Source of the DNA: Bacilli bacterium
GTDB lineage: Bacteria > Bacillota_I > Bacilli_A > ML615J-28 > CAG-313
Assembly (NCBI GenBank): GCA_017937305.1
Contig: JAGBDV010000007.1
Location: forward strand, 1-64,000
Direction: 5' to 3'
DNA: 64,000 nucleotides
Positions 1-64,000 of the stretch are shown in pieces. Positions within the stretch are counted from its first letter, which is position 1. Each line of letters begins with the position of its first letter. A model generated the notes under the pieces. The model was not told the origin of the DNA, did not search any database, and was given only the letters and a program-made list of their open reading frames with translations. The translations under genes and the position numbers were made by a program.

Positions 1-3000
1 CCTGAAGTTGGAAGCGTAACTTATAGTGCTCTTCCTGAAAATGTGTATGTTGGAGATAAATTCTCAATTACACATGAAGCTGGAAGTGATGTAACAGTAA
101 GTTATGAAGTATCTAACGCTGAAGTTCTTTCTGTTGATGGAAATAACTTTGAAGCTAAAGCTGCAGGATCAGCAAAAATTACTGCAACTGCAACTAATGG
201 TTATAAAGAAGTTAAACAAGAATGGAATGTTGAAGTTTTCCAAGGTGAATATACAATCACTTATGAATTAAATGGTGGTAAGAATGCATCAAGCAACCCT
301 GCTAAATATGATGTAAGAAATCTTCCACTTGCAATTGCAGCTGCAACAAAAGCAAATAAAGAATTCTTAGGTTGGAGCTTAGTTGAAGGTTCAACAGAAT
401 ATGTAACTGAAATTGCTGCTGGTCAAACTGGTAATATTACATTATATGCTAACTTTGCAGATATCAAACATGCAATTACATATGAACTTGATGGTGGTAC
501 TTTAGGTGCTAAGTCTCCAGTTGAATATGTACAAGGTGAAGAAACTCAACTTGTTAATCCTACTAAAGATGGTTATACATTCCTAGGTTGGTCTACAGTT
601 GAAGGATCTACTACATATATTACTAAGATTGCGAGTTCACTTAAAGCTGATGTTAAATTATATGCAAACTGGGAAAAGATTCCTGTATTCTCTAATATCG
701 TTTACCATTTAGATGGTGGTACAAATCCTAGTAATGCACAAGATAAATATCAAGAAGGTACTTGTTATATTCTTCCAATTCCTACAAAAGAAGGTTACCA
801 ATTTGTAGGTTGGACTAAAGTTCTTCAATCTATTGATTATATTACTCAAATTTGTGAAAACACATTTGGTGAAGTTGAACTATATGCACATTGGATGAAA
901 CTTCCTGTTAAACATGCAATTACATATGAATTAAATGGTGGTACAAATCCTGAAGGTGCTGCAACTGAATTTGAAGAAGGTATTGCATACACTCTTCCAG
1001 TTCCAACAAAAGAAGGTTATGAATTCCTAGGTTGGACAAAAGAAGCTGAATCAACTAACTATATTACTGAAATTAGTGCTAGTGAAACAGCTGAAGTTAA
1101 AGTTTATGCTCAATGGAAACAAAAAGAACAACAAGGTGAAATTGAAGGTGCTGTTTATGTAGGTGCTGGTTTAGATTATGCTACACTTGATGAAGCAGTT
1201 GCTGGTGCTCCTGAAGGTTCTAAGATTATTCTTGCTGCTGGTGAATATGCATTAACTATTGTAGTAGCTAAGAATCTTGAAATTGTTGGTCCTAATGCTG
1301 ATTTAGCTGTTTCAGAATTTGGTGAAGCTGAAGCACTTATCGCTGTAGCAAAAGATGTTGCTGGTAACATTGCTGCTGCTAATGTTGTATTTAACGGTGT
1401 TCACTTAAAAGGTACTGGTGGTGGCGGAGGAGTTCCAGGTGTATTCTTCCAAGATGGTGGAAATATTGAAACATTAACATTTAAGAGTTGTGTTGTTTCT
1501 GATATGAATACATTTGTTAAATTCCGTGATGCTACTTCTAAATCTACAGTAATTATTGAAAACTCTCATTTACATACTATTGGTCAATTTATGGTTTGGG
1601 TACAAGACGCACAAACACAAAAAGTTGTTTTAAGAAGCAATTTAATTGATGCATCAAATTGTGGTGCTGTTACTAATACTGCTGCAGCATTATTTAGAGT
1701 TCGCTCTGGTTCACTAGAAGCTTATGATAACTTATTTGTTGGTGATTCATTAAATGCTCCTGGTTACTTTGAATTATCTGCTGCTGATGGTAACTCAATT
1801 GTTAAATATAATACATTTGATGGTGTTACTAAATATTTATACACTTCAAAAGATAATAATGCTGTATTTGATGAAAACTTATACTTAGATTTCAATGGTA
1901 ATCCAATGGCTGCTGTTCCAAGTGAACTTACAGCTAATGGTTTAACTGTTGATGTTACTGTATGTTTAAGTGAAGAAGATAGAGCTAATCGTTATAATAA
2001 ACAATTATTAGAAATCTATCCTGATCGTTATTTTAAAGTTACTTATGAATTAAATGGTGGTGAAATCACTTCTACTTATCCACAAGTTTATGACAAAGAA
2101 TCTGGTATTGCAAATCTTCCAACAATTGAACGTGAAGGTTACTTGTTCCTTGGTTGGTATTTAAATGGTGAAGAAGTTGAAAATGTACCTGCTGGATTAA
2201 CTGGTGCTATTAATCTTGTTGCAAAATGGAGAGAACCTGCATTAGTTGTAGATGGAACAACTGAAGAAGGTCACTATGAAAATCTAGCTGCTGCACTTGC
2301 AGTTGTTAAAGAAGGCGAAACAATTAAACTTGTTGCTGGTGAATATGTTGGTGATGTTACAATTGATGTTGCTAATATTAAGATTGTTGGTCCTAATGCT
2401 GGTATTAATGCTAACAATGGTACAAGAGTTGCTGAAGCTGTTATTAAAGGTGTATTTAATGTAACTTCAAAAGCTCAAAACTTAACTATTGATGGTTTAT
2501 CATTTACTGGTGCTGCTAAAGTTGTTTATGCTGAAAGTACAAATTATAAAGGATTTGTATTCCAAAACAATAAAGTTTATGATACTGCTGATTCTGCAAA
2601 ACCTTGGGATGAATCAAGATATGCTCTTCCTGGCTTCCTACAATTCACAATGGCAAGCGGTGGTGTTTTAAGTAATGTTCAAATTTATAATAACAGTTTC
2701 GCAAATGTATCAGAAGTTAACGTTCTTGCAAATAGAGTTGCTAACTTAACAGTTGATGGTAACGTATTTAAAGACTTTGATTTAGATGCAGTTAGAACTG
2801 AAGGTGGTTACTGTTATGGTGTATTAGCATTTACTAATAACGTATTTGAACAAACTACTTTAGGTAATGGTAATAGTGGTATCTTCTTATATTCAAATGC
2901 TGGTGCATCTGGTTCTAATACAAACATTGTTATTAAGAATAATACATTTACTAAATTAGGTAAAGACAATGGTACAGTATTTACTGCTGCTATTAATGCT

Positions 3001-5898
3001 TATAGATTCCAAGAAAACTATACAGTTTATGAAATTTCAAATAATATCTTTGATCATTGTTATGATTACTTATATTTAAGAAATAACGGTGGTAACGCAA
3101 CTAATTGGTTCTGTACAGTTGAAAACAACCAATTCTTAGGTTTACCTACAAACCAATATTATGGTTCATATAGAGGTAGTGATTCTGAATCTTCTAACCC
3201 TTCCTTAGCAGTATTTACTAAGAACTACTATGAAGATAATAGTGGTAACGTTATTACTGATTTAAGTCAATATGCATCTTACTTCAAACATATGGCATCA
3301 TATGGTGAAGCTTTAGCTGCTAAACCTGGTGAAGCTGTGGTTGCTCCTGTTGAATTCTGGACTATTTCTTATGAATTAAATGGTGGTTCAACTAGAGATT
3401 CATTCACTTATGAATATAATAGTTTAAATAATGCTCCAATTGCACTTCCTACATTATCACTTCCTAACCATAACTTTGATGGTTGGTTATTAAATGGTGA
3501 ATTAGTAAGTGAAATTCCTGCAAATACAAAAGGTAATTTAGTATTAGTTGCTGAATTTACTTTATTAGAAGGTGAGGTTTATACTATCGAATTCGTAACA
3601 AATAAAGAAAATGTAATTTGGCCTTCAAGAGCTGCTTTAGATCGTGAAGAAATCATTGCTGAATTATATAAAGATTTATATGAATGGGCACAAGGTAATG
3701 GTGAAACAAGAAGTTATGCTGATTACTCTGCTTATATTGATGAACAATTAAAAGCTTACAATGATATTAAATTACGTAATACAAAACTTGGTAATTATCC
3801 AGCTGAAGATGGAAGTACTGAATACTTCTTCAATGTTCCTAAGTATTATCAAAAATGGAATGAATTCTTTGCAGTATTCCATACAGCAATGTTAGCTGTT
3901 AATGCTGATCAAAGCTTCTATACTGATACTTATGCTACAATGGTAAGATTATATCAATTCGTTGCATGGTCAACAACTGGTCAAAACTACTTCTCAGGTT
4001 ACTTATCTAAGATGTGTAAAGCTGCTAAGATTCCTCAAGAAATCCCTACATCATATCGTGGTGGTCAAGTGCTTTCTTTACCTGCTATTTCTTTAGCAAA
4101 TGGTCTTGAATTCCTTGGTTGGTATGACAATGCTGAACTTACTGGTGATGCTATTACTTCTATTACTTCAATTGAATCTGGTAATAAAGTATACTATGCT
4201 AAATGGGCTGCTGAAGTTAAAGTAGAAACAGTTGAAATTAATAAGATTTCTGAATTATTACTATTCACAACTCATCAATTAGTATGGACATTAGCTCCTG
4301 CTAATGCTACTGATTTAACAGTTGAATTCTTCTCAAGTAATGAAGCTGTTGCAACTGTTAGTGCAAAAGGTTTAATTACTGCTTTAGCTAATGGTAAGAC
4401 AACTATTACAATGAAAGTTTATGGAAACCGTGAATTAGACGTTGTATTTGAAGTTGAAGTATTTGTTAATGATTACATTGATGGTTCTTATGAATCTGAA
4501 AGTTATGTTGTTATTGATGAAACTATTAAATTAAATGCTTCTGTAGTTAAGAAAGATGGTACAACTGGTGCTGTTAAATGGACTTCATTAAATCCTGAAA
4601 TTGCTACTGTTGATGCAAACGGTTTAGTTACTGCTATTAATGCTGGTATAGCTAAGATTGTTGCAGAAGATGCATCTAATCCTAACTTAAAACTAGAATT
4701 TGCTGTTGTTGTATTATCTGAACTTCCTGAAGACATTCTTGGTCTTGCAATTGACTCTCATGAAAGTAATACATTTACAAGATATGATCTAAATATCGGT
4801 TCTACTTATAATAAAGACATTCTTGGTAGTGTATCCAAATTATTAGGTAATAGCCCTCTTGTAAAAGATAATAAATATTATGAAGCTTCAAATCAATCTC
4901 CTGCTACTTATGGTACAATGGCATCTATCGAATTTATTACTGTTCACTATACTGGTAATATGGCTGCTGGTGCTGATGCTTCTGCAAACGCAAGTTACTT
5001 TGCAACTAACGGTACTACATCAATCCATTACACAACTGGTAATGATGGTGTATTCTACTGTATGGATGAATCAAAAGGTGCATGGCATGCAGGTGACTCT
5101 GGTGCTTTAGCACAAGTTGGTGAATTCAAATGGATTGCTACTGGTGTTCAAGCAGCTGCAGGTGATCCTCAATACCCTAACTTTACAATTTCTGATGACT
5201 TCTATTATGAAATTAATGGTAAGAAGACAACAGTTAAGATGCCTGACCCATGGGATTATAGTTCAAGAGGTACTAATCATACATTAAATGCTGATGGTAC
5301 AATTTCTTCTAATGCAGCTTATAAATCAACTGCATTCTCTAATAGAACTCCTGAATCATTTATTAATGATCAAGGTTTACCATTTATGATTAAAGATGGT
5401 CAATACTATATGGGTACTACTTGGTGGTGTTATACTCAAGTTTACGAAGGTCGTATTTGTGGTACTGGTGGTAACAGAAACTCTATCGGTATTGAATCAT
5501 GTGTAAACGAAGGTTCAGACCTATGGTGGACATGGCAAAAAACTGCTCAACTAGTTGCAGATATCATGGTAAGACAAAATCTTGATATTACAAGAGTTAG
5601 AGGACATCATTTCTTCTCAGGTAAGAACTGTCCTCAACCAATGCTTGAAAACGATCTAGAAATTTGGTATGAATTCTTAGAATTAGTTGAAGCAGAATAT
5701 GAACTTATTACTAAGTATGCTGGTTATGAAGTAGCTATTACTTCTAATAATCCTGACATCGTAGATAATAATGGTCGTGTTGTTAAACAACCTACTGAGA
5801 CTACATGTGTAACTTATACAATTACATTTACTAAAGATGGAGAATCTAAATCTATTACTTTAGCTTCAATGGTAAAAGGTTTATATGTAGATAGATAA
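1..5898 (+). CDS. Giant secreted multidomain N-acetylmuramoyl-L-alanine amidase (5' truncated by window)
   Basis: The frame is open from base 1, so the true start lies upstream; a GTG at 43 is only an internal valine. 1965 residues are visible. In order, by base position: a Big_2-like Ig domain (to about 240); four Listeria-Bacteroides (InlB B) repeats with the YELNGG...F.GW pattern (250-1110); a right-handed beta-helix domain (about 1150-2030); a fifth repeat (2035-2230); a second beta-helix (2245-3330); a sixth repeat (3355-3560); a seventh, split repeat (3580-4210); two Big_2 domains (4225-4470, 4500-4725); and an Amidase_2 domain (about 4740-5690). The amidase zinc ligands are plausible: His in VHYTG, His in GHHFF and Cys eight residues later in KNCPQP. 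A last Ig-like strand region ends the protein. No LPXTG sorting motif or C-terminal membrane segment is visible. It probably cuts the stem peptide from peptidoglycan outside the cell, while the helix and repeat domains may bind glycans or host surfaces (inference). Confidence 0.9.
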   Translation, partial: PEVGSVTYSALPENVYVGDKFSITHEAGSDVTVSYEVSNAEVLSVDGNNFEAKAAGSAKITATATNGYKEVKQEWNVEVFQGEYTITYELNGGKNASSNPAKYDVRNLPLAIAAATKANKEFLGWSLVEGSTEYVTEIAAGQTGNITLYANFADIKHAITYELDGGTLGAKSPVEYVQGEETQLVNPTKDGYTFLGWSTVEGSTTYITKIASSLKADVKLYANWEKIPVFSNIVYHLDGGTNPSNAQDKYQEGTCYILPIPTKEGYQFVGWTKVLQSIDYITQICENTFGEVELYAHWMKLPVKHAITYELNGGTNPEGAATEFEEGIAYTLPVPTKEGYEFLGWTKEAESTNYITEISASETAEVKVYAQWKQKEQQGEIEGAVYVGAGLDYATLDEAVAGAPEGSKIILAAGEYALTIVVAKNLEIVGPNADLAVSEFGEAEALIAVAKDVAGNIAAANVVFNGVHLKGTGGGGGVPGVFFQDGGNIETLTFKSCVVSDMNTFVKFRDATSKSTVIIENSHLHTIGQFMVWVQDAQTQKVVLRSNLIDASNCGAVTNTAAALFRVRSGSLEAYDNLFVGDSLNAPGYFELSAADGNSIVKYNTFDGVTKYLYTSKDNNAVFDENLYLDFNGNPMAAVPSELTANGLTVDVTVCLSEEDRANRYNKQLLEIYPDRYFKVTYELNGGEITSTYPQVYDKESGIANLPTIEREGYLFLGWYLNGEEVENVPAGLTGAINLVAKWREPALVVDGTTEEGHYENLAAALAVVKEGETIKLVAGEYVGDVTIDVANIKIVGPNAGINANNGTRVAEAVIKGVFNVTSKAQNLTIDGLSFTGAAKVVYAESTNYKGFVFQNNKVYDTADSAKPWDESRYALPGFLQFTMASGGVLSNVQIYNNSFANVSEVNVLANRVANLTVDGNVFKDFDLDAVRTEGGYCYGVLAFTNNVFEQTTLGNGNSGIFLYSNAGASGSNTNIVIKNNTFTKLGKDNGTVFTAAINAYRFQENYTVYEISNNIFDHCYDYLYLRNNGGNATNWFCTVENNQFLGLPTNQYYGSYRGSDSESSNPSLAVFTKNYYEDNSGNVITDLSQYASYFKHMASYGEALAAKPGEAVVAPVEFWTISYELNGGSTRDSFTYEYNSLNNAPIALPTLSLPNHNFDGWLLNGELVSEIPANTKGNLVLVAEFTLLEGEVYTIEFVTNKENVIWPSRAALDREEIIAELYKDLYEWAQGNGETRSYADYSAYIDEQLKAYNDIKLRNTKLGNYPAEDGSTEYFFNVPKYYQKWNEFFAVFHTAMLAVNADQSFYTDTYATMVRLYQFVAWSTTGQNYFSGYLSKMCKAAKIPQEIPTSYRGGQVLSLPAISLANGLEFLGWYDNAELTGDAITSITSIESGNKVYYAKWAAEVKVETVEINKISELLLFTTHQLVWTLAPANATDLTVEFFSSNEAVATVSAKGLITALANGKTTITMKVYGNRELDVVFEVEVFVNDYIDGSYESESYVVIDETIKLNASVVKKDGTTGAVKWTSLNPEIATVDANGLVTAINAGIAKIVAEDASNPNLKLEFAVVVLSELPEDILGLAIDSHESNTFTRYDLNIGSTYNKDILGSVSKLLGNSPLVKDNKYYEASNQSPATYGTMASIEFITVHYTGNMAAGADASANASYFATNGTTSIHYTTGNDGVFYCMDESKGAWHAGDSGALAQVGEFKWIATGVQAAAGDPQYPNFTISDDFYYEINGKKTTVKMPDPWDYSSRGTNHTLNADGTISSNAAYKSTAFSNRTPESFINDQGLPFMIKDGQYYMGTTWWCYTQVYEGRICGTGGNRNSIGIESCVNEGSDLWWTWQKTAQLVADIMVRQNLDITRVRGHHFFSGKNCPQPMLENDLEIWYEFLELVEAEYELITKYAGYEVAITSNNPDIVDNNGRVVKQPTETTCVTYTITFTKDGESKSITLASMVKGLYVDR

Positions 5899-5907
5899 TA
5901 AAAATTA

Positions 5908-5940
5908 AGCAATCCTTTAAAAAAAGGGTTGCTTTTTTTT
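5908..5940 (+). terminator. Intrinsic terminator of the amidase gene
   Basis: A 9-bp stem (AGCAATCCT with AGGGTTGCT, one G-U pair) is followed by eight T residues, starting 10 bases after the stop codon. Confidence 0.9.
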
Positions 5941-5943
5941 AAT

Positions 5944-5980
5944 AATAATGGATTCTACTAAATGTAGAGTCCATTATTTT
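5944..5980. terminator. Second hairpin in tandem
   Basis: Two 15-base arms, beginning AATAATGGATTCTAC, pair with one wobble around a 5-base loop and end in a short T stretch. It sits directly behind the first terminator and may act as a back-up or in the other direction. Confidence 0.6.
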
Positions 5981-6029
5981 ATTCTACTTTTGATAATTAT
6001 GACAATAGAGTAAAAAAGTTAAGAGTAGA

Positions 6030-6058
6030 TTGACTTACATAGTTTAGTGTTATATACT
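6030..6058 (+). promoter_or_regulatory. SigA-type promoter of the DegV gene
   Basis: TTGACT (6030-6035), a 17-base spacer and TATACT (6053-6058). Transcription should start near 6065. This rules out an ATG-like start at 6047 and supports the ATG at 6092. Confidence 0.8.
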
Positions 6059-6091
6059 TTAATTGTGATAAAAAAGAAGGAGAAAGAAAAT

Positions 6092-6982
6092 ATGACTGAT
6101 TTTAATAAACTTAATTATATTATTAGTACTGATTCAGGATGCGACTTATCAATCGATGTATGTAATGAAAAAGGAATTATTCCATTATTCATGAAATATA
6201 ACTTAGATGTAGAAACATTTACTGATTCAATGGAACAAGTTGAGATTGTAAAGTTCTATAAGAAAATGGAAGAAGAAGGAAAGATGTTTAAAACATCAGC
6301 TGTAAATATTCAAGAAGCATATGATTTTTTAAAAGAATTATTAAAGTATAATAAACCGATTATTCACATTAGTCTTGGTAGTGGAATTTCAGGTACATAT
6401 AGTAACTTTCTTGCTGCAAGAGAAATGTTAGATGAAAAATATGAAGGACATGAAATTTATATTATAGATTCAACTAGTGCATCACTTGGATATGGTATTT
6501 TAGTGTTAGAAGCAGCTAAAATGCGTGATGAAGGTAAATCTATTACTGAAGTAGTTGAATATATAGAAAGTGTTAAACGTGGCATAAATCCATATTTTAC
6601 TACTAATACATTAACATATCTTGCACGAGGAGGAAGAGTCACTAAAATTGCATCAATATTTGGTAATGTACTTAGTATTAAACCAATTTTAAGACTTGAT
6701 TATGCTGGACATTTATTAGTTCACACAAAGGGACATGGAAAAGCTAATACTTATAAAAAGATGATTGAAGCAATTAAAGAACAAGTAGTTAATCCAGAAA
6801 ATCAAACTTTATATGTATCTCATTCTAATGCGATTGAAAGTGCAGTTGAATTTGCAGAAATGGTTAAAAAAGAATTAGGATTTAAAGATATTTATTATTC
6901 ATACATAGGTTCAATAATTGGTTCTCATACAGGACCTGGATTAATTGCAGTATTCTTCCATGGTAAGAATCGTTTCGAATAG
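6092..6982 (+). CDS. DegV family fatty-acid-binding protein
   Basis: 296 residues, normal for DegV/FakB proteins. The N-terminal IISTDSGCDLS motif and the HISLGSGISGTYSN stretch near residue 105 fit the two-lobed DegV fold that buries one fatty acid. In characterised members (FakB) this protein presents the fatty acid to the kinase FakA, so it feeds exogenous fatty acids into phospholipid synthesis; no fakA is in this window. The start at 6092 is chosen because AGAAGGAG ends ten bases upstream and the promoter excludes the longer reading. The gene stands alone, between its own promoter and a terminator shared with the convergent regulator gene. Confidence 0.88.
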   Translation: MTDFNKLNYIISTDSGCDLSIDVCNEKGIIPLFMKYNLDVETFTDSMEQVEIVKFYKKMEEEGKMFKTSAVNIQEAYDFLKELLKYNKPIIHISLGSGISGTYSNFLAAREMLDEKYEGHEIYIIDSTSASLGYGILVLEAAKMRDEGKSITEVVEYIESVKRGINPYFTTNTLTYLARGGRVTKIASIFGNVLSIKPILRLDYAGHLLVHTKGHGKANTYKKMIEAIKEQVVNPENQTLYVSHSNAIESAVEFAEMVKKELGFKDIYYSYIGSIIGSHTGPGLIAVFFHGKNRFE

Positions 6983-6984
6983 AA

Positions 6985-7016
6985 AAAATAGTCTGATTAA
7001 AATCAGACTATTTTAT
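6985..7016. terminator. Bidirectional terminator between convergent genes
   Basis: AAAATAGTCTGATT pairs perfectly with AATCAGACTATTTT. It has T tracts in both directions, and the stop codon of the minus-strand regulator lies inside the stem. Confidence 0.85.
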
Positions 7017-7625
7017 TTTTGTTTTCCTTTGATATGCAAGCATTATAAACCATAATATTACAAGAATTTGGAATACAGCTGCGATAATATATATTAGAGA
7101 ATTATTTTTTAGATTATTTAAATGTAAGATTATTTGAAGAGTAACTACTAGTCCCCAAACAATTCCTGATACACTTATACATCTAAATACATTTTTATAC
7201 CATAAACAAGCAAATACAGTAAGGACAATAAAAAATACTGGAATTGCAATAATAAATGTAAGCCAATTATCATAAGATGAAGTTGCAGGTATTAACATAA
7301 GTGATACAAATGTTAATGTTGCAATAAACCATACTAAAAGACATGATAATAGAGTTACAAATAAGTGATTTGTTTTCTTTATTGTTTTTGGTTTAATTAT
7401 TTCTTGTTTTTCATATGCTAAATCATTAATTGTTATTCCATATAGATCAGCAATTCTTTGTAAAGTGTATAAATCTGGTAAGCTTTCTCCCCTTTCCCAC
7501 TTTGATATTGCTTTATCAGAATAACTTAATTTTTCAGCTAAATCAAGTTGTGTTAAATTGTTAATTTTGCGGTAATTAGCTAAATTTTTAGCAACCAATG
7601 CTTTGAATTGTTCTTCATTAATCAT
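7008..7625 (-). CDS. Membrane-anchored XRE-family regulator
   Basis: 205 residues. Residues about 12-66 form a Cro/C1-type helix-turn-helix (LTQLDLAEKLSYSDKAISKWERG is the recognition region). From about residue 88 on there are four predicted membrane segments with short loops. This HTH-plus-membrane layout is common in Bacillota and usually means a DNA-binding domain tethered to the membrane; the signal is unknown. The gene has its own promoter and appears to be leaderless, because its -10 box ends six bases before the ATG. It converges on the DegV gene and is divergent from the MarR gene. Targets cannot be told from sequence. Confidence 0.82.
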   Translation of the reverse strand: MINEEQFKALVAKNLANYRKINNLTQLDLAEKLSYSDKAISKWERGESLPDLYTLQRIADLYGITINDLAYEKQEIIKPKTIKKTNHLFVTLLSCLLVWFIATLTFVSLMLIPATSSYDNWLTFIIAIPVFFIVLTVFACLWYKNVFRCISVSGIVWGLVVTLQIILHLNNLKNNSLIYIIAAVFQILVILWFIMLAYQRKTKIK

Positions 7626-7631
7626 ATGTAT

Positions 7632-7660
7632 ATTATATCAAAATTCTTTTTAAAAAACAA
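7632..7660 (-). promoter_or_regulatory. Promoter of the XRE gene, probable leaderless transcript
   Basis: Read on the minus strand: TTGTTT (7660-7655), a 17-base spacer and extended TGATATAAT with TATAAT at 7637-7632. The ATG at 7625 is only six bases after the -10 box, so the start site should fall at or next to the A of ATG, with no ribosome-binding site possible. Confidence 0.7.
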
Positions 7661-7712
7661 CTTTAAGGTTTTTAAAAATTAATGTAAATTTATGTTTAGT
7701 TAATATAAAATA

Positions 7713-7745
7713 TGGTATAATATAATAAATTAGTTTTAAAACTAA
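7713..7745 (+). promoter_or_regulatory. Promoter and palindromic operator of the marR-ABC operon
   Basis: Extended -10 TGGTATAAT (7713-7721) is followed by the perfect 16-base palindrome TTAGTTTTAAAACTAA (7730-7745), which covers the expected transcription start. The position and symmetry fit an autoregulatory MarR operator. The -35 region is weak. Confidence 0.7.
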
Positions 7746-7762
7746 CTATTTAGAGGTGAAAG

Positions 7763-8209
7763 ATGAATGAAGAAAAAATACCATATGGTGCAATGCTTAA
7801 TCATATGAGTAAAAAATTCAAATGTGCTTTTAAAGAAGAAGCTGCAAGGCATAATATTAATGCGACATTTGCCCATATTGTTATGACGCTTTCTTGGCAT
7901 CCTGAAGGACTTCCACAAAATGATATTGCTGAAAGAAATCATTTAGCTGCTCCTACAGTAAGCTTAACGTTAAAACAAATGGAAATGTTAGGGTATATTA
8001 CAAGAAGACCTAGTGATGATGATAATCGTAAAACAATTGTTATTTTAACTGATTTAGGTTATGAACTAGATGAAAAAATTAAAGAGTGTTTTAAAATAGT
8101 TGAGTCTAAAATGATTAGTAATATATCATCTGATGATTTAGCACATTTTGAGAAAGTATTAAAAATGATGAATTTAAATTTACAAGATGAAAAGGAGGGT
8201 AAAGAATAA
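7763..8209 (+). CDS. MarR family transcriptional regulator
   Basis: 148 residues with the winged-helix MarR layout. A recognition region near residues 50-75 (LPQNDIAERNHLAAPTVSLTLKQME) is followed by the wing with the RRPSDDDNRKTIVILTDLG signature. MarR proteins are dimers that repress until a ligand binds. The gene is preceded by TAGAGGTGAAAG and by a perfect palindrome over the transcription start. Its stop codon overlaps the start of the ABC gene in TAATG, so regulator and exporter are translated together. It most likely represses this operon and is relieved by a toxic compound that the exporter removes (inference from family and context). Confidence 0.9.
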   Translation: MNEEKIPYGAMLNHMSKKFKCAFKEEAARHNINATFAHIVMTLSWHPEGLPQNDIAERNHLAAPTVSLTLKQMEMLGYITRRPSDDDNRKTIVILTDLGYELDEKIKECFKIVESKMISNISSDDLAHFEKVLKMMNLNLQDEKEGKE

Positions 8210-9963
8210 TGCTAAAGTTATTGCGTTATTTAAAGAAATATTGGTGGGCTGCAATACTTGCTCCAATATTTATGGTTATCGAAGTATCAATGGATATGAT
8301 GTTAACTGGTCAAATGCAACAAATGATTGACTTCGGTATTCCTTCAAAAGACTTAGATAAAATTTTATCAATCGGTTTTACCATGATTGTTATTGTATTT
8401 ATTGGGGTTGTAGGAGGATTTTTAAGTGGTGTATTTGCAAATATTGCAAGTTGTAATTTTGCAAATGATTTAAGACAAGATTTATTTAAAAAGATAATGA
8501 GATTATCTTATGATCAAACAGATGACTTTTCAACTGGATCTTTAGTTACAAGAGTTACAAACGATGTAATGCAAATGCAAAACTTTATTGCACAAATGAT
8601 TAGAATGTTTATTAGATCATTTGGGATGTTTGCACTTGGTATTGTATTTACTTTAACGATTGACTTAAGATTTGCGATAATTCTTGCAATTGCACTTCCA
8701 CTTGAAATTATTATTATGCTTTTATTTATGAAGAAAGCATTCCCAATGTTTTCTGTAATGCAAACTAAACTTGATAATGTTAATACAGTTGTTCATGAAA
8801 ATGTTACTGGTGCAAGAGTTGTCAAAGCATTCTGTAAAGAAGATTATGAAGATAATAGATTTAAACGAGTAAATGGTGAACATGCTGATTTATTGTTATA
8901 TGTTAATAAATTATTTGCATGGTTAATGCCTTTATTTATGTTAATAGTTTATTTTGCACAAATTGCTATTTATTCAATTGGTGGTACATCTATTTTTGGT
9001 GGATTTAATAATGGTACTGAACCTGAGATTTTACTTGGTGAAACTTCACAAGCAATTACTTATATTGTAATGATTTGCTTTTCTTTAATGCAATTTGGTA
9101 TGATTATTTCTAATATTGCAAGAGCACAAGCTTCTGCTAAACGTATTAATGAAGTACTTGATTGTCCTTTAGAAATTGTTGATGGAAAACTTGATGTTAA
9201 TACTTTAACTGAAAGTGGTACTGTTGAATTTAAAAATGTTTCATTTGCATATCCTAATTCACATGGTAATGTATTAGAAAATATCAGTTTTAAAATCAAT
9301 AAAGGTGAAACTATCGCAATCGTTGGAGCTACTGGTAGTGGTAAGACAAGTTTAGTAAATCTAATTACAAGATTCTATGATGTTACAAGTGGTGAAGTAT
9401 TAGTAGATGGTGTTAATGTAAAAGAATTTAATCAAGTTGATTTAAGAAATAAGATTGCTATCGCATTACAAAAGTCTGAATTATTTGCAGGAACAATTAA
9501 AGATAATATTTCTTGGGGTAAACTTGATGCGACAGATGAGGAAATTAAACTTGCTGCTGATATTGCACAAGCTACTGAATTTATTGAATCTAAGAAAGAT
9601 GGATTTGATGAATATGTAGAAGAAAAAGGTACATCTTTATCAGGTGGTCAAAAACAAAGATTATCTATTGCAAGAGCTATTGTTAAAAAACCTGAAATTC
9701 TAATATTTGATGATGCATCTAGTGCACTGGACTTGGTTACTGAAGCTAAACTTTATAAAGCAATGCGTGAACATATTAATGATACAACAAGAATTGTTGT
9801 TGCACAACGTGTTGCCACTGCAAAAAATGCTGATAAGATTATAGTTTTAGATGGAGGAGTAATTGTAGATTTTGATACTCATGAAAATTTATTAGCTAAT
9901 TGTGAAGTATATCAAGATATTTATAATTCTCAATTAAAGAGAGAAGGTGATTCTAATGAGTAA
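8209..9963 (+). CDS. Heterodimeric ABC exporter, degenerate-site subunit
   Basis: 584 residues, the usual size of an ABC half-exporter: six membrane segments (about 15-310), then a nucleotide-binding domain with Walker A GATGSGKTS near 372 and signature LSGGQKQR near 476. Walker B reads ILIFDDASSALD, with Asp where the catalytic Glu is expected. Its partner has the normal Glu, so one ATP site of the pair should be non-hydrolytic, as in the TM287/288 and BmrCD families. It is translationally coupled to marR and overlaps the next gene by eight bases. The substrate is probably a drug-like or lipophilic compound, but this is not shown by sequence. Confidence 0.9.
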   Translation: MLKLLRYLKKYWWAAILAPIFMVIEVSMDMMLTGQMQQMIDFGIPSKDLDKILSIGFTMIVIVFIGVVGGFLSGVFANIASCNFANDLRQDLFKKIMRLSYDQTDDFSTGSLVTRVTNDVMQMQNFIAQMIRMFIRSFGMFALGIVFTLTIDLRFAIILAIALPLEIIIMLLFMKKAFPMFSVMQTKLDNVNTVVHENVTGARVVKAFCKEDYEDNRFKRVNGEHADLLLYVNKLFAWLMPLFMLIVYFAQIAIYSIGGTSIFGGFNNGTEPEILLGETSQAITYIVMICFSLMQFGMIISNIARAQASAKRINEVLDCPLEIVDGKLDVNTLTESGTVEFKNVSFAYPNSHGNVLENISFKINKGETIAIVGATGSGKTSLVNLITRFYDVTSGEVLVDGVNVKEFNQVDLRNKIAIALQKSELFAGTIKDNISWGKLDATDEEIKLAADIAQATEFIESKKDGFDEYVEEKGTSLSGGQKQRLSIARAIVKKPEILIFDDASSALDLVTEAKLYKAMREHINDTTRIVVAQRVATAKNADKIIVLDGGVIVDFDTHENLLANCEVYQDIYNSQLKREGDSNE

Positions 9964-11848
9964 AAGAAGATTAGATGAAAAGAAACTTCGCGAAATACAA
10001 ATGAGAAACGGAAATAGAGGTCCTGGTGGAAGATTTGGTGGCTTAAAAGAAAAACCTAAAGATATTAAGAAAACTTTAAAACAATTAATGAAATATATTG
10101 GATATTCTAAAAAACTATTAATTGGTTTAATTATTGTAGTTATTTTATCAACTGCTTGTACATTAATGACGAATGTTATGATTGAAAGAATTATTAAGTC
10201 ACTTGGTACTTATGAAGTTGGACTTGGGTTTACTAAAAATCCTAATTTAAAAGAGTTCATTACTTTCGTAGTAATACTTGCAGGAATTTATGTATTATAT
10301 TGCTTACTTCAATATTTATCTAGTTTAATTTCAGCTCATTTAGTAACTGGAATGATTAGAAAATTACGTAATGATTTATTTGAAAGAATTGTAAGATTCC
10401 CAATTAAATATACAGATACTCATCCTCATGGTGATATCATGTCGAGAATGACAAATGATATTGATAATATTTCAATGGCTGTTTCACAATCCCTTACATC
10501 ACTTGTTTCTGGTGTGTTAACAATTCTTGGATGTTCATGCTTAATGGTATATTATTCACCACTACTTACTTGTGTTGCACTTGTGACTTTAGTATTATCA
10601 GTTACAGTTACATTTATTATGAGTAAATTCTCTAGACCACTATTTAAAAAGCAATCTGTAATTTTAGGGTTATTAAATTCTCAAACTGAAGAAATGGTAA
10701 CAGGATGTAAAACTGTTATTGCATATAATCACCAAAGTGTTGCAGAAGAAGAATTTAATGAATATTCCGATGAATTATGTAAAACTGCAATAAAAGCTCA
10801 AATTTGGGGTGGTTCTATGGGACCTGTAATGAACTTTGTAGGTAATGTTGGTTATTTCTTAATATGTATTTTTGGTGCAATCTTCTTAAGTAAAGGTATA
10901 GGTAATGGTTTATTTGGTGCTGCACTTCAAGTATCGGTAGTAATTACATTCTTAACACTTAATAAACAATTTACAAGACCTATTAATGAAATTGCTCATC
11001 TTTATGCATCTATTCTTACTGCAATGGCAGGTGCTGAAAGAGTATTTACAATGATGAATGAAGAAATTGAAGATTTTAATGGTAGTATTGAATTTGATCC
11101 AAATACTACAACTGGTTATATTGATTTTAGACATATTGGTTTTTCATATGTACCTGGTAAACCTGTTTTAAAAGACTTCAATATTGATATGTATAGTGGA
11201 CATAAGATTGCTCTAGTTGGTGCTACTGGTAGTGGTAAGACAACAATTGTTAATTTACTATTAAGATTCTATGATATTGATTCTGGTCAAATCCTAATTG
11301 ATGGAAAAGATATTAAAGATATGTCTAAGAAAGATTTAAGAGATTGTATTTCTATCGTATTACAAGATGCTGTATTATTTGGCGATACAATTGAAAATAA
11401 TGTTAAGTATGGTAAAGCTGATGCAACAGATGAAGAATTTGAAAATGCATTAAAAATGGCTAATTGTTATAAGTTTGTAAAAAGACTTCCTGATCAAGAA
11501 AAAACAATTCTTTCTCAAGGTGCTACTAATATTTCACAAGGTCAACGTCAATTGCTTACTATTGCAAGAGCATTTTTAGCTGATCCAAAAATTTTAATTC
11601 TAGATGAAGCTACTTCTTCAGTAGATACAAGAACTGAAAAGAAAATTCAAGATGCAATGGTTAATTTAATGAAAAATAGAACATCTATTATCATTGCTCA
11701 CCGTCTTTCAACTATTCAAGATGCTGATTTAATTTTAGTACTTGATCAAGGTGTAATTGTTGAAATGGGTGATCATAAAGAATTACTTGCTAAAAAAGGA
11801 GTATATAATAGACTTTATCAAACTCAATTTGCAGGTCTTGATACTTAA
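9956..11848 (+). CDS. Heterodimeric ABC exporter, catalytic-Glu subunit
   Basis: 630 residues from the ATG at 9956, which has AGAAGG at a good distance; an in-frame GTG at 9947 is less likely because it sits on that ribosome site. A basic N-terminal tail of about 40 residues precedes six membrane segments. The nucleotide-binding domain has Walker A GATGSGKTT near 421 and a complete Walker B ILILDEATSSVD near 546. Its signature motif is altered, ISQGQRQ instead of LSGGQ, so it contributes the non-standard signature to the partner's site. Together with the preceding subunit this makes one composite and one degenerate ATP site. A terminator follows. Confidence 0.9.
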   Translation: MSKRRLDEKKLREIQMRNGNRGPGGRFGGLKEKPKDIKKTLKQLMKYIGYSKKLLIGLIIVVILSTACTLMTNVMIERIIKSLGTYEVGLGFTKNPNLKEFITFVVILAGIYVLYCLLQYLSSLISAHLVTGMIRKLRNDLFERIVRFPIKYTDTHPHGDIMSRMTNDIDNISMAVSQSLTSLVSGVLTILGCSCLMVYYSPLLTCVALVTLVLSVTVTFIMSKFSRPLFKKQSVILGLLNSQTEEMVTGCKTVIAYNHQSVAEEEFNEYSDELCKTAIKAQIWGGSMGPVMNFVGNVGYFLICIFGAIFLSKGIGNGLFGAALQVSVVITFLTLNKQFTRPINEIAHLYASILTAMAGAERVFTMMNEEIEDFNGSIEFDPNTTTGYIDFRHIGFSYVPGKPVLKDFNIDMYSGHKIALVGATGSGKTTIVNLLLRFYDIDSGQILIDGKDIKDMSKKDLRDCISIVLQDAVLFGDTIENNVKYGKADATDEEFENALKMANCYKFVKRLPDQEKTILSQGATNISQGQRQLLTIARAFLADPKILILDEATSSVDTRTEKKIQDAMVNLMKNRTSIIIAHRLSTIQDADLILVLDQGVIVEMGDHKELLAKKGVYNRLYQTQFAGLDT

Positions 11849-11854
11849 AAAATT

Positions 11855-11888
11855 AAAAATAGATACTTTTAAAGTATCTATTTTTTTG
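11855..11888 (+). terminator. Terminator of the marR-ABC operon
   Basis: The stem AAATAGATACTTT with AAAGTATCTATTT is closed by almost no loop and followed by a T tract, seven bases after the stop. Confidence 0.85.
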
Positions 11889-11948
11889 TAAAAAAAGCAA
11901 ATAAATTTTAATAATTTGATATAATATATCCTAAATGGAGAAATAAAA

Positions 11949-12521
11949 ATGAGTATAATAAAAAAGAAAATTAAATTTAATGAATATAGTATAGAATTAT
12001 TAAGTCAGAGGTTTTATTCTTTTGATGTAGAAACTACAGGGCTTAATCCTGTATATAATAGAATTATTGAATTAGGTTGTATAGAATTTAAAGATTTAGA
12101 GCCTATTAAAAGATTTGATACATTAGTTAACGCAAATCAAATTATACCTCATCATGTATCAATGATTAATAATATATCAAATGAAATGTTAGAAGACGCT
12201 CCAACAGAAGATGAAGTATATTATTATTTTTGTTCTTTTATAAAAGATGTATTAGAGGGAAATGCTTTAATTGTAGCGCATAATGCAAGTTTTGATATGA
12301 ACTTTTTAGCTAACACTTTAGAACGTTTAGGAATTAGTGGAACTTTATATTATATTGATACACTAGATCTTGCAAGAACATATTTAAAGCTTCCCAATAA
12401 TAAGCAAACTACTGTGGCAGAATACTTTAATATACCAATTGGTAATGCTCATAGAGCAGGGGATGATGCATTAGTATGTGGCAAAATACTTACAAAAATC
12501 ATTAATTTGTTTAAAAAGTGA
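11949..12521 (+). CDS. DEDDh 3'-5' exonuclease (DnaQ-like)
   Basis: 190 residues with the full DEDDh set. Asp26 and Glu28 lie in SFDVETTGLNP, the second Asp is in VAHNASFDMNFL near residue 117, and the HRAGDD motif near 167-172 gives the catalytic His and last Asp. This is the proofreading-exonuclease fold of the DNA polymerase III epsilon subunit, but stand-alone copies also act in repair or RNA trimming. AATGGAG precedes the ATG, and TATAAT at 11920-11925 provides a promoter. It is a single-gene unit; the partner polymerase cannot be inferred. Confidence 0.85.
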   Translation: MSIIKKKIKFNEYSIELLSQRFYSFDVETTGLNPVYNRIIELGCIEFKDLEPIKRFDTLVNANQIIPHHVSMINNISNEMLEDAPTEDEVYYYFCSFIKDVLEGNALIVAHNASFDMNFLANTLERLGISGTLYYIDTLDLARTYLKLPNNKQTTVAEYFNIPIGNAHRAGDDALVCGKILTKIINLFKK

Positions 12522-12607
12522 GTATTTTAGATAAAATTACTTTATTTTTTTTACACTATCGTGTATAATGTAATTAAGAAAGAAATATATAAAGGTAAAA
12601 TTAATTT

Positions 12608-13870
12608 ATGAAAAAACAAAAAGAATTTGAACTTCACAAGAAGATTAAGGGCCCAAAATGGTTTTTAAGACCTATTGAAATGGTTGGAGCATGGATATTT
12701 GCAGGACCATTTGGTACAAGAACAAAAATAAAGAAAATTAATTGTGAAGGATTAAAAGGGCCTTTTATCCTTTTGTCTAATCATGCTAGTTTTGTTGACT
12801 TTGCAAATGTTATTAAGTCTGGTTATACAAAGAAATATTGTTGGGTTACTTCTATTGAAGAATTTAATGGTCGTGAATGGTTATTAAGAGGAGTTGGATG
12901 TATTCCAAAACGTAAGTTTACAAAAGATACAATTTTAATTAGAAATTGTTATAAGGCTTTACACCAATTAAAATGTAATGTTGTTATATATCCTGAAGCA
13001 AGATTTGCGCTTGCAGGTATTAATGAAGATATTGGTAAAGCTTTAGGTAAGTTCGCAAAAGTATGTAAAGTTCCTGTTGTTGTTATGAATCAAAAAGGAA
13101 CGTTCCTACGTTCTCCTCAGTGGTGTAAACATCCTTATCGTAAAATTCAATGTGAACTTGATTATATTCAAGTAGTAACTAAAGAGGAAGTTTTAACTTT
13201 ATCTGCTGAAGAAATTCAAGAAAGAATTGAAGATGCTTTTATTTGGGATGATTATAAATGGCAATATGATAATAAGATTAAAATTACTGATAAAGATCGT
13301 GCAACTAACATTCATAAGATTTTATATAAATGCCCATGCTGTGGTGCTGAACAACAAACAATAAGTTATGATCATTTTGTAGAATGTAAGGCATGTTCAG
13401 CTAAATGGGATATGGATGTATATTCAAGAATGAATCTAACAAATGAAGATTTGACATGGGATTCTGCTCTTTCACATGTACCTTCTTGGTATAGATGGCA
13501 AAGAGATATGGTTGATCAAGAAGTAATGGAAGGAACATATCTATTTGAAGATAAAGTAAGAATTGAAAGACTAGTTAACTCTAAAAAAGGTTTTGTTAGA
13601 ATTGGAGAAGGTACTATGCGTCAAGATGAAAAAGGTATTTTAATAAAAGGTACTCTTGATGATGGTAGTGACTTTGAAGTATTTAAACCTGCTAATACTA
13701 CTGCTTCACTTCACATTGAATATAATTATAAAAAACGTGGTGATGCAATAGATATTGCGACAGAAGATAATACATATTTTGTATATCCACTTACTAATCC
13801 TAATGTTTTAACTAAATTACATTTTGCAACAGAAGCAATCTTTAGAAAAGCTACTGAAAAAGAAAAATAA
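12608..13870 (+). CDS. PlsC-type acyltransferase fused to a zinc-ribbon C-terminal half
   Basis: 420 residues. The first half is a 1-acylglycerol-3-phosphate acyltransferase domain with the HX4D motif (His59 to Asp64 in NHASFVDF) and a YPEARF version of the EGTR block near residue 134. The second half is unusual: CPCC and CKAC pairs near residues 240-265 form a zinc ribbon, and about 150 further residues of beta-rich sequence follow. There are no obvious membrane spans, so it probably acts at the inner face of the membrane in phospholipid synthesis. The zinc ribbon may serve in protein contacts or acyl-carrier recognition; this is inference. A TATAAT lies at 12564-12569 and AAAGG before the ATG. 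Confidence 0.82.
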   Translation: MKKQKEFELHKKIKGPKWFLRPIEMVGAWIFAGPFGTRTKIKKINCEGLKGPFILLSNHASFVDFANVIKSGYTKKYCWVTSIEEFNGREWLLRGVGCIPKRKFTKDTILIRNCYKALHQLKCNVVIYPEARFALAGINEDIGKALGKFAKVCKVPVVVMNQKGTFLRSPQWCKHPYRKIQCELDYIQVVTKEEVLTLSAEEIQERIEDAFIWDDYKWQYDNKIKITDKDRATNIHKILYKCPCCGAEQQTISYDHFVECKACSAKWDMDVYSRMNLTNEDLTWDSALSHVPSWYRWQRDMVDQEVMEGTYLFEDKVRIERLVNSKKGFVRIGEGTMRQDEKGILIKGTLDDGSDFEVFKPANTTASLHIEYNYKKRGDAIDIATEDNTYFVYPLTNPNVLTKLHFATEAIFRKATEKEK

Positions 13871-13871
13871 A

Positions 13872-13905
13872 AAATAGCTTTAGTAGGAATACTAAAGCTT
13901 TTATT
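13872..13905 (+). terminator. Terminator after the acyltransferase
   Basis: The perfect 10-bp stem AGCTTTAGTA/TACTAAAGCT with a GGAA tetraloop is followed by TTTATT. Confidence 0.8.
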
Positions 13906-13930
13906 AATAAATAATATAAGGGAGGATATT

Positions 13931-14656
13931 ATGAAAGATTTTAGTATAAAAATAAATAATATCATTAATGAAATTACAAAATATGAAGAACTAAATATTA
14001 AAAAATGTGCTAAATTAATATTTGATAGCATGAATAATAATGGTGTTGTACATGTATTTGCAACTGGACATTCACATATGTTTGCAGAAGAATTATTTTA
14101 TCGAGCAGGAGGACTTGTTCAAGTTAATCCGATATTAGAACCATTTTTGATGCAACATGAAGGTTCTATTAGAAGTACCAAATTTGAACGTCTAACTGGT
14201 ATTGCGGAAATAATTTTTAATAGCTTAGATTTAAGAAGTGGTGAACCTTTTATTATTGTATCTAATAGTGGAATTAATAGTGTACCAGTCGAAATGGCTG
14301 TTTTAGCAAAAGAAAAAGGTCATCCTGTTATTTGTGTAACAAGCATGACGCAAAGTAGTAAATCTAATACCAGAAATAAATATAATAAACATTTATATGA
14401 AGTATGTGATGTTGTAATTGATAATCATACTCCATATGGAGATGGAGTAATTGAAAAAGATTATGGTAAGATTGGTGCTTCTTCATCAATTGCATGTTCG
14501 TTTATTGCTCAAAGCATTGTAATTGAAATAGTTAATTTATATGAAGAAAAAGGATTAGTTCCACCAATTTATATTAGTGCAAATACTCCAGGAGGAGATG
14601 AGCATAATAAAGAATTATACGAAAAGTATAAAAATAGAATTAAAAGTTTATATTAG
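13931..14656 (+). CDS. SIS domain protein (UPF0309-like)
   Basis: 241 residues of the SIS_2 sugar-isomerase fold. FATGHSHMFAEELFYRAGG near residue 40 is the phosphosugar-binding loop, and VSNSGINSVPVEMA near residue 110 is the second conserved block. Such proteins bind or isomerise phosphosugars, or sense them. The catalytic Glu cannot be assigned by eye. The start has GGGAGGATATT in front. The next gene, an M29 aminopeptidase, begins 12 bases after the stop, so the two are probably co-transcribed, although no shared pathway is evident. Confidence 0.83.
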   Translation: MKDFSIKINNIINEITKYEELNIKKCAKLIFDSMNNNGVVHVFATGHSHMFAEELFYRAGGLVQVNPILEPFLMQHEGSIRSTKFERLTGIAEIIFNSLDLRSGEPFIIVSNSGINSVPVEMAVLAKEKGHPVICVTSMTQSSKSNTRNKYNKHLYEVCDVVIDNHTPYGDGVIEKDYGKIGASSSIACSFIAQSIVIEIVNLYEEKGLVPPIYISANTPGGDEHNKELYEKYKNRIKSLY

Positions 14657-14667
14657 GAGATGATTAT

Positions 14668-15894
14668 ATGACTAAAAAAATATTAAGAAAATATGCTGAA
14701 CTTGTTGCAAAAGTTGGAGCAAATGTTCAAGAAAATCAAGAAGTTATTATTAATGCGAATGTTGATCAAGTTGAGTTTGTATCACTTGTTGTTGAAGAAT
14801 GTTATAAGCTTGGTGCAAAAAGTGTTACTGTTGATTGGAGTACACCTCCATCAATTTTAAAGAGTATTGTTAAATATGAAAGTGTTGAAACACTTGCAGA
14901 AGTTCCAAACTGGAAAATTGAAAAGATTAAACATCAAATTAATACAATTCCTGCTCGTATTCATATTATGAGTAGTGCACCTGATGCAATGAAAGGAATT
15001 GATCAAGCTAAACTTGCAAAATCAAGAATGATGTCTTATCCAATCTTAAAACCTTTACAAGAAGAACTTAATAATAAATATCAATGGACTATTGTTGCAG
15101 TACCTAGTGTAGAATGGGCTCAACAAGTATTCCCTACTCTTCCTAAAAAAGCTGCAGTAGATTCTTTATGGGAAGCAATTCTTACTACTGCTAGAGTAAT
15201 AGATGATCCAATTAAGGCTTGGAATGAACATAATAAAAATTTACTTGATAGATGTAATTATTTAAATAGTTTAAATATTGATTATTTAGAATATAAATCA
15301 AGTAATGGAACTGATTTTAAAGTTGGACTAATGAATGAATCTGTATGGTGTGGTGGTGGTGAAACTACTATTGGTGGTGTATATTTTAATCCAAACATGC
15401 CTACTGAAGAATGTTTTACATCTCCTAAAAAAGGTCTTGCAGAAGGGAAGGTTGTTGCAACAAAACCTTTATCTTATAATGGTGAATTAATAGAAAACTT
15501 CTATTTCATTTTTAAAGAAGGTAAAGTAGTAGAATGTCATGCAGAACGAGGTGAAGAACTACTTAAACAAATGGTATCGATGGATGAAGGTGCCGCATAC
15601 CTTGGTGAATGTGCACTTGTTCCATTTGAATCTCCAGTTAATCAAACAGGTATTTTATTCTATAATACTTTATTTGATGAAAATGCTGTATGTCACTTTG
15701 CAATAGGTCGTGGTTTTGCTGATTGTATTAAAGATTTTACTAAATATTCTCATAAAGAAATGGAAGATTTAGGTCTTAATCAATCAATGATTCATGTTGA
15801 TTTTATGATTGGATCTAAAGATTTATCAATTGATGCATATACTAAAGATGGTAAAAAAGTATCTATCTTTAAAGATGGTACATGGAATTTTTAA
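14668..15894 (+). CDS. M29 family metallo-aminopeptidase
   Basis: 408 residues, the usual length of the AmpS/aminopeptidase T family, and collinear with it from the N-terminal RKYAELVAKVGANVQENQEV on. The metal ligands of this family are visible: Glu in GGGETTIGG and GGVYFNPNMPTEE (about 230-255), Glu in AAYLGECALVP (about 310-320), His in AVCHFAIG (about 345) and the HVDFMIG His-Asp pair (about 378). It cleaves N-terminal residues from peptides in the cytoplasm. AGGAGATGA precedes the ATG. Confidence 0.9.
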   Translation: MTKKILRKYAELVAKVGANVQENQEVIINANVDQVEFVSLVVEECYKLGAKSVTVDWSTPPSILKSIVKYESVETLAEVPNWKIEKIKHQINTIPARIHIMSSAPDAMKGIDQAKLAKSRMMSYPILKPLQEELNNKYQWTIVAVPSVEWAQQVFPTLPKKAAVDSLWEAILTTARVIDDPIKAWNEHNKNLLDRCNYLNSLNIDYLEYKSSNGTDFKVGLMNESVWCGGGETTIGGVYFNPNMPTEECFTSPKKGLAEGKVVATKPLSYNGELIENFYFIFKEGKVVECHAERGEELLKQMVSMDEGAAYLGECALVPFESPVNQTGILFYNTLFDENAVCHFAIGRGFADCIKDFTKYSHKEMEDLGLNQSMIHVDFMIGSKDLSIDAYTKDGKKVSIFKDGTWNF

Positions 15895-15972
15895 AAAATA
15901 AAAAAATATTTTAAATTTTTGTCACAATACTATTATATTCTTTGTTTTATAGGTGAAAGGAAGGTAAAACCT

Positions 15973-17736
15973 ATGAAACAAAGAATTTTTAGTTATTTAT
16001 CAATGATTTTTATTTTAACAATTACATGTTTAGTTCTTACTTCTTGTGGAGCTAGTTCAGATAAAGGATGGTATCCAAATGTATCAAGTCCTTCAATAAA
16101 AGAAGAAGCTGCTGGTGATGAATTTATGTTTGGAGAATCATATAATCAAATTAATGAAAATCCATTCTACAATACAAGTTATGAACAAAATAGTTATTTT
16201 AGTATGGATTCATTTACAGCATCTTATGCTAATTTAAGAAGATATATTGAAAATTATCAAGCATTAAATGGTAATGTAATTAAAACTGATGAACTTATTA
16301 ATTATTTTAATTATGATTTAGAAACTCCAGTTGATGGTGAAACATTCAAAGTAACATCTGAAATGAGTGTAGCACCATGGAATGAAAAGCATCATGTTAT
16401 TACAATTGGAGTTGCAACAGAAGAAGCTGAATACATTGAATCTGAAGGCAATAACATCGTATTCTTAATTGATACATCTGGTTCAATGAGTTCTCAAAAT
16501 AAACTTCCATTATTAAAACAAGCATTCATGCTATTACTAGAAAAACTAAATCCAACTGATAGAATATCTATTGTTACATATGCAGGTAGTTCACAAGTAA
16601 AAGCAGATGGTGTATTTGCAGACAATAAATTAAAGTTATCAAGAATAATTGATAGTTTAAATGCAAGCGGTGGAACTAATGGTGCTGATGGTATTCAAAC
16701 AGCATATAAGCTTGCAGAAGAATACTTTGTTCCTGGTGGTATTAATCGTGTTATTCTTGCAACAGATGGTGACTTTAATATTGGAGTATCAAGTCAAAGT
16801 GATTTAAAAGAATTAATTCAAGCTAAAGCAGAAAATGGTGTATATTTATCAGTTCTTGGTTTTGGTATGAGTAACTATAAAGATACTACTGTTGAAACAC
16901 TTGCTAAATATGGTAATGGATTATATGCATATGTTGATAATATTAATGAAGCTAAAAAAGTATTAGTTGATGACTTTAACAAAACAATGATTACTGTTGC
17001 AAAAGATGTTAAAAATAAAATAACATTTAATCCTGAATTTGTTGAAAGCTATCGCTTAATAGGTTATGAAAATAAATTAATTTCTGCAGAAGACTTTGAA
17101 AATGAAGAGGCAGATGCAGGAGAACTAGGTAGTGGGCATCAAACACTTGTAACTTATGAAGTAGTGTTAAAAGATAATATTCAAGACTTTAATAATGAAG
17201 TATTTAGTTTACAAATTAATTATAAAGATCCTAAATCAAATGAATCTAAAACATTTGTTTATAAGGGGCTTGAAGATGAATTATTTAATAAGGAAAACTC
17301 TTTAGATCATAAGTTTGTTTTATGTTTAGTTGAGTTCTCACTTATTTTAAGAAATTCACCTTATCGTGGTACTGCAAATTATGAAAGCTTATTAAACAGA
17401 TTACAATCTTTAGATTCAATATATACTGATGAAGTAAAATATGAATTTAAGACCCTAGTTGATCTTGCATTTGAAAGAAAACTTGTTGCACATCCTGCAT
17501 ACAATCAAAATCCAGAAAAAGGTGTTATTGTAACAATTTATACGACATTTGGATGTTTAAAAGCAAGATATGATTATGGTACAGAGATTAACTATTCTAC
17601 TGTAATGTTAAATCTATTTGGTAAAGTTCCACAAACTAAACAATTCAAAGTTTGTTTAGATAGCGGAATGACATCACCTTTACAACCTATGACTATTAGA
17701 AACAATATGGATATTTATGTTGTTGAAATTAATTAA
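15973..17736 (+). CDS. von Willebrand factor A domain lipoprotein (YfbK-like)
   Basis: 587 residues from the ATG at 15973, chosen for GAAAGGAAGG in front and because it gives a good signal peptide ending in LTSC, a lipobox. An N-terminal region is followed by a VWA domain with an intact metal-binding DTSGSMSS motif near residue 167, a Thr in the GGTNGADG loop and an Asp in LATDGDFNIG. The C-terminal third matches the region that follows VWA in E. coli YfbK. It should sit on the outer face of the membrane and bind a protein ligand through Mg2+. It is a single-gene unit with a terminator; the partner is unknown. Confidence 0.87.
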   Translation: MKQRIFSYLSMIFILTITCLVLTSCGASSDKGWYPNVSSPSIKEEAAGDEFMFGESYNQINENPFYNTSYEQNSYFSMDSFTASYANLRRYIENYQALNGNVIKTDELINYFNYDLETPVDGETFKVTSEMSVAPWNEKHHVITIGVATEEAEYIESEGNNIVFLIDTSGSMSSQNKLPLLKQAFMLLLEKLNPTDRISIVTYAGSSQVKADGVFADNKLKLSRIIDSLNASGGTNGADGIQTAYKLAEEYFVPGGINRVILATDGDFNIGVSSQSDLKELIQAKAENGVYLSVLGFGMSNYKDTTVETLAKYGNGLYAYVDNINEAKKVLVDDFNKTMITVAKDVKNKITFNPEFVESYRLIGYENKLISAEDFENEEADAGELGSGHQTLVTYEVVLKDNIQDFNNEVFSLQINYKDPKSNESKTFVYKGLEDELFNKENSLDHKFVLCLVEFSLILRNSPYRGTANYESLLNRLQSLDSIYTDEVKYEFKTLVDLAFERKLVAHPAYNQNPEKGVIVTIYTTFGCLKARYDYGTEINYSTVMLNLFGKVPQTKQFKVCLDSGMTSPLQPMTIRNNMDIYVVEIN

Positions 17737-17743
17737 AGATCTT

Positions 17744-17775
17744 AGACTTCACTAAAATTAGTGGAGTCTTTTTTT
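17744..17775 (+). terminator. Terminator after the VWA gene
   Basis: GACTTCACTAA pairs with TTAGTGGAGTC (one G-U pair), followed by seven T residues. Confidence 0.88.
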
Positions 17776-17835
17776 AAGTATATTTATTATTTTTTTATTA
17801 TTTTTTTGATATACTTATTTGTAGAGGTGGTTATT

Positions 17836-18345
17836 ATGAATGAAGTATATAATAATATGCTAAATAGAAGAAGCATTAGAAAGTTTAAATGTGATGCTAT
17901 TAAAGATGAGGATATTGATGTGATGTTGAAAGCTGCAATGGCTGCTCCATCTGCTTGCAACAAGCAACCTTGGGAGTTTTATGTTATTAAAAGCAGTGAT
18001 AAACTTAGTATGGTTAAAGCATCAGGGAGATATACAAATATGAATGCACCACTTGCAATAGTAGTATGTGGTAATCATGATAGATGTTTATCTAAAAAAG
18101 ATAATGATTTCTTTATTCAAGACTGTTCTTCTGCAATTACACATATTTTATTATGTGCAGAGTCTTTAGGTCTAGGTAGCCTTTGGTGTGGAGCCTATCC
18201 TATGAATTCTGTTGTAAATAAGCTAAGAATGGCATTAGAACTAGATGAAAAAATTATTCCATTAGGGATTGTTTATGTTGGATATCCCGATGAAGATAAA
18301 GAACCACGAACACAATATAATGAAAAATATATTCATATAATATAA
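17836..18345 (+). CDS. Nitroreductase family flavoprotein
   Basis: 169 residues from the ATG at 17836, which follows TAGAGGTGG; a longer reading from 17761 would begin inside the previous terminator and is rejected. RRSIRKF near residue 11 is the FMN phosphate-binding motif, and AAPSACNKQPWEF near residue 42 and GLGSLWCGAYP near 119 are family hallmarks. These enzymes reduce nitro, quinone or enone compounds with NAD(P)H; the physiological substrate is unknown. The peptidase gene starts 14 bases after its stop, so the two are probably one operon. Confidence 0.88.
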   Translation: MNEVYNNMLNRRSIRKFKCDAIKDEDIDVMLKAAMAAPSACNKQPWEFYVIKSSDKLSMVKASGRYTNMNAPLAIVVCGNHDRCLSKKDNDFFIQDCSSAITHILLCAESLGLGSLWCGAYPMNSVVNKLRMALELDEKIIPLGIVYVGYPDEDKEPRTQYNEKYIHII

Positions 18346-18359
18346 GGAGGACTAGGACA

Positions 18360-20135
18360 ATGAATATGACATGGAATTTAGAGATTATGTATAAAGGATA
18401 TGATGATCCTAAATATATAAGCGACAATCAAAAAGTATTAGAATTAATTAAAGAAATGAATGAATTAGTAGCTAAGTTAGATGTTAATAATGCTATTTAT
18501 TGTATTGAAAAAGAACTAAAATTAGAAGAAGAATTAAATAAAGTATTATCAGAATTATTTAGTTATTCTTCGCTTCGCGCATCAACTAATGTTAATGACT
18601 ATGAAGCACTTGGAGAAATGGGAAAATTACAAATGGTTTTACAAGAAACTGTTGCCGCAGGGGTAGCATTTACTAAATTCTTAAAAGAAGTTGATTTAGA
18701 TAAATTAGCAAAAGATAGTGAATTAATTAAAACTTATTTATTTATTCTAAAGAGTAATCAGGAAACTGCATCTCATATGCTTTCTGATAAAGAAGAGGTT
18801 CTTGCAAGTAGATTAAGTTTAGTTGGTTCTCGTTCATGGAGTGATCTTCAAAGTCAATTAACTGCTAATTTAAGTATTAAAGTTGAAGGCTTTGAAGAAA
18901 ATATGCCTTTATCTGCTGTAAGAAATCTTGCGTATGACCATAGTGAAAGTGTAAGAAAAGCTGCATATGAAGCGGAACTTGCTGCATATAAACAAGTAGA
19001 AGATAGTGTTGCAATGGCACTTAATAATATTAAACGTGAAGTAAATATTATGATGCCACTTCGTGGATATAAAGATGCTTTAGAAAAAACACTTAAACAA
19101 TCACGTATGTCAAAAGCTACACTTGATGCAATGATTGAAGCTATTAAAGAAGAAGCTCCAAAATTTAGAGAATATTTTAAACTTAAAGCTAAAGCTTTAG
19201 GACATCAAAATGGTCTTCCATTCTATGATTTATTTGCTCCAATGGGAAGTATGCATAAGACTTATTCTATTGAAGAAGCTAAGGATTTAGTATTAGATGT
19301 TTATGGATCGTTCTCTAAACCATTATATGAATTAGGTAAAGAAGCATTTGAAAATAGATGGATTGATGTGCTTCCACATGAAGGTAAAAGTGGTGGTGCA
19401 TTCTGTGCAGGACTTGATAATCATAATGAGAGTCGTGTTCTTACTAATTTTACTGGTAGTTTAAGTGATGTTCAAACATTAGCTCATGAATTAGGTCATG
19501 CTTATCATGGTAGAGTAGTTCTTTCTAATGCTCCTTTAAATCGTGATTATCCTATGCCTCTTGCAGAAACTGCATCAATTATGTGTCAAACATTAATGGC
19601 TAAAAAGATGATTGATGATATGACTGATCCATATGAAAAACTAACTGTAGTTGAAGAATCACTTCAAGAAGATTCACAATGTGTTATCGATATTTTATCT
19701 CGTTATTTATTTGAAACGAAAGTATTAGAACAACCTGTTTCACGTCCATTATCTGCAGTTGATATGTGTAATTTTATGAATGAAGCACAAGATCAAAGTT
19801 ATGGAGATGGTTTAGATCCTGAATTTAAACATCCTTATATGTGGTTATGTAAGAGTCACTATTATAGTGCAGGATTAAACTTCTATAACTGGCCATATGC
19901 TTTTGGTTTATTATTTGGTAAAGGTTTATATAAACAATATCTAAAAGATAAAGAATTATTTGTTAAAAATTATGATCAAATGTTAAGAAATACTGGGTAT
20001 ATGAGCGTTGAAGATGTTGCATTATCTATGAATATTGATGTAACAAAGAAAGATTTCTGGATTGAGAGTCTTAAATTTATTGAGGAAGACATTGATTTAT
20101 TTGAAGCATTATTGAAAGAAACAAAGGCTTTATAA
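18360..20135 (+). CDS. M3 family oligoendopeptidase (PepF-like)
   Basis: 591 residues, close to the usual length of PepF. The zinc site is complete: HELGH near residue 376 and the downstream Glu in LAETAS near residue 401. The C-terminal HPYMWLCKSHYYSAGLNFYNWPY block carries the Tyr/His residues that line the active site in M3 peptidases. It degrades short peptides in the cytoplasm. AAGGAGG sits nine bases before the ATG at 18360; a second ATG at 18366 is possible. Two small membrane-protein genes follow closely. Confidence 0.93.
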   Translation: MNMTWNLEIMYKGYDDPKYISDNQKVLELIKEMNELVAKLDVNNAIYCIEKELKLEEELNKVLSELFSYSSLRASTNVNDYEALGEMGKLQMVLQETVAAGVAFTKFLKEVDLDKLAKDSELIKTYLFILKSNQETASHMLSDKEEVLASRLSLVGSRSWSDLQSQLTANLSIKVEGFEENMPLSAVRNLAYDHSESVRKAAYEAELAAYKQVEDSVAMALNNIKREVNIMMPLRGYKDALEKTLKQSRMSKATLDAMIEAIKEEAPKFREYFKLKAKALGHQNGLPFYDLFAPMGSMHKTYSIEEAKDLVLDVYGSFSKPLYELGKEAFENRWIDVLPHEGKSGGAFCAGLDNHNESRVLTNFTGSLSDVQTLAHELGHAYHGRVVLSNAPLNRDYPMPLAETASIMCQTLMAKKMIDDMTDPYEKLTVVEESLQEDSQCVIDILSRYLFETKVLEQPVSRPLSAVDMCNFMNEAQDQSYGDGLDPEFKHPYMWLCKSHYYSAGLNFYNWPYAFGLLFGKGLYKQYLKDKELFVKNYDQMLRNTGYMSVEDVALSMNIDVTKKDFWIESLKFIEEDIDLFEALLKETKAL

Positions 20136-20136
20136 A

Positions 20137-20442
20137 ATGACATATCATCAAATTGTTTTAATTGTATATGTTATATATTTATTATTCTTTTCTTTGATAT
20201 CTTTCTTTTTGTTTCTTATCGATAAGAGTTTTGCAAAAAAAGATGGACATAAAAGAATTAAAGAAAAAACCCTATTGTTCTTTTGTTCAATAGGGGGAGG
20301 AATTGGTGGTTACTTTGGAAGAATTGTCGGACATCATAAAACTAAGAAATTATATTTTTCTTTAATAATTAATTTAACTTTATTGCTTCAGTTATTAATT
20401 CTTGGCGCAATGATTACTTTTGTGATTACTAATTCTTTTTAA
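20137..20442 (+). CDS. DUF1294 membrane protein
   Basis: 101 residues with three membrane segments. The central motif DKSFAKKDGHKRIKEKTLL, then GGGIGGYFGRIVGHHKTKK, is the DUF1294 signature (basic loop, glycine-rich segment, H-K-T). Function is unknown for the family. It starts one base after the peptidase stop, so it depends on translation of that gene. Confidence 0.82.
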   Translation: MTYHQIVLIVYVIYLLFFSLISFFLFLIDKSFAKKDGHKRIKEKTLLFFCSIGGGIGGYFGRIVGHHKTKKLYFSLIINLTLLLQLLILGAMITFVITNSF

Positions 20443-20457
20443 TGTGAGGTGATTTAT

Positions 20458-20673
20458 ATGGAAAACAAAACTTCAATTGAAAAGTCACATTCTAAATGGT
20501 CAAATTTTAAATTAACTTGTTTATGTATATTAATAACCTTATCTATTTCATCTTTATGGATAGTTGTTTGTTTTATTAATTATTTTAAACTTCTTTCCTT
20601 AATTATAACAGTTAGTGTTTCTTTATTTGCTTTAATTTTAGCAATTTATTTATTGATAAGGTTTAAAAGATAA
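20458..20673 (+). CDS. Small two-helix membrane protein, unknown
   Basis: 71 residues from the ATG at 20458, with GAGGTGA in front; a GTG nine bases earlier lies on this ribosome site. A basic N-terminus of about 18 residues is followed by two hydrophobic segments (about 20-42 and 46-66) and a basic tail. No family is recognised. It lies 15 bases after the DUF1294 gene and is probably the last gene of the pepF operon. Confidence 0.6.
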   Translation: MENKTSIEKSHSKWSNFKLTCLCILITLSISSLWIVVCFINYFKLLSLIITVSVSLFALILAIYLLIRFKR

Positions 20674-20710
20674 AAAAATTATATTTATTATAGCAAGATT
20701 TTTATTTAAA

Positions 20711-20719
20711 TGATATAAT
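20711..20719 (+). promoter_or_regulatory. Extended -10 promoter
   Basis: TGATATAAT serves the gene starting at 20771, which has AAGAGGTAATTT as its ribosome site. No clear -35 is seen. Confidence 0.6.
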
Positions 20720-20770
20720 AAATGTGTAAATAGTTTTATTTATATAATAAGGAAAAGAGGTAATTTAATA

Positions 20771-21322
20771 ATGGCAAGATCTAGTATGAACATGATTAGT
20801 TTAATGAATTATGCATGGGACCAAAGACAAAAAGTTGATGCTGATACTTATCAAGATCAATGTAGAAATCTACTTTCACACGCATACGCTGATTTAACAA
20901 ATATGTATGATAGTTATTGTAGAAGTGAAAATCTTAAGAATGATGATTTAATTTTCTATACATTCCAAGAAATTTTTGTAATGATTATGCTTAGTGATGA
21001 TGATTTCTTACAAGGAGAATATGATGCATATTGTAAATTCTGTAATTATGCTAATATTGAACCTTTAAGTGTTGCAGATTGTAGATCTTTATATAGTCGT
21101 ACGTCTGTTGATAAATTAGCAGAAAATATTAATTTCTTATCTAAACTTCGTGATTCTATCGACCCATCTAAATATGAAGCAATGGTTCTTGCATTCTGTT
21201 ATCTATGCTTACAAGGGGATAAAGCAATGGATGAAAATGAATATTATATTTTAAGATGTTTCTTTGAAGCAGGTTATGACTATGCTCCAAGTACTTGGCA
21301 ACAATTCAAGGACGAATGGTAA
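20771..21322 (+). CDS. Conserved-looking alpha-helical cytoplasmic protein, unknown
   Basis: 183 residues, soluble, almost entirely helical, with no signal peptide or membrane segment. The second half contains two acidic repeats of similar pattern (MLSDDDFLQGEYDAYCKFC near 77 and LQGDKAMDENEYYILRCFF near 143). This acidic-helix pattern is reminiscent of TerB-like folds, but the similarity is too weak to name a family. It contains seven cysteines, unusual for its size, without a CxxC arrangement. It has its own promoter and terminator, so it is a single-gene unit. Confidence 0.7.
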   Translation: MARSSMNMISLMNYAWDQRQKVDADTYQDQCRNLLSHAYADLTNMYDSYCRSENLKNDDLIFYTFQEIFVMIMLSDDDFLQGEYDAYCKFCNYANIEPLSVADCRSLYSRTSVDKLAENINFLSKLRDSIDPSKYEAMVLAFCYLCLQGDKAMDENEYYILRCFFEAGYDYAPSTWQQFKDEW

Positions 21323-21351
21323 AAGTTATTGCGATAAAAATTTAAAGGTGC

Positions 21352-21381
21352 ACTGTTATGAGTAATCATAACAGTTTTTTA
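21352..21381 (+). terminator. Intrinsic terminator
   Basis: The perfect 10-bp stem ACTGTTATGA/TCATAACAGT with a GTAA tetraloop is followed by a T tract. Confidence 0.9.
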
Positions 21382-21393
21382 TTATCCTTTTAA

Positions 21394-21422
21394 TTTACAA
21401 AATATTACAAAAGGTGTATAAT
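21394..21422 (+). promoter_or_regulatory. Strong SigA-type promoter of the cyclic-di-GMP pair
   Basis: TTTACA (21394-21399), exactly 17 bases, then TATAAT (21417-21422). The ATG at 21462 follows with GAGGAG at the right distance. Confidence 0.85.
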
Positions 21423-21461
21423 AAAACTGGAAAACTGTTTAGAGTTTTTGAGGAGTTTTAT

Positions 21462-24400
21462 ATGAATAGTAAAGAAAATATTATTAAAGTAGCAGTTCAA
21501 ATCATATCAAATAATGGGCTCAATTTCTCAATGGATGAACTAGCAAGTAAATTAAAAATGAGTAAACGTACTGTTTATGAACAAGTAAGTAGTAAAGAAA
21601 ACTTAGTAATAGAATGTATGGAAAGCTTAAAACAAAGTTTTGATACACACTATGAAGTAATTATTAAAAAAGATGATTTATGTTATTTAGATAAATTTGA
21701 AAGCTTAATTTCTTTCTTTGAACAAGAATGGTTTATGTCTAGAACTCATCGCATGCAAATAGCTAGGTCTAATGAGATTATAAATAATAAGATAGATGAA
21801 GTTAGAAACTATTGTTTAGATAAAGCATTTAATCTTCTTGAAGAAAATTATGAAGATAATTTAACTCTTGCTTATAATAAAGATGTATTCAAATCAATTT
21901 ATTTAAATACTTTAATCTCACTTGCTGAGGACTGTCGTTATGATAATTCAATTAACTTTAAAGAATCTAAGCAATTAATAATTTCAAATTTAATCAACGG
22001 TATTATATCTACTGATTCAAGGTTCTTTGGAGGTGTTTCATTACAAAGATTACTAAGTAGATCAAAAATGGGAATCATTGTTTTTAGATATTCTAATAGA
22101 TTTGAACCAATTTATATTAGCCCAGGATACAGTGAATTATTTGAAAAGATTAAAGACACTGACTCATTTTATAATGTAAATAAAAATAGCGAAATTGAAG
22201 AAAGTTTAAAATCTGTTTTAGCTGACAGAAAACATATAAGTTTTGATTGCGAACTTGAAAATAATGGTACAAAAATTTATTACTCCTTAAAAGCTTTACC
22301 TATTAAATGGCAATTATATAATGATGCTTATTTAGCTGTTGTTACTGATGTTACAGAAACAAAGAATCGTGAATTAAAACTTGAAATTAGTGAAAAGAAG
22401 TTTGATTTAGCTTTAAAACAAACTTCTGTGTATATTTGGGAATATAATTTTGAAAATCAAACATTAGTATTCTCAGACGCATTAAGAGAAATATATGATT
22501 TAAAAACTCCAATTATCACAAAAATTCCTGAATTTTTCTTTGGTAATCGTATTATTCATCCAGACTACAATCGTAAATTTGAAAAGTTCTATCGTGGAAT
22601 GAATAATGGTCAAAAAAGTGGTGAAAGTAAGATTAAGATGATTGATAAATTTGGAAATTACAAATTATTCAAGATTTCTTATAAGACTATTTTTGATAAA
22701 GATGAAAAGCCTAATACTGCAGTAGGTGTAGTTACCGCTGTTAATAATAATGTTGGGGTTGTAAGTAAGTTTGAACAAGAAGAGCAAATGATTTCACTTT
22801 TAAAGAATGAAATTACTTTTGGACTTCAATATAATATTAGCTCAGACAAAATTGAAAAAGTATTTGGTATGCATCCAATTGTAAATATGGTTTCTAGCGA
22901 GGCAACTTTTGAAAATATTAAAGATCTATTACTTTCATCTATTTCAAACGATGGTGATATAGCTGAAATGTCTAGACTACTTACAAAACAAACTTTATAT
23001 GATTTTGTAGATGAAAATAAACAATATTATTCTACATATATAAGAGTAAAAGATGTTAACGGTAATATAAGTTGGATGAATCTAATATTTAGATTTTTTG
23101 TTGAACCTTTTACTGGTGATGATCATTTATTTGCGTATTTACTTGATGCTGACCATAAACATAAGTTAGAATTAAGACTTCCTGAAAAGGTAGAATATGA
23201 TATAACTACAAAAGTATATGTTCAATCTACTTTTAAGCGCATGATGAACTTTGCAGTAAGTAATGAAGAAGATGTTGATAATGATTGTGCATTTATTATA
23301 ATTGAATGTATAAACTTACCTACTATTAAGATGCAATATGGTCTGGATGTAGCAGAAAAGCTTCTAGTTCATTTTAGTAGAGTTATTTCATTATGTTGTG
23401 CTAATCGATATATTGTTGGTGAGTTAGAAGATAGTCGTTTAGCTATATTTGTACCTAGAGCTGATAATTTACATGACTTAAGAAAGCGTGTTGAAGAAAT
23501 TGTTGCTTTAGCACATAATTCATATGTTTTGTCTGATAATGAAGAAAAGATTGCAAAAGTATTTTTCAGTATTTTTGTATCGTCGTTAGAACATGCTAAT
23601 TTTAATTATTTATATGATAAATGTTCAAAACAATTAGAAGCATTAAAGCTTCAAGAAGACGAAATCATTGATAGCGTAGATAACATCGATAGTTATGTTA
23701 ACTATACGAGCTATGATTATGATCAAGTTAGTGATCGTAATTATAATGATGATTCCAATCAAATTACAAGTTTAGTCACTACATTATATCAAGAAATTAT
23801 TAGTTATAAAGATTCTGATGATATTATTAATGAAACTTTAAGATTATTAAATTATTATTATAGTTCCTATAGATGTAGTGTGTTTACTTTAAGTTCCAAT
23901 AATGAATTAGTTAACTTGAAATATGAATTTACTGTAGGAGATGTTTTATCATTTGATAAAGTAACATTTGCTATAGACGAAATTCCTGGTTTATTATATG
24001 CATCTACAAGACAAGAGCCTATTGTTATTAAGACTAACTATTCACAAGATGAATTATTATATAATTATTATAAACGTTTAAGAGAGAATAATATTAGTTT
24101 ATTCTATGCAATTCCTTTAATTGAGAAAAATGAAACGATTGGTTTCTTAACTGTATCTAATGCAACAGATCATTTAGGTGAATTAACTCTTTTAAGAGTA
24201 TTTGCTCAAGTAATTAATAATGAGCTTGTTAAACAATCTTTAGTTGAAGATAAGCGTTTAAATAATGAAGTTGATTTTATTTCAAAACTTTATAATTATC
24301 ATTATTTTAGAAAAGTTATCGCAAGATATAAAAACTCTGCTTTATCAAGTTTAGGGGTAGCTTGTATTAAATTCAATGATTTACGACAAATTAATCTAGA

Positions 24401-25484
24401 TCATGGTGTTGAGTATGGTGATAGTATAATTATGCAAATTGCCGATATTCTAAGAGAACAATTTAGAATTGACTCTATTTTTAGAATTGATAGTGAAATT
24501 TTTGAAATAGTAGTTCCTGATATTGATTATGAAACTTTTATTAGTCGTTTTAATTTAACTGTAAATAGAATTAATCAAATTAAAAAAGGGTTAGTAAGTA
24601 CAGGTCATACCTGGACAGACACTGATATTGACATTGATAAATTAATTAATCATGCTGAAGAATTAATGATAATAAATAAAGATTCTAAGAGTGCTGCTGA
24701 AATATTTGATGCACAAGAAGATCATCTTGCAAACTTAAATGATGCATTAAATCGTAATTGGTTTACTTTCTTCTTACAACCAAAAGTTGATTTAAAGACA
24801 AATAAAGTTTCATGTTCTGAGTCTTTAGTTAGAATGATTCACCCAACTTATGGTGTAATTAGCCCAGCGAAGATTATTCCTATTCTAGAAAAGAATAAGA
24901 TGGTAAGTGTAGTTGACTTCTATATTCTTGAACTAGTATGTCAAACATTAAAGAGATGGAAAGAGGAAGGAAGAGTACTACTTCCGATTTCGGTTAACTA
25001 TTCACGTGTTACTTTATTAGAAAATGATATCGTAGAAAGAACAAAAGATGTTATTGAAAAATATGGTGTTGATAAATCTTTAATAGAAATAGAAATTACT
25101 GAAACAATCGGTAATATGGAACAAAAGAAAATTTCAGAAATTGCTGAAAAGTTTATTGCTGCAGGTGTTAATTTAGCGATCGATGACTTTGGTTCTAAGT
25201 ATTCTAGCTTATCAACATTATCAACAGTACCATTTAACGTAGTAAAAGTAGATAAATCAATTATTAATGATTTAGTAATAAACCCAAGATCACAAATCAT
25301 TGTTGAACAAATTATAAATATTTGTAAACAACTTAATATGAAATCTGTTGCAGAAGGTATTGAAACTGAACGTCAATGGAAAGAAGTTAAGCGATTAGGA
25401 TTTGATTTAGGTCAAGGCTATTTCTTTGAAAAGCCTATTTCAATCAAAGAATTTGAAGAAAAATTTATGAAAGTGATGAAGTGA
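21462..25484 (+). CDS. TetR-type HTH / PAS / GAF / degenerate GGDEF / EAL fusion protein
   Basis: 1340 residues from the ATG at 21462 (GAGGAG upstream). Residues 1-190 look like a whole TetR unit: HTH with FSMDELASKLKMSKRTVYEQVSSKENLV near 22-50, then a helical ligand-type domain. PAS-like regions follow (about 190-300, 305-435, 440-590). A GGDEF-like domain reads ELEDSRL in place of the active site (about 590-740). A GAF-like domain (about 780-930) is followed by a second GGDEF-like domain with RIDSEIF in place of RxGGDEF (about 930-1080), and finally EAL (about 1090-1335). The EAL site looks complete: ESLVR, an Asn in SVNYS, EIEITE, DDFGSKYS, KVDKS, AEGIE and GQGYFF. It should hydrolyse cyclic-di-GMP, and the HTH may bind DNA. 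The intact cyclase gene follows after seven bases. No membrane segment is seen. Confidence 0.85.
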   Translation: MNSKENIIKVAVQIISNNGLNFSMDELASKLKMSKRTVYEQVSSKENLVIECMESLKQSFDTHYEVIIKKDDLCYLDKFESLISFFEQEWFMSRTHRMQIARSNEIINNKIDEVRNYCLDKAFNLLEENYEDNLTLAYNKDVFKSIYLNTLISLAEDCRYDNSINFKESKQLIISNLINGIISTDSRFFGGVSLQRLLSRSKMGIIVFRYSNRFEPIYISPGYSELFEKIKDTDSFYNVNKNSEIEESLKSVLADRKHISFDCELENNGTKIYYSLKALPIKWQLYNDAYLAVVTDVTETKNRELKLEISEKKFDLALKQTSVYIWEYNFENQTLVFSDALREIYDLKTPIITKIPEFFFGNRIIHPDYNRKFEKFYRGMNNGQKSGESKIKMIDKFGNYKLFKISYKTIFDKDEKPNTAVGVVTAVNNNVGVVSKFEQEEQMISLLKNEITFGLQYNISSDKIEKVFGMHPIVNMVSSEATFENIKDLLLSSISNDGDIAEMSRLLTKQTLYDFVDENKQYYSTYIRVKDVNGNISWMNLIFRFFVEPFTGDDHLFAYLLDADHKHKLELRLPEKVEYDITTKVYVQSTFKRMMNFAVSNEEDVDNDCAFIIIECINLPTIKMQYGLDVAEKLLVHFSRVISLCCANRYIVGELEDSRLAIFVPRADNLHDLRKRVEEIVALAHNSYVLSDNEEKIAKVFFSIFVSSLEHANFNYLYDKCSKQLEALKLQEDEIIDSVDNIDSYVNYTSYDYDQVSDRNYNDDSNQITSLVTTLYQEIISYKDSDDIINETLRLLNYYYSSYRCSVFTLSSNNELVNLKYEFTVGDVLSFDKVTFAIDEIPGLLYASTRQEPIVIKTNYSQDELLYNYYKRLRENNISLFYAIPLIEKNETIGFLTVSNATDHLGELTLLRVFAQVINNELVKQSLVEDKRLNNEVDFISKLYNYHYFRKVIARYKNSALSSLGVACIKFNDLRQINLDHGVEYGDSIIMQIADILREQFRIDSIFRIDSEIFEIVVPDIDYETFISRFNLTVNRINQIKKGLVSTGHTWTDTDIDIDKLINHAEELMIINKDSKSAAEIFDAQEDHLANLNDALNRNWFTFFLQPKVDLKTNKVSCSESLVRMIHPTYGVISPAKIIPILEKNKMVSVVDFYILELVCQTLKRWKEEGRVLLPISVNYSRVTLLENDIVERTKDVIEKYGVDKSLIEIEITETIGNMEQKKISEIAEKFIAAGVNLAIDDFGSKYSSLSTLSTVPFNVVKVDKSIINDLVINPRSQIIVEQIINICKQLNMKSVAEGIETERQWKEVKRLGFDLGQGYFFEKPISIKEFEEKFMKVMK

Positions 25485-25491
25485 TAGTATT

Positions 25492-27189
25492 ATGAAAAAG
25501 ACAAAAAATTTTTATAGTATTGCAATTATCTTTTGTATAATTATCTTTGCAGCATTAATTGTTGCTGTTGGGATGCTTACAAGACCTGATAACCATTCTA
25601 CAACTAAATTTACAGAACCTATTGAGTTAAAAACAAACTGGTATATTGATATGGAAAATGATGAAGATATTCTTTGGGAATCTTTACCATATTACAATGA
25701 ACTTCGTCAAGATGTATTTAAAGTTTATAATTATCTTCCAAATGATTTATCTGATACGACATGTATTTTCTTAAAAACAAATTTCCAGTCAGTTATGGTT
25801 GAAATTGAAGGATTTGGTGTCATTTATAATGAGCTTAATGATGATCAAGAATTGATGGGCGAAAGAATTGAAGTATTAACTCATATAATTGAACTAAAAG
25901 ATGCATACGCTGGTAAAAAAATTACTGTGATTTCAGAAAACGTTGCTAAGTATCAATACCCAATTTTAGAAGAAGTTTTAATTGGTGAAAAAGGTGATGT
26001 ATTATTAAATATTTTATCTGGCACCGTAGTTTCTTTGTACTTTATCGCACTAACTGCTATTTTAGGCCTTGCTTTAATAATTATTGGTATTTTATTAGTA
26101 ATTAATAAATCAACAAAGTATATTGCAGACTGTTTATGTTTAGCTATATTTACATTACTTTTTGATGCATGGCTAATTTGTAATATAAGTGAAATACAAT
26201 GTCTAATTAATGATAAAGCAACTTTATATTCAATTTATACATTTACGCTTTATACAGTATTGTTGCCAATCTTTATTTTGCTTAGAAATAAATGTACATC
26301 GTTTACTAAACTTTATGATTCTTTATTTATTATTAATGTTTTAATAATGATTATTAACTTTATTCTTGCATCAACTACAAACTTTAAGTTATTGTCATCT
26401 AGTATAGTTTTACATATATTTTTAAGTGTTGCGATAATATTAATGTTATATACTGTATTTGTTGAGTATTTTAAACACAAAAACAAAACTATTTTATCAT
26501 TTTTAATATCTGGATCAATTTTCTTCTTCTGTGTAGGACTTACACTTGCAGCTTATTATTTCCCTAATATGAAGCTTGCAGTAATTGATTATGACTTCTT
26601 TGTAAAAATTGCATTTATAGTGTTCGTATTAATAAATGGTGTTACATATCTACAACAAGTTATACTTGCAAGTCTTAAGATGAGTGAATCAGCAATATAT
26701 CGTAAACTTGCATTTACTGATTTAATGACTAACTTAAATAACCGTAGTTCATTTGACCATTATTTAAATACACTAACAGAAGAAATGTTTGATTCCATTA
26801 GTATATTAGAAGTTGATATTGATGGATTAAAATTTGTTAATGATAATTTCGGTCATTCCGTTGGTGATGAAATGATTAAAAAGGTTGCATCAGAAATCAA
26901 AGAAGTATTTGGTGAATATGGAAAATGCTTTAGAATTGGTGGAGATGAATTTGAAATTATTATCTTAAATGAGAATAAATCATTTATTAATTTATTAATT
27001 GATCGATTTAAATCTAATATTGATAATATGACATTATCAAGTGGTTCTAAGGTATATGTTTCAATTGGGGCTACTTTTGATGATGGTATGTTATCAAAAC
27101 ATAAGTCTATTGCAAATTTAATTAATATAACTGACCGATTAATGTATGAGAATAAACATATTAATAAAATGAATAATCATCTAGAGTAG
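25492..27189 (+). CDS. Membrane diguanylate cyclase (GGDEF)
   Basis: 565 residues. An N-terminal membrane segment (about 8-30) is followed by an extracytoplasmic domain of about 130 residues, then seven hydrophobic segments (about 170-390, 7TMR-DISM-like) and a C-terminal GGDEF domain. The active site FRIGGDEFEII near residue 482 is intact, with the LDVDxxxFxxxND-like block EVDIDGLKFVNDNFGH before it. No RxxD inhibitory site is seen upstream of GGDEF, so product inhibition may be absent. It should make cyclic-di-GMP in response to an external or membrane signal. It is the second gene after the EAL fusion protein, so synthesis and breakdown are encoded together. Confidence 0.9.
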   Translation: MKKTKNFYSIAIIFCIIIFAALIVAVGMLTRPDNHSTTKFTEPIELKTNWYIDMENDEDILWESLPYYNELRQDVFKVYNYLPNDLSDTTCIFLKTNFQSVMVEIEGFGVIYNELNDDQELMGERIEVLTHIIELKDAYAGKKITVISENVAKYQYPILEEVLIGEKGDVLLNILSGTVVSLYFIALTAILGLALIIIGILLVINKSTKYIADCLCLAIFTLLFDAWLICNISEIQCLINDKATLYSIYTFTLYTVLLPIFILLRNKCTSFTKLYDSLFIINVLIMIINFILASTTNFKLLSSSIVLHIFLSVAIILMLYTVFVEYFKHKNKTILSFLISGSIFFFCVGLTLAAYYFPNMKLAVIDYDFFVKIAFIVFVLINGVTYLQQVILASLKMSESAIYRKLAFTDLMTNLNNRSSFDHYLNTLTEEMFDSISILEVDIDGLKFVNDNFGHSVGDEMIKKVASEIKEVFGEYGKCFRIGGDEFEIIILNENKSFINLLIDRFKSNIDNMTLSSGSKVYVSIGATFDDGMLSKHKSIANLINITDRLMYENKHINKMNNHLE

Positions 27190-27209
27190 TTTTCTACTCT
27201 AGATTTTTA
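27179..27209 (+). terminator. Terminator overlapping the cyclase stop codon
   Basis: ATCTAGAGTAG and CTACTCTAGAT form a perfect 11-bp stem with a TTTT loop and a T-rich tail. The TAG stop is part of the stem. Confidence 0.88.
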
Positions 27210-27284
27210 TTTTTTATTGCATATTAAGTGCTAAATGGAAAAAAAAGTTATATAATATTAGTAGTAAAATATTTAAAAAACATT

Positions 27285-27576
27285 GAAAAGAAGAGTAAGT
27301 AATTAATAATTTTATAGAGAGTCTTTGTTGGTGGAAATAAGATATTGAGTTATTACTGAACATGGTCTTGGAGTTGGATTGTCGATATTTAGGCTTTCCC
27401 GGGTGCTCCCGTTATCGAGATAGAGTTTACAACTTAAAGAAGAATATGCCACTATTCTTGTAACTTTAGGGATTGAACTTGATGAGGGTTAAATTGTGAG
27501 GTTTAACTAAAAAAAGGTGGTAACACGAAAGATTATTTTCGTCCTTTTATCTATAGAATAAAAGGACGTTTTTTTA
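27285..27576 (+). ncRNA. T-box leader (methionine specifier) controlling metNIQ
   Basis: This 390-base gap holds a T-box riboswitch. A GAGAG element (27317-27321) and a long stem I are followed by the specifier region GAAC-ATG-G with ATG at 27362-27364, then TTGGAG. The T-box core GGTGGTAACACG (27516-27527) has TGGT, which pairs with the ACCA end of a tRNA with discriminator A, as in tRNA-Met. The terminator stem CGTCCTTTTAT (27540-27550) with ATAAAAGGACG (27558-27568) is followed by seven T residues. Uncharged tRNA-Met would favour antitermination and turn on the transporter. TATAAT at 27251-27256 is the likely -10. Confidence 0.92.
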
Positions 27577-27599
27577 TTGAAAGGATGGTGAGCATACTC

Positions 27600-28577
27600 T
27601 TGAATGAAAGATTATTAGAAATAAAGAATTTATCAAAGAGTTTTGGAGAACACCTAGTATTATCAAATATTAATCTAACTATTAATAAAAAAGATATATT
27701 TGGAATTTTAGGATTATCTGGCGCAGGTAAATCTACACTTATTAGATGTATCAATGGCCTTGAAATATTTGATGAGGGTGAGATTTATTTTAAAGATGAA
27801 AAAGTATCTTTTAATCGAGAATATCGAAAGAATGTTGCGATGATATTTCAACAATTTAATCTTTTGGATCAACGTACTGTTTTAAAAAATGTTGAACTTG
27901 CAGGAGAATTATTTAAAGACCCTGATCGTCGTAATAAAGCTATTAGATATTTAGAGTTAGTTGGTTTAAGTGATAAACTTTATAGTTATCCATCTCAACT
28001 TTCAGGTGGGCAAAAGCAAAGAGTTGCTATAGCAAGAGCTTTAATGAGCGAACCAGAAATATTACTTTGTGATGAAGCAACTTCAGCACTTGATCCTGAT
28101 ACAACTAATCAAGTTTTAGCACTATTGAAAGAACTAAATGAAAAGCTCGGGTTAACAATTATTATGATTTCACATCAAATGAATGTTATTGAAAAGATTT
28201 GTAATAAAGTTGCAATAATTGATAATGCTAAAATTGTTGAAAGTGGTGAAACACAAGAAATATTCTTGTATCCAAAAACTGAAATTAGTAAGAAAATTAT
28301 TTATTCAGGTCATATTAACACAAAGAGTGATGATTCAAAATTACTTAAAGTAATCTTTAATGGTGAACTTGATATGCCATTAATTGCAAATATTGTTCAA
28401 GATTGTAACATTGTCTTATCAATAATTTATGCAGATTCAAAAGTAGTGAATGATCGTGTATTTGGACAATTAATATTTAAAATGCCTGCAGATATTAATG
28501 ATGTTTTAAAACTTCGTAAATATCTAGAATTAAAGAATATTAATTATAAGGAGGTGGATGCGAGTGAGTTTTTCTGA
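27600..28577 (+). CDS. metN: Methionine ABC transporter ATP-binding protein
   Basis: 325 residues if translation starts at the TTG at 27600; AAGGAtGGTGA upstream pairs well with 16S rRNA at that spacing, whereas the in-frame ATG at 27585 lies on this site. Walker A GLSGAGKST (near 40), signature LSGGQKQR (near 138) and Walker B ILLCDEATSALD are all present. The last 75 residues form the NIL domain, which binds methionine and inhibits transport in MetN. T-box control, the permease and an NlpA-type binding protein downstream agree with methionine import. Confidence 0.92.
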   Translation: MNERLLEIKNLSKSFGEHLVLSNINLTINKKDIFGILGLSGAGKSTLIRCINGLEIFDEGEIYFKDEKVSFNREYRKNVAMIFQQFNLLDQRTVLKNVELAGELFKDPDRRNKAIRYLELVGLSDKLYSYPSQLSGGQKQRVAIARALMSEPEILLCDEATSALDPDTTNQVLALLKELNEKLGLTIIMISHQMNVIEKICNKVAIIDNAKIVESGETQEIFLYPKTEISKKIIYSGHINTKSDDSKLLKVIFNGELDMPLIANIVQDCNIVLSIIYADSKVVNDRVFGQLIFKMPADINDVLKLRKYLELKNINYKEVDASEFF

Positions 28578-29232
28578 GATTTTTAAAATGATTTTAGAAA
28601 CTCTAGGAATGACATTTATTTCATGTGGTTTAGCATACATTTTAGGTCTTCCGACGGGAATCTTACTTAATGTAACTTCTAAAAAAGGAATAATGCCATG
28701 TAAGTGGTTAAATACGATTTTAAGTTTAATAATTAATATCTTAAGATCCATTCCTTGTTTAATTATTGTTGTTTTATTAATGCAAACTGTACGTGATATA
28801 TTTGGTAGAGCTACTGGAGAATGGTATGCAATAATTATTCCACTTTTTGTAACTTCATTTGGTTTTGTATCTAGAATGGTAGAACAGTCCTTAGCTGAAG
28901 TTGATAATGGTAAAATTGAAGCTATCGAATCTTTAGGAGCTACTAAGTTCCAAATTATTACAAAAGTATTACTACCAGAATCAAGAGCCTCTTTAATATC
29001 AGGGCTTGCAGTTACCTTAGTTTCAATTCTAGGATATACTTCATTTGCATACAATATTGGTGCTGGTGGTTTAATCGCAGGTATTTGGAAATTCTATTCT
29101 AAGAATACTGGTGATTATTTAAGTGAACCATTCTTCTGGATAATGATTATTGTTGTTATTTTAATTGTTCAAGGTATCCAAGAATTAGGTTTATTAATTT
29201 CAAAGAAAATAGATAAAAGGAGAATATTATAA
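28564..29232 (+). CDS. metI: Methionine ABC transporter permease
   Basis: 222 residues from GTG 28564, which stands six bases after AAGGAGGTG; an ATG at 28558 is too close to that site. It has five membrane segments and the permease EAA loop near residues 120-140 (VDNGKIEAIESLGATKFQII). The start overlaps the end of metN, so the two are translationally coupled. Length and order match MetI. Confidence 0.91.
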   Translation: MSFSEIFKMILETLGMTFISCGLAYILGLPTGILLNVTSKKGIMPCKWLNTILSLIINILRSIPCLIIVVLLMQTVRDIFGRATGEWYAIIIPLFVTSFGFVSRMVEQSLAEVDNGKIEAIESLGATKFQIITKVLLPESRASLISGLAVTLVSILGYTSFAYNIGAGGLIAGIWKFYSKNTGDYLSEPFFWIMIIVVILIVQGIQELGLLISKKIDKRRIL

Positions 29233-30065
29233 TGAAAAAAAGATTTTTATGTTTAGTTGCTGTTTTAGTTTTATGTTTAAGTGTTTGTCTTACATCTTGT
29301 AATAAAGATAAAAAAACTATTTATGTTTGTGCTAGTGAACTTCCACATGCAGATATTTTAGAAAATGCTGTTGCACCAATTTTAGAAGAGCAAGGTTATA
29401 CTTTAAAAGTTACTGTTTTAGATTGGACTATTCAAAATGATTCAGTTGCAAGTGGAGATTATGATGCTAACTATTTCCAACATGTTCCATATTTAGAATT
29501 ATATACTGGTGAAGTTAAATTATTTGCTACAACAAAAGTACACTATGAACCTCTAGGAATTTATAAAGGTAAAGCTACTGGAGAACTTGCTGAAGGTAAA
29601 ACATTTGCTATTTGTAATGATGAATCAAATGCGTTAAGAGCTTTAGAATTATTAAAAGCTAAAGGTGTTATTGAAGATCTTCCTGTAGATGCTGAAGGTA
29701 AACTTACAATTACTGGTTCTAACTGGACTTCTTCAAATGGTGTTACTGTAACTTTAATTGCTGAAGAATTATTAGTTGCTTCTATGGCAGATTATGATTT
29801 TGTATGTCTTCCTTGTAATACAGCTTTAACAGGTAATGTTGATGGATCATTACAAGTTGCTAAAGAAGATGATGCTGAACTTGTTGCTGGTAAAGCAAAT
29901 GTTCTTGCTGCAAGAGTTGAAGATTATCAAAATGATGAAGTATACAAAGCTAAGATTGATGCTTTAACTGATGCATTACTTTCTAAAGCAGTAAGTGATT
30001 ATGTTAATGAAAAATGGGGTGGAGCAATCACTTGTGATTCTAGCTCACAAATTGATTTAAGATAA
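29232..30065 (+). CDS. metQ: Methionine-binding lipoprotein (NlpA family)
   Basis: 277 residues. A signal peptide ends in the lipobox LTSC (Cys 23), then the NlpA/MetQ fold: YVCASELPHADILENAVAPIL, an NYFQHVPYLE substrate region near residue 80, and a C-terminal DALLSKAVSDYVNEKWGG. The start overlaps the metI stop in TAATG. No strong terminator follows, only a small hairpin (30076-30094) without a T run. Confidence 0.93.
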   Translation: MKKRFLCLVAVLVLCLSVCLTSCNKDKKTIYVCASELPHADILENAVAPILEEQGYTLKVTVLDWTIQNDSVASGDYDANYFQHVPYLELYTGEVKLFATTKVHYEPLGIYKGKATGELAEGKTFAICNDESNALRALELLKAKGVIEDLPVDAEGKLTITGSNWTSSNGVTVTLIAEELLVASMADYDFVCLPCNTALTGNVDGSLQVAKEDDAELVAGKANVLAARVEDYQNDEVYKAKIDALTDALLSKAVSDYVNEKWGGAITCDSSSQIDLR

Positions 30066-30103
30066 TAAAATATAAAATGAAAATGTTTTCATTAGCATAT
30101 CTA

Positions 30104-30132
30104 TTTACATATAGTCAAATTAGGTATATAAT
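30104..30132 (+). promoter_or_regulatory. Promoter of the amino-acid importer operon
   Basis: TTTACA (30104-30109), a 17-base spacer, TATAAT (30127-30132). This predicts a leader of about 190 bases before the first start codon. Confidence 0.85.
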
Positions 30133-30138
30133 GACTAC

Positions 30139-30315
30139 ATAAAATAAAATATTTGGAAAAGATAGGATTTATTCCTTGATTATAATTATGCGATTAGCTT
30201 TTAATTTTCACATAATTATAAGCTAGTTGCTAAGATGAGGCTTATAGTTTTTTAAAGCCTGATTGATTGACTTATGCACCTAGAAGAGGAATACTTTTCT
30301 AGGTGTTTTTTACAG
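30139..30315 (+). ncRNA. Structured 5' leader ending in a terminator, class unrecognised
   Basis: The leader contains an 11-bp inverted repeat TTATAATTATG / CATAATTATAA (about 30178-30220). An overlapping TAGCTT / AAGCTA pair would form a pseudoknot or an alternative fold with it, and an AGGCTT/AAGCCT stem follows (about 30238-30262). It ends in an intrinsic terminator, CACCTAGAA with TTCTAGGTG and six T residues (30276-30311), directly before the ribosome site AGGAGG. A terminator between promoter and first gene means conditional read-through. It does not match the lysine, SAM, glycine or T-box consensus that I can recall. Confidence 0.65.
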
Positions 30316-30327
30316 GAGGAAAAATTT

Positions 30328-31176
30328 ATGAAAAAATTATTAGTTTGTTTTGTTTGTGCATTAGCACTATTATGTGTAGTATCATGTAATAACACTCAAG
30401 AAGATGTTGTTAAATTAATTGATATTAAATTAACAGATGAAGAATATGCTTTTGCTGTAAAAAAAGGTAATACTGAATTATTAGAAGATTTCAATGCTTT
30501 CTTAGCTGAAATTGAAGAAAATGGAAAATTTGCTGAAATCGTTGCTAAATATTTTGAAAATAAAGGAACAAAAAATGGTGTTGAAATCGCAATTGATAGT
30601 GTAGCTAATACTGATAAAAACTTTGTAGTTGCTACTAACTGTCCTTTTGAACCATTTGAATATATTGGTGATGATGGTAAAGCTTATGGCATTGATCTTG
30701 AAATTGCTGCATTATATGCTGAATCAAAAGGTTTAGAATTAGTAGTTAAAAATATCGCATTTGATGCAATTTTAAATGATGTTAATGCTGGTTATTCTGA
30801 TATGGGTATGGCTGGTATGACTGTTAACGAAGATCGTTTAGTATCAAATGATTTCACAACTGCTTATTATCAAGCTTCTCAAAAAATTATTGTAGCAGCT
30901 GATAATACAGATTTTGATAATTGTAAAACAGCAGAAGATGTTGAAAATGTAATTAAAGCTTTATCAGGTAAAAAGATTGGATACCAAACTGGTACAACTG
31001 GAAACTGGTATGTTGCTGGTGATGCTGACTGGGGATTTGATGGATTTGCTAATGTTGAAGCAAAAGGTTATAGTACTGCTCAACTTGCTATTCAAGATTT
31101 AGTAAATGGTCAAATTTATGCAGTAGTAGTAGATGAAGCACCTGGTGCTGCTATGGTAAAAGCATTCAATAAATAA
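30328..31176 (+). CDS. Polar amino-acid ABC substrate-binding lipoprotein, circularly permuted
   Basis: 282 residues from ATG 30328 (CAGGAGG upstream); a longer reading from 30274 starts inside the leader terminator. The signal peptide ends at the lipobox VVSC (Cys 20). Residues about 26-76 (LIDIKLTDEEYAFAVKKGN, then LLEDFNAFLAEIEENGKF and IVAKYF) correspond to the C-terminal end of normal SBP_bac_3 proteins. Residues about 96-282 correspond to the normal N-terminus onward (FVVATNCPFEPFEY, KAYGIDLEIA, AGMTVNEDR, KKIGYQTGTTG). They stop at AVVVDEAPGAAMVKAFNK, just where the missing C-terminal piece should begin. A linker of about 20 residues joins the original ends. The permease start overlaps the stop, so nothing has been cut off by a frameshift. 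Confidence 0.88.
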   Translation: MKKLLVCFVCALALLCVVSCNNTQEDVVKLIDIKLTDEEYAFAVKKGNTELLEDFNAFLAEIEENGKFAEIVAKYFENKGTKNGVEIAIDSVANTDKNFVVATNCPFEPFEYIGDDGKAYGIDLEIAALYAESKGLELVVKNIAFDAILNDVNAGYSDMGMAGMTVNEDRLVSNDFTTAYYQASQKIIVAADNTDFDNCKTAEDVENVIKALSGKKIGYQTGTTGNWYVAGDADWGFDGFANVEAKGYSTAQLAIQDLVNGQIYAVVVDEAPGAAMVKAFNK

Positions 31177-31880
31177 TGGCTAAAAAGTTTCAAGTTTTTC
31201 TTGACGCTTTACAAAAAGAATATTTCCAAAAGTTACTTTTAACAGGTTTAAAAAATACTGTTTTAATAGCTGTATTGGGTTTATTAATAGGTATAATTCT
31301 AGGTACGATAATAGCGATGGTAAAAGTTGCTCCTAAATATAAATGGTACATGAGATTCTTAAATGGTATCTGTAACGTTTATGTAGAGTTCTTTAGAGGA
31401 ACTCCAATGACAGTTCAACTATTACTAGCTTACTATGTTATCGTACCTTTAATTGGGCTTAAAGGTGTAGAAGCGTTGAATGTCGGTATAATTGTATTTG
31501 GATTAAATAGTGCTGCTTATGTATCTGAGATTATGAGAGGCGGAATTAACTCAGTAGATTCAGGTCAGTTAACAGCTGGTCGTGCACTTGGTTTAAGTTA
31601 TCCAATAACAATGATTAAAATAGTAATTCCGCAAGCAATTAAAAATATTTTACCTACCCTTGGTAATGAATTTATTACTTTAATTAAAGAAACATCTGTA
31701 GTAAGTTTTATTACTGTTGCAGATTTATATAATGCATTCTATAGTATTAGTTTAAGTACACATGATACGATTATTGCATATCTTGCGATGGCTTTAATTT
31801 ATCTTGGTCTTGTATTACTAATTACTTTATTAGTTAAAGTATTAGAAAGGAGTTTAGGCAAGAGTGATCGACGTAATTAA
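31176..31880 (+). CDS. Polar amino-acid ABC transporter permease
   Basis: 234 residues of the HisM/GlnP family: five membrane segments, the [13 protein letters not shown] motif near residue 70, and the EAA loop ([20 protein letters not shown]) near 125-145. It starts in TAATG, overlapping the binding-protein stop. Only one permease gene is present, so it should form a homodimer. Substrate class is amino acids; the exact one is not readable. Confidence 0.92.
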
Positions 31881-32631
31881 TTTAAAGAAAAGTTTTGGCA
31901 ATTTACATGTTTTACGTGGCGTTAATTTGTCAGTAAAAGATGGTGAAAAAGTTTGTGTAATTGGTCCTTCTGGTAGTGGTAAATCTACTTTACTTTATTG
32001 TTTAAACTGCTTAACAGATCCATCAGATGGAGAAATCATTTATGAAGGTAAAGATATTACTGATTTTAAGGTAAATATAAATGAAGTTAGAGAATCAATA
32101 GGAATGGTTTTCCAACAATTCAATTTATTTAAACATAAGACTGTGTTAGAAAATATTATTTTAGCTCCTGTTCATATTCAAACAAAATACTTAAGAAAAG
32201 GTATTAAAGATTACGGTAATTCAAAAAAAGAAATAATCGAAAATAATAAAAAATATGCTATGGAGTTATTAGAAAAAATAGGCCTTTCTGATAAAGCTAA
32301 TGCTTATCCATCAACACTTTCTGGTGGTCAACAACAAAGAATTGCAATTGTTAGAACATTGGCTATGAAACCAAAACTAATTTTATTTGATGAACCAACT
32401 AGTGCATTAGATCCTGAAATGGTAAAAGAAGTACTTGATTTAATTAGAGATATTGCAAAAGAAAATATTACAATGATTATTGTGACTCATGAAATGGGAT
32501 TTGCTAGGGAAGTTGCAGATAGAGTTATTTTTATGGACGAAGGTGTAGTTTTAGAAGAAGGAACTCCTGAAGAAATCTTTGATAATCCTAAGATGTCAAG
32601 AACTAAAGAATTTTTAAGTAAAGTATTATAA
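31864..32631 (+). CDS. Polar amino-acid ABC transporter ATP-binding protein
   Basis: 255 residues (GTG start, AAAGGAG eleven bases upstream) overlapping the permease by 17 bases. Walker [10 protein letters not shown], signature LSGGQQQR and Walker [15 protein letters not shown] are intact. It has the GlnQ/ArtP-family pattern, including [17 protein letters not shown]. An insert of about 15 residues after [12 protein letters not shown] (around residue 100) is slightly longer than in most GlnQ proteins. Confidence 0.93.
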
Positions 32632-32707
32632 AAATTAAATATCTTAAATGTATGCAAAAAAATATAAAATATGATAAAATATTAAGTGAGATATTGGAGG
32701 ATTTTAT

Positions 32708-33187
32708 ATGATTCATATGATGATTGGAATACAAGGGTCTGGTAAGACAACTTTCGCAAAACAACTTGCAAAAGAACTAAAGATAAAGATTATTTCTACA
32801 GATAACGTAAGAGTTAATATGCCAGGTATTAAAGAAGAACTTGTTTGGCCATATGTTTATAAACAAGTTGCTCTTGCAATTTCTGAAGGAAAAGATGTTA
32901 TCTTTGATGCTACAAGTATTACACCTAGGGTTAGAAAACGATTTGTTGATGAAGTAGAAAAATATGGTGTTAAATGTGAAATTTGTGCATATTATTTTGA
33001 TGTAGATAGAGATGTTTGTGTTCAAAGAGTAGCTCAAAGAAATAAAGATCGTAGTCAAATCAATATTCCAATTGAAGTAGTTTATTCATTTAGTGATAAA
33101 ATTATTCCTCCTACATTTGAAGAGGGATTTAAGATTATTAAAATTGTTCGTGATGGAAAAGTAGCAGAAGTTATTGAAAATGAATAA
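32708..33187 (+). CDS. P-loop kinase-like AAA family ATPase
   Basis: 159 residues. The Walker A GIQGSGKTT is at residues 7-15, ISTDNVR near 31 is a typical substrate-binding aspartate motif, and FDATSITPRVRKRF near 70 resembles the polynucleotide-kinase-type Walker B and lid. The lid has RVAQRNKDR. This is the compact AAA_33/PNK-like kinase group; the substrate may be a nucleic acid 5' end, a nucleoside or a small metabolite. The ATG follows TTGGAGG. The HD-domain gene overlaps its end by eight bases, so the two products probably act in one pathway. Confidence 0.82.
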   Translation: MIHMMIGIQGSGKTTFAKQLAKELKIKIISTDNVRVNMPGIKEELVWPYVYKQVALAISEGKDVIFDATSITPRVRKRFVDEVEKYGVKCEICAYYFDVDRDVCVQRVAQRNKDRSQINIPIEVVYSFSDKIIPPTFEEGFKIIKIVRDGKVAEVIENE

Positions 33188-33797
33188 TATAATTGAATTT
33201 GTCAAAAAAGAATTAGCATTTGATCACTCAGGTCATAATTTTAAGCATATTGAAAGAGTTGTTAAAAACGCAAAATATTTAATAAAACATGAAGGTGGAA
33301 ATGAGAAAATAATTATTACATCTTGTTATCTTCATGATATTATTGATAGTAAATTGTTTGATGATATAGACCTTCAAAAAGAAAAGATTGTAGATCTTCT
33401 AGTTAATAACCACTATTTGCCTTCTGAGATAGAGGAGATTCTAGAAGTAATAGATCGTATTTCTTTTAGTAAGGGAAATATTGATGAATGCTATAACTTA
33501 AATATTGAAATTGTTAGAGATGCTGATAGACTAGATGCAATAGGAGCTATAGGAATTATTAGAGCTATTGAATATGGTACATCAAAACAAAGACAATTTT
33601 ATGAAGAAGCTAATTTAGAATATAATGAATCTAATATTAGTTTTAAAGAATCTACCAATACATCTTTATCACATTTTTATGATAAATTATTAAAATTAAA
33701 AGATTATATGCATACTTATACTGCTAAAAAAATGGCAGAAAAACGTCATGAGTTTATGCTTAAGTTTTTAGAAGAATTTTATTCTGAAATTAAATAA
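33180..33797 (+). CDS. HD domain phosphohydrolase-like protein
   Basis: 205 residues from ATG 33180, overlapping the kinase gene. Its HD metal site reads H-x-GHNFKHIERV near residue 17, HDIID near 51 and a later VRDADRLDAIG near 112, the layout of YpgQ/YedJ-type nucleotide hydrolases. The substrate is probably a nucleotide or pyrophosphate. A terminator follows at once. Confidence 0.85.
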   Translation: MNNIIEFVKKELAFDHSGHNFKHIERVVKNAKYLIKHEGGNEKIIITSCYLHDIIDSKLFDDIDLQKEKIVDLLVNNHYLPSEIEEILEVIDRISFSKGNIDECYNLNIEIVRDADRLDAIGAIGIIRAIEYGTSKQRQFYEEANLEYNESNISFKESTNTSLSHFYDKLLKLKDYMHTYTAKKMAEKRHEFMLKFLEEFYSEIK

Positions 33798-33820
33798 CCA
33801 ACAAGTCTTTGTTGGTTTTT
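33797..33820 (+). terminator. Intrinsic terminator
   Basis: ACCAACAA pairs with TTGTTGGT, followed by five T residues. Confidence 0.8.
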
Positions 33821-33836
33821 ATTATAAGGAGATTAT

Positions 33837-34865
33837 ATGATTAATTTAAGAAATGATTATTGTGGTGTATGTCACCCTAAAATATTGGAAGCTTTATGTA
33901 GTAAGTCTAAAAATACTTATGTTGGATATGGATTAGATAACGAAAGTATTGAGGCTGAAAACAAAATTAAAATGTTAATTAATAATCCTAATGCTAGTGT
34001 TTATTTTACTGTTGGTGGTACATCAACAAATAAAATTGTTATTGCACATGCACTAAAATCATATGGTGCTGTTATCGCATGTGATTCGGGACATATAAAT
34101 GTCCATGAGACAGGAGCAATTGAAGCTACGGGCCATAAGGTTATTACTGTTCCTAATGTAAATGGAAAGTTAATAGCTAAAGATGTAGAAGAATTAATAA
34201 AAGGACACCCCGACTTTCATATGGTAAAACCTGGAATTGTATATATCTCTAATGCAACTGAATATGGAACAGTGTATACAAAAAGTGAATTAATTAGTTT
34301 ATCAAATGTATGTAAAAAATATAAATTATATTTTTATATTGATGGTGCCAGACTTGGATGTGCACTTACTTCAAAAGTATGTGACTATACAATTGAAGAA
34401 ATGGCTTCACTTTGCGATGCTTTTTATATTGGTGGTACAAAGAATGGACTTATTTTAGGTGAAGCATTAGTTGTAACTAATGAAACTTTAAATGAAGATA
34501 TTAGATATGCTATTAAATGTCATGGTGGAATGTATGCTAAAGGCTTTGTTAACGGAATTATGTTTAATGAATTATTTAGTAATAATTTATTCTTTGAGAT
34601 TGCAAAAAACGAAAATAAATTAGCAGAAAAGTTATATAATGAATTATCAAAACTTGGTGTTAAATTTTTATTTAAACAAGAAACTAATCAAATATTTCCA
34701 ATATTTGATAATAGTTTAATTAGTGAGTTGGAAAAAGAAATTAGTTTTGAAGTATGGAGTAGTAATGAAGATTCAACTACTATTAGATTTGTTACTAGTT
34801 TCTTAACTACTGATGAAGATGTTAATAAAGTAATTCATTTAATTAAAAATATAAAACAAAATTAG
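33837..34865 (+). CDS. Threonine aldolase family PLP enzyme
   Basis: 342 residues of the beta-eliminating lyase/threonine aldolase fold. The N-terminal RNDYCGVCHPKILEAL replaces the usual RSDTVT block, VGYGLDNESIEAEN follows, and the PLP lysine is in YIGGTKNGLILGE near residue 200. An Asp near residue 168 (YIDGARLG) should hold the pyridine nitrogen. It would split threonine or allo-threonine to glycine and acetaldehyde, or a related beta-hydroxy amino acid. It has AAGGAG before the ATG and its own terminator. Confidence 0.88.
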   Translation: MINLRNDYCGVCHPKILEALCSKSKNTYVGYGLDNESIEAENKIKMLINNPNASVYFTVGGTSTNKIVIAHALKSYGAVIACDSGHINVHETGAIEATGHKVITVPNVNGKLIAKDVEELIKGHPDFHMVKPGIVYISNATEYGTVYTKSELISLSNVCKKYKLYFYIDGARLGCALTSKVCDYTIEEMASLCDAFYIGGTKNGLILGEALVVTNETLNEDIRYAIKCHGGMYAKGFVNGIMFNELFSNNLFFEIAKNENKLAEKLYNELSKLGVKFLFKQETNQIFPIFDNSLISELEKEISFEVWSSNEDSTTIRFVTSFLTTDEDVNKVIHLIKNIKQN

Positions 34866-34889
34866 TGCTAAAATTAGCACTAATTTTTA
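34861..34889 (+). terminator. Terminator overlapping the aldolase stop
   Basis: ATTAGTGCTAA and TTAGCACTAAT form a perfect 11-bp stem around AA, with a T-rich tail. Confidence 0.85.
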
Positions 34890-34921
34890 TTAGTTTTTAT
34901 GTATTAAAATATAATAAAAAA

Positions 34922-34930
34922 TGGTATAAT
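34922..34930 (+). promoter_or_regulatory. Extended -10 promoter of the Y-polymerase operon
   Basis: TGGTATAAT, 27 bases before the ATG at 34958. No convincing -35 and no LexA-type box were noticed. Confidence 0.6.
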
Positions 34931-34957
34931 AATAATAATGAAAGGAGAACTTAATTG

Positions 34958-36214
34958 ATGAATAAAGTCTATTTATGTATTGATTTAAAATCTTTTTACG
35001 CATCAGTTGAATGTGTAGAACGTGGACTTGATCCATTCACAACTAATTTAGTTGTAGCTGATCCATCACGTGGTAATGGTGCTATTTGTCTTGCAGTATC
35101 TCCTCATTTAAAAAACATTGGGGTAAAGAATAGATGTAGAATCTTTGAAATACCAAAAGAGATCGAATATATTACAGCGCTACCAAGAATGAAAAAATAT
35201 ATTGAGTACTCGGCAGATATCTATAGTGTTTATTTAAAATATATTAGCCCTGATGATATTTTAGTATATTCAATAGATGAATGTTTTATAGATGCTACAA
35301 GCTACTTAAAATTATATAATGTAACAGCAAAAGAACTTGCAAAAATGATGATTGATGATGTTATTGAGACTACAGGAATTTGTGCAACTGCTGGTATAGG
35401 TACCAATCTTTTTCTTGCAAAAGTAGCTTTAGATATTCGTGCAAAACATGCTGAAGATTTTATAGGTTATTTAGATATCGAAGAATTTAAAAAACATATT
35501 TGGTATCATGAACCAATTACTGATATATGGAATATTGGACGTGGTATTGCAAAGCGTCTTGAAAAATATGGAGCATTTAACTTATATGATGTTACAACTA
35601 TTCCTGAAGAAAAATTATATAAAGAATTTGGCGTTAATGCTGAATTCTTAATTGATCATGCACATGGGATTGAACCTTGTACTATTGAGGAGATTCATAA
35701 TTATAAGTCTAAAAATCATTCCTTATTTAATAATCAAATTCTTTTTGAAGATTATAATTATACTGATGCTAGTCTAGTAATGAAAGAAATGATCGAAATA
35801 AATGTTCTTGATTTAGTCGATAAAGGCCTTGTTACTAATCATATTTCTATAGGAATTGGGTACTCAAAAGACGTAATTAAACCTACTGGAGGAAGTAGAA
35901 AATTAGATATTTATACAAATTCTTATAAATTATTAAATGAATATGTAATGAAGTTATTTAGTGAAACTACTAATAGAGAATTCCCTATTAGACGAATGAG
36001 CATTGCATTTGGTAATGTTAAACCTGAAGAATTTGCAAGTTTGACCTTATTTACTGATCTTGAAAGTGAGCAAAAAGAAAGAAGTATGCAGCAAGCAATA
36101 CTTTCAATTAAGAAAAAATATGGGAAAAATTCGATTGTTAAAGGTATGGACTTACAAGAAAAAGCAACCACTAGAAAACGTAATAAATTAGTAGGAGGAC
36201 ATAACGGTGAGTGA
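34958..36214 (+). CDS. Y-family translesion DNA polymerase (UvrX/DinB-like)
   Basis: 418 residues from ATG 34958 (AAAGGAG upstream; a TTG one codon earlier is less likely). Catalytic residues are visible: IDLKSFYASVEC at the N-terminus and SIDECFID near residue 105. The thumb region IWNIGRGIAKRLEKYG near 190 is a helix-hairpin-helix. Length and the NGAICLAVSPHLK block place it with the UvrX/YqjW branch rather than DinB. It copies damaged DNA with low fidelity. It overlaps the YolD-like gene by eight bases, a pairing known from Bacillus. Confidence 0.9.
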   Translation: MNKVYLCIDLKSFYASVECVERGLDPFTTNLVVADPSRGNGAICLAVSPHLKNIGVKNRCRIFEIPKEIEYITALPRMKKYIEYSADIYSVYLKYISPDDILVYSIDECFIDATSYLKLYNVTAKELAKMMIDDVIETTGICATAGIGTNLFLAKVALDIRAKHAEDFIGYLDIEEFKKHIWYHEPITDIWNIGRGIAKRLEKYGAFNLYDVTTIPEEKLYKEFGVNAEFLIDHAHGIEPCTIEEIHNYKSKNHSLFNNQILFEDYNYTDASLVMKEMIEINVLDLVDKGLVTNHISIGIGYSKDVIKPTGGSRKLDIYTNSYKLLNEYVMKLFSETTNREFPIRRMSIAFGNVKPEEFASLTLFTDLESEQKERSMQQAILSIKKKYGKNSIVKGMDLQEKATTRKRNKLVGGHNGE

Positions 36215-36536
36215 TCGTGCAAGACAATTTCTTCCTTTTGATGCGTTAAAAGGGTTTAAAGAAGCTATTAAGAAACGAGAAAAAATAAAAGTAGAAAAAA
36301 TAGAGATATCAGAAGATTTAGCAGTTGAATTATCTTATAAATTAAGTCAAATTAAAAAAGGTATGATTATAAAAGTAATTCATTATGATGATGGAGAATA
36401 TATTGAAACTTATGGAATGGTTTCAGAGTTTAATGAGACTTTTGGATACTTAAAAATCGTTAAAACTAAAATCAATTTTAGTGATATCTTGGATGTTCAA
36501 AATGATAAGTTAAAAGAGTTTACCATTTATTATTAA
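36207..36536 (+). CDS. YolD-like protein
   Basis: 109 residues, GTG start with AGGAGG eight bases before it. SDRARQFLPFDALKGFKEAI is the standard opening of YolD-like proteins, and a small beta-rich domain follows. YolD-like partners are encoded next to UvrX-type polymerases and are thought to act as accessory factors, by analogy with UmuD. The coding overlap with the polymerase supports that. Confidence 0.88.
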   Translation: MSDRARQFLPFDALKGFKEAIKKREKIKVEKIEISEDLAVELSYKLSQIKKGMIIKVIHYDDGEYIETYGMVSEFNETFGYLKIVKTKINFSDILDVQNDKLKEFTIYY

Positions 36537-36580
36537 TATGGTATATTATTATTAAGATTTAATTATAAGGAGATTTATAT

Positions 36581-39193
36581 ATGAGTGAATATAAAATCGT
36601 AGATGGGGTAGAGAGTTTTAAAGAAGCATTAGATGAGTGTAGATCAGCGCAAAGTAAATATGCATCATACTCTCAACAAGAAGTTGATAAAATTTTTAAA
36701 GCAGCTGCATTAGCTAGTAATAATGCAAGAATCATGCTTGCAAAGTTAGCCGTTTCAGAAACTGGTATGGGCGTTATTGAAGATAAAGTTATTAAAAATC
36801 ACTATGCTGCTGAGTATATTTATAATGCTTATAAAAATACACAAACATGTGGGGTTATCGAAAGAGATGAGGCTAACGGAATTATTAAAGTTGCAGAACC
36901 AATTGGCGTAATTGGGGCTGTTATTCCTACCACTAATCCTACTTCAACAGCAATATTTAAAACATTGCTTGCATTAAAAACTAGAAATGGTATTATTATA
37001 AGTCCGCATCCCCGTGCAAAACAATCTACAATTGCTGCAGCTAAAATTGTATTAGAAGCAGCAGTTAAAGCTGGTGCACCTAAAGGTATTATAAAGTGGA
37101 TTGATGTTCCAAGTCTAGAACTTACTAATATGGTGATGAAAGAATCAGACATTATTCTTGCAACAGGTGGTCCAGGTATGGTAAGAGCTGCCTATTCAAG
37201 TGGTACTCCAGCACTTGGTGTTGGTGCTGGTAATACTCCAACAATTCTTGATTCTTCATGTGATATTACCCTAGCAGTAAATTCAGTAATTCATTCTAAA
37301 ACGTTTGACAATGGAATGATTTGTGCTTCTGAACAATCTGTTTTAGTAATGGAAGATATTTACAAAGAAGTTAAAAAGGAATTTATTAGACGTGGTTGTC
37401 ACTTTTTAACAAAAGATGAATTAAAAAAGGTTAGAAAAACAATTATCATTAATGGTTCATTAAATGCTAAAATTGTTGGACAAAGTGCTTATACGATTGC
37501 TTGCTTATCAGGTATTGAAGTTAGTCCAAATACGAAGGTTCTAATTGGTGAAGTTGAAAGTGTTGATTTAAAAGAAGAATTTGCACATGAAAAATTATCT
37601 CCAGTTCTTGCAATGTATAAAGTTAAATCATTTGATGAAGCACTTGATAAAGCTGATAGATTAATTGCTGATGGAGGATTTGGGCATACTTCTAGTATTT
37701 ATATTAATCCTCTAACAGAAAAAGAAAAATATATGCAATTTGTTAACCGAATGAAGACATGTCGTATTCTGTTAAATACGCCTTCATCATTTGGTGGGAT
37801 AGGTGATTTATACAACTTTAAGCTTGCACCATCTCTTACTCTTGGATGTGGATCTTGGGGAGGAAATAGTGTATCAGAAAATGTTGGTGTAAAACACTTA
37901 TTAAATATAAAAACAGTTGCAGAAAGAAGGGAAAATATGCTTTGGTTCAGAACTCCTAGTAAAGTTTATATTAAACGTGGTGCACTTGGTGTTGCGCTAG
38001 ACGAATTAAAATATGTTTTAAATAAAAAACGTATTTTTATTGTTACAGATGAATTCTTATTTAATAATGGTTTTGCAAAACCTGTTACTGACAAACTTAA
38101 TGAATTAAATATTCCGTATACAGTATTTTCAAATGTTGAACCAGATCCAACTCTTTCTTGTGCAAAACTTGGCGCAAAAGAAATGGAAAGTTTTAAACCT
38201 GATGCAATCATTGCTCTTGGTGGTGGTTCTGCAATGGATGCTGCTAAGATTATGTGGGTATTATATGAACATCCAGAAGTGGATTTCTATGATATGGCAA
38301 TGAGATTTGTTGATATTCGTAAACGTATTTATGACTTCCCTAAAATGGGAGAAAAAGCATACTTTATTGCAGTTCCTACATCTAGTGGTACAGGTTCTGA
38401 GGTAACTCCTTTTGCAGTAATAACTGATGATGAAACTCATATTAAGTATCCACTTGCTGATTATGAATTACTTCCTAATATGGCTATAGTTGATACTGAT
38501 CTTATGATGAGTGCTCCAAAAGGATTAACTGCTGCATCTGGTATTGATGCTTTAACTCATGCATTAGAAGCTATAGCATCAATGCTTGCAACTGATTATA
38601 CAGATAGTCTTGCAAAAGAAGCAATTAAAAATATCTTTAAATATTTACCTCGTTGTTATACTGATGGAACTAAAGACTATGAAGCTAGAGAAAAAATGGC
38701 TAATGCAGCCACAATGGCAGGTATGGCTTTTGCAAATGCATTCTTAGGTGTATGTCACTCTATGGCACACAAACTTGGTGCATTCCATAATCTTCCACAT
38801 GGTGTTGCTAATGCACTTATGATTGAAGAAGTAATTAGATTTAATTCAAGTAATTGTCCTACTAAGATGGGTACATTCCCTCAATATACACATCCTCATA
38901 CAATAGAAAAATATGCTGATGTTGCAAAATATTTAGCTTTACCGGGTAAAACAAATGAAGAATTAGTTGAATCTTTAATTAATAAAATTAATGAATTAAA
39001 ATCATTTGTTGGAATCAAATCATCGATTAAAGATTATGTTCCAAATGAAGAAGTATTCTTAGAAACACTTGATGAAATGGTAGAGCAAGCATTTGATGAT
39101 CAATGTACTGGTGCAAATCCAAGATATCCACTTATGAGTGAAATTAAACAAATGTATTTAAATGCATACTACAATAATAAGGAGGTTAAATAA
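36581..39193 (+). CDS. adhE: Bifunctional acetaldehyde-CoA/alcohol dehydrogenase
   Basis: 870 residues, the normal length. Residues 1-440 are the acylating aldehyde dehydrogenase (PIGVIGAVIPTTNPT near 107; catalytic Cys in NGMICASEQS near 248). From about 450 comes the iron alcohol dehydrogenase (GGGSAMDAAKIMWVLYE, GSGTGSEVTPFAV-like block, and the metal His residues in DALTHALEAIAS and AHKLGAFHNLPHG). It reduces acetyl-CoA to ethanol, regenerating NAD+, and probably forms spirosomes. AAGGAG precedes the ATG. A phosphotransferase gene is coupled by TAATG. Confidence 0.96.
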   Translation: MSEYKIVDGVESFKEALDECRSAQSKYASYSQQEVDKIFKAAALASNNARIMLAKLAVSETGMGVIEDKVIKNHYAAEYIYNAYKNTQTCGVIERDEANGIIKVAEPIGVIGAVIPTTNPTSTAIFKTLLALKTRNGIIISPHPRAKQSTIAAAKIVLEAAVKAGAPKGIIKWIDVPSLELTNMVMKESDIILATGGPGMVRAAYSSGTPALGVGAGNTPTILDSSCDITLAVNSVIHSKTFDNGMICASEQSVLVMEDIYKEVKKEFIRRGCHFLTKDELKKVRKTIIINGSLNAKIVGQSAYTIACLSGIEVSPNTKVLIGEVESVDLKEEFAHEKLSPVLAMYKVKSFDEALDKADRLIADGGFGHTSSIYINPLTEKEKYMQFVNRMKTCRILLNTPSSFGGIGDLYNFKLAPSLTLGCGSWGGNSVSENVGVKHLLNIKTVAERRENMLWFRTPSKVYIKRGALGVALDELKYVLNKKRIFIVTDEFLFNNGFAKPVTDKLNELNIPYTVFSNVEPDPTLSCAKLGAKEMESFKPDAIIALGGGSAMDAAKIMWVLYEHPEVDFYDMAMRFVDIRKRIYDFPKMGEKAYFIAVPTSSGTGSEVTPFAVITDDETHIKYPLADYELLPNMAIVDTDLMMSAPKGLTAASGIDALTHALEAIASMLATDYTDSLAKEAIKNIFKYLPRCYTDGTKDYEAREKMANAATMAGMAFANAFLGVCHSMAHKLGAFHNLPHGVANALMIEEVIRFNSSNCPTKMGTFPQYTHPHTIEKYADVAKYLALPGKTNEELVESLINKINELKSFVGIKSSIKDYVPNEEVFLETLDEMVEQAFDDQCTGANPRYPLMSEIKQMYLNAYYNNKEVK

Positions 39194-39954
39194 TGAGTAA
39201 ATTTAATTTTGATAATGTTATTGCAGTAAGAAAAAATAAAAAGATTTACCGTGATGGTAATCGTGTTATGAAAGTTTTTAATAGTGATTACTCTAAAGCA
39301 GATGTTTTAAATGAAGCTTTAAATCAAGCAAGAGTAGAAACAACAGGACTTAATATTCCTAAAATTTTAGAAGTAACGCAAACAAAAGAAGGTGAATGGG
39401 TAATTGTCACTGAATTTATTGAAGGTAAGACATTACAACAATTAATGGAAGAAAACCCTGATGAAAAAGCAAAGTACATGGAAATGTTCATTAAACTTCA
39501 ACTTGAAATTTGCAGTAATAAATGTACATTACTTACTAAGTTAAAGGATAAAATGACTAATAAAATTGAACTTGCTAACATTGACTCTGCGACAAAATAT
39601 GAACTTAGAACTAGACTAGAAGGTATTACAAGACAAAACCAATTATGTCATGGTGACTTTATTCCTTCTAATGTTATCTTAAAAGATGATGGAACACTTT
39701 ATATTCTTGACTGGGCTCATGCTACACAAGGTGCTCCTTGTTGTGATTGTGCAAGAACTTATCTTACATTCTGTTTAGATAATGATTTTGATACTGCTAA
39801 TCAATATTTAGAAATGTATTGTAATTTATCAAATATTCCAACTAGAAACATTCAAAGATGGCTTCCAATTGTTGCAGCAAGTCAAAGTGTAAAAAATATT
39901 CCAGGAGAAAGAGAATTATTACTTTCTTGGATTAATGTACAAGATTTTGAATAA
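39193..39954 (+). CDS. APH/choline-kinase-like phosphotransferase
   Basis: 253 residues of the aminoglycoside-phosphotransferase fold. The N-lobe ends in IVTEFIEGKTL, the catalytic loop is CHGDFIPSNVIL near residue 154 (Asp), and the metal-binding ILDWAHAT is near 172. Many family members phosphorylate small alcohols, sugars or lipid heads rather than drugs. The start overlaps the adhE stop in TAATG, so its expression is tied to AdhE. The pairing suggests an alcohol- or aldehyde-linked substrate, but this is not demonstrated. A strong terminator follows. Confidence 0.85.
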   Translation: MSKFNFDNVIAVRKNKKIYRDGNRVMKVFNSDYSKADVLNEALNQARVETTGLNIPKILEVTQTKEGEWVIVTEFIEGKTLQQLMEENPDEKAKYMEMFIKLQLEICSNKCTLLTKLKDKMTNKIELANIDSATKYELRTRLEGITRQNQLCHGDFIPSNVILKDDGTLYILDWAHATQGAPCCDCARTYLTFCLDNDFDTANQYLEMYCNLSNIPTRNIQRWLPIVAASQSVKNIPGERELLLSWINVQDFE

Positions 39955-39957
39955 TAA

Positions 39958-39996
39958 ATAACCTCTAGAAAAATTTCTAGAGGTTATATTTTTTTA
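39958..39996 (+). terminator. Terminator of the adhE operon
   Basis: ATAACCTCTAGAAA and its full complement form a 14-bp stem, then ATTTTTTTA. Confidence 0.92.
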
Positions 39997-40012
39997 TTTT
40001 TTTATAATAAAA

Positions 40013-40021
40013 TGTTATAAT
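40013..40021 (+). promoter_or_regulatory. Extended -10 promoter of plsC
   Basis: TGTTATAAT ends 19 bases before the ATG at 40041. Confidence 0.6.
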
Positions 40022-40040
40022 AATACTAGAGGTGAGCATT

Positions 40041-40904
40041 ATGCTAAAAAAACTAAATATTATCTTAGCTGCAATAATTTCAGCAGTTGCGTCATGTATC
40101 ATAATTATCCCAAATGATGAAATTGAAGTATTTTCATTAAGGTTCTTTTTAATAATTATAATAACTTTTATTTTAAGTTTAATAATAGTTTTATTATTAA
40201 TAGTTCTTTTATTTGTAATTATGTCATTTACATTTAGAAAAGAAGAATATGAAGATATTCCAAAACGTAGGAAAAAATTATTTAATTTAGGTGTGGAGTT
40301 TATTATTGATATTGTAGGAGTAAAGGTTAAATATTTTGGACTTGAAAAACTTACTAAAAATCAAAAATTTCTTCTTGTTGCAAACCATCGTGGACTATTT
40401 GATGCAGTTTTATTATGTCATACTTTTAGAAACGATAATTTTGTAGCAGTATCTAAACCAGAAAACTTTCATCTTCCAATTGCAGGACCATGGATCAAAG
40501 GTATGGGACATCTTGCAATAGATAGAGAAAATAATCGTAATGCTCTAAAAACAATCCTTAAATGTATTAAATATATTGAAGAGGATAAATATAGTATTGG
40601 TATTTGTCCTGAAGGAACTAGAAATAAAAGTGATGGATTGTTACCATTTAAATCAGGTTGTTTTAAAATAACATCAAAAGCTAAGTGTCCTTTAGTAATT
40701 TGTACTATTACAAATGCAGATAAAGTATTTAAAAATTTTCCATTTAAGAAAACTACTATGGAGTTTCATATTGTAGATGTAATAGAATATGAAGAATTAA
40801 AAGATTTATCTACTCATGAAATAGCTCTTCTTGCAAGAAGAAAAATGGTAGAAAACTTAAATATTAATGAAACAATAGAAGAAAGTAAACAAATGATTGA
40901 ATAA
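40041..40904 (+). CDS. plsC: 1-acyl-sn-glycerol-3-phosphate acyltransferase
   Basis: 287 residues from ATG 40041, with AGAGGTGAG in front; a GTG nine bases earlier lies on that site. Two hydrophobic segments at the N-terminus (about 5-24 and 35-65) anchor it, then NHRGLFD (the HX4D motif) near residue 112 and CPEGTRNKSDG near 192. It makes phosphatidic acid at the membrane. It is the second PlsC-like protein in the window, and this one has the ordinary architecture. Confidence 0.9.
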   Translation: MLKKLNIILAAIISAVASCIIIIPNDEIEVFSLRFFLIIIITFILSLIIVLLLIVLLFVIMSFTFRKEEYEDIPKRRKKLFNLGVEFIIDIVGVKVKYFGLEKLTKNQKFLLVANHRGLFDAVLLCHTFRNDNFVAVSKPENFHLPIAGPWIKGMGHLAIDRENNRNALKTILKCIKYIEEDKYSIGICPEGTRNKSDGLLPFKSGCFKITSKAKCPLVICTITNADKVFKNFPFKKTTMEFHIVDVIEYEELKDLSTHEIALLARRKMVENLNINETIEESKQMIE

Positions 40905-40949
40905 AACAAACCCCGTATGTGAAAAATACACATATGGGGTTTGCTTTAA
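40905..40949. terminator. Bidirectional terminator
   Basis: CAAACCCCGTATGTG pairs with CACATATGGGGTTTG (one wobble). T tracts on both sides serve plsC and the opposing RhuM pseudogene. Confidence 0.8.
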
Positions 40950-40954
40950 ATTGT

Positions 40955-41862
40955 TTATATATTATTAATTAAATCTTGAATTATATCACTATCTGATTCA
41001 CTTATTGAAAATATTTTCTTACCTAAGTCTTTAATAGAGTGACCTAAATGATATAGTTTGGTTCTATCTATAATGATATATCTGTCATGCACTTTAGTTG
41101 TATATTTTACATCTAATCCTCCATATTGCCTATTAAATGCATTAATATCTGAACCTATTATCCTTGAAGTATTTATATTTGTATATATAATTGTTTTAAC
41201 ATTATTTTTCTTTATGACTAATCTATCTAGAATAGATCTATCAACGTAATTATCTATTATAATAATTTCAGAAATAGCGCTTTCAAATATAGATTGTATT
41301 AATGTATATGCATCATAAATATTACCATCATAAAAATTTTTATTAAGTAAATATTCTTTTTCTAAACTTTATCTTCAATTTTTAATAATCTATTATTAAA
41401 ATCAATTTGATTAGCTAGGATATTATTAACAACTAATATTAAATTATTGAAATTTTCATTGTTGATAATTGTTCTATTTTCATTAATTATATATCCTTTT
41501 AATAAATATTCTTTTAAAACTTGTCCAACCCATTTTCTAAATAATGATGCTTTTTTTGAATTCACTCTATAACCTATTAAAATAATTAAATCTAAATTAT
41601 AAAATTTCTTTTCACGTTGAATACTTCGTGTTCCTTTATATTGAACTTGTCGTAAAAGACGACAGGTTGATTTTTCTTCCAATTCATTATTCGAATATAT
41701 CTTACTGATATGTTCATTTATAGTATTTCTCGCTCTTCCAAATAATTTTCCAATGTCATCTTGACTTAACCATATTGTTTCTTCCGTTAGACTCAAGGTT
41801 ACATCCAATTCAAAATCGCCATTAATAAATTTAATCATTTCATAATTAATTTTGTTATCCAT
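40955..41862 (-). pseudogene. RhuM-type protein with C-terminal HDRxxxID domain, split by a -1 frameshift
   Basis: The upstream part (41862-41362, 166 codons) has the RhuM pattern: FINGDFELDVTLSLTEETIWLSQDDIGKLFGRARNTINEHI is a winged-helix-like N-terminus, and the KFYNLDLIILIGYRVNSKKA block follows. It stops at TAG just after LLKIEDKV. In another frame the code continues as LEKEYLLNKNFYDGNIYDAYTLIQ, then a full domain with DNYVDRSILDRL, HDRYIIIDRTKLYHLG and SIKDLGKK, ending at 40955. One missing T in the coding-strand run GTTTAG (near 41363-41368) explains the break. The C-terminal motif resembles phospholipase-D-like domains attached to phage-type RhuM/ORF6N proteins. ATG 41862 has AAGGAG in front. 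The gene is probably inactive, or the error is in the assembly. Confidence 0.82.
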
Positions 41863-42070
41863 AATTTATTTCTCCTTCTTAAAAATAAAAAACGGAAACT
41901 AACGTTATAAAAGATACCACTATAAAATGGTTATTTCTTTTATAAAATTAATTTCCGCGTAACGTCTTTTGTGCAAAACAACTTACCATGTATCTTTGGG
42001 CTAGTAAATCATCAATATAAATATTATCTAGGGAAGATCGGATAATAAGTTTTAAATCTTGACTTTTTTA
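41863..42070 (-). ncRNA. Long structured leader of the RhuM gene with internal terminator
   Basis: From the promoter at 42106-42078 to the ATG there are about 200 bases without coding. On the minus strand they end in a long hairpin (41957-41893): CGGAAA/TTTCCG at the base, TTATAAAAGA/TCTTTTATAA in the middle and an ACCA/TGGT top, followed by six T residues. A second CGTTA element on the upstream side could pair with TAACG inside the hairpin and open it. This fits an attenuator or a stand-alone small RNA of about 180 bases. I do not recognise the class. Confidence 0.55.
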
Positions 42071-42077
42071 CTTTAAT

Positions 42078-42106
42078 ATTATACCAGAATATTATATAAA
42101 AATCAA
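42078..42106 (-). promoter_or_regulatory. Promoter of the RhuM leader
   Basis: Read on the minus strand: TTGATT (42106-42101), 17 bases, then TATAAT (42083-42078) with TGG in front (extended -10). A near-ideal SigA promoter. Confidence 0.82.
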
Positions 42107-42262
42107 GATAAACTTATAATATTGACAATAAATATTGTTATTATAAGAGATTTCTATTATTATTAAGTTAAAATATTAATTATTTAAAATTAAATTTATT
42201 TTATAACGATTATTTAGATTTTACATTTAATGCGTTTATGTACACAAAGTTTATCATATGTG

Positions 42263-42291
42263 TTGTATAATATGATTTGAATTGTTATAAT
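42263..42291 (+). promoter_or_regulatory. Promoter of the metallopeptidase/lipoprotein genes
   Basis: TTGTAT (42263-42268), 17 bases, TATAAT (42286-42291) with an extended TGT. A second TATAAT overlaps the -35 (42266-42271). Between 42107 and 42262 I see only AT-rich sequence. Confidence 0.7.
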
Positions 42292-42340
42292 ATAAATGTA
42301 TGAGTAATAAATATTCATAATTAAAATATAGGAGAGGGAG

Positions 42341-42491
42341 ATGCTACAAAAAATGTGGCAAAAAAAGTATGAAAAAAATTTTTTTATTATTTTTAATTTT
42401 TGTGTTAATGAGTTTTTCATTTTTTTAAACGCTCAAAGCGGAGAGTAGTACTCCAACAAATAACAATTTATATTTTATTTCTGACGATGGA
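42341..42491 (+). other. Damaged 5' end of the metallopeptidase gene (signal peptide with in-frame stop)
   Basis: In the frame of the downstream protein, ATG 42369 encodes MKKIFLLFLIFVLMSFSFF, then TAA (42426-42428), then TLKAESSTPTNNN and on into the protein. This is a normal signal peptide with a KA-ES cleavage site, interrupted by a stop that a single base change (TTA to TAA) would create. No ribosome site serves 42369. AGGAG (42330-42334) is placed for ATG 42341, which is in another frame and stops after 35 codons. A long A/T homopolymer (42371-42384) lies between the two starts. Confidence 0.6.
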
Positions 42492-45400
42492 GTGTTTGTT
42501 AGAGATATATCTAGAGATGTTGTTTTTCATGGGGAAAATACTAATCTAATTATTATCTATGAAGGAATAGAAATAGTTGATTGTGAAATAAATTTAAATT
42601 TATGCGTTTCTAATGTGGATATGTCATTAAATAGATTATCAATTGATTTTTGTAGTAATTTGATAGGATGTCACGAAATAATAATTGAGATACAATATAC
42701 AAAAGAAGAATTATTGGAAAGGAGTTTAGTAAGTTTTTTTGTATATTCTACTACTGAATATGATTACTATAGTGAATCCTCTATTGATGATGCTAAATTT
42801 AAATGCTATGAACAAAAATCGGAAAGTTCTATTCTATCGTATGATGAATATTTTTCTTTTTTTAATAAAAACGAGAATAATTTAACTTTGAGCCCTAAAG
42901 CAATTCTTTTAAGTAATGTTAATATTGTTGAAATTGGCGGGAATTTATTATGGGTTGATTCAAAGAATAGTGATAGCCAAAGTAATTTACATGAATTAAA
43001 AAATATTTTTATTGAATTATATATTTATGAAACTAAAGAATTTATAGCTACTGTTCAGACAGATGAATTTGGTAACTTTTCGTTAAATATTAATTTTGAT
43101 GAAATTTTAGTGGATGGTTCCATTCCGACCATTGAATGTCATATTATTCCAATTTCTGATTTGTTTGAAATTAGAAATAATTTTGATATTATATATAAAA
43201 AAATATTTACTGTACAATTTTCTTATGATAGTTATTCTTATGATTGTTCTCAAGTAGTTGGATTTGATGATGATATTGATAAGTCTATTCAAATTCATCA
43301 ATGTTTAACTTTAGGAGAAAAATTTATTTCAGAGAATTATAGCGATTATAACTTTCCAAAATTTGTAGTGAAATTCCCTAATGCTAATGATACTGTTTAT
43401 GATTACACAACAAATAAATTATTGTTACAAAGCCAATATTTTAATGATTGGGATAGCATTTTGCACGAAGTTGGTCATTACTTTTTTTGTCAAATGATTG
43501 GTTGCGATCGTGGAGGTATTTCCCATAGTTTTGGTGAAAATTTAGCATTAAAAACATCTATAGAAGATGCTATGTATGTTTCTTGGTTTGAGGGAATAGC
43601 TAGTTATTTTTCTGTGGGAGTACAAATCTACCAAGATGCTTTTTTACATGGAATTATTCATGTAGGAGATCTAGGATTTCAATACTATAATTTAACGTTA
43701 AACAGTCAAATAAATACAAATCCTAATACTGAATATAGTGAAACAGTTGTTTTGTTATTCCTTGTTAATGCTTCTTTGACGAAAGATACAAACAATATAA
43801 TTGAATTTGACGAATCTATAGAGTTAATTTGTGATAACAATATTCATTATTTTAATGATTATTTAAAATATATTTATAGTGAATTAGAAAATAATTTTGA
43901 AAAACATTTGATTTATGGAGAGATTCTTACAAAATTAGGTTTGGCGCTTGATTTATCTTATAAAAAAATAAATTTTTGTGATGATTCAATAAAATTAGAT
44001 TTTACAAGTAATTTTGAAAATTCTCAAAATATTCCTTTTGAAGTTGAACACGAATTATATATTTATTCTAATTGTGGGGAACTCTTATATAAGTCTTCAA
44101 TTGATACCGAAATTTCTGCAGATACTGATTTGGCGCTTGAAAATGAAATTTTAGCTATACTTAAGGATTTCAAATTAGGATATTTAGAATTAGAAGCTAT
44201 TTGTTTTGCTATTGTTACTTCAGTTGAATGTGAATATTGTTATAATACTTATTATTCGAAATTATTTAGTATAGATAGAATAAAAATAAATAAAATTGAA
44301 TCAATAGATTTAGTTGATAATTATGTTAATCTAATGCAAACAGCAAATTCTAATGATTATTGTTGTTTAGAACTAAACTCTAAAATTACAGCAATATATA
44401 ATATTGAGTATTACAATTCGGAAAGTAGTAATTATATTGACGACTTTGTTGTTATTGTTGATTCCTCTTTTAATGTTTTATACAATTTAAATGGAGATTT
44501 AACAAAGGAAAATATATATAATAATAAGGCTATTATTTCAGTCTTTCTAGAAGAAAATTATACATATTATATTTTAATAGCTGATTCCCAAGAAAGTTGG
44601 GGTTCTTCATCATCTTGTAAATTAACTGTTTGTATAGATAAAACTATGAATCATTACTTGGTCAATAACAATTGGATTGCTGATTATAATTGTCAACAAG
44701 GGTTTAGAACTTATTTTGTTCTAGAATATAAATATTTTGGTGAATATTCATTAAGTTTTTCATTTAATACGTTCTTAATGAGTGATGCTAATTTCAAAAT
44801 TTATAAAATAGTTTCTAATAATTTAATCTTACTGGATTCAGGTATAATAGATAATAATGATAGAAGTAATAGAATTGTTTTGCAAATAGACTCAGAACAA
44901 AAAATTTATGTTTATGTAGAGTTCCCAATAATGGACAATTTACTTGTTATTGATACTAACAGAACAACATCACCCTCAATTACTATTATTCCTGATAAAT
45001 TAGTTCAAAGTGGTGGGTCAGTAGGTACTGATGTACTATTAAATGGTGGTAATTATGGTTCTAATCATATGACAGTTGGTTTCACGAAATGTATGTTTTT
45101 AAGTGATGATTCTCCTAGTCAATTAAGAACAGATTATTATTGGTTTGTAACTGATGAACAAACAGCAACAATTAGTGAATTTGGTACACTACAATCAAAA
45201 AAAATTGGTTATATATTTGTTTACGCTATATTTAAATATGATGTATCCATTTTTGGAACAATAAAGATTTATATAAACAACGATAATAACTCTGAAATTG
45301 TTTATTTGAATTTTGGGTTAGACTGTAGAATAACTGGTGTTGCATCTGGAACATATATAACAGAATGTGGCGGTCAAGTAGTTCCAATAGATGAATATTC

Positions 45401-45638
45401 AGATGATGATATTTTTATGTTAACTGCAGGTTATACAAGGCTGATATGTTTAGGTGACGATTCGCCTAATCCGTTTTTACAAAATTTTGATTGGCAATCA
45501 AGTGATAATAACATTGCAATTGTGAGCTCTTTTGGAACTATAATTACTAAAGAAAATATTACTGGAGAAGTAACTATAACGGGTACTTATAGGTACAATA
45601 CTCGTTTTATTGTTAAGATAAATCTGTTAGTATATTAA
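42492..45638 (+). CDS. Secreted HExxH metallopeptidase-like protein with tandem Ig-like C-terminus
   Basis: The frame is open for 1048 codons from GTG 42492, but the natural protein begins upstream in the damaged signal peptide, so this is probably the body of an inactivated or phase-shifted gene. Residues 140-210 look like a carboxypeptidase-regulatory or Ig-type domain (LHELKNIFIELYIYETKEF). The zinc site is SILHEVGHYFFCQMIGC near residue 323, with the third ligand likely the Glu of SWFEGIASYF near 366. The middle region is beta-rich. Residues about 835-1048 hold two related domains sharing DDSP, a Trp/aromatic strand and SEFGT/SSFGT. It would act outside the cell on proteins or peptides. 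Leu codons are mostly TTA/TTG and CTT is rare, unlike neighbours. No named peptidase family could be assigned. Confidence 0.65.
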   Translation: MFVRDISRDVVFHGENTNLIIIYEGIEIVDCEINLNLCVSNVDMSLNRLSIDFCSNLIGCHEIIIEIQYTKEELLERSLVSFFVYSTTEYDYYSESSIDDAKFKCYEQKSESSILSYDEYFSFFNKNENNLTLSPKAILLSNVNIVEIGGNLLWVDSKNSDSQSNLHELKNIFIELYIYETKEFIATVQTDEFGNFSLNINFDEILVDGSIPTIECHIIPISDLFEIRNNFDIIYKKIFTVQFSYDSYSYDCSQVVGFDDDIDKSIQIHQCLTLGEKFISENYSDYNFPKFVVKFPNANDTVYDYTTNKLLLQSQYFNDWDSILHEVGHYFFCQMIGCDRGGISHSFGENLALKTSIEDAMYVSWFEGIASYFSVGVQIYQDAFLHGIIHVGDLGFQYYNLTLNSQINTNPNTEYSETVVLLFLVNASLTKDTNNIIEFDESIELICDNNIHYFNDYLKYIYSELENNFEKHLIYGEILTKLGLALDLSYKKINFCDDSIKLDFTSNFENSQNIPFEVEHELYIYSNCGELLYKSSIDTEISADTDLALENEILAILKDFKLGYLELEAICFAIVTSVECEYCYNTYYSKLFSIDRIKINKIESIDLVDNYVNLMQTANSNDYCCLELNSKITAIYNIEYYNSESSNYIDDFVVIVDSSFNVLYNLNGDLTKENIYNNKAIISVFLEENYTYYILIADSQESWGSSSSCKLTVCIDKTMNHYLVNNNWIADYNCQQGFRTYFVLEYKYFGEYSLSFSFNTFLMSDANFKIYKIVSNNLILLDSGIIDNNDRSNRIVLQIDSEQKIYVYVEFPIMDNLLVIDTNRTTSPSITIIPDKLVQSGGSVGTDVLLNGGNYGSNHMTVGFTKCMFLSDDSPSQLRTDYYWFVTDEQTATISEFGTLQSKKIGYIFVYAIFKYDVSIFGTIKIYINNDNNSEIVYLNFGLDCRITGVASGTYITECGGQVVPIDEYSDDDIFMLTAGYTRLICLGDDSPNPFLQNFDWQSSDNNIAIVSSFGTIITKENITGEVTITGTYRYNTRFIVKINLLVY

Positions 45639-45648
45639 AGGTGGTAAA

Positions 45649-47052
45649 ATGAAAAAATCTTTTTTCTGGTTAATAATATGTTGTTCATTTTGTTTATTCC
45701 TATGTTCTTGTTCTAAACAAAGGGTTTTATATGTATTAGAGAATGTTATAATATATGAAACAAAAATTGATTCAGAAGATAATGTTGATTTTTTTGATTG
45801 GATATATATTGAAGATTATTATCAACTTAAGTTTTCTGATCATCATTTCTATCAGTATGATACTGTTAATTGTGCTTCATTAGTAAAAGTAAAGTGGACT
45901 AAAACTGATAGTGGTAATACATTAAATATGACGGGAGAGGTTTTAAGTGTTCTGCGAGCTAACACTTTTGATTGCTATAACTATAACTCTAATGATGATT
46001 CATTATTAATTTCAGGTATTCTTTATAGTAAAGAACAAACGCTTACTTATCCGACAACAGCATATTCATTTGATAATAATACTATAAAAAAAATTAATAA
46101 GTTTTCGTTTGTAGATTTTGAAAAACTTGAATTTAAAAATACACCAGGAATTATTGGTACATCACCTGATATTGAAAAAGTAAGAGATGCGAATCAATTT
46201 TATTATTTAAATAATAAAATCTCTAGAGTCGTTATTCCTGAGCAATATACAATTGATAAACCATTGACTAACTATATTTTTTCTGACTCTGATTTGGTAG
46301 ATGAAATTATATTTGAAGGTTATGTTAATAAAATAAATCCACTTGCTTTTTCAAATTTGAATCTTAATAGGATAGTTTTTAATAATGATATTAATGAAGT
46401 TGATTATTTAGGATTCAATAAAATAAAAGGGGATATTATATTAACAGGAAATGTAACTAATTATAATGATTACTCTTTTAATGTATCAGGTAAAATATTA
46501 AGTAATGAAGATAACATTACACAAATTAATTATAATATATTTAAATATAATGATGAAGAGTGTTTGTGTACTACGTTAATAGATTTTATCGTCATAACTA
46601 ACCAATATAATGATATTAATCAAGGTATTAATATAAAATTTAAAAGTATGTATAGATTTGATTCTTATGATTATAACCTTTCTGTTAAATGTAGTATAGA
46701 TGAAGGAGAACTTATTACAATTTTTGAAAATGAAAGATTTACTAAAGATCCAGAAAATTATAATTATTCAAAGGAATCATTTGAATCGAAACATTTTAAT
46801 TCAATTCATACTATTAAACTATATGAGTTAGATGAATTAGAAGAATATATTATTCCTTTAGAAAGTCTTTCTAATAATATTGGAACAATAAAAATATATT
46901 ACGACTTAAAGGATGAATTTTTTCCTCATGATGAAAAAGAATTAAATCAATATTGTAGATATGAAATGATATATAATTATGAAATTATAGATGATAATAT
47001 TATTTTATATTTTGTGAAGTCATCGTTTAAAGAACATATTTTGATTGATTAA
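45649..47052 (+). CDS. Lipoprotein of unknown function with LRR_5-like region
   Basis: 467 residues. A signal peptide with several cysteines ends at a lipobox (LCSC). From about 175 to 285 the spacing of ISRVVIPEQ, VDEIIFEGYVNKINPLAF, LNRIVFNNDINEV and GDIILTGNVTNYNDYSF recalls BspA-type leucine-rich repeats (LRR_5). The rest is beta-rich and not recognised. AAAGGTGG precedes the ATG, ten bases after the peptidase-like gene, so they form one unit. It shares that gene's codon bias. It probably faces outward on the membrane. Confidence 0.75.
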   Translation: MKKSFFWLIICCSFCLFLCSCSKQRVLYVLENVIIYETKIDSEDNVDFFDWIYIEDYYQLKFSDHHFYQYDTVNCASLVKVKWTKTDSGNTLNMTGEVLSVLRANTFDCYNYNSNDDSLLISGILYSKEQTLTYPTTAYSFDNNTIKKINKFSFVDFEKLEFKNTPGIIGTSPDIEKVRDANQFYYLNNKISRVVIPEQYTIDKPLTNYIFSDSDLVDEIIFEGYVNKINPLAFSNLNLNRIVFNNDINEVDYLGFNKIKGDIILTGNVTNYNDYSFNVSGKILSNEDNITQINYNIFKYNDEECLCTTLIDFIVITNQYNDINQGINIKFKSMYRFDSYDYNLSVKCSIDEGELITIFENERFTKDPENYNYSKESFESKHFNSIHTIKLYELDELEEYIIPLESLSNNIGTIKIYYDLKDEFFPHDEKELNQYCRYEMIYNYEIIDDNIILYFVKSSFKEHILID

Positions 47053-47057
47053 ATAAC

Positions 47058-47092
47058 AAAAATAGCAATAGTAACTTACTATTGCTATTTTA
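47058..47092. terminator. Terminator after the accessory lipoprotein
   Basis: AAAATAGCAATAGTA and TACTATTGCTATTTT form a perfect 15-bp stem around ACT, T-rich on both sides. Confidence 0.85.
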
Positions 47093-47100
47093 TGTTTTAA

Positions 47101-47153
47101 AATAATCGTTTATGAAACGATTATTTGTAATACATTCTAATTTATGGTATAAT
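47101..47153 (+). promoter_or_regulatory. Palindromic operator and promoter of the second ABC exporter
   Basis: A perfect inverted repeat, arms AATAATCGTTT and AAACGATTATT around ATG (47101-47125), abuts the -35 TTGTAA (47125-47130). After 17 bases comes TATAAT (47148-47153) with TGG before it. The arm overlapping -35 suggests repressor control by a regulator encoded elsewhere. A single copy of the arm also occurs at 42204-42213. Confidence 0.7.
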
Positions 47154-47176
47154 ATATTTAATTGGAGGATTTAAGT

Positions 47177-48904
47177 ATGAGAAAATTATTTAAGTACTTT
47201 AAATCATATATTAAGGAAACAATTTTAGCTCCATTATTTAAATTATTAGAAGCACTTCTAGAGTTATTTATACCTTTAGTTGTTGCATCGATTATTGATA
47301 ATGGGATTGGATTATCTGATAAGTCATATGTGATTAAGATGATCATTGTAATGATATCATGTGGGATTGTAGGACTTATTTTATCTGTTCTTGGGCAATA
47401 TTTTGCTGCAAGAACTGCGGTAGGATTTAGTACTAAGTTAAGATATGATTTATTTAAAAAAATAGAAGGATTGTCATTTAGTGATATTGATAATTTAGGT
47501 ACTTCTAGTATTATTACAAGAATGACATCAGATGTTAATCAAGTTCAAACAGGGATTAATTTGACGCTTAGATTATTCTTAAGATCACCTTTTGTTGTAT
47601 TTGGAGCAGCCATCATGGCTTATTTAATAGATCCAAGTATATCTAGTATTTTCTTTATTAGTATTTTTGTTTTATCAGTTGTTGTATTTGGTATAATGCT
47701 TCTTACAATGCCACTACATAGACGTGTTCAAGAAAACTTAGATGGTGTTTTATCACAAACTAAGGAGAATTTAAGTGGTGTACGTGTTATTAGAGCTTTT
47801 ACTAGTGAGACTGAGGAAATTGAAAAATATTCTACTTCAATTAAAAAGTTAGAGCGCTCACAAAATAAAGTAGGTAATATTTCAAATTTATTAAATCCAC
47901 TTACTTTCATTATTGTAAATACTGCTATTATTATTCTTATTTATGCGGGTGCTTTAAAGGTTGATAGTGGAATGCTTACTCAAGGTGAAGTTATTGCGTT
48001 ATACAACTATATGTCTCAAATTTTAGTAGAGTTAATTAAACTTGCAAGTTTAATTATTACAATGACAAAATCTGTATCTTGTGGAAAGCGAATTTCTAAA
48101 ATTATTGAAATGGATACGACTTGTTTTATTGATAAAGACAACAACACTATTAGTGATAAATATATCAGTTATCAAAATGTTTCAATGAAATATAAATCAT
48201 CAAGTCAAGAATCTCTTGAAAACATTTCTTTTGATGTAGAAAAAGGTGAAACGATTGGTATTATTGGTGGTACTGGTAGTGGTAAGAGTAGTTTAATTAG
48301 TTTATTATTAAGGTTCTATGATGTATCAAATGGTTGTGTTTATTTTAATCATTTACCAATTGAATCATATCATCCAAAAGAGTTAAGAGATAAAATTAGT
48401 ATTGTATTACAAAAGTCTGTTTTATTTAAAGGTACTATTCGTGATAATATTAGATGGGGTAAAAAAGATGCTACTGATGAGGAAATTATTAAAGCTTTAG
48501 AGATTGCTCAAGGATTAGATATTTTATCTAAAAAAGATGAAGGATTAAATTCTTTCGTTTCTCAAGGTGGTAAGAATTTTTCTGGTGGACAACGTCAGCG
48601 TCTTGCACTTGCACGTGCAATTGTAAAACGACCTGAAGTTTTAATTTTAGATGATTCTGCAAGTGCACTTGATTTTGCAACAGATGCAGCTTTAAGAAAA
48701 GCTATTAAAAACCTTGATTATAATCCAACAGTATTTATTGTTTCTCAGCGCACAGCTTCAATTCAAAATGCTGATAAAATATTAGTACTTGATGATGGGT
48801 GCTTAGTTGGTATGGGTACACATGAAGAATTATTAAGCAGTAATGCTGTTTATCAAGAGATTTATTATTCTCAATTTAAGAAGGAGGATAATAAAGATGA
48901 ATAA
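47177..48904 (+). CDS. Second heterodimeric ABC exporter, degenerate-site subunit
   Basis: 575 residues from ATG 47177 (TGGAGGA eight bases upstream). Six membrane segments, then Walker A GGTGSGKSS near residue 372, signature FSGGQRQR near 473 and Walker B VLILDDSASALDF, with Asp in place of the catalytic Glu. The next gene supplies the Glu. The first residues (MRKLFKYFKSYIKETILAPLFKLLE) are the same type as the 8209 gene, making it a paralogue of that subunit. No regulator gene is adjacent; the palindrome upstream implies one elsewhere. Confidence 0.9.
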   Translation: MRKLFKYFKSYIKETILAPLFKLLEALLELFIPLVVASIIDNGIGLSDKSYVIKMIIVMISCGIVGLILSVLGQYFAARTAVGFSTKLRYDLFKKIEGLSFSDIDNLGTSSIITRMTSDVNQVQTGINLTLRLFLRSPFVVFGAAIMAYLIDPSISSIFFISIFVLSVVVFGIMLLTMPLHRRVQENLDGVLSQTKENLSGVRVIRAFTSETEEIEKYSTSIKKLERSQNKVGNISNLLNPLTFIIVNTAIIILIYAGALKVDSGMLTQGEVIALYNYMSQILVELIKLASLIITMTKSVSCGKRISKIIEMDTTCFIDKDNNTISDKYISYQNVSMKYKSSSQESLENISFDVEKGETIGIIGGTGSGKSSLISLLLRFYDVSNGCVYFNHLPIESYHPKELRDKISIVLQKSVLFKGTIRDNIRWGKKDATDEEIIKALEIAQGLDILSKKDEGLNSFVSQGGKNFSGGQRQRLALARAIVKRPEVLILDDSASALDFATDAALRKAIKNLDYNPTVFIVSQRTASIQNADKILVLDDGCLVGMGTHEELLSSNAVYQEIYYSQFKKEDNKDE

Positions 48905-50642
48905 AAGTGTTATTAAAAAATTATTCAAATATTTAAATAAGAATATTATTAGTTTAAGTATTACTTTGGTTCTTGCAATAGTTTCTGTAGTTCTTACGAT
49001 TTATGTTCCAATTTTATTTGGTAATGCGATTGATTTAATTATTGATAAAGGTAATGTAAATTTTGGTGGGTTAAAAGATATTTTATTTAATATTTTTATA
49101 ATAATAATTATTATTGGTATTTTACAATGGTTAATGATGACAATTAATAACTATGTTGCTTATCGAATTAATAAAAGAATTAGATATGAAAGTTTTGTAA
49201 AAATACAAAAGTTACCGTTAAAGTATTTAGATGCTCATTCTCATGGAGAAATGGTTAGTATTATTATTAATGATACTGATCAATTCACTGAAGGTTTACT
49301 TTTAGGGCTTACTCAAGCATTTTCTAGTGTTGTAACGATTATTGGTACTATTTGTTTTATGATTTATATAAACTGGATTATTGCAGTAGTTGTTGTGGTT
49401 GTTACACCGCTTTCTTTATTTGTTGCTAAATTTATTTCTTCTAAAACTTATTCAATGTTTAAAACTCAATCAGAAATTAGAGCTGTTCAAACTGGTTTTA
49501 TTGACGAAATGATAAGCAACTTAAAAGTAGTAAAAGCTTATAATCATGAAGAAGAAAATATTATTAAGTTTAATGAGATTAATAATAAATTAGAAAAGTG
49601 TTCTTTAAAAGCTACATTTTTTTCTTCCTTAACTAATCCATGTACAAGATTTGTAAATTCTGTAGTTTATGCGCTTGTTGCATTATTTGGTGCATTATTT
49701 GTAATTAATCCATTTAGTAGTGCTCTTTCATTAACTGTGGGTAGTCTTTCAAGTTTCTTAAGTTATGCTAATCAATATACTAAACCTTTTAATGAAATAT
49801 CTAGTGTGATTACTGAACTTCAAAATGCTTTTGCATGTGCGACTAGAGTATTTAATTTACTAGATGAAGAAGAAGAAATATCTGATAAAGATAATATAGT
49901 ATTAACTGAAGTAGTTGGTAATGTTAAATTAGATCATGTATATTTTTCATATAAAGATGATCAAAAATTAATTGAAGATTTTAATCTTGTAGTTAAACCT
50001 GGTATGAAAGTGGCAATTGTTGGTCCTACTGGGTGTGGTAAAACAACTTTAATTAATCTACTTATGAGATTTTATGATACCGTTAGTGGAGAAATTAGAT
50101 TAGAAAATAAATCTATTAAAGATGTTACAAGAATGAGTCTTAGAGATTCTTATGGAATGGTACTTCAAGATACTTGGATTAAATGTGCAAGTGTAAAAGA
50201 AAATATATCACTTGGTAAACCTGATGCGAGTATGGAAGAAATAATTGATGCTTGTAAAAAAGCACATTGTCATAGTTTTATAAAACGTCTTCCTAATGGG
50301 TATGATACAATCCTTTCTGATGAAGGATTACTATCTGTAGGACAAAAGCAGTTATTATGTATAGCACGTATTATGCTTTGTCTTCCTCCAATGCTAATCC
50401 TAGATGAAGCTACATCTTCAATCGATACAAGAACGGAAATTAAAATTCAAGAAGCTTTTAATACTTTAATGAAAGGTAAAACAACATTTATTGTTGCACA
50501 TAGATTATCAACTATTAAAGAAGCTGATATAATATTAGTAATGAATAATGGTAATGTTATTGAAACTGGTACTCATGAAGAGTTATTAGAAAAACAAGGT
50601 TTCTATGCTAACTTATATAATTCACAGTTTGTTAAGTATTAG
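48897..50642 (+). CDS. Second heterodimeric ABC exporter, catalytic-Glu subunit
   Basis: 581 residues from ATG 48897, with AAGGAGG upstream and an eight-base overlap with its partner. Walker A is GPTGCGKTT, Walker B ILDEATSSID has the catalytic Glu, and the signature is altered to LSVGQKQ. It therefore pairs with the preceding subunit just as 9956-11848 pairs with 8209-9963. Unlike that paralogue it lacks the basic 40-residue N-terminal tail. Confidence 0.9.
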   Translation: MNKSVIKKLFKYLNKNIISLSITLVLAIVSVVLTIYVPILFGNAIDLIIDKGNVNFGGLKDILFNIFIIIIIIGILQWLMMTINNYVAYRINKRIRYESFVKIQKLPLKYLDAHSHGEMVSIIINDTDQFTEGLLLGLTQAFSSVVTIIGTICFMIYINWIIAVVVVVVTPLSLFVAKFISSKTYSMFKTQSEIRAVQTGFIDEMISNLKVVKAYNHEEENIIKFNEINNKLEKCSLKATFFSSLTNPCTRFVNSVVYALVALFGALFVINPFSSALSLTVGSLSSFLSYANQYTKPFNEISSVITELQNAFACATRVFNLLDEEEEISDKDNIVLTEVVGNVKLDHVYFSYKDDQKLIEDFNLVVKPGMKVAIVGPTGCGKTTLINLLMRFYDTVSGEIRLENKSIKDVTRMSLRDSYGMVLQDTWIKCASVKENISLGKPDASMEEIIDACKKAHCHSFIKRLPNGYDTILSDEGLLSVGQKQLLCIARIMLCLPPMLILDEATSSIDTRTEIKIQEAFNTLMKGKTTFIVAHRLSTIKEADIILVMNNGNVIETGTHEELLEKQGFYANLYNSQFVKY

Positions 50643-50649
50643 GTGATTT

Positions 50650-51801
50650 ATGGAAAAAAATGTATATGTTTATAAATGTAATAAGTATGATGAAGCATTA
50701 GTAGAACTTGCCTATCAAGAGATTTTAGTTAAACCAGGTCTTCTTGATTTTGTAAAAGAAGGTATGAAAGTAGGAATTAAGGTAAATTTAGTAGGAAACT
50801 TTAATCCTGATAAGGCTGCTACTACTCATCCTATTTTAGTTAAAGTGTTATGCAAATTCTTAATCGAAAGAGGTGCTATCGTAACTATTGGTGATAGTCC
50901 AGGAGGATTATTTACAGAAGGAATATTAAGAAGTGCTTATAAAGGTGCTGGTCTTTCTGTTTGTGAAGAAGTAGGCGCTAAACTTAATTATGATGTTTCA
51001 ACATCTAAAATTAAAGTTGATAAACAAGTAGTAAAAACATTAGATGTTTCAAATTGGTTATTAGAACAAGATGCTTTAATTAACTTCTCAAAACTTAAAT
51101 CTCACGGAATGATGGCACTATCAGCTAGTGTTAAGAATATGTTTGGAATAGTACCTGGAGTATTAAAACCAGAATATCATTATCGCTATCCTAATCATGA
51201 TGATTTTGCGAACATGTTAATAGATTTAAATGAGGTATTTGAATGTAAACTTAATTTAGTAGATGCAGTAATCGGGATGGAAGGGAATGGTCCTACGCAA
51301 GGAACTCCAAGACTTATTGGATGTATTCTTGCATCAAGTGCTCCTTATCCTCTAGATGTCGTTTGTGCTAAATTAATCGATCTTAATATTGATAATGTAT
51401 ATACAATTACAGAATCGATTAAAAGAGGTAAAACTACTACATTTGATGAACTTATTATAAATGAATCAATTGATGATTTAATTATTAAAGATTATAAAAA
51501 CATTTTACCAGGTAAAAGTATGGAGTTTTCTGAAAAGTTTAAAGGTCCAATTGGTAAAATAATAAATCCGATTATTGCAAAAGTATTAACGGTAAAACCT
51601 AAAGTTAAGAAAAAAGAATGTATCGGATGTAAGAAATGTGCAAATATTTGTCCAGTTAATGCAATTACAATGAAAGATAAAAAACCTATTATTAATAGGG
51701 ACAAATGTATTAGATGTTTCTGTTGTCAGGAGTTTTGTCCTGTTGGAGCTATGAAAGCTCATAAAAATTTAATCGTAAAAGTACTTACTAAAAGTAAATA
51801 G
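50650..51801 (+). CDS. DUF362 protein with two 4Fe-4S ferredoxin motifs
   Basis: 383 residues. The N-terminal 310 residues form the DUF362 domain (KVGIKVNLVGNFNPDKAATTHP, then IGDSPGG and KLKSHGMMALSASVKNMFG). The C-terminus has CIGCKKCANICPVNAI and CIRCFCCQEFCPVGAM, two complete [4Fe-4S] sites. DUF362 proteins are iron-sulfur proteins of unclear role in anaerobes. It starts seven bases after the ABC gene, so it is probably in the same transcript; a link to export is not obvious. Confidence 0.9.
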   Translation: MEKNVYVYKCNKYDEALVELAYQEILVKPGLLDFVKEGMKVGIKVNLVGNFNPDKAATTHPILVKVLCKFLIERGAIVTIGDSPGGLFTEGILRSAYKGAGLSVCEEVGAKLNYDVSTSKIKVDKQVVKTLDVSNWLLEQDALINFSKLKSHGMMALSASVKNMFGIVPGVLKPEYHYRYPNHDDFANMLIDLNEVFECKLNLVDAVIGMEGNGPTQGTPRLIGCILASSAPYPLDVVCAKLIDLNIDNVYTITESIKRGKTTTFDELIINESIDDLIIKDYKNILPGKSMEFSEKFKGPIGKIINPIIAKVLTVKPKVKKKECIGCKKCANICPVNAITMKDKKPIINRDKCIRCFCCQEFCPVGAMKAHKNLIVKVLTKSK

Positions 51802-51808
51802 GTGGTTT

Positions 51809-52450
51809 ATGAAAAAAATAATTGTAATTATATTTTTAATGGTCTGTTCATTATTTATTGCATCTTGTGATGTAAATAATAATAACAATCAAACGCAAGA
51901 TCCTTCTTTAGATGGAATTGATATTTCTAAATATGAAATGCCACAAACTGATTTTTTAAATGATGGTCATACACTTACAAAATTAGAAGAAGTTATGAAG
52001 TTCATTATCTTAGAAGGGGAATTTTGTTATGATAAGCATTTAAATTCAATTGGATATAAATATATTCTTGAAGAATCATATGATGAAGTTCTATATGCTT
52101 TTTATCATTTAAGTGAATTAAGAATAATTTATTTAACAACAGTTGGTAAAGTTGCACATACTTCATATTTTAAATTAAGTGATGATGAAGACTTTTCTAT
52201 TTGTCACAAGATTCAATATTATTCAGGACGTAGACAAGATTTTCTTGCTATAATGCCTTGTAAAAAAGAAGAATTTAATGCTTCTTACTTAGGAGAATAT
52301 GAATTATATCGTGGATATAATACTCAAACTAAAGAAGAAATAAATAAAAAAATTATTGAACAAAATTATAAAATTATGAATTTATTTAATAATTTAATTA
52401 AAGAAGAAGTAAATATTAGTTTATCTGAGTTTGGATTTAATATTGATTAA
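51809..52450 (+). CDS. Small lipoprotein, unknown
   Basis: 213 residues. The signal peptide ends at the lipobox IASC (Cys 20), followed by an Asn-rich linker of about 10 residues and a folded domain of about 170 residues with many aromatic residues. No family is recognised. AGGTGG lies before the ATG and the gene starts seven bases after the DUF362 gene. A terminator closes the operon that began at 47177. Confidence 0.78.
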   Translation: MKKIIVIIFLMVCSLFIASCDVNNNNNQTQDPSLDGIDISKYEMPQTDFLNDGHTLTKLEEVMKFIILEGEFCYDKHLNSIGYKYILEESYDEVLYAFYHLSELRIIYLTTVGKVAHTSYFKLSDDEDFSICHKIQYYSGRRQDFLAIMPCKKEEFNASYLGEYELYRGYNTQTKEEINKKIIEQNYKIMNLFNNLIKEEVNISLSEFGFNID

Positions 52451-52454
52451 TATA

Positions 52455-52498
52455 AAAATCTCTATATTTGAATAATCAAATATAGGGATTTCTTTTTT
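52455..52498 (+). terminator. Terminator of the second ABC operon
   Basis: AAATCTCTATATTTGA and TCAAATATAGGGATTT form a 16-bp stem (one wobble), then TCTTTTTT. Confidence 0.9.
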
Positions 52499-52531
52499 AC
52501 TAAAAAAACACCTTTAAATCTAAAAATAGTG

Positions 52532-52537
52532 TATAAT
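52532..52537 (+). promoter_or_regulatory. -10 box of a probable leaderless gene
   Basis: TATAAT ends six bases before ATG 52544, so transcription should start at the start codon itself. No clear -35 is seen. Confidence 0.55.
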
Positions 52538-52543
52538 ATTCAT

Positions 52544-52858
52544 ATGAAAAAAGAAGTATTTTTAAAGTTATTTTATATAGAAGACAGTATCGTAAAAAGC
52601 ATTAAGTTTATTAATGATGAATTAATATTAGAATTAATAACATCAGTAAATAGTTTTGCAATGGGAAATAATATTCGTGAGAATGAATTTAATGATTGTG
52701 AAAATATTTATGTATTTAAAAAGGTAAAATATATTGATGTAGATAAATTCATAAAATTAAAAAATATTTATCATACATCAATTGTTAATAATCTTGTATG
52801 TTTTGATACAAATATTGGTTATATGTATTTTGATTTTGATGAAGTAATTATTAAGTAG
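52544..52858 (+). CDS. Small soluble protein, unknown
   Basis: 104 residues from ATG 52544; the reading frame extends to 52529, but that would be upstream of the -10 box. It has an alternating beta-strand pattern, many Asn and Ile residues, and no signal peptide or membrane segment. The C-terminal half (YMYFDFDEVIIK) is acidic. No family recognised. It is separated by eight bases from the DUF5662 gene and may start that operon. Confidence 0.65.
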   Translation: MKKEVFLKLFYIEDSIVKSIKFINDELILELITSVNSFAMGNNIRENEFNDCENIYVFKKVKYIDVDKFIKLKNIYHTSIVNNLVCFDTNIGYMYFDFDEVIIK

Positions 52859-52866
52859 AGGTAAAA

Positions 52867-53400
52867 ATGAAATTTATTAATTTTTTTAAACATTTGCATA
52901 CGGTGAATAAACACAGATTTAAAGTATTTATTCATTGTGCTAAAGCTGGAATTTTTTTTCAAGGCTTAGTTCATGATTTATCTAAATATCATCCGACAGA
53001 GTTTTTGGTAGGAGTAAAATACTATCAAGGAACTCGTAGTCCTAATGATGCTGAAAGAGAAGAAAAGGGAATGTCTACAGCTTGGATTCATCATAAAGGG
53101 AGAAACAAACATCATTTTGAATACTGGAATGATTTAGATATGAAAGATCATGTTTATAAATCTGTAAAGATGCCGATTAAATATGTAAAAGAAATGTTTT
53201 GCGATCGTATCGCAGCATGTAAAATATATTTAAAGAAAAGTTATACTGATTCTTCAGCCCTTGATTATTATATTAAAAAAAGAGCTAAAGATTTAATGCA
53301 TCCTGAGACAGCTAAATTATTAGAAGAATGGTTAAGATTTTTATCTATTAATGGAGAAAAACAAACATTTAAAATGATTAGAAAAGAGAAGAATTACTAG
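52867..53400 (+). CDS. DUF5662 family protein
   Basis: 177 residues. It has a metal-site-like pattern: HDLSKYHPTEF near residue 38, WIHHKGRNKHHFEYW near 78 and a late CDRIAACK near 116. This His/Asp arrangement matches DUF5662 proteins, which look like HD-superfamily phosphohydrolases; the reaction is unknown. TAGAGGT lies before the ATG. The next gene starts nine bases after the stop. Confidence 0.82.
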   Translation: MKFINFFKHLHTVNKHRFKVFIHCAKAGIFFQGLVHDLSKYHPTEFLVGVKYYQGTRSPNDAEREEKGMSTAWIHHKGRNKHHFEYWNDLDMKDHVYKSVKMPIKYVKEMFCDRIAACKIYLKKSYTDSSALDYYIKKRAKDLMHPETAKLLEEWLRFLSINGEKQTFKMIRKEKNY

Positions 53401-53409
53401 GAGGTAAAA

Positions 53410-54381
53410 ATGAGCCTATTTAAAAAGAAAACTAGAATGATGCAGCAACATGAACTTAAACAAATAGGTAATGGAGATGCTGAAAGTAGGTTAATAAAAA
53501 AAGAAAACAAAAGAATATGGATTACAATTGGTATTGCATCATTTACTATACTTGTAATTATTGTTACTAGTTGTATTATTGATATTTATGAAAAAGCGTA
53601 TAATATTAATGAGTATTTTGGATATGGGGTATTAGCAGTACTTCTTTTACTTATTTTATTCTTTATTATTATTCCATTAATAAAAGTGCTATGTGCTCCT
53701 ACTTTTACGCTTGATGCGAGTAAAAATGATGAACATTTATCAAGAAAAAGATTTAGAACTTTAAAGAGTGTTGCTAAAAACATTGTTAAAGGAAAAAATA
53801 GTGTTCCCGATAATGTAAAACAATGTTTAATGGATTCTCTTAATGACAGATATCAATTAAGAGATGAATTAAATCTTGTATATGATAAATATATTAAAAA
53901 GGATATTAATAAAATTATTTGGGCGACTAGTGCTAAAGTAGCATGTTCAACAGGCGTATCTAAAAATAATACTTTTGATGCTGCTACTACAATTATTAGT
54001 AATGTTAGAATGATAATGCAAATTGTTATTAAATGTGGGTATCGTCCTACTTATACAAAACTTGGAAAACTAATGTTTAAAGTATTTAGAAATGCATTAA
54101 TTGCATATTCTATTGAATCATCTAATGTTGCTGAATGGTTAGTCAATGCATGTAGTAAGTTTTTTAAGGATTTACCTGCAATTGGAAAACCTATTGCAGC
54201 CATTATGGAAGGAGCTGCTAATGGTTTTTTAACTGCAAGAATTGGTGTAATTACAAGAAAATATTTGTATAGTGAGTTTAAAATAAATAATAGTGGAAAA
54301 AATATAGAAGAAATAGAAACAGAAATTTATCAAGAATCAATAAAAGAAGCTAAATTAATTATTGATGAAAGTGGGGCTTAA
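53410..54381 (+). CDS. YcjF/DUF697-like two-helix membrane protein
   Basis: 323 residues. A basic, cytoplasmic N-terminus of about 33 residues is followed by two membrane segments (about 34-56 and 68-92), a basic linker and a C-terminal helical domain (about 150-290). That domain has TSAKVACSTGVSKNN and YRPTYTKLGKLMFKVFRN patterns like the DUF697 domain of YcjF proteins. DUF697 proteins usually accompany a GTPase (YcjX); none is encoded here. CTAGGAGG precedes the ATG. It heads a three-gene set with 54383 and 55105. The family assignment is by pattern only. Confidence 0.62.
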   Translation: MSLFKKKTRMMQQHELKQIGNGDAESRLIKKENKRIWITIGIASFTILVIIVTSCIIDIYEKAYNINEYFGYGVLAVLLLLILFFIIIPLIKVLCAPTFTLDASKNDEHLSRKRFRTLKSVAKNIVKGKNSVPDNVKQCLMDSLNDRYQLRDELNLVYDKYIKKDINKIIWATSAKVACSTGVSKNNTFDAATTIISNVRMIMQIVIKCGYRPTYTKLGKLMFKVFRNALIAYSIESSNVAEWLVNACSKFFKDLPAIGKPIAAIMEGAANGFLTARIGVITRKYLYSEFKINNSGKNIEEIETEIYQESIKEAKLIIDESGA

Positions 54382-54382
54382 G

Positions 54383-55108
54383 ATGTTTCTTTTAAATTTT
54401 AAAGAATTACTTTCCTCAACAATATACAAAGTATTAATTTTTATAGGTGGTATTATTATAGGAATACTACTTGTATTATTAATTTATTTAATAATATCAC
54501 TAATTCATAAAAGTTCTAAATTAAAGAAAAATAGAAATAATATTATTAATTTACCAGTAACAGAACCAAAGGAAATTGTAGATAAATATAAACAAATATA
54601 TCTTACTAATTATTCATCTAAACTTTTTTCAATTAGATTATCAGGTTTAAAAGAAATAGCTCTTCCATTAATTAAAGATATTGCTGGATCATATTATCCA
54701 TCATCTAAAGATCCTTTATTAGAAGTTAGTTTTGAGAATTTATTAAAATTAACTAATAGAGTTGTTGATAAAGTAGAAAATATGGTAAATGAAATAATAA
54801 ATAGTTCTATTTTTAAGATTGCATGGACATCTTATGCAGGAGCTAAAAATATTGTAGGTTTTTTTAAGGGCTTATTTAAGAAGGAAAAAGAAGATTATTT
54901 ATCTATTAATGTAAAAAAGTTAAAGATATCATTCATTGTTGAACAGTTAGATAATATGAAGAATAAACCCAAAAAGGAAATATTATCTGATGACAAAAAA
55001 TATTTTATATTAGATGATTTCATTAATAATAAAGCATTATCTTTAATTGATCAAATAGCTTTAGAAGCAACTATCGTATATAGTAATTCAGGAGGAGTAG
55101 AACTATGA
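54383..55108 (+). CDS. Membrane-anchored protein, paralogue of the next gene
   Basis: 241 residues from ATG 54383. The N-terminal membrane segment is about 13-38; the rest is helical and cytoplasmic. Near residues 93-125 there is a block IAGSYYPSSKDPLLEVSFENL that recurs in the next protein as VARIYYPESKNPIYELTIEEL, in the same place relative to the membrane helix, showing common descent. The start is one base after the previous stop, and the end overlaps the next gene in ATGA. Function unknown. Confidence 0.7.
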   Translation: MFLLNFKELLSSTIYKVLIFIGGIIIGILLVLLIYLIISLIHKSSKLKKNRNNIINLPVTEPKEIVDKYKQIYLTNYSSKLFSIRLSGLKEIALPLIKDIAGSYYPSSKDPLLEVSFENLLKLTNRVVDKVENMVNEIINSSIFKIAWTSYAGAKNIVGFFKGLFKKEKEDYLSINVKKLKISFIVEQLDNMKNKPKKEILSDDKKYFILDDFINNKALSLIDQIALEATIVYSNSGGVEL

Positions 55109-55854
55109 CATTTACCCTAACTGATATTTTGCTTTTGTGCTTTGGAATTTTTATTGGTGCTGTTTGGGGAGCATTTATTTTTGTAAGAAGAAAAAGAAAT
55201 TTTGTTTTAAAACATATTAATAAAGGATTTAAAACTCTTTCTAAAGAAGAACAAAAAGATGTTAATAAAAAGATAAACAATGTATATGTTTATCATCTTG
55301 AATCAAGAAAAACAAATGTTAAACTATTATTTGGAATTATAAATATTAAAAAGAAGGTTAACTATAAAAGTCTTGCAGAAAAAAGGTTGGGCATTAATGA
55401 TAGTGAAAATCTTATTAGTTTAACAAATGAGCTCATGTGGTTAATTGAAGAAGTTGCAAGAATATACTATCCTGAAAGCAAGAATCCAATTTATGAATTA
55501 ACTATTGAAGAACTTTTCTTACTTTTAAGAGAAATAATTGCATTACTTTCTAATATCGTTTATGATATTGGAATTCCTAATTTAGAAAAATTGAAAGTAT
55601 CAACGATTAAAGATTTAGTCTTAATTGGAGGTAAAGTTAAGAAAGTATACAATCTAAAAAGTGTAAGACTAACTGTTGGGTTTATTAATGCTGCTATTAA
55701 ACTACAAAGTGTTATTACTCCAATATATTGGATTAAAAAAGGAACAAATGATTTATCGATTACTTCTTTATCACAGTTTTTAATAAAATGTGTTTTTGAA
55801 GTTGTTGGTAAAGAAACAGCTAATGTTTATAGTAAAAAATTTATAGAAAAATAA
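55105..55854 (+). CDS. Membrane-anchored protein, paralogue of the previous gene
   Basis: 249 residues. It has one N-terminal membrane segment (about 6-28), a basic stretch (RRKRN), then helical domains with the shared YYPxSKxP block near residue 125. The C-terminal half (LKSVRLTVGFINAAIKLQSVITPIYWIKKG) is hydrophobic enough to touch the membrane. AGGAGG is ten bases before the ATG. With 53410 and 54383 it forms a tightly overlapping operon, so the three products probably make one complex. Confidence 0.7.
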   Translation: MTFTLTDILLLCFGIFIGAVWGAFIFVRRKRNFVLKHINKGFKTLSKEEQKDVNKKINNVYVYHLESRKTNVKLLFGIINIKKKVNYKSLAEKRLGINDSENLISLTNELMWLIEEVARIYYPESKNPIYELTIEELFLLLREIIALLSNIVYDIGIPNLEKLKVSTIKDLVLIGGKVKKVYNLKSVRLTVGFINAAIKLQSVITPIYWIKKGTNDLSITSLSQFLIKCVFEVVGKETANVYSKKFIEK

Positions 55855-55863
55855 GCATATTAT

Positions 55864-55918
55864 TTGAAATCATTCTAAAATTATTGTATAATATTATTAG
55901 AATTAGAATAATTCTAAT
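55864..55918 (+). promoter_or_regulatory. Promoter and PerR/Fur-type box
   Basis: TTGAAA (55864-55869), 17 bases, TATAAT (55887-55892). Just after the start site lies ATTAGAAT-A-ATTCTAAT (55902-55918), a 7-1-7 style box close to the PerR consensus TTATAATNATTATAA. Binding there would block transcription of the regulator and the genes behind it. Confidence 0.8.
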
Positions 55919-55934
55919 AAAGAAAGGAGCATGT

Positions 55935-56297
55935 ATGACAAAACAAAGACAATTGGTTCTTGCTATAGTAAATGAGTCTGAAGATCACCTAACTGCTGAA
56001 GAGATTTTTATTGAAGCAAAGAATAGAATTAGTAGCATTGCTTTTGCAACTATATACAATAATTTAAATGTTTTAGTGAATGAAAAGTATATATCAAGAG
56101 TGAAGTCTCCAGGTAATCCTGATCGCTTTGATAAATTAACAATTCCACATGAACATGTCGTATGTGATTATTGTGGACATATCATGGACGTACATGTCCC
56201 TGAAATAAAGAAGATGCTAGAACAAAGACTAAAACTTTCACTTACATCACTTAGTCTAGATATGCATTATGTTTGCGATAGTTGCAAACAAAATTAA
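55935..56297 (+). CDS. Fur/PerR family metal-dependent repressor
   Basis: 120 residues from ATG 55935 (AAAGGAG upstream), short because the usual first helix is reduced. The winged-helix part includes HLTAEEIFIEAKNRISSIAFATIYNNLNVL. The structural zinc site is built by CDYC (near 75) and CDSC (near 116). His/Asp residues for the regulatory metal are in IPHEHVVCDYCGHIMDVHVPE. The PerR-type box in its own promoter and the downstream rubrerythrin and CoA-disulfide reductase argue for peroxide sensing rather than iron uptake control, but this is inference. Confidence 0.88.
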   Translation: MTKQRQLVLAIVNESEDHLTAEEIFIEAKNRISSIAFATIYNNLNVLVNEKYISRVKSPGNPDRFDKLTIPHEHVVCDYCGHIMDVHVPEIKKMLEQRLKLSLTSLSLDMHYVCDSCKQN

Positions 56298-56343
56298 ATT
56301 GGTTAAAATTAATTTCATAAATTATTAATGGAGGTTTAAAAAA

Positions 56344-56877
56344 ATGGAATTAAAAGGATCTAAAACTGAACAAAATTTAATGACTGCATTCGCAGGAGAA
56401 AGCCAAGCAAGAAATAAGTATACTTATTTCGCAAGCGTAGCTCGTAAAGAAGGTTATGAACAAATCGCTGCTATTTTTGAACAAACTGCTAACAACGAAA
56501 AAGAACATGCAAAATTATGGTTCAAAGCTTTAGGTGAACTTGGAAACACAGCTCAAAACTTACTTGCTGCTGCTGAAGGTGAAAACTACGAATGGACTGA
56601 TATGTATGATAAATTTGCTAAAGAAGCAGAAGAAGAAGGATTCACTCGTCTTGCATATCAATTTAGAGCTGTTGCTGCTATTGAAAAAACTCATGAAGAA
56701 AGATATCGCGCTTTATTAAATAATGTTGAAATGCAACAAGTATTTGAAAAAGCTGAAGAAACTATGTGGGAATGCCGTAACTGTGGACACCTTGTAATGG
56801 GTAAAAAAGCTCCAGAAGTTTGTCCAGTTTGTGCTCATCCAAAGAGCTACTTTGAAGTAAGAAAAGAAAACTATTAA
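56344..56877 (+). CDS. Rubrerythrin
   Basis: 177 residues. An N-terminal four-helix diiron domain has E-rich motifs ([34 protein letters not shown]), and the C-terminal rubredoxin-type iron site is CRNCG...[11 protein letters not shown]. It reduces hydrogen peroxide to water with electrons from NAD(P)H via a reductase, a standard anaerobe defence. The codon choice is more biased than in neighbours, suggesting high expression. TGGAGG precedes the ATG, 46 bases after the regulator gene, and no separate promoter is seen. Confidence 0.96.
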
Positions 56878-56886
56878 AAAATAAAT

Positions 56887-56915
56887 AATGGTCAGATAAT
56901 TCTGACCATTTTCTT
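56887..56915 (+). terminator. Terminator after rubrerythrin
   Basis: The perfect 10-bp stem AATGGTCAGA/TCTGACCATT with a TAAT loop is followed by TTCTTT; partial read-through into the reductase gene is possible. Confidence 0.8.
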
Positions 56916-56932
56916 TAAAAAGAGGTATTAAT

Positions 56933-58579
56933 ATGAAAGTTATAATTATTGGTGGTGTAGCAGGTGGAGCATCTGCTGCAGCAAGACTTAGAAGATTAAA
57001 TGAAAAGTGTGATATTACTATTTTTGAAAGAACAAATTATGTATCTTATGCAACATGTGGCCTTCCTTATTACATAGGAGATATAATTACTGATGAAAAA
57101 CAGTTAACTGTTCAAACACCAACTAGTCTATTTAATAGATTTAATATAAATGTTAAAACGAGTCATGAAGTAATAGATATTGATGCTACTAAAAAGATTG
57201 TAATAGTTAAAGACTTAATTAATGGTAAAGTATTTAATGAGTCTTATGATAAGTTAATATTATCTCCAGGTGCTAAGCCAATTATTCCATCATTTTATAA
57301 AAAATCTGAACGCGTATTTACTTTAAGAACTATTGAAGATACCAAAAAAGTCAAATCATATATTAATAGCAATAAAGTTAGTAATGCTGTTGTTATTGGT
57401 GGTGGATATGTTGGTATTGAAATAGCAGAAAACTTAACTAATCTAGGAATTAGTGTCGATCTTGTAGAAGCAAATAATCAAGTATTGTCAATATTTGATA
57501 CGGATATGGTTTCTTTTGTTCATAGTACATTAAGGAATAATGGGATAAAATTACATTTAAATTCACATGTTGAATTATTAGAAGAAATTAATGATCAAAT
57601 GGTTGTAAAATTAAATAATGAAGACCTTGTATCTGATATTGTTATAGTTGCTGTAGGGGTAACTCCTGATACCATCTTAGCTGAAAAGATTGGATTAAAA
57701 CAAGGTGTAAAAGGTAGTATAATTGTTAATGAACATATGCAAACATCAATTGAAGATATTTATGCTGTTGGTGATGCAGTGATGGTTAAAAATTATGTAA
57801 CTGAAGAAGATGCTTTAGTCCCTCTTGCAGGACCTGCAAATAAACAAGGAAGAATAGCAGCTGATAACATTTGTGGTATTGCTAGCAGTTATCAAGGGTC
57901 TCTTGGAACTTCCATTTTGAAAGTTTTCGACCTAAATGCTGCATCTACTGGATTAAATGAAAAAACATTAATCAATAAAAAAATGAATTATGAAAAAGTT
58001 ATTTTATCACCACTTGCTCATGCAGGGTATTATCCAAATGCTAAAATATTAACACTAAAAGTATTATATGAAAAAGAAAGTTTAAGACTATTAGGTGCTC
58101 AAGTTATAGGCTATGATGGTGTGGATAAACGAATAGATGTTATCGCAACCGCAATCAAATCAAATTTAAAAGCAGTTGATTTAAAAGATTTAGAACTTGC
58201 TTATGCTCCGCCATTTTCTCAAGCAAAAGACCCTGTAAATTTAGCAGGATTTATAATTGATAATATTGAAAATAATTTGGTTAAACAATTTTATTATGAA
58301 GATATTGAAAAGTTAAGACAAGATCCTAATGCCATTTTACTTGATACTAGAACAGATTTTGAGTATAGTAGAGGTCATGCTGAGGGGTTTATTCATATAC
58401 CACTTGATGATTTAAGAAAAAGAATTAATGAATTAGATGTTAAAAAACGAATTTATGTGATGTGCCAAAGTGGATTAAGAAGTTATCTTGCAACAAGAAT
58501 TTTAGTTCAGAATGGGTTTGATGCTTATAATTTTGTTGGAGGATATCGATTATATTCTTCATTAATGAGTGATAAATAA
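56933..58579 (+). CDS. CoA-disulfide reductase with C-terminal rhodanese domain
   Basis: 548 residues. The FAD domain starts with VIIIGGVAGGASAAARLRRL, and the single redox Cys is in ATCGLPYYIG (Cys 42). The NAD(P)H motif is VIGGGYVGIE near 156 and the second FAD motif IYAVGDAVMV near 278. The rhodanese domain (about 450-545) has catalytic Cys in MCQSGLRS near 510. Fused CoADR-RHD enzymes reduce CoA disulfides, persulfides or polysulfides, and some pass electrons to peroxidases. Its place behind perR-like and rubrerythrin genes fits oxidative or sulfur stress. Confidence 0.93.
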   Translation: MKVIIIGGVAGGASAAARLRRLNEKCDITIFERTNYVSYATCGLPYYIGDIITDEKQLTVQTPTSLFNRFNINVKTSHEVIDIDATKKIVIVKDLINGKVFNESYDKLILSPGAKPIIPSFYKKSERVFTLRTIEDTKKVKSYINSNKVSNAVVIGGGYVGIEIAENLTNLGISVDLVEANNQVLSIFDTDMVSFVHSTLRNNGIKLHLNSHVELLEEINDQMVVKLNNEDLVSDIVIVAVGVTPDTILAEKIGLKQGVKGSIIVNEHMQTSIEDIYAVGDAVMVKNYVTEEDALVPLAGPANKQGRIAADNICGIASSYQGSLGTSILKVFDLNAASTGLNEKTLINKKMNYEKVILSPLAHAGYYPNAKILTLKVLYEKESLRLLGAQVIGYDGVDKRIDVIATAIKSNLKAVDLKDLELAYAPPFSQAKDPVNLAGFIIDNIENNLVKQFYYEDIEKLRQDPNAILLDTRTDFEYSRGHAEGFIHIPLDDLRKRINELDVKKRIYVMCQSGLRSYLATRILVQNGFDAYNFVGGYRLYSSLMSDK

Positions 58580-58596
58580 AAGCTAACTGCTTTTTA

Positions 58597-58625
58597 TTGA
58601 TTTAATCATTTTGATATAGTATAAT
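58597..58625 (+). promoter_or_regulatory. SigA-type promoter
   Basis: TTGATT (58597-58602), 17 bases, TATAAT (58620-58625). It drives the kinase and YdcF genes. Confidence 0.8.
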
Positions 58626-58657
58626 ATTATTATAAGTACTTGTTAGAGGTTTATAAT

Positions 58658-59176
58658 ATGATTATCATTATTTCAGGAGCATCTCATACTGGAAAAACAT
58701 TACTAGCTCAAAAATTATTAGAAAAATACAATTATCCATATTTGTCAATTGATCATCTAAAGATGGGATTAATCAGAAGTAATAATACTTTTTTAACTCC
58801 GTATAGTAGTGATGATGAACTTACTAATTATTTATGGCCAATCGTTAGTGAAATCATTAAAACTGCAATTGAAAATAAACAAAATCTTATTGTGGAAGGT
58901 TGCTACATCCCTTGCAATTATAAAGATGATTTTGATGAACTTTACCTTAAAAATATTAAAGAATATTTTCTAATAATGACAGAAAAATATATTAACAATT
59001 ATTTTGATAAAATAATTAACTATGGTAATATCATAGAAAATAGGCTAAGTAATGACATTAATAAGGAAACACTTATAAAAGATAATATAGACGTACTAAA
59101 AAAATGTAAAAAGTATAATTTAAATTATATTTTAATTGAAGATGAATATAAAATTGATATTGAGGTAGGTGAATAA
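58658..59176 (+). CDS. P-loop kinase-like ATPase
   Basis: 172 residues from ATG 58658 (AGAGGT upstream; the longer reading to 58640 is less likely). Walker A GASHTGKT is at 7-14, the substrate Asp in LSIDHLKMG near 34, and a Walker B-like LIVEGCYIP near 82. It belongs to the small nucleotide/phosphoglycerate-kinase-like P-loop group; the substrate is unknown. The YdcF gene follows after two bases. Confidence 0.75.
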   Translation: MIIIISGASHTGKTLLAQKLLEKYNYPYLSIDHLKMGLIRSNNTFLTPYSSDDELTNYLWPIVSEIIKTAIENKQNLIVEGCYIPCNYKDDFDELYLKNIKEYFLIMTEKYINNYFDKIINYGNIIENRLSNDINKETLIKDNIDVLKKCKKYNLNYILIEDEYKIDIEVGE

Positions 59177-59178
59177 AC

Positions 59179-59598
59179 TTGAGTAAAAAAGTAGCCATAA
59201 TCTTAGGTAATCGTGTTAATGATGATGGAACAATTACTAAGATTCAAGAACAAAGATTAGAAATGGCAATGGAGATAGAAAAAGAATTCAATCCCGATTT
59301 CTTTATTTTATCAGGTGGTTCTCCTAATCAAAAAGCTGGAATTTCTGAAGTAGAAGGGATGTATAATTATCTAGTTGAAAAAGGCTTTGATAAAGATAAA
59401 CTTATTTTAGAAGATCAATCTTTAACTACAGTGCAAAATGCAATGTTCTCGATTCCAATTGCGGAAGAACTAGGAGCAGATATTGTGATAGTTTGTTCAT
59501 CTTTATATCATTTCGAAGATTTACAATATCATGCATTAGAAAGCTTTATCAATGAAGTTAAAAAGACTAATATGACTTTAATGATTTATACAAAATAA
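59179..59598 (+). CDS. YdcF/SanA-like DUF218 protein
   Basis: 139 residues with a TTG start; AGGTAGGTGA lies eight bases upstream and no better start exists. VAIILGNRVNDDG, FILSGGSPNQ and LEDQSLTTVQNAMFS are the DUF218 blocks (substrate-binding Gly-Gly and the Asn-Thr/Ala loop). Family members act on envelope precursors or nucleotide-linked compounds; here there is no membrane anchor, so it is cytoplasmic. Shorter than YdcF of E. coli. Confidence 0.85.
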   Translation: MSKKVAIILGNRVNDDGTITKIQEQRLEMAMEIEKEFNPDFFILSGGSPNQKAGISEVEGMYNYLVEKGFDKDKLILEDQSLTTVQNAMFSIPIAEELGADIVIVCSSLYHFEDLQYHALESFINEVKKTNMTLMIYTK

Positions 59599-59629
59599 AA
59601 AGAATTAGATTGTATCTAATTCTTTTTTT
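59597..59629 (+). terminator. Intrinsic terminator
   Basis: AAAGAATTAGAT and ATCTAATTCTTT form a 12-bp stem with a TGT loop, then a T tract. Confidence 0.9.
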
Positions 59630-59680
59630 AAAATAAACATATGATTTATTTCTTTATTTGTTTTATTTTATTGCTGAATA

Positions 59681-59689
59681 TGATATAAT
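59681..59689 (+). promoter_or_regulatory. Extended -10 promoter of the GH9 gene
   Basis: TGATATAAT lies 22 bases before ATG 59711, with AGGAGA in between. Confidence 0.6.
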
Positions 59690-59710
59690 AATATTAGGAG
59701 AGTATATCTT

Positions 59711-62008
59711 ATGAGTAAAAAGGTAGAAAATTTATTAAAAAAATCATTATATGTACATAAAGAAGTGTTTGATGATGAAAAGAATTCAGCACTTTATAGA
59801 TGGAATAATAAAGAAGTTATAAGTAAATCATTATTATTTAATGGTGATACTTTAAATAATGTTACTGCTAGTTCTTGTGTAGAGTTGTCTTTATCTAATG
59901 AAGTATCTGATACTGCTTTAAAGTTGAGTTTATCGACGGATATTGAAAATGTAATTCCTCGTCCATGGCCAAGTGTAAGAATTAACCTTGGTGGGATTGA
60001 TTTATCAAAATATAACCGAATTGCTTATAATATTTATATAAAAAGTACTGGATATCAAAATCATTATTTTCAGTTTAGTGTCGGAAACAAGGGTGCTATG
60101 GAACATCATTCACCTAGCTTAGATCCAAATAAATGGAATTATTGTTTTTTTGAAATTGGAGATATTAAGAGGAATAATTGTGAAGAGCTAGTTATTGGCC
60201 CATGGTTAATGGGAACTCCACCTGAAGGGCTACCTTCTTATGAAATTTTTATTGATAGTATTTATGCAGAAGAAGTAGATGCTGATTATGTTGAAGGTTG
60301 GGATTTAGAAGAAAGAATTGCATATAGTCATGCAGGATACTTTTGTGATGCTACTAAGATTGCATTAACAAGTAAAAAAGTTTGTGATAAATTTGAAATT
60401 TTGAAAGATAATAATATTGTTCTTTCTAAAGATGTTAAAGAAATTACTGCAGATTTAGGTGTTTTTTATCAAATGGATTTTAGTGAAATAAGTGAAGAAG
60501 GCATTTATGTTATTAAATATGGTGATAAAGTTACTGGTGAATTTGAAATAAGCAATAATGCATATGATGAATCGATTTGGAAAAGTGTAAATTTCTTAAG
60601 ACTGCTTAGATGTGGTGAAGATATTCCAGGAGTTCATAGTGCATGTCATTTAAACTGTAGAACTATGCATCCTAATGGATCTAGTGTTCCAAACTTTGGT
60701 GGATGGCATGATGCAGGGGATGTATCTCAATTTGAAATTCCTACTGCTGAAATGGCTCATGCAATAATTGATTTAGCATATGCCGTTAAAGATATAGATG
60801 AATTAATGTATGAAAGATTACTTGAAGAAGCTAGAGTTGGTATTAACTGGTTACTTAGAACTAGATTTGGTGATGGTATGAGAGCTCTTGCAGTAACTTA
60901 TTCAATTTGGCGTAAGAATGTGTTAACTGCTGATAATAAAACTGTTTATAGTAATGTGGCTGAAAATGGACCATTTGAAAACTTCTGTGCTAGCGCAGCG
61001 CTTGCAAAAGCTTATCTTGCATATAATGATGAAAATAAAGTATTTGCGGATTGGTGCTTACGTTCTGCAAAAGAAGACTTTGAATTTGCTAAAGATGGGT
61101 ATGCTAAGGGAATTTATACTAAACGTTGGGGACCAAATGTTGATTCTCAAGTTTGCGGTCATGGAATAATTGCTGCTATTGAACTTTATAAATGTACATT
61201 AGATTCTTATTATATTGATATTGCTGCATCTTATGCAAAAATAGTTCTTTCATGTCAACAAAGTACTGATCCTAATTGGGATATTCCTTTAAAAGGTTTC
61301 TTCTATGAGGATCCTAAACATGAATGGATGTTAACTTATGAACATAGAGGACATGAACAGTCTCCTGTTCAAGGGCTTTGTATGTTATGTGAAGTAGCAC
61401 CAAATCATCCTGATTATGAGGCTTGGATTAATGGATTAAAGTTATATCGTGAGTATGTATTAGATTCAATGAAATTAACCAAACCTTATGGATTAGTTCC
61501 AGGACATGTTTATATTTTAGATAAGTTAAATAGTGATCGTTTTACAATTCCAGCTAGTTATGGAACGATTCCTGAGGGTATGGAAATACTAAGAAATCAA
61601 GCAAGAAGTGGGAAAAAACTCTCTGACAATGTTTACCTAAGAATATTTCCTGTAGCAGTACAAAGACGTGGGTATCATGCAACATTACTTAGTAAGACAA
61701 AAGCTATTAGTATGATTGCAAAGGTTTTAAATGATGAAGAGTTAAAACAAATTGCAATTGATCAATTAGAATGGATAATGGGTAAAAACCCTTTCGCATC
61801 AAGTACAATGTATGGATGTGGATATAATTATCATCCACTTTATGTAGCATTTTCTCGTCAAATGGTTGGAGCCCTTCCTGTTGGCATTATGACTAATGGT
61901 GATAATGATGCTCCATATTGGCCAGTAAGAGATCATGCAGTGTTTAAAGAAATATGGGGACATACAACTGGAAAGTACTTATGGGTACTTGCAGATTTAA
62001 TTAAATAA
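59711..62008 (+). CDS. Glycoside hydrolase family 9 enzyme, apparently cytoplasmic
   Basis: 765 residues. A carbohydrate-binding-like beta domain (about 20-190) and an N-terminal Ig-like domain (CelD_N type, about 200-285) are followed by the GH9 alpha/alpha barrel. The nucleophile/base motif GGWHDAGDVSQF is near residue 331, and the acid Glu is probably that of HAVFKEIWGH close to the C-terminus. GH9 enzymes cleave beta-1,4-glucans or related oligosaccharides, and some act as exo-enzymes. There is no signal peptide (MSKKVENLLKKSLYVHKEV), so it likely works on imported oligosaccharides. No sugar transporter is adjacent. Confidence 0.87.
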   Translation: MSKKVENLLKKSLYVHKEVFDDEKNSALYRWNNKEVISKSLLFNGDTLNNVTASSCVELSLSNEVSDTALKLSLSTDIENVIPRPWPSVRINLGGIDLSKYNRIAYNIYIKSTGYQNHYFQFSVGNKGAMEHHSPSLDPNKWNYCFFEIGDIKRNNCEELVIGPWLMGTPPEGLPSYEIFIDSIYAEEVDADYVEGWDLEERIAYSHAGYFCDATKIALTSKKVCDKFEILKDNNIVLSKDVKEITADLGVFYQMDFSEISEEGIYVIKYGDKVTGEFEISNNAYDESIWKSVNFLRLLRCGEDIPGVHSACHLNCRTMHPNGSSVPNFGGWHDAGDVSQFEIPTAEMAHAIIDLAYAVKDIDELMYERLLEEARVGINWLLRTRFGDGMRALAVTYSIWRKNVLTADNKTVYSNVAENGPFENFCASAALAKAYLAYNDENKVFADWCLRSAKEDFEFAKDGYAKGIYTKRWGPNVDSQVCGHGIIAAIELYKCTLDSYYIDIAASYAKIVLSCQQSTDPNWDIPLKGFFYEDPKHEWMLTYEHRGHEQSPVQGLCMLCEVAPNHPDYEAWINGLKLYREYVLDSMKLTKPYGLVPGHVYILDKLNSDRFTIPASYGTIPEGMEILRNQARSGKKLSDNVYLRIFPVAVQRRGYHATLLSKTKAISMIAKVLNDEELKQIAIDQLEWIMGKNPFASSTMYGCGYNYHPLYVAFSRQMVGALPVGIMTNGDNDAPYWPVRDHAVFKEIWGHTTGKYLWVLADLIK

Positions 62009-62031
62009 TTGTTTTTAACGAGGTGAATACT

Positions 62032-63477
62032 ATGGACTTAAATAATTATACTTTATTATGTGATTTTTATGAATTAACAATGGCTAATGGTTATTTTCAA
62101 ACAGATTACAAAGAAACAATTACATATTTTGATTTGTTTTATCGTAAGAATCCTGATAAAGGAGGATTTGTAATATTTGCAGGTCTTGAAAGCATTGTTG
62201 AATATATTAAAAATCTTCATTTCTTTGATGATGATATCGAATATTTAAGAAGAAAAGGAATATTCTGTGAAGAATTTTTAGAATATTTAAAAGATTTTAA
62301 ATTTACAGGCGATATTTATGCTGTAAAAGAAGGTACTCCTGTATTTCCTTATGAACCACTAATTACTGTTCGTGCTAAAGCCATTGAAGCGCAACTTATT
62401 GAAACATATTTGTTGCTTGCAGTAAACCATCAATCTCTTATTGCTACAAAAACTAGTCGTATTGTAAGAGCAGCTGAAGGGCGTCCAGTAATGGAATTTG
62501 GTAGTCGTCGTGCTCAAGGTACTGCTGCGGCAATTCTTGGTGCAAGAAGTGCATATATTGCAGGAGCTAGTGGTACTGCATGTACAATTGCAGAAGAAGA
62601 ATATGGTGTTCCTGCTCTTGGTACAATGGCTCACTCATGGATTCAAATGTTTGATACGGAATATGAGGCTTTTGAAACATATTGTAAATTATATCCGAAT
62701 AATGTGGTGTTATTAGTTGATACTTATGATGTTTTAAAATCAGGTGTACCTAATGCCATTAAAGCAATTAAAGAAATTTTACTTCCAATGGGAATTAAAA
62801 AAGCGGGCATTAGAATTGATTCTGGTGATATTGCTTATTTATCTAAAAAAGCTCATGATATGTTTGTAAAAGCAGGTCTTCCTTGGGTTACCATTTGTGT
62901 ATCAAATGGTCTAGATGAAAGACTAATTAGTGAACTTATTAATCAAAATGCATGTGTAGATTCATTTGGTGTTGGTGAAAGATTGATTACAGCATCAAGT
63001 GACCCAGTATTTGGTGGAGTTTATAAACTCGTTGCAATAGAAGACAAAGAAGGTAATATTATTCCTAAGATTAAAATTAGTGAAAATGAAGCTAAAATTA
63101 CTAACCCTCATTATAAAAAGATTTATCGATTATTTGAGAAAGATACAGATAAAGCAATAGCTGATGTAATGTGTTTATATGATGAAGTAATAGATGATTC
63201 TAAACCTTATGAAATCTTTGATCCTAATTATACTTGGAAAAGAAAAATAGTTGAAAACTTCTATGTTGAACCATTACAAGTTCCAATCTTTATCAATGGA
63301 GAATTAGTATATGATCTTCCAAGTCTTCAAGAAATTAGACTTTATTCTGCAAAAGAATTAGGTCGTCTTTGGGAAGAAGTTAAACGTTTTGATAATCCTC
63401 ATACTTATTATTTCGATTTATCTCAAAAATTATGGGATATTAAACACGAAATGTTAAGAAAAGGAAGAAAGGGTTAA
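62032..63477 (+). CDS. pncB: Nicotinate phosphoribosyltransferase
   Basis: 481 residues from ATG 62032, with GAGGTGA before it (a GTG at 62023 lies on that site). LLCDFYELTMANGYF opens the protein, EFGSRRAQGTAAA near 155 binds the substrate, the phosphorylated His is in GTMAHSWIQ near 202, and GIRIDSGDIAYLSKKA near 264 is a further family block. It makes nicotinate mononucleotide from nicotinate and PRPP, the Preiss-Handler step of NAD synthesis. A small membrane protein follows after one base. Confidence 0.95.
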   Translation: MDLNNYTLLCDFYELTMANGYFQTDYKETITYFDLFYRKNPDKGGFVIFAGLESIVEYIKNLHFFDDDIEYLRRKGIFCEEFLEYLKDFKFTGDIYAVKEGTPVFPYEPLITVRAKAIEAQLIETYLLLAVNHQSLIATKTSRIVRAAEGRPVMEFGSRRAQGTAAAILGARSAYIAGASGTACTIAEEEYGVPALGTMAHSWIQMFDTEYEAFETYCKLYPNNVVLLVDTYDVLKSGVPNAIKAIKEILLPMGIKKAGIRIDSGDIAYLSKKAHDMFVKAGLPWVTICVSNGLDERLISELINQNACVDSFGVGERLITASSDPVFGGVYKLVAIEDKEGNIIPKIKISENEAKITNPHYKKIYRLFEKDTDKAIADVMCLYDEVIDDSKPYEIFDPNYTWKRKIVENFYVEPLQVPIFINGELVYDLPSLQEIRLYSAKELGRLWEEVKRFDNPHTYYFDLSQKLWDIKHEMLRKGRKG

Positions 63478-63478
63478 T

Positions 63479-63835
63479 ATGGAAGAAGTAAAAGTAGTAA
63501 ATAAAAAACGTTGGATAGTTACAACAATAATTTCTGGCATTTTAATGCTTGCAGCTATTTTTTGTTGCATTATGTGGGCTTACATGATTAATGAACATTT
63601 TGAACTTCAAGCTAATGCAGAAAATTTTGAAGGTCTTGCATCAATTGGAATAATTATTGTTGGGATTATATTTGTTGCTGCATCAATAATAGCTTTAGTG
63701 ATTAGTACAATCATTAGTATAATTACAATAATTAAATCACAAAAGTTATTTAAAATATTAAATATTGTTTTTGTTACAATTAATGCTGCTATTCTAATTA
63801 TTGATGTAGTATTATTCTTTGTATTAAAAGGTTAA
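63479..63835 (+). CDS. Small membrane protein, unknown
   Basis: 118 residues with three clear membrane segments (about 13-34, 52-80, 90-115) and short polar termini. No family recognised. It begins one base after the pncB stop, so it is coupled to it, and it is followed by AAGGAG of the next gene. A link to nicotinate uptake is conceivable but not supported by a motif. Confidence 0.72.
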   Translation: MEEVKVVNKKRWIVTTIISGILMLAAIFCCIMWAYMINEHFELQANAENFEGLASIGIIIVGIIFVAASIIALVISTIISIITIIKSQKLFKILNIVFVTINAAILIIDVVLFFVLKG

Positions 63836-63853
63836 TAAGAAAGGAGTCATTTC

Positions 63854-64000
63854 ATGAAAAAATTACTTGCAACTGATTTAGATGGTACATTGCTTAAAGA
63901 TGATAAAACAGTGTCAATAAATACAATTAATACAATTCATGAAATGATTAATGAAGGACACCACTTTGTTGTTGCTACAGGCAGACCGTTTTTTAGAATT
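63854..64000 (+). CDS. Cof-type HAD phosphatase (3' end outside window)
   Basis: The first 49 residues are visible and in frame to the last base. MKKLLATDLDGTLLKDDKTVS carries the nucleophile Asp of HAD motif I (DLDGTL), and VVATGRPF is motif II. Cof-family enzymes dephosphorylate sugar phosphates or cofactors. AAGGAGTC precedes the ATG. It is the last gene of the pncB cluster within the window. Confidence 0.9.
   Translation, partial: MKKLLATDLDGTLLKDDKTVSINTINTIHEMINEGHHFVVATGRPFFRI

Follow-up and report, generated by a model that had tools for sequence, protein, structure and literature searches.

The window, a stretch of 64,000 nucleotides from a Bacilli bacterium, contains a gene (P0001, 21462..25484, on the forward strand, as are the domains, the partner gene and the promoter-like, ribosome-binding and terminator-like sites given below) whose predicted product of 1340 amino acids joins a TetR-class DNA-binding head to a sensory cyclic-di-GMP (c-di-GMP) phosphodiesterase. 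The order of domains along the chain is TetR, PAS, PAS, GGDEF, GAF, GGDEF and EAL, with both GGDEF domains degenerate. This TetR–EAL fusion is real and apparently rare. Its principle was known before; what P0001 adds is a head of the TetR class and a long sensory middle.

The frame at 21462-25484 runs for 1340 codons without interruption. The mechanical open reading frame starts at a GTG at 21414, and the ATG at 21462 is the preferred start. A GAGGAG ribosome-binding site (21450..21455) lies 6 nt 5' of this ATG, which places the TetR helix-turn-helix (HTH) at the very N-terminus of P0001. Pfam reports TetR_N, PAS_3, GGDEF, GAF, GGDEF and EAL in this order, and because five domain families score above or near their cut-offs in a single frame, P0001 is no chance frame. 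The earlier note on this DNA had described an HTH at the N-terminus and a frame unbroken as far as the EAL domain, and both are borne out. Of the domain families that it named, TetR_N, GGDEF, GAF and EAL are recognised in the domain search, while PAS_3 falls slightly under its cut-off. It is very improbable that the fusion arose by an assembly or gene-calling error that joined separate TetR and phosphodiesterase genes. Such an artefact would fit a source genome that is a draft (72% complete, 25 contigs), the absence of the same fusion from any second genome and the presence of a different gene at the locus in congeners. It is opposed by the 4-kb single frame with its good ribosome-binding site, by a base composition that is uniform across the TetR/phosphodiesterase joint (G+C 25-27%), by flanks that are syntenic with two congeners, and by the first PAS domain, which is in frame with the TetR part.

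The TetR_N HTH profile (PF00440) matches residues 7-52 (21480..21617) with 29.6 bits when the head is searched alone and 26.5 bits in the full chain, against a cut-off of 24, so that the TetR-type assignment made from the letters holds up in a profile search. The recognition helix has the usual pattern (SKRTVYEQVSSKENL). Stand-alone TetR proteins of 187 residues from the class align with residues 3-182 over the full length (E 5e-13 for one genome), and a phmmer comparison with solved structures matches the TetR part to AefR (3cdl, E 2e-4) and also to Lmo2088. Single-sequence structure predictions were poor (mean pLDDT 41.7 and 35.6); apart from a PAS-like fold, the HTH (pLDDT about 55-78) is their only usable part. 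In a model of low confidence, residues 45-182 consist solely of helices. By alignment, a complete TetR regulator of about 182 residues appears to precede the phosphodiesterase with its sensory domains, and the two meet near residue 185-200. P0001 resembles the TetR/AcrR repressors (PF00440) in what appears to be a complete TetR unit (residues 3-182), but stand-alone repressors are only about 190 residues long, whereas P0001 continues for about 1150 more.

The sensory middle probably opens with a PAS domain (residues about 200-310, 22059..22391), which is weak in Pfam (PAS_9/PAS_4, E 0.02) and matches PAS/LOV folds in a fold search (E about 5e-6, with a model of low confidence). The second PAS domain (PAS_3, residues 362-424, 22545..22733) scores 24.7 bits, slightly under the cut-off of 25.6, and residues 441-576 have no Pfam match. 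A GAF domain (residues 786-922, 23817..24227; 23.9 bits, cut-off 22.4) separates two GGDEF domains, GGDEF-1 at 23193..23657 and GGDEF-2 at 24270..24686; Pfam reports GGDEF in two stretches of P0001 with 72.7 bits (cut-off 23.8). The GG[D/E]EF active site is absent from both. When their motifs are read by alignment with three canonical GGDEFs of the source genome, LEDSR stands in its place in GGDEF-1 and DSEIF in GGDEF-2. Reading of their sequences shows no canonical RxxD I-site in either. Both GGDEF domains are expected to be inactive as cyclases.

The EAL domain (PF00563, E 3.6e-58) covers residues 1091-1325 (24732..25436). Alignment with solved EAL structures, including that of PdeL (7pk5, 4kie), finds the catalytic set complete, with E1120, N1179, E1211/E1214, D1241-D1242, K1262, E1298 and Q1318. 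The name-giving EAL motif reads ESL in P0001, and its DDFG motif is followed by SKYSS, which is common to the nearest relative, L087. With these residues kept, the domain is expected to be active as a phosphodiesterase. The contrast drawn earlier between two GGDEF domains with replaced active sites and an EAL domain with all of its residues is therefore confirmed by alignment, with ESL as the reading of the motif.

The stop codon of P0001 is followed after 7 nt by a partner gene, P0002 (25492..27189, 565 amino acids). The N-terminal half of its product has apparent membrane segments, read by eye, and no Pfam match; it is followed by a canonical GGDEF domain (26710..27168, by profile and alignment), in which the GG[D/E]EF active site is present as RIGGDEFE. 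P0002 is a putative membrane protein and a predicted diguanylate cyclase. A terminator-like hairpin with a 10-bp stem and a T run (21352..21375) closes the upstream transcript, and another (27179..27204) ends the two-gene unit; seven terminator-like sites occur in the 8-kb region, compared with 1.2 expected. A sigma-70-like promoter (21394..21422, TTTACA-17-TATAAT, 11/12) is the joint best match of the region, in a class of sites that is no commoner here than in shuffled sequence. Preceded by a promoter-like site of their own and flanked by terminator-like hairpins, P0001 and P0002 probably form a two-gene operon. A T-box leader (27274-27549) then precedes an ABC transporter unit that extends from 27585 onwards and that we take, from its sequence, to be of the metNIQ type.

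Directly after the -10 hexamer lies a dyad, AAAACT-GTTTAG-AGTTTT (21431..21448), in the natural place for a TetR operator. Statistically it does not stand out: 768 of 1000 dinucleotide shuffles give a dyad as good, and with at most one mismatch allowed the genome contains 33 matches, fewer than the 53 of the reversed control. Two other exact matches exist in the genome, both inside coding genes. Since the dyad is within chance, no operator is claimed for P0001.

The domains, the intact and dead motifs, the gene order, the promoter- and terminator-like sites and the variable presence of the pair in the genus are observed, and we infer DNA binding and its target, phosphodiesterase and cyclase activity, co-transcription, autoregulation, and the coupling between the two halves together with its sign. 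The best-supported reading, for and against which we see the balance as about even, makes P0001 a TetR-class 'trigger phosphodiesterase' of the PdeL kind, its state set by the binding and breakdown of c-di-GMP. The TetR unit would dimerise and bind DNA, most plausibly at the promoter in front of P0001 and P0002; for a TetR protein that heads its own operon, autoregulation would be the natural guess. The state of the EAL dimer, which would bind and hydrolyse c-di-GMP, would be set by PAS and GAF domains and by the two dead GGDEF domains acting as regulatory modules. The substrate-bound or free state of the EAL domain would be passed back along the chain and would alter the contact between TetR and DNA. 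The P0002 cyclase would refill the c-di-GMP pool, and the output of the promoter would come to depend on local c-di-GMP and on the sensed ligand. TetR and EAL modules both work as dimers, which makes such coupling plausible.

The trigger phosphodiesterase is favoured by a TetR_N match above cut-off in an apparently complete TetR unit with the usual recognition helix, and by two internal GGDEF domains that are probably dead next to a canonical one in a gene 7 nt away. The intact EAL catalytic set, the hairpins on both sides and the strong promoter-like site in front point the same way, as do the HTH–EAL precedent of PdeL and the other signs of c-di-GMP signalling in the genome. Against it, the dyad at 21431-21448 is within chance and unenriched in the genome, no orthologue with a TetR head was found, and the cyclase pairing is seen only here. 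The target of P0001 may lie elsewhere than at its own promoter. A fuller version, in which the TetR head autoregulates both the phosphodiesterase and a membrane cyclase, and synthesis, breakdown, sensing and promoter control form a self-contained switch in two adjacent genes, is tentative and in our view rather doubtful.

The chief rival explanation takes the TetR part as a dimerising, ligand-sensing input of an ordinary PAS/GAF phosphodiesterase, with no control of a promoter. Relatives from the order and the class have REC or PAS domains at the same place before GGDEF-EAL, so that input-domain swapping is the usual evolution of these proteins, and the dyad tests yielded no significant operator. 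Yet the HTH, including the recognition helix, is well kept in P0001, where decay would be expected if the ligand domain alone were used, and this explanation seems unlikely. Similarly unlikely is an arrangement lacking feedback between the halves, with TetR binding its own or other promoters and EAL lowering the pool, in which the fusion merely ties the amount or position of the enzyme to a DNA-bound protein. The TetR unit and the EAL domain each look complete and are separated by about 900 residues of PAS, GGDEF and GAF domains, and a tuned coupling has no conserved orthologue in its favour. On the other hand, sensory domains between the head and the enzyme, the dimeric nature of both ends and the precedent of PdeL favour coupling, as the trigger phosphodiesterase would have it.

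Enzymes of c-di-GMP turnover act mostly via separate effectors, and among fused cases only PdeL was found to be well tested. This E. coli protein (YahA) is a LuxR-type HTH–EAL protein that has been tested experimentally as a 'trigger phosphodiesterase'; it binds and activates its own promoter, with inhibition by high c-di-GMP (PMC5052742). P0001 likewise has an N-terminal HTH and an intact C-terminal EAL domain, and thus, by Pfam, the PdeL-type union of a DNA-binding domain and EAL in one chain. For PdeL, direct DNA binding has been reported together with control that depends on c-di-GMP and extends to its own promoter; the same is proposed for P0001. PdeL differs in its LuxR-class HTH, its length of about 360 residues and the absence of PAS, GAF or GGDEF domains in between; moreover, no adjacent cyclase gene is described for it (PMC5052742), whereas P0001 has P0002 next door. 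The E. coli PdeR-DgcM-MlrA switch consists of a trigger phosphodiesterase, a cyclase and a separate transcription factor (PMC5052742). It resembles P0001/P0002 as a local module of phosphodiesterase, cyclase and DNA-binding protein, but MlrA is a separate chain, whereas P0001 carries the DNA-binding part and the phosphodiesterase together and leaves the cyclase to the next gene. LtmA of Mycobacterium smegmatis is a TetR-type c-di-GMP receptor (PMC12564702). It shares the TetR-class DNA-binding domain with P0001, and LtmA responds to c-di-GMP, as is proposed for P0001. LtmA is a free-standing regulator that binds c-di-GMP and is not known to have an EAL or GGDEF domain, whereas the TetR unit of P0001 is fused to an EAL chain.

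GGDEF, EAL and HD-GYP domains occur in thousands of architectures (census, PMC8846402), and a TetR combination in public databases would therefore be unsurprising. The literature found, mostly represented by titles, abstracts and hit counts, does not describe TetR joined to EAL. The novelty suggested in the earlier note thus stands for the exact architecture, which was met with in none of the other genomes sampled from the class and in no paper found, but not for the HTH–EAL principle, which is known from PdeL. Its 'trigger enzyme' reading also fits and is strengthened by the predicted cyclase downstream, but here too the principle was already known (PMC5052742). If the reading is true, a TetR-headed phosphodiesterase beside its predicted cyclase would mean that trigger enzymes have emerged with another HTH class, too, in a lineage far from E. 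coli, and the gene pair would be a compact natural module for tests of bistability in second-messenger switches. Since TetR operators are short and selection finds them easily, the question can be tested directly.

In two congeneric genomes (G011 and G012), the flanking genes stand in the same order with 70-97% identity, and the P0001 locus is taken up by a single unrelated gene, whose product of about 1600 residues has repeat, Big_2 and amidase domains. Neither congener has a match to P0001 (G011 is 97% complete). Because the locus holds another gene and G011 lacks a match, the P0001/P0002 pair is a variable piece of the genus. The variable locus corresponds to 20771-27585 in the window and to L067:7317-13298 and L068 in the congeners, and the 1600-residue surface protein of the congeners is related (35%) to the product of the window's own gene at 43-5898.

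Relatives of the EAL part were found, but none with a TetR head in the genus, family, order or about 395 genomes of the class, in a sample that covers the class of the source genome, with Clostridia and other classes outside it, and by a BLAST-type search that may miss a very divergent TetR head. Genome contigs, viral contigs and plasmids also contained no TetR-headed orthologue; the genome contigs gave two partial matches to P0001, the nearer of which (L017) lacks TetR. Among the genomes listed for a phylum-level sample, all belonged to this same class. No TetR head was seen in the long relatives (frames of 890 to 2357 residues), which were judged by N-terminal sequence or Pfam and of which a few are cut at the end of their stretch. 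In keeping with the unusual character that had been ascribed to the fusion, none of the other class genomes sampled shares its exact architecture. Distant relatives of P0002 stand alone in other genomes, and within the class sample both the TetR fusion and the cyclase pairing are seen only in the source genome.

The C-terminal 760 residues of P0001 are closest to L087 and L088, multi-PAS GGDEF/EAL proteins of 1710-1712 amino acids from one other family of the class, with 33-34% identity in the best stretch. L087 resembles P0001 in its degenerate first GGDEF (MEDGT in L087), second GGDEF and EAL, and the two EAL domains have the stretches DDFGSKYSS and SRVTLLE in common. In contrast, the N-terminus of L087 and L088 consists of PAS and additional GGDEF domains without TetR. 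The next closest relatives are proteins of 884-903 residues from another family. A conserved GGDEF-X-GGDEF-EAL protein of this length, with an intact first GGDEF, is found in L089, L090, L092 and L093; in several genomes of one family, its gene has a neighbour of the mnmG type. L021 and L022 are frames of 1541 and 1806 amino acids with the EAL domain well before the C-terminal end; L022 has a receiver domain at the protein start and PAS domains after EAL.

Elsewhere, the genome looks like that of a working c-di-GMP cell, judging by its predicted proteins and RNA elements. Its predicted enzymes comprise three proteins with a canonical GGDEF and, P0001 included, two whose EAL motifs are intact; a third EAL (C22) is degenerate. 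At 72% completeness, the genome may hold further c-di-GMP enzymes. No PilZ effector was matched in the genome. Two c-di-GMP-I riboswitches (G000:C22; L081:3759-3838 and 13652-13732) each stand before an operon. From their sequences, we take the products of these operons to be TasA/camelysin-like fibre proteins and signal peptidases, and the two riboswitch-led units are likely c-di-GMP-controlled matrix-fibre operons. Lowered c-di-GMP would plausibly act on the expression of matrix fibres. The first riboswitch in C22 follows a GGDEF-EAL protein whose EAL is degenerate (AVDGFSF).

Follow-up and report, generated by a model that had tools for sequence, protein, structure and literature searches.

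The open reading frame at positions 30328-31173 (+) raised the question whether a binding protein of the SBP_bac_3 family can naturally carry the pieces of its domain in rotated order, as a sequence-only reading of the window (the whole analysed stretch of 64,000 nucleotides from a Bacilli bacterium) had proposed. The frame starts with ATG at 30328, is closed by TAA at 31174-31176, has a Shine-Dalgarno sequence (AGGAGG) 5' of it at 30314-30319 and encodes 282 amino acids (P0001, locus L001). The signal peptide (30328-30387, +) ends with the lipobox cysteine Cys20, which is invariant in the 43 sequences of alignment A1, and stands ahead of the permuted order as had been claimed. Residues 28-76 (30409-30555, +) are the displaced segment from the C-terminus of the SBP_bac_3 domain, as assigned from matches to PDB chains and profiles and from a structure model; they contain what is presumably hinge strand 2, a further strand and two helices of lobe 1. 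A linker (residues 77-97, 30556-30618, +), delimited by PDB-chain and profile matches, connects the ancestral C-terminus with the ancestral N-terminus. Residues 98-282 (30619-31173, +) run from that N-terminus through lobe 2 and include Arg170 and Asp269. The mature protein was found to read LIDIKLTDEEYAFAVKKGN...FAEIVAKYF, then the linker, then FVVATNCPFEPFEY..., and to end with ...AVVVDEAPGAAMVKAFNK.

The gene is followed by its cognate ABC permease (31176-31880, +; BPD_transp_1, HEQRo_perm_3TM domain) and by the cognate ATPase (31864-32631, +), for which GlnQ was the best NCBIfam model, under its equivalog cut-off. P0001 is linked in this way to a PAAT permease and ATPase, as is typical of SBP_bac_3 members. 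The permease ATG at 31176 overlaps the stop codon at 31174-31176, and together with the intact frame and purifying selection this agrees with the earlier statement that the gene is not broken.

A leader (30066-30327, +) that is kept in two congeneric genomes (L035 and L036) precedes the gene. Hairpins are predicted in it, and the last, a terminator-like hairpin at 30276-30306, lies directly 5' of the Shine-Dalgarno sequence. The three sequences showed no covarying pair, and the other loci compared gave no additional match. When 30040-30340 was searched against Rfam at E up to 1, no family reached its gathering score, and the sole match, SdsR (0.046), was treated as chance. The leader is possibly a novel attenuator. 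The one Rfam match at gathering score in the whole window was a T-box (RF00230) at 27274-27549 with 99.7 bits. This T-box precedes an ABC operon at 27585-30065 with an NlpA lipoprotein as its last gene, and from the sequence the operon, whose ATPase and permease were named by eye, looks like a methionine importer.

The order of the domain was determined by comparison with proteins of known structure and with normal-order relatives. Using phmmer against PDB sequences, residues 14-176 of AncQR (4zv1) matched residues 101-278 of P0001 and AncQR residues 183-231 matched residues 28-76, so that the two stretches were non-colinear, and ArgBP (6svf) and GlnP SBD2 (4kqp) gave a similar pair of stretches. 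A profile built from 36 normal-order relatives matched P0001 with positions 191-243 first (39 bits, i-Evalue 4.6e-11) and positions 24-191 second (163 bits, 9.9e-49), an order which makes the protein a circular variant of the SBP_bac_3 domain and not an ordinary member. PF00497 scored 99.5 bits in two stretches (cut-off 26.4), the swap itself being read from the PDB chains and the normal-order profile. Every profile position is used once, with one border position used twice, and the domain is thus single, complete and unduplicated. These comparisons bore out most of the sequence-only reading: the mature protein opens with the C-terminal segment of the family, the normal N-terminus begins near residue 98, the chain ends at AVVVDEAPGAAMVKAFNK where that segment should have followed, and a profile match in normal order did not occur. 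Only the assertion that the segment is always C-terminal in the family was overstated, since gut Clostridia commonly have permuted members.

Measured on AncQR, the chain is cut between residues 176 and 183, which by GlnBP numbering is just before the second hinge strand. Both hinge strands would therefore remain with lobe 1, leaving one covalent crossing to lobe 2. Chance was excluded because the same order is conserved in other genomes. At the level of sequence it was confirmed that 30328-31173 encodes a circularly permuted SBP_bac_3 domain, consisting of the C-terminal segment, the linker and the stretch from the N-terminus through lobe 2.

An AlphaFold2 model based on the 43-sequence alignment (pLDDT 92.3, pTM 0.83) predicts the two-lobed PBP fold. 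Foldseek and VIA-align matched model residues from about 92 to 282 with amino-acid-binding proteins, the match stopping well short of their chain end. For 4psh_A, chain residues 4-177 of 225 were aligned (Z 17.6, 173 aligned, rmsd 2.0), and the highest VIA-align Z for the model was 18.1, with 6ggv_A. The C-terminal end of the model lacks the last approximately 45 residues of the solved proteins, and residues 92-282 match only about their first three quarters. The segment has strands at 28-31 and 38-45 and helices at 49-64 and 67-76, consistent with the missing end of the binding protein, and the ten-residue block averages for residues 31-80 were 95-98. Because the aligners keep chain order, residues 28-76 were left out of the superposition; from the model confidence, secondary structure and homology we infer that they pack into lobe 1. 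The VIA-align rows span residues 91-282 of this model, or 139-275 of the L003 model described below, and the absence of other folds from them means little.

Next we considered whether the permuted gene is in use. In comparison to the congeneric L035 and L036, dN/dS was 0.12 and 0.09 for the segment, 0.047 and 0.048 for the core and 0.34 and 0.25 for the linker; with the more distant L037, which belongs to a different genus of the same family, they were 0.41, 0.25 and 0.82. In all three pairs computed the linker (residues 81-96) had the highest dN/dS of the three parts. Arg170 was conserved in 79 of 80 type A proteins (those sharing the cut of P0001) and Asp269 in all 80; of the 71 normal-order proteins, 63 have the Arg, and at the other position 51 have Asp and 15 more have Glu. 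We take these to be the positions of the Arg that binds the ligand alpha-carboxylate and the Asp that binds the alpha-amino group in SBP_bac_3. In the DNA examined a permease was downstream or fused for 72/80 type A, 11/13 type B, 4/4 type C and 62/71 normal-order proteins, and a recognised permease was missing for 8 type A proteins. The lipobox was detected by pattern in 77/80, 8/13 and 4/4 of the permuted types A, B and C, respectively, some misses being failures of the pattern or of the start codon. The operon position, the purifying selection and the kept ligand residues indicate, as far as sequence can tell, a working amino-acid importer. Four Riflebacteria-group proteins of group A1 (L059, L062, L063 and L064) were longer (298-322 aa), and in the DNA examined neither a permease nor an ATPase was recognised downstream of them; an orphan or chemoreceptor role is possible for them.

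In total 199 distinct matching ORFs were classified as 84 type A, 20 type B, 8 type C, 77 normal-order, 7 tandem and 3 partial, in a set enriched for permuted forms so that the counts give no frequency. Type A proteins are cut near profile position 190, type B at 105-134 with lobe 2 first, and type C at 140-164, inside lobe 2; L222 is a borderline type C case. Since searches with the junction are biased towards cuts within or close to lobe 2, no claim is made that cuts in lobe 1 are absent. Based on sequence comparison there are at least three cut sites, two of them in the genome of the window, which also encodes a type C SBP_bac_3 protein, L003 (G000:C23:9375-10217), with an adjoining permease and ATPase and with relatives of about 60% identity in G024 and G033. 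Its model (pLDDT 89.0, pTM 0.82) aligned to solved binding proteins mainly over residues 139-275, and the normal-order profile scored the first pieces of L003, L167 and L168 weakly (23, 18 and 17 bits). The best VIA-align match of the L003 model was Plasmodium PfVFT1 (5jkq; Z 13.2, 175 aligned, rmsd 4.9, residues 90-275), and nothing on permutation was found in the available part of the PfVFT1 literature (PMC13199436). Foldseek also matched the type C model to OpuAC over the whole length, but with an rmsd of about 9 and TM of about 0.43, and nothing was drawn from these matches. Some type A proteins are fused to the permease and keep the lipobox Cys (L041:3977-5605, L053:3983-5569, L056:3941-5527 and L057:3986-5566); they are fused via the end of lobe 2 and so possibly anchored at both ends. 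Type B proteins joined to a permease were also found (L172, L173 and L199), without a lipobox by pattern.

The search for the same order in relatives, as suggested by the earlier reading, gave 56 type A, 3 type B and 21 normal-order loci among the best 80 of 310 relative-encoding loci in a scan of genome contigs. Within the taxonomic order of the window the type A junction was present in 5 of 43 genomes (G000, G003, G004, G007 and G041). Within its class the full junction occurred in a single-SBP-sized frame in 8 of 247 genomes, with two further rows in G486 (a 603-aa frame) and G448 (a match from position 11). A permuted match was absent from the 57 genomes scanned from other orders of the class, where the only long row, in G080, was the tandem fusion L014. 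A sample of the class of the Clostridiales genome G101 had the full junction in at least 48 of 291 genomes at E 2.1e-38 or better, a count which includes the prior carriers G101 and G108 and beside which weaker full-junction rows exist; all 30 loci examined from these 48 genomes were permuted. In the phylum of the Riflebacteria genome G106, A1-like matches were found in 4 of 39 genomes (G105, G106, G107 and G423). Seven plasmid records matched the junction query, one of them covering at least 80%, with annotation as binding protein/permease in Enterococcus. In a phage collection 27 records matched and three covered at least 80% of P0001; these contigs, named 'Bacteriophage sp.', carry no annotation, come from human faeces and are probably bacterial DNA.

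The history of the forms was analysed in a tree of 90 proteins, each arranged in the canonical order. On this tree the four states take 12 changes, and the starred branches require the normal-order label to change at least 9 times, numbers which cannot separate gains from reversions, with long branches at L174, L144, L129, L171 and L111_6458. The log-likelihood falls by 430.6 units when all permuted proteins are forced into one clade (p-AU 0.0012) and by 249.3 units when type A alone is so constrained (p-AU 6.6e-5); on these sequence data a single origin of the permuted forms, or of type A, was rejected by the AU tests. Type C (100/99), L168 (set 99/89), L178 (set 100/100) and L172/L173 (set 97/93) are placed within or next to separate normal-order groups, a pattern that suggests several origins. 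The members of group A1, from Clostridia, the genus of the window and, with four sequences, the Riflebacteria group, form one clade (100/99). The Riflebacteria-group sequences stay together, the window's genus lies among the Clostridia without a resolved place, and the position of A1 beside normal-order relatives had a support of 91/92 and was not starred. The simplest reading is that A1 probably crossed phyla by horizontal transfer. The closest pair of a permuted and a normal-order protein was L087 (type B) with L108 at 72% identity, and P0001, compared along its full rotated row, came nearest among normal-order proteins to L102, at 46%.

Taken over sequence and model, we put the probability at roughly 0.9 that the gene encodes a working lipid-anchored binding protein, with a single, naturally permuted SBP_bac_3 domain, for a polar amino-acid ABC importer made up of three genes. 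It is unlikely that the protein is instead a chimera, in which a segment from a different binding-protein gene replaced a lost C-terminus, so that the fold is restored from parts of different ancestry. Brautigam et al. raised this for MglB-2, in the part of their paper available (PMC4990184). The segment is short (about 50 aa), hence its own ancestry is weakly resolved, and L102, the closest protein over the whole row, lies outside the group holding L010 and L011; however, these two are the best normal-order matches of the core (L010, 148 bits) and of the segment (L011, 56 bits) and share one small tree group. Tandem binding proteins are known from GlnPQ (6h30) and L014, and yet we regard it as highly improbable that the segment is an extra N-terminal domain before a complete protein or part of a tandem two-domain protein: the profile positions are covered once in P0001 save for one border position, the core breaks off at the point from which the segment ought to continue, and approximately 45 residues at the end of solved binding proteins have no counterpart at the C-terminal end of the model. 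The remainder is incomplete at its end without residues 26-76, as the sequence-only reading had expected of a permuted protein. Two complete domains of the GlnPQ type were likewise considered and rejected, only one copy of the profile positions being present. The draft genome is fragmented (25 contigs, 71.8% complete), and an assembly artefact or a decaying gene might be suspected; however, the same order occurs in other genomes at 91% identity and the frame is open, overlaps in the operon and is under strong purifying selection. Because 56 of the 80 genome-scan loci share the cut and 3 have another, an artefact can hardly be credited.

By sequence, and in agreement with the model, the short linker connects the ancestral C-terminus with the ancestral N-terminus, each of which belongs to lobe 1, and the new termini are at the boundary of lobe 2 and the hinge. 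Joined within lobe 1, these termini would make lobe 1 one continuous chain with lobe 2 next, and one covalent strand would run between the lobes rather than two. The protein would still close on its amino acid and hand it to the permease. The rotation may have arisen by an in-frame tandem duplication followed by trimming, that is, by loss of the outer halves as suggested before. No intermediate of the window's lineage was found among the relatives gathered. Tandem fusions do exist (L014 and six large ORFs in the Riflebacteria phylum sample), and by analogy the GlnPQ-type tandem SBDs are a plausible intermediate. The six ORFs (L224, L228 and L230-L233) exceed 800 aa and have two complete tandem SBP_bac_3 domains. 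Rotations of this kind have very probably recurred in gut bacteria, at several cut sites.

Whether the permutation matters to the protein is evenly balanced. It could be neutral, a duplication accident that was tolerated because the termini adjoin in lobe 1 and that left function unchanged; in operon context and ligand residues it is like its relatives of normal order, and permuted and normal-order proteins are up to 72% identical. Against this, recurrence at similar cut sites hints at selection, although junction-based searches favour such cuts. Only tentatively, and at somewhat less than even odds, do we suggest that permutation is a recurrent, selected route in gut-bacterial SBP_bac_3 proteins, with independent cuts after, before and inside lobe 2 and a continuous lobe 1. 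The first two cuts would leave single-hinge importers that open differently or are tethered differently to the membrane, and in some of which the new C-terminus runs on into the permease.

P0001 is homologous over the whole domain to the polar amino-acid-binding proteins of SBP_bac_3 (GlnH, ArtJ, ArgBP and the GlnPQ SBDs) and has like operon partners, but differs from them in its rotated order, its termini at the lobe 2/hinge boundary and one presumed inter-lobe crossing instead of two. GlnPQ-type tandem SBDs (6h30) have the same junction from C-segment to N-segment, in two complete domains as compared to one in P0001. Among the best 60 of 93 PDB sequences matching the junction profile (1e-6), only the tandem 6h30 has a best stretch that crosses the junction. 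Tp0684/TpMglB-2 ('Type Ic / Cluster Bc'), like P0001 a bacterial ligand-binding protein with a lipid anchor, has been described as naturally circularly permuted in the available part of PMC4990184. That protein also has relatives in gut Gram-positives, but belongs to the Type I glucose-binding family, with three N-lobe strands moved to the end and a fourth crossing added, and its authors named tethering as a possible reason for permutation (PMC4990184). A Pfam scan of P0001 to E 10 gave four families with SBP_bac_3 best and no Peripla_BP, HMMER filters dropping most matches above about 0.1, and so no MglB-type homology was seen. With CPSARST, natural permutation was reported among the glycine-betaine-binding proteins 2B4L (OpuAC), 1R9L and 1SW1 (ProX by references), molybdate-binding proteins and CysB, according to the available text (PMC2395249). 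Their overall fold is similar to that of P0001, but they were found by structure and are <24% identical (PMC2395249), whereas in SBP_bac_3 the homology is plain from sequence, and other permuted members have normal-order relatives of up to 72% identity. Among the open-access papers listed in the literature searches, no description of permuted SBP_bac_3 proteins was found, and in the available part of PMC7683729 circular permutation is mentioned only in a reference. The earlier remark that there is no common description of permutation in this family held within that literature, the MglB-2 and glycine-betaine cases being other families. What appears new from these sequences is permutation in SBP_bac_3, natural permutation itself being already known in other binding-protein families.

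Profile and fold searches that are bound to chain order capture just part of such permuted proteins. SBP_bac_3 binding proteins are textbook Venus-flytrap models and biosensor scaffolds. Repeatedly permuted proteins with normal-order relatives of up to 72% identity provide natural experiments on the need for two hinge strands, and the same experiments would inform on the origin and spread of circular permutation and on sensor-ready cut sites.
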